From positions 1-33,095 of the forward strand of contig CALDZJ010000063.1 of the NCBI GenBank assembly GCA_937944055.1: 33,095 nt of DNA, given 5' to 3'. The DNA comes from an uncultured Verrucomicrobiales bacterium (GTDB lineage Bacteria > Verrucomicrobiota > Verrucomicrobiia > Verrucomicrobiales > Akkermansiaceae). Shown piece after piece: positions 1 to 33,095 of the stretch (its first letter is position 1; every line of letters starts with the position of its first letter). The translations under genes and the position numbers were made by a program. The notes beneath the pieces are model-generated. The model was not told the origin of the DNA and ran no database searches. It worked only from the letters and a program-made list of their open reading frames with translations.

Positions 1-1
1 A

Positions 2-367
2 GCAGACGACCCACGCGAGCACGAAATGCACTCCGAGCACTACGAACTCAGCGCCGAAGCTGCCGCCAAAATCCAAGCTGCCAAAAAGGTCGCCGCCGTC
101 GGCACCACCGTCACCCGCGTCCTCGAGCACCTCGTCCGCGACCGCGAAATCGCCGCCTGCCATGGCGAAACCGACATCTTCATCTACCCACCCTACCAAC
201 TCCAAGCCATCAACGCCCTCCAGACCAACTTCCACCTCCCCTGCAGCACCCTCATGATGCTCGTCTCCGCCTTCGCAGGCCGCGAACTCATCATGGAAGC
301 CTACGCCAAAGCCGTCGAAGAACGCTACCGCTTCTACTCCTACGGCGACTGCATGCTCATCCTCTGA
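2..367 (+). CDS. queA: QueA, tRNA preQ1(34) S-adenosylmethionine ribosyltransferase-isomerase (C-terminal part)
   Basis: The enzyme transfers the ribosyl part of SAM to preQ1 at the tRNA wobble position to make epoxyqueuosine. The gene is cut by the window edge: the frame is open from base 2 and reads ADDPREHEMHSEHYEL before and after the first internal ATG at 26, so that ATG is not the true start. The visible part carries the QueA signatures: the HEMHSEHYEL segment, VAAVGTTVTRVLE, the ETDIFIYPPYQ block, TNFHLPCSTLMMLVSAFAGRE, and the C-terminal EERYRFYSYGDCMLI. All are conserved in the family, so the identity is clear although the N-terminal half is missing. The stop lies five bases before the next gene, so the two probably share a transcript. 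Confidence 0.95.
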   Translation, partial: ADDPREHEMHSEHYELSAEAAAKIQAAKKVAAVGTTVTRVLEHLVRDREIAACHGETDIFIYPPYQLQAINALQTNFHLPCSTLMMLVSAFAGRELIMEAYAKAVEERYRFYSYGDCMLIL

Positions 368-372
368 AGACC

Positions 373-3039
<2,667 letters not shown>

Positions 3040-3056
3040 AAAAACCGCCTTAATTT

Positions 3057-3266
3057 ATGTCCTCCAATGACCCACTTCACGGGATTAAACTCGAGCAAAT
3101 GCTCATCCAACTCGAGGATCACTACGGCTGGGATGAGCTCGCCGACCGCATTCGCATCCGCTGCTTTGCCAATGATCCCTCCCTCAAATCCTGCCTGAAG
3201 TTCCTCCGGCGCACTCCATGGGCTCGCAACAAGGTTGAAATCCTCTACCGGGAAACATTCTGCTAA
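3057..3266 (+). CDS. VF530-family (DUF2132) small protein
   Basis: A 69-residue protein that matches the VF530/DUF2132 family from end to end: [12 protein letters not shown] at the start, [16 protein letters not shown] in the middle, then [19 protein letters not shown] and a closing VEILY. The family is a small compact fold known from Vibrio VF530 and proposed to bind DNA; its biological role is not established. The gene starts 17 bases after the SNF2 stop on the same strand, so co-transcription with the helicase is likely. It converges with the small AraC-type gene that follows. Confidence 0.88.
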
Positions 3267-3291
3267 GCTTCTGCCCCGCCCAGACCCCCTT

Positions 3292-3678
3292 CTAAGAGCA
3301 GCGCTCTCGGACCATTTTTAGCAAGCGGAGAGGAGGAATCCCATAAAACCCCTTCATCTCAGTTGAGAAATGGGAGTAGTGCCGGAACCCTAGCTGCTCG
3401 GCGATCTCATGGAGATCATATCCTTCTTTCATCATCCTCCGCGCGAGAACGGCCCGATATTGGCGGAAGAATACCTTCGGCTTCATTCCCACCACCTTAT
3501 CGAGGGCCAGCTCAAAGTCTCGGACTGTTAAACCTAGCTTTTCAGCCACTCCATTCACCATAAAGCCCTCATTGAAAGCTAGTTTTAATACATCACGGCC
3601 CTCATCATCCAGCACCTGATCACCATTTCTGCTAAAGAATGAGCTTGAACTGTTGCCATTACCACGATTGCCGATCAT
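3292..3678 (-). CDS. Minimal AraC-type DNA-binding regulator
   Basis: A 128-residue protein that is essentially only an AraC/XylS DNA-binding domain. A Ser/Gly/Asn-rich tail (residues 1-20) is followed by a first helix-turn-helix (VNGVAEKLGLTVRDFELAL). The second is the typical EGYDLHEIAEQLGFRHYSHF segment, then KGFYGIPPLRLLK, the usual AraC C-terminal signature. There is no room for a ligand-binding or dimerisation domain, so any signal input must come from partners or from its own level. It is divergent from the methyltransferase-kinase-regulator operon, with 99 bp between starts, so control of that operon, of itself, or both is a reasonable inference. Confidence 0.85.
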   Translation of the reverse strand: MIGNRGNGNSSSSFFSRNGDQVLDDEGRDVLKLAFNEGFMVNGVAEKLGLTVRDFELALDKVVGMKPKVFFRQYRAVLARRMMKEGYDLHEIAEQLGFRHYSHFSTEMKGFYGIPPLRLLKMVRERCS

Positions 3679-3692
3679 TATAAAAACACATT

Positions 3693-3775
3693 AATTCCCC
3701 CGATCTTAGTTAGTCAAACCGATTATGCCCCACCATACTCATCATTTCATAGACAGACCAAAAACGAGGGGAATT
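3693..3775 (+). promoter_or_regulatory. Divergent intergenic region with inverted repeat overlapping the RBS
   Basis: AATTCCCC at 3693-3700 is the exact reverse complement of GGGGAATT at 3768-3775. The right arm overlaps GAGGGG (3766-3771), the Shine-Dalgarno of the gene starting at 3778. If transcription starts before 3693, the two arms could pair and hide the ribosome binding site; as DNA they could instead be paired protein sites. No clear -35/-10 pair was assigned. Confidence 0.4.
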
Positions 3776-3777
3776 CA

Positions 3778-5196
3778 ATGGCCGAGAATCTAATCCACCT
3801 AAACACCACCGTAGCCTGTAAAAATAGCCAAGGTCAACAAGTCGCCGCGAATGTCCTGAGGCTACGGCGCTACTCCGCCACCTTCGAGGTCTACAACCCC
3901 TTCAGCCTTCTTCAACTCTCCGAAGTCTTAAAAGGATTTCAAATTCGCCTCAACGATCGCATCATCTACTCCGGTGATGCCATCGTCTCTAACTTAGTAA
4001 ATACCGGCATTCTCCTGATCTGTGAAGTCACTCTCAACGATGCTTGGCTAGACATTGATTTTCTCTCCGATCGTGAAGGCTTCCTCTCTCTCGGGCAGCA
4101 ATTTTCAGAGTTCCTTGATGAATGGAGATCCGCAAACCAAGTTGACCCAAGATTCAAACTGATCACCGCAGACCTTCAAAGCCTCCTCGTAGGAGTGCAA
4201 CGCTGGATGGAGCGCGCTGATTTAGGTTTACGCACTTCGACCGCTGAGGAGCTCATCGAATTAGAAGTCAAAACCCTTACCGGTCTTGAAAGCCAACTCT
4301 CAGCACAAGTGCATGAAGCGATGACAAGCTTTGAAGACGCGGCTCGAAATGTCTCTCCTGATGACCAATCGGCTCACAAGTTTTATGTCCGCCGACAAAT
4401 CCACCCTCTTGTCCTTTGCTCTCCTTTTGCATATCGCACTTTTTATAAACCACTTGGCTATGCCGGTGACTATGAAATGGTGAATATGATGTTGCGCTCG
4501 CCATACGAAGGCGCATCTCTTTTCGCCAAATCGATCAATTGCGCCTTCCTAAAGAGCCCCCCTGTTGAAGCTCACAGAAACCGTATCACGTATCTGAAAA
4601 ATCTCCTTTGTGAAACGGCAGAAAACAGAAAGGGCAACAAGGTTCGGATTCTGAATTTAGGCTGCGGGCCTGCACATGAAGTCCAAGCCTTTCTAAGGGA
4701 TTCAGAATTGAGCGATCTCTGTGAATTTACCCTCCTCGATTTTAACGATGAAACGATCCGGTTCACAGGCCAAGTTCTGAATGACCTTAAAGAGACCCAC
4801 GGCAGGCAGGTTTCGGTGATACCGATCAAACGTTCAGTCCATCAATTACTCAAGCAAGGGAACAGCGGTGATGCCGATATGAATTGGGACAGCTATGACC
4901 TTGTCTACTGCGCAGGTCTTTATGACTACCTATCGCAGAAGGTCTGCCGACGGCTTACCGATATCTTCTACAAACTCGCGAAGCCAGGTGCTCGTGTTGT
5001 CATCACAAATGTCTCATCCACTAACCCCAGCATTGGCTGGATGGAGTTCTTACTCGAATGGAATTTAGTTTATCGAAATAACGACGAAATGTTAAACCTC
5101 GTTCCGAAAATGAATGAAGGCCCAAGGTCAAAAGTCCTCGCTGACACAACCGGCGTGAACCTCTTCCTCGAGATTGAGAAACCTAGCCTCAAATGA
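3778..5196 (+). CDS. SAM-dependent methyltransferase, PhcB-like (putative 3-OH fatty acid methyl ester signal synthase)
   Basis: A 472-residue protein. Residues 1 to about 100 form a beta-rich module that may be PilZ-like. The middle has the conserved block HPLVLCSPFAYRTFYKPLGYAGDYEMVNMM, which I associate with proteins annotated as 3-hydroxypalmitate methyl ester (EF) biosynthesis proteins. The C-terminal Rossmann methyltransferase begins with motif I, ILNLGCGP (about residues 291-298), followed by FTLLDFNDE (acidic motif II) and DLVYCAGLYDYL. In Ralstonia, PhcB methylates a 3-hydroxy fatty acid to make a quorum signal sensed by PhcS. The next gene starts in an ATGA overlap with this stop (5193-5196), so translation is coupled to the sensor kinase. 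The methyltransferase call is firm; the PhcB role rests on the conserved block and on the kinase and regulator genes that follow. Confidence 0.75.
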   Translation: MAENLIHLNTTVACKNSQGQQVAANVLRLRRYSATFEVYNPFSLLQLSEVLKGFQIRLNDRIIYSGDAIVSNLVNTGILLICEVTLNDAWLDIDFLSDREGFLSLGQQFSEFLDEWRSANQVDPRFKLITADLQSLLVGVQRWMERADLGLRTSTAEELIELEVKTLTGLESQLSAQVHEAMTSFEDAARNVSPDDQSAHKFYVRRQIHPLVLCSPFAYRTFYKPLGYAGDYEMVNMMLRSPYEGASLFAKSINCAFLKSPPVEAHRNRITYLKNLLCETAENRKGNKVRILNLGCGPAHEVQAFLRDSELSDLCEFTLLDFNDETIRFTGQVLNDLKETHGRQVSVIPIKRSVHQLLKQGNSGDADMNWDSYDLVYCAGLYDYLSQKVCRRLTDIFYKLAKPGARVVITNVSSTNPSIGWMEFLLEWNLVYRNNDEMLNLVPKMNEGPRSKVLADTTGVNLFLEIEKPSLK

Positions 5197-7838
5197 AGTC
5201 AGAGGAGGCAATACAGATCGGGAGCGACCGTGCACTTTGGCTCGCGTTCGAGAAAAGTGAAATCGAAACACAGAAGCTTCAATTGAAGCGGACCATCTTA
5301 TTTGCCGCTTGCTTCTCTCTCTTAGGTTTCGTCCTAGATTTTTTGATCTACCCAGAGTTCGTCGTCCCATTCTTCATCTGCCGCTGCATCGCAGTGACTC
5401 TCTTACTCGCAACATTCATTCCTCTGCGACTAGACCTAAAGCCTAAACTGATTCGACTCTTAAGCCACTGGCCTGTCTCCATTCCCATCTCTGCGATCAT
5501 GTTCTTCATCACATATGCCCAAGATGGAGAATCCACCTACTACGCAGGATTGAACCTCGTTCTCGTCGGAGCTTCCCTGATCCTACGCTGGCGCTTTATC
5601 GACTCAGTCATTAACGCAAGCCTCTGTCTAGTGACCTATCTAGGATTCGCCCTCTCACTTCCCGGTGACACATCCACGATTCTTACCAATGCCTTCTTCA
5701 TCATGGTCACTGCTGTCTTTGCATGTGCAGGCACCTTCTTCTACTCCCGCCTTCGTTATCAAGAATTCCTCCTTCGCCACCAACTTGATGCCAACCGGCA
5801 GGAACTCGAGGAAAACAACGCAAAACTTCAAGCGCTCGATGAGGCCAAAACACGCTTCTTTGCAAACATCAGTCACGAACTCCGAACTCCCTTAACCCTC
5901 ATTCTTGGACCAGTAGAGCAGCTCAAAACTCTCCCTTCTCTTCAGTCTGACCCAAAAGCGAGCACCATGATCGAAACCCTTTCTGAGAACGGTTATCGGC
6001 TCCTAAGACTCATCAACGATCTTCTCGACCTAGTCCGCCTCGATACCGGTGACATCCCTCTGCGTCCCGAAAATCTTGACCTCCCAAAGTTCCTAGACCT
6101 CCTCGGAATCAGCCTCCGCCCAATGGCCGAGACCCAGCAGATTTCACTTCAGATTCAAAGCAAGATCCCCAAAAACCCCGTTCAATACTACGACCGAGAC
6201 AAGCTCGAAAAAATCATTCTCAATCTCAGTATCAACGCTCTTAAATTCACCCCTGCGGGAGGCAAAGTTTCCCTAAATCTTCGCGAAGAAGACACAGACT
6301 TTATCTTAACCGTATCTGATACCGGTAAAGGAATGACCGATGAAGACCTCGAGAGAATCTTTGAACGATTTTGGCAAGCCGACGCTTCCTCAAAACGCAA
6401 AGCAAGAGGCACCGGAATCGGCCTAGCTTTAGTCAAGAGCCTCACTGAACGTCTCAACGGCAAAATTGATGTCAAATCAAGCCCTGGAATGGGCACCACC
6501 TTCACCCTCCGCTTTCCATCCGTCCTTCCTCCAAGTGAGCAAGACACGATTGAGACTGAACTGCACAAAGAGATCATCGCAGATGAGTTCGACGCCCTCC
6601 ACGAAAAAGCCCGCCTCGCCACCGCTAGTCCACCACAACATCAAACTGCACAAGCGGCTAGCCAGAACCTCCCTCTCCGCCCTAGCAACGGAGCTCCCCA
6701 ACTTCTCGTAGTCGATGATGAATCTAGCATGCGCCAATTCATCGTCTCGCAACTTGAAGATTATGAAATTCTTGAAGCCTCAGACGGAAAACAAGGCTGG
6801 GAACTTGCCAAACAACACTTGCCCGATCTGATCGTCCTAGACTTTATGATGCCTGAGATGGATGGCATGGAAGTTTGCCGCCTTCTCAGAAAGCACCCGC
6901 CCACCTCTCGCATCCCCATCGTCCTCGTCACCGCCCATGCAGGGGATGCTCCCCGTCTAGAAGCTCTGCAGGCGGGCGTGAATGACTTTCTCACCAAGCC
7001 ATTCTCATCCGTCGAGCTCCGCGCCCGGATCCGCAACCTCCTCATTACGGTCCAACACGAACGCGAAATCGCCGAGAGTAATACCAACCTCACTCAAGCT
7101 CTCGTGCAACTTCAAGAGAACGAGGAACAGCTCGTCCGAGCAGAAAAACTCACCTCTCTTGGGCGCATGAGCGCAGGCATCATTCACGAGGTGAACAATC
7201 CTCTCAACTACGCGAAAACCTCCATTCACTTGCTCAAAAGCTACCGCGATCTCATCCCAGCTGGAGAGCAAGCGGACTACGATGATACGATCGTAGACCT
7301 CAATGAAGGGGTCCAGCGAGTGATTGATATCATTACAGATCTCCGCGCCTTCACCCGAGGTGACGAGACCACCCGTCACCTCCTTCAGCTCCATAAAGTT
7401 GTCGCCAATACGCGTCGCCTCATCGCTAGTGATCTGGGAAGCGTAAGCTTCACCTGCGAGGTCCCAGAGGATCTGGAACTAGAGGGCAATGATAACCAAC
7501 TTTGCCAAGCCTTCATCAATCTCATTCAGAATGCCCTCCACGCAACCGCTGACCAAGATGATCCTAAAATCACCTTCACTGCTCAGGCCTCTCCGGCAGG
7601 AGGAATCGTCCTTCAAATCTCCGATAATGGCATCGGGATTTCTGCCGAGACCCAAAGCCAGATCTTTGATCCCTTTTTTACCACTCGCGATGTCGGCGAT
7701 GGCATGGGCCTAGGGCTCAGCCTTACCCTAAGAATCATCGAGGAACACCGCGCCAAAATCCATGTCGAAAGTGAACTCGGAAATGGCGCGACTTTCATCA
7801 TCTACTTCCCTCCTCCAAAGAACCCTTCAAATTTATAG
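5193..7838 (+). CDS. Six-TM hybrid sensor kinase HK-REC-HK (PhcS-PhcR-like fusion)
   Basis: An 881-residue inner-membrane signalling protein. Six hydrophobic segments are visible at about 34-54, 57-78, 93-109, 115-132, 137-156 and 162-185, with little periplasmic sequence; this is the sensor style of PhcS and CqsS-like receptors. A coiled segment leads to HisKA with phospho-acceptor His228 (NISHELRTPL) and a full ATPase (LNLSINALKFT, DTGKGM, GTGIGLAL). A REC domain follows with Asp550 (LIVLDFMMPEMDG) and the TKPFS lysine. A second complete kinase core has His665 (IIHEVNNPL), the N-box FINLIQNALHAT, DNGIGI and GMGLGLSL. In Ralstonia, PhcR is a REC domain joined to a kinase-like domain, so this gene reads as PhcS and PhcR in one chain. 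It overlaps the methyltransferase by four bases. Confidence 0.85.
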   Translation: MKSEEAIQIGSDRALWLAFEKSEIETQKLQLKRTILFAACFSLLGFVLDFLIYPEFVVPFFICRCIAVTLLLATFIPLRLDLKPKLIRLLSHWPVSIPISAIMFFITYAQDGESTYYAGLNLVLVGASLILRWRFIDSVINASLCLVTYLGFALSLPGDTSTILTNAFFIMVTAVFACAGTFFYSRLRYQEFLLRHQLDANRQELEENNAKLQALDEAKTRFFANISHELRTPLTLILGPVEQLKTLPSLQSDPKASTMIETLSENGYRLLRLINDLLDLVRLDTGDIPLRPENLDLPKFLDLLGISLRPMAETQQISLQIQSKIPKNPVQYYDRDKLEKIILNLSINALKFTPAGGKVSLNLREEDTDFILTVSDTGKGMTDEDLERIFERFWQADASSKRKARGTGIGLALVKSLTERLNGKIDVKSSPGMGTTFTLRFPSVLPPSEQDTIETELHKEIIADEFDALHEKARLATASPPQHQTAQAASQNLPLRPSNGAPQLLVVDDESSMRQFIVSQLEDYEILEASDGKQGWELAKQHLPDLIVLDFMMPEMDGMEVCRLLRKHPPTSRIPIVLVTAHAGDAPRLEALQAGVNDFLTKPFSSVELRARIRNLLITVQHEREIAESNTNLTQALVQLQENEEQLVRAEKLTSLGRMSAGIIHEVNNPLNYAKTSIHLLKSYRDLIPAGEQADYDDTIVDLNEGVQRVIDIITDLRAFTRGDETTRHLLQLHKVVANTRRLIASDLGSVSFTCEVPEDLELEGNDNQLCQAFINLIQNALHATADQDDPKITFTAQASPAGGIVLQISDNGIGISAETQSQIFDPFFTTRDVGDGMGLGLSLTLRIIEEHRAKIHVESELGNGATFIIYFPPPKNPSNL

Positions 7839-7920
7839 ATTTTTACAAAATCACCTTCTCTAACAGATCATAAAATATGTTTCTAAGTCCGTAGAACTAT
7901 CTATCCTCGCATACGACCTA

Positions 7921-9114
7921 ATGAATCCTTCGAGCCCGCACTCTCCACCTGCAAACAAGCCCATTATTCTCTTTGTCGATGACGAGGAAAAAACAAGAAA
8001 GCACTTCCGCCGACTCTTCGAAAAACAATTCAGAATCGTAGATGCAGCTGATGGCGTTGAGGCCCTTCGGGTTTTTCAAACAGAGCTCGACCAAATAGGT
8101 GTCATCGTCACTGACCAACGCATGCCCAACGAAACTGGCACCGAATTTCTTCAAAAAGCAGCTCTCTTAAAACCCAGCGTCATCCGCATCCTCTCAACCG
8201 CCTATGCTGATGTGGACGCAGCGATTGACTCAGTAAACAAAGGCGGGATTTATCGATATATCACCAAGCCTTGGGAAATCCCAGACCTAGAAGTGACCCT
8301 CACCAGAGCTGTCGAACTTTACGAACTTCAAAACGAACGCGACGAACTACTCCGGCAAAAACTCTCGAGCTTACAAAATCTCGCCGCGACCGAACGGATC
8401 CACTCTCTTGCCGCGCTCTCGGTCTTTCAAAACACAGGCCTTCGTCATGCTTCCCGTGCTCTCCAAATCCTTGTTCAGCTCGCTGACCAACCTGAACTTA
8501 ACTCTGCTAACACCATTGGCGAAACACCTCCATGGTCGCTCGTCTACACACAACATCGCCATTTTCTCGAAGTCGCACACACTCTTCTTCCCTCGGATCT
8601 GACTACCGGTCCCGATCTTGATTCTTCGCAACTCACCAATGCCTCGGCAATTCTAAAAAATGCCTGTGAGTCCGACCCTCGCTTTCAATGGAATGACAGC
8701 GGGATTCAGAAAATCCAATGGCCTGGCCCTCAGACCCTCGCGGCCCCCATCATGGAGGGACTCATCCGAGGAATCGGCGCCATTCTCTCTCAAGCCAACA
8801 CCATCCACGCCCAAGAAACGGCCCAAGGGATCGAACTCTCAGTCTCAGCCTTGTCTCTCTCCCACGGACTCCAGCCGCTCATCGTTCCACAGTTCCCAGA
8901 CGGACAGGAAAAAAACCGCTGTCTTGCACTGACTGCCGCCTTCCTCACGTGGACTCACCACGGTGGGAACATTGAAATTCTTCCCGATCACGCAAGCCGC
9001 ACGGTCACCCTACGTCTTTCGCTCGCTCCCGCCGGAGCCGTAAATGATCCATGGGAGACCCTTGCCGCAGACCTCGTCGCGAATGATCTCTTTTGGCAAC
9101 GCCACCTCGACTAA
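7921..9114 (+). CDS. Response regulator with degenerate kinase-like C-terminus (PhcQ-like)
   Basis: A 397-residue protein. Residues 10-125 are a REC domain: acidic pair VDDEE near the start, phospho-acceptor Asp65 (IVTDQRMP), and YRYITKPW with the conserved lysine. A helical segment (QNERDELLRQKLSSLQNLAATERIHSLAAL) and a long C-terminal region follow. The end (LALTAAFLTWTHHGGNIEI, then TVTLRLSL) resembles the last part of a histidine-kinase ATPase, but the N-box and DxGxG motifs are not visible, so catalysis is unlikely. No DNA-binding domain is seen; output would go through protein contacts. It lies 82 bp after the hybrid kinase and matches the position of phcQ in the Ralstonia phcBSRQ order. 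Its stop overlaps the stop of the convergent FadL gene by three bases. Confidence 0.7.
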   Translation: MNPSSPHSPPANKPIILFVDDEEKTRKHFRRLFEKQFRIVDAADGVEALRVFQTELDQIGVIVTDQRMPNETGTEFLQKAALLKPSVIRILSTAYADVDAAIDSVNKGGIYRYITKPWEIPDLEVTLTRAVELYELQNERDELLRQKLSSLQNLAATERIHSLAALSVFQNTGLRHASRALQILVQLADQPELNSANTIGETPPWSLVYTQHRHFLEVAHTLLPSDLTTGPDLDSSQLTNASAILKNACESDPRFQWNDSGIQKIQWPGPQTLAAPIMEGLIRGIGAILSQANTIHAQETAQGIELSVSALSLSHGLQPLIVPQFPDGQEKNRCLALTAAFLTWTHHGGNIEILPDHASRTVTLRLSLAPAGAVNDPWETLAADLVANDLFWQRHLD

Positions 9115-10334
9115 AACTTGAAATGGCATGAGGCATTAATCGCTTGATTGAAGGTCTCAAATCTTCCATTTGCAGTTTCTCCGGCTGGACTTGGCGTATT
9201 CCCTGTCACGGTCCGCCCTCCATTGTAGGCAAAGTGATAAGCCAAGGCCCAGCCCCACTCATCACCACGGTGGCCGAATCCGATGCTCCCTAAATGAAGA
9301 TCTGAATCAGGATTCGTCGGTGACAAAGTCTCATTTGGCACCGAGTTCTCACTGTAAATATAACCAACACTCACCCAGTAACCCTTACCCAATTGACGAG
9401 TCACCCCGAGCTCATACATAAAGCCTGACTCATACTCGAAAGGCAAATCCACATCCCCAAAGGGAGTCCCCACAAAGGTCGAAGTGTTCACCCGGTCCCA
9501 ATTCGTCCAATCCACATTCACCTCAATATTCCAATCCGGCGTAGGACGATAAGAGATCCCAAAATCAATATTATCAGGGAACCTCAGGCTCGCATTCGTC
9601 GCTTGAAAATCCTCTGGCAACGGAGTCCCTAGCACCCGTGACTCCCCCTTATAATTCGCCTCAGTCTCTGAACGGTAACTAAGACCGATGGACCATTTTT
9701 CATGAGGCCGGTAGAGCAGGCCCAGATTAAAGCCCACCAGAATGTCATCACCCTCATAGCGGAACTGGCCACCTCCGCCCGGGACTAAAGCCTGCTGGAG
9801 CTCCACCTCTGAATAATTAAACGTCAGACCGGCTGCCAGCGATAAGGAGTCATTCACCTCGTAAGCAGCTACGGTATTAAAAGTCGCATAAAGGAGAAGG
9901 GCCTCCTCAGCTTTCGTCGCAAAGGGCGTGTCACTCCCCCAATCGATCCCCAGCCCAAAGGGCGCATAAAGCCCCATTCCAAATGACCACGGAGAACTTT
10001 CCGGCGAATAAACATAGTAAATTTGAGGCACCGCCTGCACCGCAGGATCGGTGCTAGCTCGCCGCCCATCAGGAGCCGTGAAATCGACACCAGTTGTAAT
10101 GAAATAGGATCCAAAGCTCACATGGTGACCTTCCAATTGAGTGATCCCAGCCGGATTGTAATAGAGAGCAGAGGGATTATCAGCCGTCGCCACAAAAGCA
10201 TTTCCCCGCGCAATTCCCTCAGGATCTTGATTCGGCAATCGGAAACCCACCCCTTCCACCACGGATCCTAAAAGAAAGAAAAAAGCCCCACCTTTACCAA
10301 AACTTCCGATCTTCATCGCCGTCTCGTAGCCCAT
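9111..10334 (-). CDS. FadL/OmpP1/TodX-family outer-membrane transporter
   Basis: A 407-residue beta-barrel protein of the long-chain fatty acid porin family. Residues 1 to about 30 contain a hydrophobic export signal (GGAFFFLLGSVVEG); the internal Met7 (MKIGSFGKGG) is an equally likely start. The family signature follows: GFRLPNQDPEGIARGNAFVA, then ADNPSALYYNPAGITQLEG, the usual N-terminal hatch segment. Amphipathic strands fill the rest, and the protein ends in FKF, an aromatic terminus typical of outer-membrane barrels. FadL proteins move hydrophobic compounds such as fatty acids, and in some bacteria long-chain acyl signals, across the outer membrane. The ATG directly follows the TAA stop of the acyltransferase gene, so the two are one operon. 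It converges with the phc-like operon. Confidence 0.9.
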   Translation of the reverse strand: MGYETAMKIGSFGKGGAFFFLLGSVVEGVGFRLPNQDPEGIARGNAFVATADNPSALYYNPAGITQLEGHHVSFGSYFITTGVDFTAPDGRRASTDPAVQAVPQIYYVYSPESSPWSFGMGLYAPFGLGIDWGSDTPFATKAEEALLLYATFNTVAAYEVNDSLSLAAGLTFNYSEVELQQALVPGGGGQFRYEGDDILVGFNLGLLYRPHEKWSIGLSYRSETEANYKGESRVLGTPLPEDFQATNASLRFPDNIDFGISYRPTPDWNIEVNVDWTNWDRVNTSTFVGTPFGDVDLPFEYESGFMYELGVTRQLGKGYWVSVGYIYSENSVPNETLSPTNPDSDLHLGSIGFGHRGDEWGWALAYHFAYNGGRTVTGNTPSPAGETANGRFETFNQAINASCHFKF

Positions 10335-11369
10335 TTATTGGCAAGAAACAATCGATATTCCTTCCTGGATCTCGCCCAGCATGCTCGCTCTCCAATCGCC
10401 CAACCACTGCTCCACCACCTCTTGAGAAGTCGTCAAATCAGGATGAGCTTGGACAGTCATACTCAAGCGACCCTGAAAGGTCACCACCCCTGCACTGAAA
10501 GGCAGAAATCGTAACACAGGCGCCACAAACAACCACCCCCCTTGCCGCTCAGGATCTTGAACTCCATCCTCCAGATCCCACACACCCAAATTCGAAAACA
10601 CCCCTAAATTCCATTCGGCCGTCGCCCTGCCTTTCCGCACAATTTTTCTTTTCAAGCATGCTGGAATCACCGCGCCCAGCGCATACGACTTCCAATTTGC
10701 CCAATGTTCACCCGTCGAGAGTTTGTCGTTAATTTCACGCTGCACCTCCCCGCTCCCGCCTTCAGCCGTCACCTTGATCGACAGGTAACTACTGTGATTT
10801 TGCGTATCACGCTCGCGCCTCAGCGGCCCACGTAAATTGACTGGCACCATCCAAGGAATCACCGCCTTCTCATTCTGCAAATCCTTCCTAACCGCCCCAT
10901 CTAGCATCTTTAAAAGCACAGCATTTAAACTCACCCCCAGCGCTCGTGCCCTCTTTTTCAGAGACTCCGTTTCTTCCTCAGAAAAGACATGCCAAGCCCG
11001 CACCGGATCCGGCAATGCTTCATCACTCAGCCTCCGCCTTTCTCTGCCTAGATCCTTCCACTTCAAGATTTCTTGAGAAGCCCTTCGAGAAGCAAAATGC
11101 TTAGGAAGTGATTTCAAAAAAGGCCACCACGAAGCCTCCTGAATGCGCTCATTCTTCGGAAGCTCCTCCACCTCCACACCCTGACCTCGTAAAATATCCG
11201 CAAAGCCACCGATCCCATCGAACTCCGCGTGACTCACCTTGATCCACTCAAGTTCCGCCCTCCTTTCTGAAACCTTAGCAAAACGAATCATCGTATCATC
11301 GCCCGTCGCAGCGACTGCTCTAAACCACGACTGAATCGGATCGGACTTAAAAAAAGTAAACATCCTCAC
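10335..11369 (-). CDS. Condensation/CAT-like acyltransferase
   Basis: A 344-residue protein with the acyltransferase active-site pattern HxxxDG (HAEFDG, His47, Asp51, Gly52) followed by IGGFADIL. WMVPVNLRGPL and FSNLGVWDL come later, as in the condensation-domain, wax-ester-synthase and alcohol-acyltransferase superfamily. Such enzymes move an acyl group from CoA or a carrier to an alcohol or amine; the substrate is unknown. The first codon is GTG at 11369, with ATG two codons later; AGGA lies just upstream. In this superfamily the HxxxDG motif usually lies 100 or more residues from the start, so this copy looks short at its N-terminus. The frame upstream is closed by TGA at 11421-11423. It sits in an operon with the FadL gene. 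Confidence 0.72.
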   Translation of the reverse strand: MRMFTFFKSDPIQSWFRAVAATGDDTMIRFAKVSERRAELEWIKVSHAEFDGIGGFADILRGQGVEVEELPKNERIQEASWWPFLKSLPKHFASRRASQEILKWKDLGRERRRLSDEALPDPVRAWHVFSEEETESLKKRARALGVSLNAVLLKMLDGAVRKDLQNEKAVIPWMVPVNLRGPLRRERDTQNHSSYLSIKVTAEGGSGEVQREINDKLSTGEHWANWKSYALGAVIPACLKRKIVRKGRATAEWNLGVFSNLGVWDLEDGVQDPERQGGWLFVAPVLRFLPFSAGVVTFQGRLSMTVQAHPDLTTSQEVVEQWLGDWRASMLGEIQEGISIVSCQ

Positions 11370-11454
11370 CTGTTCCTCAACCCTTCGTATTTTACCCTCC
11401 CACGCGACTTCCCAAAAACATCAACTCCTCGCGAAAGCTCAGGCAGAGCCTTCA

Positions 11455-12195
11455 CTACCGGTCTGGCGCATTCCATGCCCGCCCCTCCTTTCGCGGATTC
11501 TCCTCCATCCGTGTCATCCCCACCGAGGTCAGCCAAATAATGACCCACAAGGCCAAAATCAACCCAAGCCAACTCAGTAAACTTAGCATCTTCCCCTCTC
11601 TCGGAGACTCATAGGCCCTCAAGGCGGGGCTCCGATCTTCCACAAAAGGAATCGGTTTCTCATCACGCTTCTTTTTCGGAGGCCGTAACTGCTGAACCAC
11701 TAAACCCTCCAAAAGCCTTCTCACAGCACCCGCCTCATTCTGACCTTCCCAATAAGGAATCCCCCTGGCGGCATTACGAAACCAACGAAGATAATCGACT
11801 TCAAAAAACGCTCTTACCTCCCCGCCTGCCAGCCGTATGATTCCAATCTGAGCTGGATCAAAGCTCACCGCACTCGCCAACTCACCCAGATCACCCATCA
11901 AATTCTGACACTGCATTCCCAGATCTTTGATTTCCCGCTCTTCCAATTTCGCATCCCCCAGCCTCTCCCCCTCCAAGACACGAGTTCGTAACCACAGCTC
12001 CCCATGATCCTCCTGATCCTCCTGCATCCCCCCATCGATCACCCCTCGCAGCTGTTCATGCTGGAGAACTTGCAGCTGCCGTAACGCATTATCAAAAACA
12101 CCCGCGCTCAACAACGCCGCCCATTCCTCAGGAGACATTTCTAAGCGCTTCAGCAAAAAGTCCTCTCCATTAACATGCACCAACTGCTCATGCAT
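11455..12195 (-). CDS. Unknown protein with C-terminal transmembrane segment
   Basis: A 246-residue protein I do not recognise. Residues 1 to about 175 are acidic, rich in Leu, Glu and Gln, and probably helical. A Pro/Lys-rich linker (RPPKKKRDEKPIP) follows, and a single hydrophobic helix (LLSWLGLILALWVIIWLTSVG, about 205-225) lies near the end. The protein is therefore likely tail-anchored in the inner membrane with the bulk in the cytoplasm. The first ATG at 12195 lies inside a hairpin; Met19 (MSPEEWAALL) is an alternative start. The gene is first in a minus-strand set with the acyltransferase (86 bp downstream) and the FadL gene, which suggests a shared role with lipids or the envelope. 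Confidence 0.6.
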   Translation of the reverse strand: MHEQLVHVNGEDFLLKRLEMSPEEWAALLSAGVFDNALRQLQVLQHEQLRGVIDGGMQEDQEDHGELWLRTRVLEGERLGDAKLEEREIKDLGMQCQNLMGDLGELASAVSFDPAQIGIIRLAGGEVRAFFEVDYLRWFRNAARGIPYWEGQNEAGAVRRLLEGLVVQQLRPPKKKRDEKPIPFVEDRSPALRAYESPREGKMLSLLSWLGLILALWVIIWLTSVGMTRMEENPRKEGRAWNAPDR

Positions 12196-12216
12196 CGATC
12201 CCTTTTTTGGATCGAT
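12194..12216 (-). promoter_or_regulatory. Hairpin covering the start codon of the unknown TM protein gene
   Basis: ATCGATCC at 12194-12201 pairs perfectly with GGATCGAT at 12209-12216 around a 7-base loop. The minus-strand start codon (12193-12195) overlaps the stem and the weak GGGAT upstream is in it too. The hairpin could limit initiation or act as a protein site between the two divergent genes. Its role is inferred. Confidence 0.45.
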
Positions 12217-12353
12217 CGAGCCTAGATTTCCAGTCGGTCGAGAATCAATGATCCCCCTTTATCCTCCAATCCGGACCATTCTTCCAGCAAAGCTTTCCAG
12301 AAAAAAAGAGATTCGAAAGAGACCCCAGCCACTCTCCTCGCTACACTTCTCCC

Positions 12354-13781
12354 ATGAACGAACTCCTTCACGAAATCTCTCTCCTCTCATCCACCTGCTC
12401 CACCCTAGACTGGGACCAAGAAACCGGCGCTCCCGCCGGATCCGTCACCTTCCGCGCCAAACAAATCGCCCACCTCACCGGGAAAATCCACTCCCTCCAA
12501 ACCTCCCCCGCATTCCGAGATGGACTCGCAAACCTCAGCGGCCCTAACCAACGCGAGCTCACTTACCAATACCAACGCGCCACCAAGCTCCCTCTCGAAC
12601 TCGTCAAACGAGAGTCAGAGACCTCCTCTCTCGCCAAAGCTGCTTGGAGTGAAGCCCGCGAAAAAAACGACTTCCCCACCTTCGCCCCCCATCTCGAAAA
12701 ACTCCTACAACTCGCCCGTGAAAAAGCAGAACACTGGGGCTACGAAGACGAAGCCTACGATGCTCTGCTCGCTGGATACGAGCGCGGAGCAAAGACCAAG
12801 GAAGTTGCCACTCTCTTCGACTCCATCGCCAGCGACCTAGCAGAAATCGCAGCCACCGCCGTAGAAAAATCCGCCTCACTCCCCCCCGCCTTCCTCCACG
12901 GCCACTGTCCCATCCCAGCCCAGCAAACTCTCAACCACGAAGTCGCAGAGTCCCTAGGCTTCGACTTCACCCAAGGCCGCATCGACACCACCGCTCATCC
13001 CTTCTGCGCCACCCTCGGCCCCCACGACATCCGCCTCACCACCCGTTACGAAGAGCACGACTTCACCTCATCCCTCTTTGGCGTCCTGCACGAAACTGGC
13101 CACGGCCTCTACGAACAAGGCCTCCCCGCCTCAGACTTCCACCTTCCCTCCGGCCAAGCCGTCTCCCTCGGCATCCACGAATCTCAATCCCGCCTCTGGG
13201 AAAACCACGTCGGCCGCAGCCGCCCCTTCTGGGAAAAATGGCTCCCCCGCGCCCAAGAACTCTTCCCCCACCTTCGCTCCCTCCACCTCGATCAATTCCT
13301 CCCCGCCGTCAACCGCTGCGCCTACTCACCCATCCGCGTCGAAGCCGATGAAGCCACCTACGATCTCCACATCCTCCTTCGCTTCAAGCTCGAACGCGCC
13401 CTCCTCAGCGGCGAACTAGAAGTCGCAGAAGTCCCCGCAGCTTGGAATAGCGAGTTCGAGAAACTCTTCGGCTTCCGCCCCGCAAACAACCGCGAGGGCT
13501 GCCTCCAAGACATCCACTGGTCCATGGGCGGCCTCGGCTACTTCGCCACCTACTCCCTCGGCAACATCAACTCCGCCCAACTCTTCCAAGCCGCCCAAAA
13601 AGATCCCGCAGTCTCCTCCGCCTTCGCAAAAGGCGACTTCCTCCCCCTCCTCACTTGGATGCAAACCAACATCCACACCCATGGCTCCACCTTCTTCCCC
13701 CAAGACCTCATGGAAAAAGCCACCGGCTCCAAAACCGACCCCCAACCCTACCTCACCCACCTCCGCAACCGCTTCCAATAA
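12354..13781 (+). CDS. M32-family (Taq-type) metallocarboxypeptidase
   Basis: A 475-residue cytosolic zinc carboxypeptidase that removes C-terminal residues from peptides. The zinc motif HEXXH is HETGH (His246-His250), and the third ligand lies in HESQSRLWEN (His275-Glu276), the family signature. Other conserved blocks are LDWDQETGAPAG near the N-terminus, GYERGAKTKEVATLF, DIRLTTRYEE, PIRVEADEATYDLHILLRF and DIHWSMGGLGYFATYSLGN. Length is slightly under the usual 490-510 residues, but all motifs are present. The gene stands alone, divergent from the acyltransferase operon by about 160 bp. No signal peptide is seen. Confidence 0.95.
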   Translation: MNELLHEISLLSSTCSTLDWDQETGAPAGSVTFRAKQIAHLTGKIHSLQTSPAFRDGLANLSGPNQRELTYQYQRATKLPLELVKRESETSSLAKAAWSEAREKNDFPTFAPHLEKLLQLAREKAEHWGYEDEAYDALLAGYERGAKTKEVATLFDSIASDLAEIAATAVEKSASLPPAFLHGHCPIPAQQTLNHEVAESLGFDFTQGRIDTTAHPFCATLGPHDIRLTTRYEEHDFTSSLFGVLHETGHGLYEQGLPASDFHLPSGQAVSLGIHESQSRLWENHVGRSRPFWEKWLPRAQELFPHLRSLHLDQFLPAVNRCAYSPIRVEADEATYDLHILLRFKLERALLSGELEVAEVPAAWNSEFEKLFGFRPANNREGCLQDIHWSMGGLGYFATYSLGNINSAQLFQAAQKDPAVSSAFAKGDFLPLLTWMQTNIHTHGSTFFPQDLMEKATGSKTDPQPYLTHLRNRFQ

Positions 13782-13829
13782 GAAGAGCGAGTTTCCAAGC
13801 CCGCTTAGCCTCAACCAAGCGCATTGACC

Positions 13830-13859
13830 AAAAAAAGCACCTCCTAAACAAGGAGGTGC
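13830..13859 (-). terminator. Rho-independent terminator
   Basis: GCACCTCCT (13837-13845) and AGGAGGTGC (13851-13859) form a perfect 9-bp stem with a 5-base loop. Seven A residues at 13830-13836 give a T7 run after the stem on the minus strand. It lies 32 bases past the stop of the minus-strand gene ending at 13891, which it would terminate. It may also slow transcription from the convergent M32 gene. Confidence 0.85.
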
Positions 13860-13890
13860 CTTCACACTATTCTTTGTTGATAAGATTTAA

Positions 13891-14916
13891 TTAAGCTGCG
13901 TGATTAGAGAACCAATTTTCGATCTCTGCATCCCAAAATTGATCATGAATAAGTCTCCGCAGGTGAAGCTGGGCCTCAAGAATTTCAGCCTTAGTGAGTT
14001 GAGAAATCCCCTCCCAATTTTGTCCTAATATGTAGGTTGCGTTATTGGGGTGGATACTCTCGAGAATTGTAAATTCTTGATCAGAAAAGCAGAACGCAAA
14101 ATATCCATGGAATCCTCCGAGGCCCATCACTACTTGATCAGGACCAAAATCATAAAGACGCTTGATACTTCGCTTAGCGCGATGCTTGGCAGTGGATGAT
14201 TCAAGCGTTTCGATTACTTCTTCAAACCCTGGTCTTACAGTATCCCAATCATGCTCACCAGGAGGCAGAAAGCGCCAATTGACCCTTCGTGTCACGGTAA
14301 GTGGTGTCTGCAAGTCTCGAGACTCCGCGATCCAGGCGTATTCGAAGATTTCCAACATCAGATTCGCTGCAGTAAGCCATCTCTCCTCATCAGACGTCGA
14401 AATCAAATCGGTAGCAAAAAATTGCTGCCCTTCTGTATTCTCAATCAGACTAAGTTCAATTTCTTCTGCTGGAAGCTGAGTTCTTGGGTAGCGTAGCCCT
14501 GTTCGAGTCACGTAATTCTCCACCCATTCTGTTTCTCCACGACCACAGAACTGGTTCCGGCCCCATAAAGCTAACCACGAATGGAATTCTTTTGGTTTGT
14601 CTCGATGCACAATCAATCGACCTTCTAGATTTCTCCGTGTCGCCGTGCCATGGGCTGCGGGGATCATCCTATCTCCCACTTCTTTGAGTGCGGAAAGGTG
14701 ATATTCTTTGATCCCATCGCTCTCACGATCGACGGGCACGATGAGTCGCGTTTTAGCGACTCCTTGCTTGGTGATATTGGAAGGAATCTTCCTCACACGT
14801 TTTTTGTGTAGTAACTGCATTTCAGTCATTTTGATTAAAACCAAAGACCTTACTTGACCGCGGTTACTCGAAATCCTAAAAACAGTTCGTCTAAAAACTC
14901 TAGTTTCGATGCACAC
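13891..14916 (-). CDS. Unknown protein next to the HigBA toxin-antitoxin locus
   Basis: A protein of up to 341 residues that I cannot assign. The open frame starts at 14916, but Met30 (MTEMQLLHKKRVRKIP, start at 14829) is a better candidate, because residues 1-29 look like translated promoter DNA. The N-terminus is basic (HKKRVRKIPSN). The middle is rich in Trp and acidic residues, with no signal peptide, membrane helix or catalytic motif I can name. Notable pieces are WLALWGRNQFCGRGETEW and the C-terminal HDQFWDAEIENWF. Codons use A and T at third positions more than the flanking genes, as higBA does, which suggests shared foreign origin. It has its own strong terminator and is divergent from higB. 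Confidence 0.65.
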   Translation of the reverse strand: MCIETRVFRRTVFRISSNRGQVRSLVLIKMTEMQLLHKKRVRKIPSNITKQGVAKTRLIVPVDRESDGIKEYHLSALKEVGDRMIPAAHGTATRRNLEGRLIVHRDKPKEFHSWLALWGRNQFCGRGETEWVENYVTRTGLRYPRTQLPAEEIELSLIENTEGQQFFATDLISTSDEERWLTAANLMLEIFEYAWIAESRDLQTPLTVTRRVNWRFLPPGEHDWDTVRPGFEEVIETLESSTAKHRAKRSIKRLYDFGPDQVVMGLGGFHGYFAFCFSDQEFTILESIHPNNATYILGQNWEGISQLTKAEILEAQLHLRRLIHDQFWDAEIENWFSNHAA

Positions 14917-14941
14917 GTAAGTGATCTTTGGAATACGTTTT

Positions 14942-14981
14942 AGAAGCTCCTTTTGAAGTATTTCTCAAGGAGCTTCTTTTT
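14942..14981 (+). terminator. Orphan terminator-like hairpin between divergent genes
   Basis: AGAAGCTCCTT (14942-14952) pairs perfectly over 11 bp with AAGGAGCTTCT (14967-14977), with a 14-base loop and a run of T ending at 14981. The T-run orients it for + strand transcripts, yet no + strand gene ends upstream. It could end a short antisense RNA of the minus-strand gene, insulate higBA from read-through, or be a remnant. Confidence 0.65.
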
Positions 14982-15046
14982 GTAGAAGAACCTTAATTTC
15001 ACTTCATGTCACGAAAAAAGTTCCCAAATTGAAAAAAATATTTCTT

Positions 15047-15065
15047 TTCTGTGTTGAAAACAGAA
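15047..15065. promoter_or_regulatory. Inverted repeat, candidate HigA operator
   Basis: TTCTGT (15047-15052) and ACAGAA (15060-15065) are perfect inverted arms with a 7-base spacer, 20 bases before the higB start. XRE-type antitoxins bind such palindromes to repress their own operon. The assignment is by position only; no -10/-35 pair was fixed. Confidence 0.45.
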
Positions 15066-15084
15066 CTAAGCTCCGTCTAACCTA

Positions 15085-15372
15085 ATGAAGATTGCAGGTC
15101 GGGACAAAATCACCAAATTCATGCGAAGGCATGCTCGCTCTCGATCCTCGCTTACATCCTGGTTGGCAACCGCAGAGGAAGCCCAATGGAAAAACCCACA
15201 GGACATCAAGGAGCGCTTTGGCTCCGCCGATTTCCTTTCTGAAAACCGCGTCATTTTTAACATTAGTGGAAACAACTACCGCTTGGTGGTTCTCGTTCGC
15301 TACGTTGAAGGGCAGCTTCTCATCGTTAAAATCGGGACCCATGCCGAATACGATAAATGGAAGTTAGACTGA
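15085..15372 (+). CDS. higB: HigB-family type II toxin (mRNA interferase)
   Basis: A 95-residue protein matching the HigB toxin family, which cuts mRNA, typically on the ribosome, and is neutralised by HigA. Visible family blocks are SLTSWLATAEEAQWKNPQDIK, RFGSADFLSENRVIFNI, GNNYRLVVLVRYVEGQLLIVK and the closing IGTHAEYDKW. Length is normal (90-100 residues). It precedes its antitoxin by 19 bases, the toxin-first order usual for higBA. The start ATG has no strong Shine-Dalgarno. A palindrome just upstream may be the autoregulatory operator. AT-rich codon use matches the unknown gene on the other side. Confidence 0.93.
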   Translation: MKIAGRDKITKFMRRHARSRSSLTSWLATAEEAQWKNPQDIKERFGSADFLSENRVIFNISGNNYRLVVLVRYVEGQLLIVKIGTHAEYDKWKLD

Positions 15373-15391
15373 AAATGAAAGACACATTGCT

Positions 15392-16576
15392 ATGAAACTC
15401 ATCAAAACCGCCAATGATCACGCCGCCGCGCTCGAAGCACTCGAAGCGCTCATGATCACGAACCCACTTCCAGAGAGTGACGCCTCTGAGAAAATTGAAC
15501 TCCTAGGCTTTCTCATTGAGACCTATGAAAAAGAACGCCATCAAATTCCGCTCCCCCACCCCGTGGAAGCCATTCGCTTTGCCATGGAACAGCAGAAACT
15601 CAAGCAAGTGGATCTCATTCCCTTCATTGGCTCAAAAAGCCGAGTTTCTGAAATTCTCTCGGGTAAACGTGAACTCACTCTCAATATGGTTCGCGAGCTT
15701 CACAAAGGCTTGGGAATTCCTCTTAAATCTCTGGTTCATGATTCAGACTTTGAATTACCTGAACGTATCGAGATTGAGGATTATCCCGTAAAGGCAATGT
15801 TCGACGCTGGTTACTTCTCCTCAGTGGTTGACCTCAAGTGGAGTGAAATTAAAGATCGCCTTGAAAGTTTACTCCACGAGTTTTTCGGCGGCCGCCAAAA
15901 TGATCCTATCGGAGCATTGAATCGACAGACCAGCTCCTCAAAAAACCGTATTGATGAGAAAGCGGTCCACGCATGGCGTTGTCGCGTCTTAGACAAAGCA
16001 GCTGAATGCAAGCTAGGAACCTATGAACCGCAGGCAATTAATCCACAGCTTGTCAAACAACTCACCGCACTCAGCGCGATGGCGATGGGCCCTGTTCTTG
16101 TTCGGGATCGACTTCGAGAAGTTGGCATCGCCTTGATCATCGAAGAACGCCTTCCAAAGACCCTTCTTGATGGAGCTGCTATGATGCATCCAAAGGGATT
16201 CCCAATTATTGCCCTGACACTCCGTTATGATCGTTTAGATAATTTTTGGTTCACTCTTTTCCACGAATTGGGGCATGTGATGCTCCACCTTGACGAAAAA
16301 TCTACCAGTTTTATCGATTCTGATATCGACTCCCAATCAACTACTTCCAAAGAGAAAGAAGCTAATGAATTCGCATTAAAGAGCTTCATCTCACCAGAAC
16401 AGTGGGAGAGCTTAAAACATCTCTCAAAAGCAGATGAAATCAAAGTCGCAGCAGCCCAGCTTGCTATTTCTCCAGCAATCTTGGCAGGGCGTCTTCGCCG
16501 AGAAGCTCGTGATTACCGAAAACACAGGACATTAATCGGACAAGGTAAAGTCAAAGAGTTATTCGAACTCTTTTAA
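15392..16576 (+). CDS. higA: HigA-type antitoxin fused to an ImmA/IrrE-like metallopeptidase domain
   Basis: A 394-residue protein, about three times the length of a normal HigA. Residues 1 to about 125 are a complete HigA: the N-terminal helical part (AALEALEALMITNPLPES, ELLGFLIETYE) and an XRE helix-turn-helix (FAMEQQKLKQVDLIPFIGS, VSEILSGKRELTLNMVREL). After a linker, residues about 215-360 resemble the ImmA/IrrE (M78-like) peptidase domain, with HELGH (His291-His295) and downstream KEKEANEFALKSF, the usual acidic third-ligand segment. The antitoxin part should bind HigB and the operon promoter. The peptidase part may cut a repressor or the protein itself in response to stress, which is inference. 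It follows higB by 19 bases. Confidence 0.85.
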   Translation: MKLIKTANDHAAALEALEALMITNPLPESDASEKIELLGFLIETYEKERHQIPLPHPVEAIRFAMEQQKLKQVDLIPFIGSKSRVSEILSGKRELTLNMVRELHKGLGIPLKSLVHDSDFELPERIEIEDYPVKAMFDAGYFSSVVDLKWSEIKDRLESLLHEFFGGRQNDPIGALNRQTSSSKNRIDEKAVHAWRCRVLDKAAECKLGTYEPQAINPQLVKQLTALSAMAMGPVLVRDRLREVGIALIIEERLPKTLLDGAAMMHPKGFPIIALTLRYDRLDNFWFTLFHELGHVMLHLDEKSTSFIDSDIDSQSTTSKEKEANEFALKSFISPEQWESLKHLSKADEIKVAAAQLAISPAILAGRLRREARDYRKHRTLIGQGKVKELFELF

Positions 16577-16658
16577 AAGATCTAAGCCTGTCGCAGACAA
16601 GCCTAGACACCTGCCAAAAATTCCCCCACGCCTTCCCAAAATCTGCTAAGATATCACC

Positions 16659-19600
16659 ATGCCCCGCCTGCGTCTCACCCTCCCCCTCTTGGCGCTCTTC
16701 CTCATCCCTCTTTTCCTCCCCTCTGAAAAGGCCGCCGACCCTGCGCCAGTGGTCCATCAAAAGACCCCTCGTTCTCTTTCACACACCACTCCCTCTTTCC
16801 CAAACCTCCCCAACAAACCCTCCTTCAACGAACCCGACCTCACCCTCCCTCCTCTCAACCACGCCCCACTTCTTTCCGCAGCAAAGGAACTCGAAAAAAA
16901 AGGCCGTTACCGCTTCGCCACCGCCCGCCTCACCAACATCACCCCGCACCGCGAAGGAACTTGGACCAGCACTCCGGATCGCGCCCATTGGCACTACCAC
17001 CTTCAGTCAACCGAGGCCCAATCCCTCAACCTCGCCTTCTCAGAATTCTACCTCCCCGCCGGCGGGCAACTCACCATCTCTGATCCCAGCGGAAAATCAG
17101 AACCCCTCACCTTCACCTCCGCCGATAACGACTCACACCAACAACTCTGGACCCCTATCCTTCCCACCGACCAACTCACCTTAACCCTCGATCTCCCCAA
17201 GGAACTCGCGCCTAACTTCCGCCTTCGTCTCAGCCAGATCAACCACGGCTTCCGCCCCCAAACCCCCAGAAGATTTCTTAAAGCGATCGGAGATTCCTCT
17301 TCCGGCTCCTGTAATGTCGACGTCATTTGCGACCCCTCAGATGACCCAACCTTTGGCCCCCTCGTCGATCTCTATCGTGATCAAATCCGCTCCGTCGCCG
17401 CTTACACCATTGGCGGAATCGAAACCTGCTCGGGCGCACTCATCAATAACACGCGCAACGACCTCACACCCTACTTTCTCACCGCCGCCCACTGCGAAAT
17501 CACCGCCCAAAATGCCCCTTCAGTCATCGTCTACTGGAACTTCGAAAACTCCTCCTGCCGCACTCCCGGATCCTCAGCAAGCGGCTCTAATGGCGACGGT
17601 CCTCTCCGCGATTTTAACTCGGGCGCGATTTTTCGTGCCGCGCGCACCCAATCTGACTTCTGCCTCATCGAGCTGGATGATCCCGTCTCCCCCTCTTTCC
17701 TCCCCTTCTACGCTGGCTGGGACCGCAGCGGCGTAAACCCCCCTTCCGTCACCGGAATCCACCACCCCGCCGTCGCTGAAAAACGCATCTCCTTCGAGCT
17801 CGGAAGCACCCGCATCACCAACGCCTTTAGTGATAGCCAAAGCTCATCCGGCACTCATTTCCGCGTCGCCGACTGGGACTTTGGCACCACCGAGGGCGGC
17901 TCCTCCGGCTCTCCCCTCTTTGATGATAGCGGAAACATCATCGGCCAACTTGAAGGAGGTGATGCGGCCTGTGAAAATGACCTTCCTGATTGGTATGGCC
18001 GCCTTTCTCGCTCTTGGGCAGATGGCGGCACTCCCGCCACTCAGCTCTCCTCATGGCTCGACCCAGATGCCACCCAAGCCATCACCCATACCGGAATCAA
18101 CAGCGACGAAATCCTCACCGTCTCTGGGAACGCCATCTCCGAAGGGAACAGCGGAAGCACCACCACTTCCGCCACCGTCACCTTAAGCAAAGCCACCACG
18201 GAAACCGTCACCGTCACTCTCATCACCGAGGTCGGCAGCGCCACTCAAGATGACTTCACCGCCCTCTCTCAAGCCATCACATTTAATCCGGGAGAAACCA
18301 GCAAAACCATCCCCATCTCAATCATCGGAGACCATGATCCTGAAGAACACGAAAGCTTTCTCCTCCGCCTGATCAACCCACAAAATGCCGCAGCTCCCAA
18401 TCAGCCCGCTCAAATCACAATTCTCAATGATGACTATATAGCCCCCATCATCACCAGCCCTCTAAGCGTCAACACCTCCGCCCAAAGCAACATCGAGTAC
18501 CGCATCACTGCTCAAAACACCCCAACCTCATTCTCCCTCATCAATCCCCCCAGCGGCATGACAATTTCACCCCTCACCGGAGTCATCAGCTGGATCCCCA
18601 CAACACCCGGTTCCATTTCCGTCGACATCGTCGCGACCAACCCTGCTGACTCAGATCAAGAAACCCTCACGTTCATCATTAGCGAAAACACCCTCGCAAA
18701 CGCCCTCGATCTCCCAAGCTTCATCCCCCTCATCAACGTCTCGCCACAGTGGTCCAGCCAAACCACCACCACCAACGATGGCGTCGACGCCGCTCAAACT
18801 GCTCCCCTCCTCGACGGAGAAAGCGCTCGCTTTTCCATTCAGGTCACTGGGCCTGATCGCATGAGCTTCGACTGGAAAGTCAGCAGTGAAGAAGGCTTCG
18901 ATGGCCTCAGATTCCTTCTCGATGGCCAAGCCCTCCCCAGCCTTCCTGCCATCTCAGGCGAAGTGGATTGGACCACCGCTCTCGTCACCATTCCCAGCGG
19001 CACGCACACCCTCACTTGGGAGTATGCAAAAGATGGCTCAGAAAGTAATGGCCTCGATACGGCTTGGGTCGATGACATCCGCTTAGCCAGCGGTCAGCGC
19101 CCCATCATCTGGGTCAATGAAGACAACCTCGCCATCACCGGCTCCACCACCCGCCTTCCACTCGAGTTCATCAATGCCACCTCTTTTAGCCTCTCAAATC
19201 TCCCAACTTGGCTGAGCTACGACGAGGACTTGAACCAGCTCGTCGGCATCCCTCCCTCTTCCGGCACCTTCTCCATCACCGCAACCGCGATGAGTGCCAA
19301 TGAAGCCAGCACCCGCAGCTTCTCTCTGACCGCGATCACCCGTTCCCCCGACCTATCCGCCCCTCTCGACCAAACAAATCTCATCACCGCAAGCAGCGGA
19401 AACAGCCCTTGGACCATCGCCTCAGAGAACTCCGCAATCGGCGGAAGCCTCGCTCAATCCGGACAAATCACCGATAACCAAGACAGCAAGCTCACCCTCC
19501 TCGTACAAGGCCCCGGCACCCTTCGCTTCCGCTGGAGAGTCAGCTCTGAAGAAGGCTTCGACATCCTAAGCTACTCCTTAAACGGCACTCCCCTTGCTGA

Positions 19601-20120
19601 AATAAGTGGAGAACTTGACTGGGAACTGATTGAACTCCCCCTCACCCCCGGCACCCACCACATCACCTGGAGCTATCGTAAAGATGACTCTGAATCATCT
19701 GGCGATGATGCCGGCTTCCTTGACAGCATCATCCTCACTGGCTTCGCCAACTTCCTGAACGAAAATGGGCTAGATCATAGCAGCGTCCTTCCCTCCGATG
19801 ACCCAGAAGGCAATGCCCTCTCACTTCTCCACGAGTATGCCTTCCTCATCCCACCCGGTGCCGCTTCAAACCGCGATCACCTCACCCTCACAAGGATGAA
19901 CGGAAGCGCCAATCTCAGCTTCCACGGCCTTCTCCCGGATTCTGGCATTCAATACCTCCTCGAAACCAGCCCCAGTCTCCTAATGCCCTCATGGACCCCG
20001 CTCACAGGAAGCCTCCAAAGCACACCTCAGACCGATTCCGCCCAATACTCTCACACTTTCTCCATCCCCTCTCCGAGCCACGGAAAACGCTTCTACCGCG
20101 TCCGCGCCCGCTTTCAGTAA
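16659..20120 (+). CDS. Secreted lysyl-endopeptidase-like serine protease with Calx-beta and repeated beta-sandwich domains
   Basis: A 1153-residue exported protein; signal peptide at about 1-26 (LTLPLLALFLIPLFL). A trypsin-fold protease like Achromobacter lysyl endopeptidase follows, with His278 (LTAAHC), Asp333 (QSDFCLIEL) and Ser416 (EGGSSGSPLFD). Asp444 in PDWYGRL matches the S1-pocket Asp that gives Lys preference. Next come a Calx-beta domain (about 485-593), an Ig-like putative binding domain, and two copies of a domain sharing VSSEEGFD, SGE.DW, G.H..TW.Y.KD.SES (about 695-810 and 913-1028), separated by another Ig-like module. The tail (YLLETSPSLLMPSWTPL ... KRFYRVRARFQ) is of a type common in exported Verrucomicrobiota proteins. 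Cysteines near the active site fit disulphides. It likely digests extracellular protein. Its stop overlaps the convergent hydrolase gene by 7 bases. Confidence 0.88.
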   Translation: MPRLRLTLPLLALFLIPLFLPSEKAADPAPVVHQKTPRSLSHTTPSFPNLPNKPSFNEPDLTLPPLNHAPLLSAAKELEKKGRYRFATARLTNITPHREGTWTSTPDRAHWHYHLQSTEAQSLNLAFSEFYLPAGGQLTISDPSGKSEPLTFTSADNDSHQQLWTPILPTDQLTLTLDLPKELAPNFRLRLSQINHGFRPQTPRRFLKAIGDSSSGSCNVDVICDPSDDPTFGPLVDLYRDQIRSVAAYTIGGIETCSGALINNTRNDLTPYFLTAAHCEITAQNAPSVIVYWNFENSSCRTPGSSASGSNGDGPLRDFNSGAIFRAARTQSDFCLIELDDPVSPSFLPFYAGWDRSGVNPPSVTGIHHPAVAEKRISFELGSTRITNAFSDSQSSSGTHFRVADWDFGTTEGGSSGSPLFDDSGNIIGQLEGGDAACENDLPDWYGRLSRSWADGGTPATQLSSWLDPDATQAITHTGINSDEILTVSGNAISEGNSGSTTTSATVTLSKATTETVTVTLITEVGSATQDDFTALSQAITFNPGETSKTIPISIIGDHDPEEHESFLLRLINPQNAAAPNQPAQITILNDDYIAPIITSPLSVNTSAQSNIEYRITAQNTPTSFSLINPPSGMTISPLTGVISWIPTTPGSISVDIVATNPADSDQETLTFIISENTLANALDLPSFIPLINVSPQWSSQTTTTNDGVDAAQTAPLLDGESARFSIQVTGPDRMSFDWKVSSEEGFDGLRFLLDGQALPSLPAISGEVDWTTALVTIPSGTHTLTWEYAKDGSESNGLDTAWVDDIRLASGQRPIIWVNEDNLAITGSTTRLPLEFINATSFSLSNLPTWLSYDEDLNQLVGIPPSSGTFSITATAMSANEASTRSFSLTAITRSPDLSAPLDQTNLITASSGNSPWTIASENSAIGGSLAQSGQITDNQDSKLTLLVQGPGTLRFRWRVSSEEGFDILSYSLNGTPLAEISGELDWELIELPLTPGTHHITWSYRKDDSESSGDDAGFLDSIILTGFANFLNENGLDHSSVLPSDDPEGNALSLLHEYAFLIPPGAASNRDHLTLTRMNGSANLSFHGLLPDSGIQYLLETSPSLLMPSWTPLTGSLQSTPQTDSAQYSHTFSIPSPSHGKRFYRVRARFQ

Positions 20121-20830
20121 GACCGGAGCTCCTCCCGCATCCGTTTCGCCCACACCTCATTCCCCAGCGAGTTTAAGTGCAGCCCGTCCCCGATGTGGAA
20201 CTGTGCATCAAGGCGCCCATCCTGATCCCGATCCAAGACCCCCCCGCTCTCTATCAAAGTCACCCCCTCTCCTTGCTCTGCCAAACGCTCTAGCCCTCGA
20301 TTGAACTGCGCGATCCATCCACCTTGCTCCCCGAAGTTTCCTCTCAAATTCAGATCCACCGGCAAGATCGCTGATAAAAAAACAGGCCGTCCCTCTGGCA
20401 AAGCCGCCAGAATCTCCGCATAATTTCTCAGCGCATCCTCAGCACTGCGAGCATGCAGATCATTCACGCCAATCGCGATCACAATTGCCCCCGCCCTCTC
20501 GAGCGCCGGCCTATAAATTGGCAAACGGTCCAGCACCCCCTTCGTGGTATCTCCCCCGATCCCATAATTCACGCCGAGCGGATGCACCGCCGCCACCGCC
20601 AAACCCTGAACTAAGCTATCCCCGATAAACACAAAAGCCCCCTCAGGCACCGCCCCCACGGAACGCGCATGAAAGCTCAGCATCCTCTGATACTCCTCCT
20701 CATTTGAGCCCTCCCCCAAGCCCCCCCCAAAAGCAAGACGCACCCGACTCAAGAAATCCGACTTCCAAAGCACCCCCGCTAAAAACAGATGGATCAAAAG
20801 AAGATAAATCAGACTCAATCGCTTCATCAC
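20114..20830 (-). CDS. SGNH/GDSL-family hydrolase, membrane-anchored or exported
   Basis: A 238-residue esterase or lipase-like protein of the SGNH fold. An N-terminal hydrophobic helix (LSLIYLLLIHLFLAGVLW, about 5-22) is a signal peptide or anchor, so it acts outside the cytoplasm. Block I is FIGDSLVQG with nucleophile Ser72, block II the Gly in YGIGGDTT, block III GVND with Asn123, and block V DGLHLNSLG with Asp215 and His218. The catalytic set is complete. The pattern is close to the platelet-activating-factor acetylhydrolase and sugar-acetylesterase type, but the substrate cannot be named. It lies 35 bases downstream of the GH20-like gene on the same strand, so the two are probably one operon. 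Confidence 0.92.
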   Translation of the reverse strand: MMKRLSLIYLLLIHLFLAGVLWKSDFLSRVRLAFGGGLGEGSNEEEYQRMLSFHARSVGAVPEGAFVFIGDSLVQGLAVAAVHPLGVNYGIGGDTTKGVLDRLPIYRPALERAGAIVIAIGVNDLHARSAEDALRNYAEILAALPEGRPVFLSAILPVDLNLRGNFGEQGGWIAQFNRGLERLAEQGEGVTLIESGGVLDRDQDGRLDAQFHIGDGLHLNSLGNEVWAKRMREELRSY

Positions 20831-20865
20831 CCCACTCTAAGATACCACCATAATCTTGGCAAAAA

Positions 20866-23214
20866 TCATTCTTCCTCTAAACGATACTGCTCTAGCAATT
20901 CATCGAGAGACTTTAAAGTAAGCAGCTTCCAGAACGGTTCATTATAGCGATCCCCCCGGCAGTCTTGCGAGACTGACATTAAAACCGCCGCCCCGTATTT
21001 ATCCTCGATCCACTGGAAAAAAGCCCCCGTCTCCTTCCCGCCCTCGCGCGCCTTCCCGCGATCGGGCTTCTCCGGAACCTCCCCCAGAATATAGGAGCCC
21101 ATTCCCGTAGTAATCCAAAGCGGCACCGCCACCGGGTAAGCCAGAATTTGGGGCACCATGCGCTTGCGCATCCACTCCCGCGCTGCCTCTGCCGACATCT
21201 CCCCCGGCTCACCCTCCTTCACCTGAAACTTCCGTGGCGTCTGCGGATAATGCGCCAGCCCTGCCCGATTTGCCAAAGTCGCCCACTCCTCGAAGTAGGT
21301 CCGCCGTAAGACCGCAATCTCATCGCGGAGACCGGGATGTTCTGAAAATTGCGCCTCAAAAGTCAAAATCACCTCCCGCTTTGATAAGGGGATTTTCACC
21401 TTACGCTTCTCAGAATAAGGAGAAGTCAAAAGGGGCTCACTCAGAGTGATTTCATGAAGCACCAACGGATCCTCCTGCGGTCTGAAAACGCGGAGCCGCG
21501 CAAAACGCGTCCCCATCGGCAAGCGCGCCCTTGCCAAACCATCAAAGAACTCACTCACCCCATCCCACTCTTTCCCATCCGCCGAGAAGTCCAGCACCCC
21601 ATCTATCAAGATCCCAGGCGCAAGGACATCCGCGCCTCCCGCACGGCCTGTGGCCATCGTAATCTCCCCTTCAATCGGCCAAGGGAACTCGATCGTGACA
21701 TGATCACCTTTCTTTAAACCCCCCTTTGACCAAAAGAAAGAATCCCCACGTCCATCAAAAACCATCTCTGGGCCATGACCCTCGCGCCCTCCGAGAGAAC
21801 TCGTCACCCGCGCCCCCCCTTGGACCTGCCCACTCGGCGGATCATAAGGGGCCGAGGACTGCACACCCAGCGTCCGGTAACGGAACACCAGTTCATTGAC
21901 CCGAGTCCGAAAGTCATCGTACTTCCGCTCCTCAAAAGGCAACCAAATCGCCTCCGCGAAAGCCGCAATTCTTGGAAAGACAAGGTATTGCACTTTCTCA
22001 AGATCTGGCACGTAGCGAGTGCGAAGGCTTGCCTGCCCCACATCCCGGAATCTCAGCTCGTAAACTTGGCGCAGCGAATTTAGGCCCTCTTCCGCGCGTC
22101 GCTTTTCACTCAGCAAAAGCTCAGCCTCCTCCGGGCGACTATAAATCGAGAAATCCGTACTCGGGATCCGCCCGGGCAAAAAAAGCGTCTTCCCAGTCTT
22201 CTTTAAAAGCTCGCGCATCATCGTATGAAAGGTCCGCCCCTCCCCATCCAAGCGCACAAACTGAGAGGGAAAAATCGTCGCCACCTCCGCAAAAAATTGC
22301 GCGAAAAACTCCAGCGTCTCCGCATTGAGCTTCACCCCCACCGAGCGCTCTTCCCAAGTCGTCGCAACCTGTGACGGCTCCGAGCCCAGCTCCGGATAAG
22401 CCGCAATGAGAGCGGCCGCCCCCGTCCCAAAGGTAAAGCTCGGCACCAGATCGATCCCCCGATTTGCCGCATACTTAGCCAGCTCTCGCAGCTTTTCTTG
22501 CGGGTAGTATCCCCCATACTCCCGCGAGTCACTCCCCGCCGGATCCGCCAAAGGAGGAGTAGAGGCCCGCACACTGCCAAATTCATGAAGCGCGGGAAAT
22601 TTTAAACTCTCCATCCGCCACCCCGCATCTCCATTCAACTTAAGATGGAACTCATTCAACTTATGAAATGATAACCAATCGATGATCCCTTTCAGCTCTT
22701 CCGTGGGAAAAAGATGCTGACTCACATCAAGGTGAAAAATTCGCCGAGCCGTCTCCGGCCAATCCTCAATCGTCTGGCTCGGGATCATCACCCGCGGAAA
22801 TGGCTGCCCCGCCACTGGCAAAAACTGCACGAAAGTCTGCACCCCGTGCATGAGCCCGCTAAGATCATGGGCCTCAATTAAGGCCCCCTCTGGCGTGATC
22901 TCCAGCCGATAAGCCTCCGGCTTAGCCTTCTCCTCGCCCTTTTGAGAGCGCTTCATCTTCAAGCGGACGGCGCGCGGCACCACAATCCGGCCCATCTCTT
23001 CCTGAGTCCGGAAGTAGTGCAGAGCACCAGTCGTCCGTTGTAGTGCTGCCGTGATGACTCCAGCCGGGATTGCCAGCTCTTCCGAGGCAATCACCATCGT
23101 CTGCACATCGACTCGCAGCGCTCCCTCACCTCGCTGAATCTCCCGTGGCATCGGCACCAAAGCGGCTCCCACCGGGAGGCACAAGAACGCGATCACAAAG
23201 GCTAAAAATCTCAT
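20866..23214 (-). CDS. Degenerate GH20 / discoidin-like / BSP-like fusion, probable pseudoenzyme
   Basis: A 782-residue exported protein; signal peptide at about 1-18. Residues 20-150 resemble the GH20b domain and 150-445 a GH20 hexosaminidase barrel (IEDWPETARRIFHLDVSQH, IIDWLSFHKLNEFHLKLN, VFPRIAAFAEAIW). The catalytic H-x-G-G-D-E motif is instead VRLDGEG (Glu325 kept, the Asp before it replaced by Gly324), the GQANLW tryptophan is replaced (GQASLRTRY), and the middle is shortened. A beta-sandwich resembling F5/8C follows (about 460-590). The last 165 residues resemble the basic secretory protein peptidase family (FFQWIEDKYG, KSLDELLEQYR), but the zinc HExxH is absent where WMRKRMVPQILAYP stands. 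Both active sites appear lost while the frame is intact, so a binding role is more likely than catalysis. Confidence 0.78.
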   Translation of the reverse strand: MRFLAFVIAFLCLPVGAALVPMPREIQRGEGALRVDVQTMVIASEELAIPAGVITAALQRTTGALHYFRTQEEMGRIVVPRAVRLKMKRSQKGEEKAKPEAYRLEITPEGALIEAHDLSGLMHGVQTFVQFLPVAGQPFPRVMIPSQTIEDWPETARRIFHLDVSQHLFPTEELKGIIDWLSFHKLNEFHLKLNGDAGWRMESLKFPALHEFGSVRASTPPLADPAGSDSREYGGYYPQEKLRELAKYAANRGIDLVPSFTFGTGAAALIAAYPELGSEPSQVATTWEERSVGVKLNAETLEFFAQFFAEVATIFPSQFVRLDGEGRTFHTMMRELLKKTGKTLFLPGRIPSTDFSIYSRPEEAELLLSEKRRAEEGLNSLRQVYELRFRDVGQASLRTRYVPDLEKVQYLVFPRIAAFAEAIWLPFEERKYDDFRTRVNELVFRYRTLGVQSSAPYDPPSGQVQGGARVTSSLGGREGHGPEMVFDGRGDSFFWSKGGLKKGDHVTIEFPWPIEGEITMATGRAGGADVLAPGILIDGVLDFSADGKEWDGVSEFFDGLARARLPMGTRFARLRVFRPQEDPLVLHEITLSEPLLTSPYSEKRKVKIPLSKREVILTFEAQFSEHPGLRDEIAVLRRTYFEEWATLANRAGLAHYPQTPRKFQVKEGEPGEMSAEAAREWMRKRMVPQILAYPVAVPLWITTGMGSYILGEVPEKPDRGKAREGGKETGAFFQWIEDKYGAAVLMSVSQDCRGDRYNEPFWKLLTLKSLDELLEQYRLEEE

Positions 23215-23254
23215 ACCTTCAGGATGAAGCGCGCTTTTCTAATGTGCAAGAAGA

Positions 23255-23299
23255 CAAAAAAACCTGCCCAGTGGTGAAAAACACCGTGGACAGGTTTTT
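23255..23299 (-). terminator. Rho-independent terminator of the PEP-CTERM gene
   Basis: The arms AACCTGCCCAGTGGTG (23261-23276) and CACCGTGGACAGGTT (23282-23296) form a long stem with small internal mismatches and an A5 loop. The A-run at 23256-23262 becomes a T-run on the minus strand. It lies about 20 bases beyond the stop of the PEP-CTERM gene and before the start of the GH20-like gene. Confidence 0.85.
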
Positions 23300-23319
23300 A
23301 AAATCAAGAGCGCCTCAGA

Positions 23320-23973
23320 CTAGCGACGACGGCGCCCGATCAAGCTCAGCGAGCCGAGCAGAGCAAGCATCCCAAGACTTGGCTCAGGAACTGACGTCAC
23401 CTCGAAGTCAATCGAGTCATTCGGGATCGTAACATTAAGCTCAGAATCAGCAGGAATGTCTGTCCAATCGAAGCTCAACTGGCCGGTCCATGTTCCACTG
23501 ACACTTTCCTCAGCGACAAAACCTAACTCAGAGAAATTGAAATCGAAGCTTCCAACGCCAGACACCGAGTCTGAACTCGTGACGGTCTGCACATTACCAC
23601 CGAAGTCAGTGGTGCCGGTAACCGTGTAAGAAAATGTGCCGCCCCCGAGGATCGCTGCACTAAAATCATAAGAAAGAACGAAGGACTCACCAGGCTCCAG
23701 ACTTAAACTTCCGGAGATGTCTAGCGTGTTGCCCAGAGTGGAGCCTCCACCAGCCGTGACGATATCAATGTCACCGACAAATTTAATGAGCGTACTACTT
23801 GTGACTGCTTGCACGGTGTTTTGCACGCTTCCGCCCGGAAGACCTGGGCCACCGGAAGGAGTGCTGACGTCACTCACGATCGAACCACCGCTGATGGTGG
23901 CAGCACTGAGATGGCCTAGAAGACAGGACCCAAGAAACGTTACTTTTAGGAGGGGAAATGAGTTGTTTTTCAT
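23320..23973 (-). CDS. PEP-CTERM sorting-signal protein
   Basis: A 217-residue exported protein with a cleavable signal peptide (LLKVTFLGSCLLGHLSAA, about 8-25). A Gly/Ser/Thr-rich beta-sandwich body has no catalytic motif. The C-terminal sorting signal at 195-217 consists of VPEPSLGML, a short hydrophobic helix (LALLGSLSLIG) and RRRR. Such proteins are processed by an exosortase (EpsH/XrtA type) and usually end up in surface or extracellular matrix. No exosortase lies in the window. The body shows two similar strand-rich halves but I see no known domain. It has its own terminator, and two copies of an imperfect repeat lie 98-137 bases upstream. Confidence 0.92.
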   Translation of the reverse strand: MKNNSFPLLKVTFLGSCLLGHLSAATISGGSIVSDVSTPSGGPGLPGGSVQNTVQAVTSSTLIKFVGDIDIVTAGGGSTLGNTLDISGSLSLEPGESFVLSYDFSAAILGGGTFSYTVTGTTDFGGNVQTVTSSDSVSGVGSFDFNFSELGFVAEESVSGTWTGQLSFDWTDIPADSELNVTIPNDSIDFEVTSVPEPSLGMLALLGSLSLIGRRRR

Positions 23974-24070
23974 CAGGGATAACCCTATTTAACAGTGAAA
24001 TTTTACGCAACTAGAAAATTTCAAACCGCCATTCCATCAAGGAAAACTGGGGAATTTACCCTTCGTAGTA

Positions 24071-24110
24071 AAGTCGAAGGCGGCTTAAAAAAAAGTCGAG
24101 GACGGCTTAA
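24071..24110. repeat. Two imperfect 18-bp direct repeats upstream of the PEP-CTERM gene
   Basis: AAGTCGAAGGCGGCTTAA (24071-24088) and AAGTCGAGGACGGCTTAA (24093-24110) differ at two positions and are spaced 22 bp start to start, about two helical turns. They lie between the PEP-CTERM gene and the end of purC. They could be paired regulator sites for the PEP-CTERM promoter or a small duplication. Confidence 0.6.
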
Positions 24111-24144
24111 GCTTTCATATCACCCTTCCAAAGGCATTCACGGC

Positions 24145-25212
24145 CTAAAGCAACTCATCTAAAATCAAATTCACGGACTCCACGATCCGCTGATCACGCG
24201 CCCGTAAATCAGGCTGAAAAGCCTCACCCGTGATGTGCTGCAAACCCTCAATGTAACGCACCGCAATCTCACTCGCTTGCTCCTCTGAAAATTGCTGCGC
24301 CTTCTGATCCGTCACCATTCCTCGCGCGAACTCCTTTGAAAAAGAGACCGGCTTTCCATCTCGTCTTAGCAAGTCTCCAGACTCGTCAAGTCTCCAAAAG
24401 CGCGATGAATCCATCGTGTAAAGTTCATCCGCCGCCACAATCTCACCCGCCGAGTTAATTCCATGCTCCGTCTTCGTATCTACTAAAACCATTCCGCGCT
24501 GCGAGAGATAGTGTGACACCATCCCAAAGGCCATTAAGGAAGCATTACGAATCCTCGCATACTGCATCGCCGTGCAAACCCCCGCATTCACCAGATAATC
24601 TGCATCAACCGTCTGATCTACGAGATCCTTCGTACTCGGTGTGTCCATCAGATAAGGGAGCCTCCCATTTGCCACCAATTTCCCCACCTCCAACTCATGC
24701 CCCGCGTATGCCATCACCTCATCACCAGCCTCCCGTGCCGTCAGCCAATGTTGGTAAAGCGACGTACTGGTAGAACTCTCCGCCATATAAGAACGCAGAA
24801 CATTTTCTAGCATCACCAAAGTCAGATTCTCCGCTGGAATCACGGTGGAACTCGCCGCTAGACCCCTCACCTCGAACTGTGAAGTCCCGAGAACTTCCTT
24901 CACCAAGCTCAGCATGTGATCGTGATTCACCGCTAACACCTGATCCTTAAAAGGGATCGCTCCGCGATTCACATCGTGAGTCGAGATTCGACTATTCCGG
25001 AACATCAGCCGAATCGGCTTCCCATCCCGCGCCACCAAGCTCTCCCCAAAAACTGAATCAGAAACCTTGCCCGTCAAAACCTGACATCCTGATAAACGCG
25101 GAATTTCGCCATCCGCGATTAACTGCGCGATCGCACGCCCTTCCTTCACCGCAGAACCATGAGATTCCACCAAGTCCCGAATTTCTCTCTGATCTAACAT
25201 CGCCTCAATCAA
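24145..25212 (-). CDS. purC: Phosphoribosylaminoimidazole-succinocarboxamide (SAICAR) synthase
   Basis: A 355-residue cytosolic enzyme that joins CAIR and aspartate with ATP to give SAICAR in purine synthesis. Family blocks are SGKVSDSVF-like nucleotide-binding residues (TGKVSDSVFG), SRISTHDVNRGAIPFKDQVLA, a middle ATP-grasp-like region, and the SAICAR signature VDTKTEHGINSAGEIVAADE with LYTMDSSRFW. It is longer than the 237-residue E. coli enzyme and resembles the longer form, with an extra N-terminal helix and C-terminal extension. Met5 (MLDQREI) is an alternative start. It is last in a minus-strand run after the transglutaminase-like and CBM9-like genes, about 33 bases after the in-frame extension described upstream. 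Confidence 0.94.
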   Translation of the reverse strand: MIEAMLDQREIRDLVESHGSAVKEGRAIAQLIADGEIPRLSGCQVLTGKVSDSVFGESLVARDGKPIRLMFRNSRISTHDVNRGAIPFKDQVLAVNHDHMLSLVKEVLGTSQFEVRGLAASSTVIPAENLTLVMLENVLRSYMAESSTSTSLYQHWLTAREAGDEVMAYAGHELEVGKLVANGRLPYLMDTPSTKDLVDQTVDADYLVNAGVCTAMQYARIRNASLMAFGMVSHYLSQRGMVLVDTKTEHGINSAGEIVAADELYTMDSSRFWRLDESGDLLRRDGKPVSFSKEFARGMVTDQKAQQFSEEQASEIAVRYIEGLQHITGEAFQPDLRARDQRIVESVNLILDELL

Positions 25213-25245
25213 TAAATCCTACACCCTCATTCTCACACCAGAAAA

Positions 25246-25416
25246 CTACCCAAATCTCACATCCCCACGCACCAACGCCTCCCCCTCAAAATAAAGATTC
25301 CAAGCCGCGCTTGCCATCACCTGATCAATTTCCATAGGCCGATCCTCTCTCTTTTCACCCTCCGAATCAAGCCATCCCACACCTCGCTTGAAATGAATCC
25401 ACCAGCGCCCCCCTTC
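25246..25416 (-). pseudogene. In-frame open extension beyond the CBM9-like stop codon
   Basis: Immediately after the TGA at 25417-25419 the same frame stays open for 56 codons to TAG at 25246-25248. It reads EGGRWWIHFKRGVGWLDSEG, then a segment ending AAWNLYFEGEALVRGDVRFG. The composition is protein-like (four Trp, a regular codon pattern). It may be the former C-terminus of the CBM9-like protein cut by a nonsense change, a read-through product, or an unrelated open stretch. Confidence 0.45.
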
Positions 25417-26190
25417 TCACGCCCCCAAGAACTCCACCTCACCCCAGCGCAAGGGCAAATGCATATTCACCGCCCCCTGCGGGCTCCACACCCAATTATT
25501 CTCTGGATGATCTTGCTCCTCCGGATTCAGGCTCTCCGCAATCGGGGTCCCATGCGGAGGAACCCTCACGTAGCTCCCATCCACCACCTCATGCTCCCAC
25601 TGCACTCGTGAAAAATTCACCTTCCAAATATCCCCCACTTCCGGCGGCGCACCATCCCTGTGATACTTCGCTAAATCCCGCCAAGGAAAAGCCACCTCCA
25701 CCCGCCAAGCCTCATCCTCATCTGCCGGATCATTCAGTGAACCTCGTACTTCCACCGCGCTCTTCAAGCCCGGTAAATTACATCCCAAAATCGGCACTCC
25801 ACCTTCCCCGTACGGCTTCGGTAAACTTAACTCCCAAATCGTTCCTAGTGCATTGATCTCAAATTCATAATAATTCAGCCCATCACCATCCGGATCAATG
25901 AAAACCTCAAAATCGTTATCCTCGAACATCACCTCATTCTTCTTCCGAATCGTCCCCCAGACATGGCGCTCCTCCAACTCCGCCGCTACGTAAAAATACT
26001 CCGCATCCCACGCCATTTTTACCCGCGTCCGATAATACGGCCTCAGCGCCTCATCCCCCGTAATATCCACAAAGTCTTCCGTCCATTGCAGATCCCGCCA
26101 GGCTGGATCCCCCATCGTCCCATCAATCTTAATCGGCCCCTTCACCCGCTGGCAGCCATATCGTCTCGGCTTCATTTCAAATCCCCCCAA
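25417..26190 (-). CDS. CBM9-like carbohydrate-binding domain protein
   Basis: A 257-residue protein of the carbohydrate-binding family 9-like group, found in bacteria that use polysaccharides. The pattern is typical: IKIDGTMGDPAWRDLQWTEDF at the N-terminus, RTRVKMAWDAEYFYVAAELEE, NDFEVFIDPDGDGLNYYEFEINALGTIWEL, WRVEVAFPWRDLAKY, then NWVWSPQGAVNMHLPLRWGEVEF. No signal peptide is seen. The start at 26190 lies inside the upstream transglutaminase gene (19-base overlap); Met6 (MKPRRYGC) also fits. It ends right after the RWG.V.F block, where related proteins often continue with a helical tail; the same frame stays open for 56 codons after the stop, so this copy may be cut short. Confidence 0.85.
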   Translation of the reverse strand: MGGFEMKPRRYGCQRVKGPIKIDGTMGDPAWRDLQWTEDFVDITGDEALRPYYRTRVKMAWDAEYFYVAAELEERHVWGTIRKKNEVMFEDNDFEVFIDPDGDGLNYYEFEINALGTIWELSLPKPYGEGGVPILGCNLPGLKSAVEVRGSLNDPADEDEAWRVEVAFPWRDLAKYHRDGAPPEVGDIWKVNFSRVQWEHEVVDGSYVRVPPHGTPIAESLNPEEQDHPENNWVWSPQGAVNMHLPLRWGEVEFLGA

Positions 26191-27230
26191 TACAAATCCA
26201 CCGTCTTCCCCTCCGGCACCTTCACCTTCCGCGTCTCCCCCCCATAAGCCACCGTCACCCAGTCCCCCACCCTCACTCGTAGCTGCGCCATATCATTTAA
26301 ATCCGCCCTCCCCGCCTTCGTCTCCACCTCACTATTTAAAGTCGCCACCACTCGCTCTCCACCCTTCACATCCCAAACTCGGAAATTCACCAAGCCCCCC
26401 GCTCCCGCCTTCTGCACATAGCGAGACGTCACATTTACCCCAGGCACCTCCCGATTCCTAGGAGCCCACACCATCGGAAAAAATGAATCCCCCTTCTTCC
26501 AGGAGCTCGCCCAGATCGCATGCTCCCACTTCTCCTCCACCGCCTTCGCCGCATCCCCCGTAAACCATCCACGATTCAGCCCCTTCGCATCATACTCATC
26601 CGCCCCCGTGTAAAACCACTCACCGTCATCCCAAATCTCCACCCAAGTATGGTTCCCCCTCTTATCCGCCCACTGTGCCGTCCCCACAATCCGCGCCGGC
26701 ACCCCCACTGAACGACAAGCATTTACCAAAATGAGCGAGAGCCCCGTACACGTCGCTTTCCCCAGCTTGATCGACTCCGCCGGACTTTGATTCGGAGCCT
26801 TCCGCCCCGTATCATAATGAACCTTAATCAGATTAAAAATCCCCCGATTGAGCGCCTGCGCCGCCTCGCTTGCAGTCCTCGCCCCCTTCACCAACTCACG
26901 ACAGCGAGGGTAGAAAAACGACCTCCAATCTTCCCGAGTCTCATCCAAGGAAGCATAGGGTAAAACCTCATTAAAAAACACCTCCTCCGGTAACTCCTGG
27001 GCCCAAAGAAACTCCCTGCGTGCCTTCATCGCCAAATCTAAATGCCCCATCAAAAACTCTCCCTTCAAAGTCTCACGATCCCCCGCAGGCATCCCCTCCA
27101 CCAGAAAACGCGAGGCCCTCTCTCCAACATCTCCATACTTCTCCTTGGCCTCCTTTATAAAATCCTCCAACTCCCCTCCAAAGCCCCACGAAACCATCAG
27201 TCCCAGCATCAAAATTAAAACCTTCATCAC
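26172..27230 (-). CDS. Exported transglutaminase-like (cysteine-histidine-aspartate) protein
   Basis: A 352-residue protein with an N-terminal signal peptide (VLILMLGLMVSWGFGG, about 4-19). The transglutaminase-like core is complete: Cys161 in GKATCTGLSLILVNACRSVG, His194 in GNHTWVEIW and Asp211 in YTGADEYDAKGLNRGWF. Such proteins are mostly thiol proteases or amidases in bacteria. A helical region (residues 20-130) precedes the core, and a small beta-rich domain follows it (VNFRVWDVKGGERVVATLN ... KVKVPEGKTVDLYWGD), like a receptor-binding or Ig-like module. It leads the minus-strand set with the CBM9-like gene, whose start it overlaps by 19 bases, so the two are translationally coupled. Substrate unknown. 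Confidence 0.85.
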   Translation of the reverse strand: MMKVLILMLGLMVSWGFGGELEDFIKEAKEKYGDVGERASRFLVEGMPAGDRETLKGEFLMGHLDLAMKARREFLWAQELPEEVFFNEVLPYASLDETREDWRSFFYPRCRELVKGARTASEAAQALNRGIFNLIKVHYDTGRKAPNQSPAESIKLGKATCTGLSLILVNACRSVGVPARIVGTAQWADKRGNHTWVEIWDDGEWFYTGADEYDAKGLNRGWFTGDAAKAVEEKWEHAIWASSWKKGDSFFPMVWAPRNREVPGVNVTSRYVQKAGAGGLVNFRVWDVKGGERVVATLNSEVETKAGRADLNDMAQLRVRVGDWVTVAYGGETRKVKVPEGKTVDLYWGDLK

Positions 27231-27280
27231 CCAAAAACCCTAGCCCCCCAAAACCCCACGCGCAAAGTCAAAGAAACCCA

Positions 27281-27312
27281 ACAAAAAACACCCCCCCAGC
27301 TCCAAAGCTGGG
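27281..27312 (-). terminator. Probable terminator downstream of gnd
   Basis: CCCAGCT (27295-27301) and AGCTGGG (27306-27312) form a 7-bp stem with a 4-base loop. A run of A at 27283-27288 gives a T-run on the minus strand, but a G-rich gap separates it from the stem, so the fit is imperfect. It lies 69 bases after the gnd stop. Confidence 0.45.
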
Positions 27313-27380
27313 CGGCCTCATATCAGCCCAGACCCTTAGGTCTGAAAAACCGCCGGATCATAAGCCTTGCGGGCGATGAC

Positions 27381-28814
27381 TTAGCTGATCAGATCAGGCC
27401 AGTCTTCCGTGTGGAAGAACTCACCTTCCGGCTTATCAAGCCGCTCATAGGTGTGCGCTCCGAAGAAGTCGCGCTGCGCTTGCAAGAGGTTTGCAGGCAG
27501 TCGCTCGGCGCGGTAAGCGTCATAATACGCGAGAGATCCACCGAAGCTTGGGACCGGGATCCCATTCGTCGCAGCGAGGGCCACCACTTCACGCCAATCT
27601 TGCTGACCCTCATTGAGGATCTGAGTAAAGAAAGGCGAAAGCATAAGATTGCTAGGAGGAGTCTCAGACTGATAAGCCTCCGTAATGCGATTGAGGAAAC
27701 GAGCGCGGATGATGCACCCTCCACGCCAGATTTTAGCAATCTCCCCCAATTGCAGATCCCAGCCTTTATCAACGCCCACCTTCGTGATGAGGTCTAAGCC
27801 TTGCGCGTAGGAGACAATCTTAGAAGCATAGAGCGCATTACGCACTTTCTTAACCAGCTCTTCCTTACTCATTTCCAGATTAAAGTCCCAATTACTCGGA
27901 CCTTGGAGAATCCCAGAAGCGACCTTCCGCTGGTCACGCATCGAGGAAAGAATGCGAGCTTCTACTGAGCCAGCGATCGTAGAAAATGGAACGGCTTGCT
28001 CTACCGATCCCATCACAGTCCAGCGGCCCGTGCCTTTTTGCCCGGCCTTATCGACAATCAGATCCACAATATCCTCACCCGTCTCCGTGTCCTTATGTTT
28101 TAGAATATTCGCAGTGATTTCGATGAGGAAGGACTCGAGATCCCCCGCATTCCAATCCGCAAAAATCTCAGCTTGCTCCGCATTAGAGAAACCGGCTGCT
28201 TTGAAAATATTATAAGCTTCGCAGATGAGCTGCATGTCACCGTATTCGATGCCATTGTGAACCATCTTTACAAAGTGACCTGCCCCACCCTCGCCGATGT
28301 GGACCACGCAGGGCTCACCATCCACTTTTGCCGAGATGGCCTCAAAGATCGGCTGCATAATCTCCCAAGTGGATTCAGGCCCGCCAGGCATGATCGAAGG
28401 ACCCTTCAAAGCCCCTTCTTCACCCCCAGAAACCCCAGCGCCGATAAACCTAAAACCCGCCTCACCCACATATTTGTCACGGCGCTCAGTATCGGTGTAG
28501 AGAGAATTACCACCATCGATGATGATGTCATTCGGATCAAGAAGAGGCATGAGGGCCTTGATCACAGAATCCACGGGACCACCTGCCTGCACCATGATCT
28601 GAATTTTACGAGGAACCGCGAGAGATTCTACGAACTCCTCTAAGGTCTCCGTGCCCACGAGATTTTTCCCAGGATTTTCCTCAATAAAGGCACTCATCTT
28701 AGAAGTCGTCCGATTATAGACAGATACCTGAAAGCCTCGGCTCTCGACATTGAGCACTAAATTCTGCCCCATCACGGCCAGACCAATCAGTCCGAAATCA
28801 CTTTTCTTTTCCAT
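27381..28814 (-). CDS. gnd: 6-phosphogluconate dehydrogenase, decarboxylating
   Basis: A 477-residue cytosolic enzyme of the oxidative pentose phosphate pathway, converting 6-phosphogluconate to ribulose 5-phosphate with NADP reduction. The N-terminal Rossmann motif is GLAVMGQNLVLN, and YNRTTSK provides the NADP-selective Arg-Thr-Lys region. The 6PGDH signature is GAGVSGGEEGALKGPSIMPGG; the catalytic Lys lies in HFVKMVHNGIEYGDMQ. The C-terminal domain has KAGQKGTGRWT, WRGGCIIRARFL and the tail SFGGSLAYYDAYR followed by RDFFGAHTYERLD. The enzyme is full length and shows no missing residue. The stand-alone gene has about 140 bp of non-coding sequence on each side. Confidence 0.97.
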   Translation of the reverse strand: MEKKSDFGLIGLAVMGQNLVLNVESRGFQVSVYNRTTSKMSAFIEENPGKNLVGTETLEEFVESLAVPRKIQIMVQAGGPVDSVIKALMPLLDPNDIIIDGGNSLYTDTERRDKYVGEAGFRFIGAGVSGGEEGALKGPSIMPGGPESTWEIMQPIFEAISAKVDGEPCVVHIGEGGAGHFVKMVHNGIEYGDMQLICEAYNIFKAAGFSNAEQAEIFADWNAGDLESFLIEITANILKHKDTETGEDIVDLIVDKAGQKGTGRWTVMGSVEQAVPFSTIAGSVEARILSSMRDQRKVASGILQGPSNWDFNLEMSKEELVKKVRNALYASKIVSYAQGLDLITKVGVDKGWDLQLGEIAKIWRGGCIIRARFLNRITEAYQSETPPSNLMLSPFFTQILNEGQQDWREVVALAATNGIPVPSFGGSLAYYDAYRAERLPANLLQAQRDFFGAHTYERLDKPEGEFFHTEDWPDLIS

Positions 28815-28922
28815 GGCAATAATTCCGCCAATGAGCGGGTGTTCCTGCCTTAGCTAGCATGATCGAAAATAGCAAATGGAATCTGTCACTCAACTTTTGA
28901 GCCCAATGCCCACCCGTTTATC

Positions 28923-28958
28923 GCTTCACCAGCCTTCTAGGCTTCACCAGCCTTCTAG
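28923..28958. repeat. Perfect tandem duplication of 18 bp at the folD stop
   Basis: GCTTCACCAGCCTTCTAG occurs twice without a gap (28923-28940 and 28941-28958). The copy next to folD contains the folD stop codon (28955-28957), so the second copy is a duplicated stop with its trailing sequence. A recent slippage or duplication event is the simplest reading. Confidence 0.9.
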
Positions 28959-29827
28959 GAGGCCCCCCGTGCAGCCTTAATGGTATTTTTCATCAGCATC
29001 GCAATCGTCATAGGGCCCACCCCACCCGGGACCGGAGTGATCGCTCCAGCCTTTGCCGCTACCTCCTCATAGGCAACATCCCCGCACAGGCGATACCCCC
29101 GTTTGGTGCTGGCGTCTTCTACTCGATTGATCCCCACATCAATCACGGTGGCCCCTTCTTTAATAAAATCCGCTTGGATGAATTCAGGAATACCCACCGC
29201 CGCCACTAAGAGATCAGCGCGGCGACAGACCGCAGCCAGATCACGGGTGCGCGAGTGCGCCACCGTGACCGTAGCATCACTGCCACGCGCCATGAGCAGA
29301 AGAGCCATCGGCTTACCGACGATCATACTCCGCCCCACCACCACCGCCTCAGCACCACTCGTCTCCACCCCAGCAGCCTTAATCAAACGCATGCACCCCG
29401 CCGGAGTACACGGAACAAAGCCCGAGGGATCCTCTAAGGCCAACTTCGCCACATTTTCAGGGTGGAAGCCATCCACATCCTTCGCAGGATCAATCGCGCG
29501 CACAATCTCCTCTTCATTAATCTGCGGCGGCGGCGGTGACTGCACCAGAATCCCATGAATCGCTGGGTCCTCATTTAAACGACGCACCGTTGCTAAGACC
29601 TCCTCCTGAGTAGAATCCTCTGCGAGAACGATCTTTTCCGAATAGATGCCCAATTCACCGCACTTGCGCGCCTTAGAATTCACATAGACCTGACTCGCTG
29701 GATCCTCCCCCACCAAGACCACCGCTAAGCCGGGCACGATCCCGCGCTCCTTTAATTCCGCGATCTCTTGAACGCACTCGGCGAGGACCTCCTCCGCTAC
29801 CTTCTTACCATCGATGAGTTCTGCCAT
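28955..29827 (-). CDS. folD: Bifunctional methylene-THF dehydrogenase / methenyl-THF cyclohydrolase
   Basis: A 290-residue cytosolic enzyme that interconverts 5,10-methylene- and 10-formyl-tetrahydrofolate. Key parts are [23 protein letters not shown] with the active-site Tyr and Lys, [13 protein letters not shown] (the loop usually read as LVQLPLP), [10 protein letters not shown], the Rossmann [23 protein letters not shown], and [15 protein letters not shown] at the end. Length and motif order are normal. It lies 14 bases downstream of the DUF374 acyltransferase gene on the same strand, so FGGY, DUF374 and folD form a likely operon in that order. The supply of one-carbon units fits with purC in the same window, though the two are not adjacent. 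Confidence 0.96.
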
Positions 29828-29841
29828 GAGTTTTGCTTTCT

Positions 29842-30507
29842 TTAAAGTGCATCCGGATCGTCTTTGAGAAGAACCTTCTCTAGCGCAAGACGCTCCCTTT
29901 CGAAGGCCCCCGCATCCAGCTCGCGGGGAATCCGGATCGGCTCCCCCAGTGTCACGCGGACCTTGCTAAAGGGTTTAGGAATCTGGAAGAGATCCCAAGT
30001 CTTAAGCGTCCAGCAAGAAAGATAATCGATGTGCAAGGGCACGATGGCAAGACCAGTCGTCTGCGCAATTTTTACCACCCCGGGCTGCAAATGATAGCGG
30101 GGACCGCGCGGACCATCTGGCGTAAAGACCAGATCCTTCCCCTCCCGAGTCGCCCGCCGCAAGGCCACAATCGCAGCCGCCCCACGCCGACTACTAGACC
30201 CATGCACCGCACCCACTTTAAAAACCTTCACCGCAGAAGCCAGCGTCACCCCATCCTTACTCGCACTGGTGAGGACCACCACCTCCCGCTGAGGGTAAAT
30301 TTTCCGAAAAAGATAAGGGGAAGCGAGGATCCGATTATGCCACAACACATGAATCAGCGGCTCCGAGCTCGCATTGAGTGAAGCCACTGCTCCGCAAATC
30401 TCACGGCGCAAGCTCATCCCAAGAAGACGGATCAGCCAGCCCCCGCAACGCCCCGCTAGGCGCGCCTGCCATGAACTCCGAATCTCGCTACTTCTCAAGG
30501 AGGCCAC
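29842..30507 (-). CDS. DUF374 lysophospholipid acyltransferase family protein
   Basis: A 221-residue protein of the DUF374 group in the glycerolipid acyltransferase superfamily. Visible blocks are [17 protein letters not shown] (the HxxxxD-like site region), [36 protein letters not shown], and the group signature [25 protein letters not shown] with AIVPLHIDY. It should act at the inner membrane, acylating a lipid precursor or lipid A-like molecule; the true substrate is not known. The N-terminus has a hydrophobic stretch but no clear signal peptide. It lies 11 bases after the FGGY-like gene and 14 bases before folD, a tight operon. Confidence 0.9.
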
Positions 30508-30518
30508 AGCTCACAAAA

Positions 30519-32012
30519 TTAAACTAAGAAGCCCGCCCCGATCAATGTCTCGGCAAGGTATTGCTGCTTCGAGAGCTGCTCGAGATAGAACTCATGATTC
30601 TCCTCATTCGGATCGCACCAAGAAGAATCATCTACCAGCACCGAATAATCCGCCATCTCCGCAAAAGTGAGATTCTCTCCTCCTTGCTGGAAGTAAGTCA
30701 CCGCAGCATGAATCGCCGCACCCAAGGCCGCACCCTCATGAGTGATCAAAGTGCAGCTCGGAACCCCCGTCACATCAGCAATTAACTGACGCCAAAATTG
30801 ACTCCTCACCCCGCGCCCAGTCACCCGGATGTTCTTAAAATCATGGCCCAACTCAGTCATCCGATGATACCCAAAGGCCAGCCCAGAAGCGATGCCCTCC
30901 AAAGTTGCGCGAGCCACGTTCGCTTGTGAGAAATTCAAAGCCGTCATCCCGTGTAACATCCCCTCCCCTTTCTCAGAAGTCGTGCCATGGCCCAAAGGCA
31001 GCGCCATCACTCCACCAGAGCCGATCGGCGCCTTCGAGGCAGCTTGCTCCATCTCCAAACCAGACCAACCATAATGATTCCGGATCATCTCCATAGATGC
31101 CACCGCCCGATCCTCCGTAAAATGCGAGAGCCATTGATCAGTCGCATCACACCAGAGATCCACCTCCCCACGTGCATCCACCTGCGGAGATTCTCTCACC
31201 CCCCAAACCGTCCCAGAACTCCCAAAGTCCAACACCGCAGTGCTCGGATCCACCGTGCCAGAACCCAGCGCACGCATCATCGAGCGGCCACTCCCGATTC
31301 CCACCAGAAGCTCCTTTTTCAAACCCCAACTCTGAGCAATCTCACCACGCAAAGGCCCCAAAAGCTTCTCAGAGCCCGCCACAGGCGACAGGAGTTCAGC
31401 CAAATTTGGCGAAATAAAATCAACGATCGGCTGGCTCCACCTCCGCTTCGGAACATCAAAAAGCCCGGTCCGTGACGCATCACCTGCTTCAGTCTTCTTA
31501 ATTCCCGTAAGCCAATAATTAATAAACTCCCGCGGCTGCATCACGGAAGTCGCTCTCTGAAAATTACTCAACTCCCGCTCCTTCACCCAGAGGAGTTGAC
31601 TCGCGAAGGAGTCCACCTCGATGCGATTCCCAATCATCTCGCTCAGGCCAGGAGCCCCGCCAAAATGACGATTCAAGGATTGAAGCTGCTTTGAAGCAGA
31701 ACTGTCCCCTGCAATCTTAGCCGGCCGGATAATCGCATTTTTTTCATCGAGAAGAACCAAACCCTTCGACTGCGCACCCACAGACATCGCCACCACACGG
31801 TCACGATCCGCGCCAAGGGTCCCGAGACACTGCTTCACCGCTTGATCGAGCGCCGCAATCCAAGTGGCCGGATCCTGCTCTTGGCTCCCAATTGGCACAC
31901 CCTCCACGAGAGTATGAGCTACACTTGCAGACGCCACCACCGTCGCGCTCTCTAGATCCACCACAATGGCTCTAGTTTCTGATTCTGCTGATTCGACTCC
32001 GAGGAAATACAT
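30519..32012 (-). CDS. FGGY-family (xylulokinase-like) protein, probable pseudokinase
   Basis: A 497-residue protein that aligns end to end with xylulokinases such as E. coli XylB: EQDPATWIAALDQAV, LLWVKERELSNFQ, EAGDASRTGLFDVPKRRWS, VLDFGSSGTVWGV, RATLEGIASGLAFG, RGVRSQFWRQLIADVTG, EGAALGAAIHAAV. The residues used for catalysis differ. The N-terminal phosphate motif DLGTS is ESAES, QMHG is QSKG, WNDGR is AGDSS, and the general-base Asp of GGGDNAAGA is Arg243 (GSGRSMMRA). The ATP-side GSSG loop is kept. The fold is therefore intact while the sugar and base sites are not, pointing to a regulatory or binding role. It starts the operon with the DUF374 gene and folD. Confidence 0.85.
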   Translation of the reverse strand: MYFLGVESAESETRAIVVDLESATVVASASVAHTLVEGVPIGSQEQDPATWIAALDQAVKQCLGTLGADRDRVVAMSVGAQSKGLVLLDEKNAIIRPAKIAGDSSASKQLQSLNRHFGGAPGLSEMIGNRIEVDSFASQLLWVKERELSNFQRATSVMQPREFINYWLTGIKKTEAGDASRTGLFDVPKRRWSQPIVDFISPNLAELLSPVAGSEKLLGPLRGEIAQSWGLKKELLVGIGSGRSMMRALGSGTVDPSTAVLDFGSSGTVWGVRESPQVDARGEVDLWCDATDQWLSHFTEDRAVASMEMIRNHYGWSGLEMEQAASKAPIGSGGVMALPLGHGTTSEKGEGMLHGMTALNFSQANVARATLEGIASGLAFGYHRMTELGHDFKNIRVTGRGVRSQFWRQLIADVTGVPSCTLITHEGAALGAAIHAAVTYFQQGGENLTFAEMADYSVLVDDSSWCDPNEENHEFYLEQLSKQQYLAETLIGAGFLV

Positions 32013-32377
32013 GAGGGGGTTTCTGCAAACATCAAAACGTCTCTAGCCGCCTCTGACAAGCTTGATCCCTCCCAGCCCACACGCCCCCGTCCCAAGACAC
32101 CCAGCTCATTCACCCCAAAAACACCCGCCTCCGTATGAAAGCTCCAGACGCTTTCTGCAAAGAGTTCGTTAAGGGGTCGTTAAGAGTATGCAAAAGGGTC
32201 GCAAAGAGGTCGCAAAGGGCTTTGAAAAAACAAGGTTCTGCTCAAAGCAGGCCATTACCCAAAAATATATCAAAAGAACGACAGTCAGACGCAAGGGCTT
32301 AACACACCCCATCCGAGCAACTCAGCGCACTTTCGATCATTCTATCACGCTCCCTTCTCCCATCCATCCTCCAACTC
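32013..32377. other. Non-coding stretch upstream of the FGGY-like gene
   Basis: No convincing gene is visible on either strand. It holds the promoter side of the FGGY-like gene (transcribed leftwards from 32012), the five-copy 11-bp repeat described separately, and AT-rich sequence around 32265. The 80-codon open frame at 32188-32430 is low in coding character and runs through the repeat, so I do not call it. Confidence 0.6.
32166..32220. repeat. Five-unit tandem repeat with an 11-bp period
   Basis: Units start at 32166, 32177, 32188, 32199 and 32210: TCGTTAAGGGG, TCGTTAAGAGT, ATGCAAAAGGG, TCGCAAAGAGG, TCGCAAAGGGC. The consensus is about TCGYWAAGRGG. The period equals one helical turn, so all A-tracts face the same side. 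It lies 154-208 bases upstream of the FGGY-like gene start. Confidence 0.75.
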
Positions 32378-32406
32378 GCCTGCGTGGTGGAATTGATAAT
32401 GCCACG
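32378..32406 (+). tRNA. tRNA-Leu 5' fragment (acceptor strand and D-arm only) or terminator-like hairpin
   Basis: GCCTGCG, then TG, then GTGGAATTGATAATGCCAC match the 5' acceptor strand and D-arm of a bacterial tRNA-Leu, including the hallmark TGGTGGAATTG. No anticodon arm, variable arm or T-arm follows; the sequence goes directly into T6. The same bases also form a stem CGTGG/CCACG followed by T6, so a + strand terminator is a rival reading. Not a functional tRNA in either case. Confidence 0.45.
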
Positions 32407-32415
32407 TTTTTTCTC

Positions 32416-32730
32416 TTAGCTACGACTTGAATGTTGAATATACTTCACACCCTTCAAGTTTTCCATATCGGCGTCCTGTGTCCAAAGCTCTGCCTGATTC
32501 ACTTGTGCTGTAGTATATATCACACTATCGGACAATGATAACTTATATCGATGTGAATTCTCTGCAGCATTAACAGCCAAATATGAATCCAACTCAATCG
32601 AACGAAACTGTCTCATGGTAGCCAAAACGGTGAGCGCGTGATTCGCTCCCGCCTCTCTTAAAATCCACTTATAAACCTCCATCAAGATCACGGTCGGCAC
32701 CACATGTTCGGCTAAATCCTCAATAGCCAC
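32416..32730 (-). pseudogene. Truncated VapC-like PIN-domain toxin remnant
   Basis: About 104 codons matching a VapC PIN domain from its second motif onwards: HVVPTVILMEVYKWILRE with the acidic Glu, LSLSDSVIYTTAQ with the third acidic residue, and ELWTQDADMENLKGVKYI with the fourth. The N-terminal strand with the first catalytic Asp is missing. The only start in frame is GTG at 32730, and the frame upstream closes at TGA 32782-32784. No VapB antitoxin gene precedes it. Without the first Asp the metal site should be incomplete, so it is most likely an inactive remnant. It lies between a tRNA-Leu-like fragment and a hairpin, consistent with a damaged insertion site. Confidence 0.75.
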
Positions 32731-32790
32731 AGCAGACTGATCGACCTTGATACTGTTTAACAGATCCCTTGTCGATAATTTTCAGGAAGA

Positions 32791-32809
32791 CCGAAAGTGA
32801 AACTTTCGG
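32791..32809. repeat. Perfect 8-bp inverted repeat downstream of the DEAD-box helicase
   Basis: CCGAAAGT (32791-32798) and ACTTTCGG (32802-32809) pair around a 3-base loop. It lies 46 bases after the helicase stop on the minus strand. There is no T-run after it, so it is a REP-like palindrome or a weak terminator rather than a standard one. Confidence 0.6.
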
Positions 32810-32854
32810 CTACGGCGGGGACTTGCTTGGGTGGGTGAGGGGTCCAAACGAAGC

Positions 32855-33095
32855 CTAAGCGGGGCCGAAGTGGATGCTTAGGGTGCGGCTGAATTCGTTA
32901 AGGCGTTTTTTCTCCCGAGGGTCGATGAGGACGATGGAGAGGCCTTTTTTTCCAGCTCGAGCGGTGCGGCCGCTGCGGTGGGTGTAGTAGTCGATTTGCT
33001 CGGGGAGCTGGTGGTGGATGACGAAGGAGAGGTCTGCGATGTCGATCCCGCGAGCGGCGACGTCTGTGGCGACTAGGAACTGGGTGCGTTCTTTT
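32855..33095 (-). CDS. DEAD-box RNA helicase, C-terminal part
   Basis: The window edge cuts the gene; the 80 visible codons form the end of the second RecA-like lobe of an ATP-dependent RNA helicase. Motif V is TDVAARGIDI, followed by DLSFVIHHQLPEQIDYY, and motif VI is HRSGRTARAG with both arginine fingers, then KKGLSIVLIDPREK. The protein ends soon after the core (TLSIHFGPA), so this member has almost no C-terminal tail; many RhlE or DeaD-like helicases have a long basic one. Such helicases help ribosome assembly or RNA decay. The stop is TAG at 32855-32857. Confidence 0.93.
   Translation of the reverse strand, partial: KERTQFLVATDVAARGIDIADLSFVIHHQLPEQIDYYTHRSGRTARAGKKGLSIVLIDPREKKRLNEFSRTLSIHFGPA

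What the first reader, a model, noticed from the sequence alone, without database searches (positions are those of the whole stretch)
3778..9114. PhcBSRQ-like quorum-sensing cassette in a probable Verrucomicrobiota, with sensor and regulator fused
Seen: a methyltransferase with a FYKPLGYAGDYEMVNMM block, an ATGA-coupled six-TM kinase of order HK-REC-HK, then a REC protein with a kinase-like but degenerate tail. Known: Ralstonia phcB, phcS, phcR and phcQ encode a 3-OH fatty acid methyl ester synthase, a six-TM sensor kinase, a REC protein with a kinase-like output, and a further REC protein, in that order. Inference: this is the same logic with PhcS and PhcR joined into one 881-residue phosphorelay, so a lipid methyl ester signal may exist far outside the Betaproteobacteria.
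Basis: partly seen in the sequence, partly recalled or inferred. Interest (0 to 1): 0.85.

Follow-up and report, generated by a model that had tools for sequence, protein, structure and literature searches.

The report
Lipid-signal quorum-sensing cassette in Verrucomicrobiota
A set of neighbouring genes that looks like the fatty-acid-ester chemical signalling system of Ralstonia and its relatives is present in many distantly related environmental bacteria, often beside an outer-membrane fatty-acid gate, so this kind of bacterial communication may be older and wider than thought.

Summary
The three genes are real and form a conserved cassette. Gene 1 (3778-5196) is a full-length PhcB-family methyltransferase (35-39% identical to 25 Burkholderiales-type PhcB). 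Gene 2 (5193-7838) is a PhcS-type sensor: the same conserved membrane domain, and its last kinase groups with PhcS kinases, but a second kinase-receiver module is inserted between them. Gene 3 (7921-9114) is PhcQ-like: its receiver groups with PhcQ/PhcR, and its tail looks like a decayed kinase. So 'PhcS fused to PhcR' is wrong in detail: it is PhcS with an inserted phosphorelay, PhcQ is kept, and no PhcR was found.

In the class sample, 81 of 384 genomes (46 of 171 genera) match the synthase. Of 79 full-type loci examined, 77 have the sensor directly downstream and 74 a PhcQ-type receiver. A FadL outer-membrane lipid channel lies within 10 kb in 39 of 77 genomes (0.4 expected by chance). Two genomes keep sensor and receiver where the synthase is missing. 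Burkholderiales PhcB nests inside the Verrucomicrobial synthases (AU p 0.034, modest).

That the signal is a 3-hydroxy fatty acid methyl ester is inference. PhcA is not demonstrated, and the output is unknown.

The parts
3778..5196 (+). PhcB-type class I SAM-dependent methyltransferase (472 aa), putative signal synthase
   Evidence: Full-length homology to Burkholderiales-type PhcB (35-39% in A3); trees; AlphaFold model with a Rossmann methyltransferase domain at about 289-467
3805..4035 (+). N-terminal six-strand beta domain of the methyltransferase (residues 10-86); PhcB R22 lies in the matching part of the Burkholderiales proteins
   Evidence: AlphaFold model, modest confidence; aligned in A1; no family for such a domain recurs among the 8 members scanned with Pfam
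5193..7838 (+). PhcS-type sensor with inserted phosphorelay: membrane domain, HK1, receiver, HK2 (881 aa)
   Evidence: Pfam, alignments A2 and A5, kinase tree
5193..5807 (+). Membrane sensor domain shared with PhcS (invariant D49, R64, S114, Y117, L122, Y149)
   Evidence: A5, 15 sequences including 5 Burkholderiales PhcS
5817..6530 (+). HK1, first histidine kinase module (His228); does not group with the PhcS kinase
6705..7034 (+). Receiver of the hybrid (Asp550)
   Evidence: Pfam Response_reg; receiver tree
7101..7820 (+). HK2, second histidine kinase module (His665); groups with PhcS kinases
   Evidence: kinase tree
7921..9114 (+). PhcQ-like protein: receiver (Asp65) plus decayed kinase-like tail
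   Evidence: A4 with 17 Burkholderiales-type PhcQ, 29-32% identity; receiver tree; tail comparison; AlphaFold tail of low confidence
3292..3678 (-). Small AraC-type HTH protein, divergent from the synthase; candidate DNA-binding partner
   Evidence: Pfam HTH_18 E 1.2e-14; homologue in 11 of 77 relatives' loci, 10 of them in loci of the window's own family (families); kept next to the sensor in two synthase-less loci
9111..10334 (-). FadL/OMPP1-type outer-membrane hydrophobic-compound channel
   Evidence: Pfam PF03349 159.5 bits; a FadL-family gene within 10 kb of the synthase in 39 of 77 relatives
10335..11369 (-). Wax-ester-synthase/PapA-like acyltransferase with an SHAEFDG motif, beside FadL
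   Evidence: Weak PapA_C and acyl_WS_DGAT matches, below cut-offs; homologue in 5 of 77 relatives' loci; an xHxxxDG motif in the window and 4 of those 5 (the fifth is cut by the end of the fetched stretch)

Best explanation
This is a Phc-type cell-to-cell signalling cassette. The PhcB-type methyltransferase most likely methylates a fatty-acid-derived acid (by analogy a 3-hydroxy fatty acid) to make a hydrophobic signal. In about half of the genomes a nearby FadL channel probably helps it cross the outer membrane. The membrane domain of the 881-aa PhcS-type kinase senses it. Phosphate then flows inside that protein along HK1, receiver and HK2, and to the separate PhcQ-like receiver, whose decayed kinase tail acts as a protein-binding output, not as an enzyme. 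Shown: homology of each part, gene order, dedicated synthase-sensor linkage, FadL linkage, tail decay (indirectly). Inferred: the substrate, the direction of phosphate flow, the role of FadL, and the output, for which the divergent AraC-type protein is a candidate in this family.
For: Synthase: 35-39% to 25 Burkholderiales-type PhcB over full length. Cupriavidus carries the published phc operon (C. necator JMP134, 56-75% to R. solanacearum, PMC2842291, passages; JMP134 itself not fetched). The two reference PhcB checked carry R22 and the two reference PhcS a His at 231-232, matching PhcB R22 and PhcS H230 in papers. Order B-S-Q in 80 of 80 Burkholderiales-type loci, an R-like ORF in 76 of 80. 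Verrucomicrobial loci: sensor next door in 77 of 79, PhcQ-type receiver in 74 of 79, plain PhcS form without the insert in 13 of 79. The sensor domain is in 90 of 384 genomes, 9 of them weak matches; of the 81 with strong matches 76 also have the synthase. FadL within 10 kb in 39 of 77 genomes, 22 of 44 genera, 16 of 29 families; expected 0.40; it is the sole FadL in 26. G566 and G597 keep AraC, sensor and receiver without the synthase. Evidence in Sinorhizobium fredii suggests that FadL takes up long-chain AHL signals (PMC9938287, passages).
Against: No chemistry. PhcB R22 is Ala in the window. No PhcR. Only one LysR-type protein in the window genome, not shown to be PhcA. FadL is absent from the 80 Burkholderiales-type loci and from the 8 loci with a sensor but no adjacent synthase, not near the synthase in 38 of 77 genomes, and not found at E 0.001 in 16 of 77. 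Cupriavidus CH34 has phcBSRQ, yet 3-OH PAME itself could not be isolated from it (PMC2864759), so even close homologues may make another ester. The tail model is of low confidence (mean pLDDT 62.9).
Confidence: 0.68

Rival explanations
1. Same circuit, different chemistry: the synthase methylates another hydrophobic acid (non-hydroxylated, branched or aromatic acid), so it works like Phc but the signal is not a 3-hydroxy fatty acid methyl ester.
For: The family is broad and the window differs at R22; CH34 may make a structural variant (PMC2864759); a WS/DGAT-like acyltransferase sits beside FadL in the window and in 5 of 77 relatives' loci.
Against: FadL linkage favours a fatty or otherwise hydrophobic product, but FadL-type channels also carry aromatics (title and abstract start of PMC7728783), so it does not decide.
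Confidence: 0.2
2. The methyltransferase is not a signal synthase but modifies the sensor or another protein (CheR-like adaptation); its N-terminal beta domain would sense an internal ligand.
For: CheR is among weak Pfam matches in 3 of 8 members; a beta domain precedes the enzyme; one homologue carries its own receiver domain (L037).
Against: The closest characterised relative, PhcB, makes a diffusible ester (PMC8578825, passages); sensor loci without a synthase exist; CheR matches are weak (best E 0.0011).
Confidence: 0.09
3. The genes are PhcS and PhcR fused plus a further receiver.
For: Domain order HK-REC-HK looks like PhcS followed by PhcR; one relative has the split TM-HK1 and REC-HK2 (L032).
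Against: Kinase and receiver trees place HK2 with PhcS kinases, and PhcR's receiver with gene 3's receiver, not with the hybrid's. Plain TM-HK2 sensors occur in 13 of 79 loci.
Confidence: 0.05

Closest known systems
Phc quorum-sensing system of Ralstonia and Cupriavidus (phcBSRQ and phcA)
   Same: PhcB-type synthase of about the same length and domains, PhcS membrane domain and kinase, PhcQ-type receiver, same order
   Different: Kinase-receiver module inserted in PhcS, no PhcR, no demonstrated PhcA, FadL beside the cassette, different phylum
Leptospira LvrA/LvrB hybrid two-component pair (LvrB recalled, not tested)
   Same: The LvrA hybrid-kinase model matches residues 194-873 at 318.7 bits
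   Different: Far below the LvrA cut-off of 1200 bits; synthase partnership in Leptospira not tested here
FadL-assisted uptake of long-chain AHL in rhizobia (PMC9938287)
   Same: FadL-family channel tied to a hydrophobic bacterial signal
   Different: There the signal is an AHL and the link is from mutants; here it is genome linkage to a methyltransferase and kinase cassette

Membership tests
Phc quorum-sensing system | PhcB-type methyltransferase over its full length | tested here: met
   35-39% identity to 25 Burkholderiales-type PhcB; trees
Phc quorum-sensing system | PhcB makes a 3-hydroxy fatty acid methyl ester | not testable with these tools
   needs chemistry
Phc quorum-sensing system | PhcS: membrane sensor domain followed by its kinase | tested here: met
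   shared membrane domain and kinase clade, with an HK1-REC insert between them
Phc quorum-sensing system | PhcR: receiver with kinase-like output | tested here: not met
   neither kinase of the window groups with the PhcR kinase-like clade; an R-like ORF was also undetected in 4 of 80 Burkholderiales-type loci
Phc quorum-sensing system | PhcQ: receiver plus uncharacterised tail at the end of the operon | tested here: met
   A4 alignment, 29-32% identity to 17 PhcQ; receiver tree; tail hhalign 72%, E 3.4e-5 over 183 columns
Phc quorum-sensing system | Gene order B-S-(R)-Q | tested here: met
   in the window; 74 of 79 full-type loci carry a PhcQ-type receiver on the synthase's strand within the fetched stretch (in L183 it is upstream); R missing
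Phc quorum-sensing system | LysR-type regulator PhcA | tested here: inconclusive
   one LysR-type gene in the window genome, not compared with PhcA
FadL/OMPP1 outer-membrane channel (window 9111-10334) | Pfam PF03349 over its curated cut-off | tested here: met
   159.5 bits against 29.7
Leptospira LvrA hybrid kinase | NCBIfam NF047465 over cut-off | tested here: not met
   318.7 bits against 1200

The most novel reading that the evidence does not exclude
Phc-type lipid-ester signalling is an old, widespread system of Verrucomicrobiota, with a FadL channel as its outer-membrane gate and with receiver-only eavesdropping lineages. The Ralstonia/Cupriavidus version is a late, simplified branch acquired by transfer, which later gained PhcR and PhcA.
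Probability: 0.35. Interest if true: 0.86.

Novelty: new variant of a known kind. Interest (0 to 1): 0.74.

Why it matters
A published survey of Pseudomonadota places the phc cluster in Betaproteobacteria (PMC10653808, passages). Here the same synthase-sensor-receiver core is found in another class, where 46 of 171 sampled genera match the synthase, and the Betaproteobacterial synthase sits inside that diversity in my trees. If the product is a lipid ester, a phylum common in soils, waters and guts (recalled) gains a testable quorum-sensing system. FadL linkage gives a direct hypothesis for how such a greasy signal crosses the outer membrane; one search for phcB with FadL listed a single unrelated paper. 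It also offers a weakly supported guess for the unknown tail of PhcQ: a decayed kinase.

Tried and rejected

Dropped rows: G414 (synthase at a contig end) was not fetched. G234 (lone full-type synthase, L038) is in the 79-locus count but not in the 77-genome FadL count; nor is the window genome. Short synthases (L039-L044, L232-L234) were left out of the 79. The adjacency script scored L031 'none' because of an early start in an overlapping ORF; searches show the full sensor there, so I count 77: 60 hybrid (one, L226, with a broken start), 13 plain, 3 membrane-HK1 and 1 broken (L205). One search, a profile search of the five sensor-only genomes, found no synthase, but the tool warns that it held no positive genome in that call.

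Full report
Observation. Gene 1 is 472 aa with weak Pfam methyltransferase matches. Gene 2 overlaps its stop by ATGA and holds kinase, receiver and second kinase. Gene 3 starts 82 bases downstream with a receiver and a tail that no Pfam model recognises. The window is contig C63 of a 2.59 Mb, 108-contig assembly.

Are they Phc? A first survey found the synthase in 16 of 240 genomes of the phylum sample, 13 of them (window included) with full-type matches. A plasmid search found one full-length homologue outside, in Paraburkholderia graminis, beside a kinase, a lone receiver and a receiver with tail. In all 80 the order is PhcB, PhcS, PhcQ, some genes in pieces, with an R-like ORF in 76, often a short piece in Paraburkholderia. 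A sample of 60 genomes from the genus of Cupriavidus necator UYPR2.512 all matched PhcB, a few in broken form. Cupriavidus carries the published operon: C. necator JMP134 has phcBSRQ at 56-75% identity to R. solanacearum (PMC2842291, passages), and CH34 has it too (PMC2864759, passage). Published mutation positions (PMC6989110, passages) imply, by my arithmetic, a phcB of about 1.4 kb and about 2.5 kb for phcS plus phcR, matching these gene sizes. Two reference PhcB have R at 22 and two reference PhcS their His at 231-232, against R22 and H230 in the papers.

Gene 1 is 35-39% identical to 25 Burkholderiales-type PhcB along its length. The model shows a beta domain, a helical stretch and a Rossmann methyltransferase domain (mean pLDDT 74.6). 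PhcB R22 is Ala in the window.

Gene 2. Fifteen membrane domains, five of them from Burkholderiales PhcS, share D49, R64, S114, Y117, L122 and Y149 (window numbering). In the kinase tree HK2 and PhcS kinases form one clade (28 rows, SH-aLRT 95), HK1 forms a separate clade (12 rows, 98), and the PhcR kinase-like domains another (12 rows, 100). The receiver tree, which has few columns and long-branch warnings, puts gene 3 with PhcQ and PhcR (44 rows, 96) and the hybrid's receiver elsewhere. Both are quick trees. So gene 2 is best read as PhcS with an HK1-receiver insert. Plain membrane-HK2 sensors without the insert occur in 13 of 79 loci, and one relative splits the hybrid in two (L032).

Gene 3 aligns with 17 PhcQ at 29-32%. 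Its tail does not match the kinase profile directly; 70 of 99 tails of this receiver class do (window among the misses). The visible alignments show many tails with an H-box but an altered N-box and G2 box (output cut, judged by eye). Window-type tails (6 sequences) match those tails (99.1%, E 6.8e-19), and those match HK2 (99.9%, E 4.5e-34). PhcQ tails match window-type tails weakly (72%, E 3.4e-5) and HK2 not at all (0.4%). The window's output domain is therefore probably a decayed kinase that binds partners; for PhcQ itself this is only a guess. In Ralstonia PhcQ binds PhcA (PMC13320629, listing, passages).

Co-occurrence. In the class sample 81 of 384 genomes and 46 of 171 genera match the synthase. 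I examined 79 full-type loci (window, L027-L038, L166-L231). The sensor domain is directly downstream in 77: 60 hybrid, 13 plain, 3 membrane-HK1 (two of these cut by a contig end), 1 broken; the exceptions are L038 and L199. A PhcQ-type receiver on the same strand is in 74. Searching the membrane domain alone gave 90 of 384 genomes, 9 of them weak. Five genomes had a strong sensor but no synthase match: G566, G597, G574, G411 and G346. G574 is at a contig start and says nothing. In G566 and G597 the AraC gene, sensor and receiver remain side by side with the synthase missing: candidate receiver-only lineages, in assemblies 98% and 95% complete. The same-genus genome G534 had no match to either.

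FadL. The gene after the cassette is a FadL-type channel (159.5 bits). Its homologue lies in 37 of 77 relatives' loci; among neighbour clusters it comes third after the sensor and synthase (34 of 78 loci). Whole-genome search of 77 genomes found FadL in 61 at E 0.001 and in 59 over the cut-off. It lies within 10 kb of the synthase in 39 of 77, in 22 of 44 genera and 16 of 29 families, against 0.40 expected if placed at random, and in 26 it is the only copy over the cut-off. Relatedness inflates such counts, but position and strand vary. Against it: 38 of 77 lack a near FadL, and neither the 80 Burkholderiales-type loci nor the 8 loci with a sensor but no adjacent synthase hold one. Evidence in Sinorhizobium fredii suggests FadL takes up long-chain AHLs (PMC9938287, passages).

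Evolution. In a quick 96-row tree and a careful 46-row tree, Burkholderiales PhcB sits inside the Verrucomicrobial full-type synthases (100/98 with the group of L217, L224, L033, L034, L222 and L218 in the careful tree). Holding the Verrucomicrobial rows together is rejected at p 0.034. This is modest: I chose the test after seeing the first tree, the outgroups are far, one falls inside, and other phyla are not sampled.

Mechanism. Shown: the parts, their homology, order and linkage. Inferred: gene 1 makes a fatty-acid-derived methyl ester; FadL helps it pass the outer membrane; the sensor domain binds it; phosphate passes through the internal relay and to gene 3; gene 3's tail acts by binding. 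No PhcA was shown; the genome has one LysR-type gene. The small divergent AraC-type gene, with homologues in 11 of 77 loci, 10 of them in the window's family, is the best local candidate for DNA binding.

Verdict.

Noticed in passing
L236 (G566) and L237 (G597): AraC gene, sensor and PhcQ-type receiver adjacent but no synthase there, and none found in these genomes: candidate receiver-only lineages.
   Followed up: partly
L240, 5274-6854: In G346 an FAD-dependent oxidoreductase-like gene stands directly upstream of the sensor where the synthase would be, with a LolA-like gene before it on the other strand (names by eye, no search).
   Followed up: no
L037, 2089-4146: A synthase carrying its own N-terminal receiver domain (685 aa), suggesting phosphorylation control of signal synthesis.
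   Followed up: no
L039-L041, L233, L234: A second, short (317-319 aa) synthase type in genus g7: beside a plain PhcS-type sensor and receiver in three of five; in G187 and G605 such a pair is on another contig (L242, L241).
   Followed up: partly
L077, L105, L120: Janthinobacterium loci with PhcB, PhcS and PhcQ and no detected PhcR: the arrangement nearest to the window's, in Betaproteobacteria.
   Followed up: no
window 10335-11369: WS/DGAT-like acyltransferase paired with FadL, with homologues in 5 of 77 relatives' loci, all 5 of which also hold FadL.
   Followed up: partly
L033-L035, L212, L218, L220, L222, L223: Most of the sister group of Burkholderiales PhcB carries two PhcQ-type receivers plus a third receiver-kinase gene after the hybrid sensor.
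   Followed up: no
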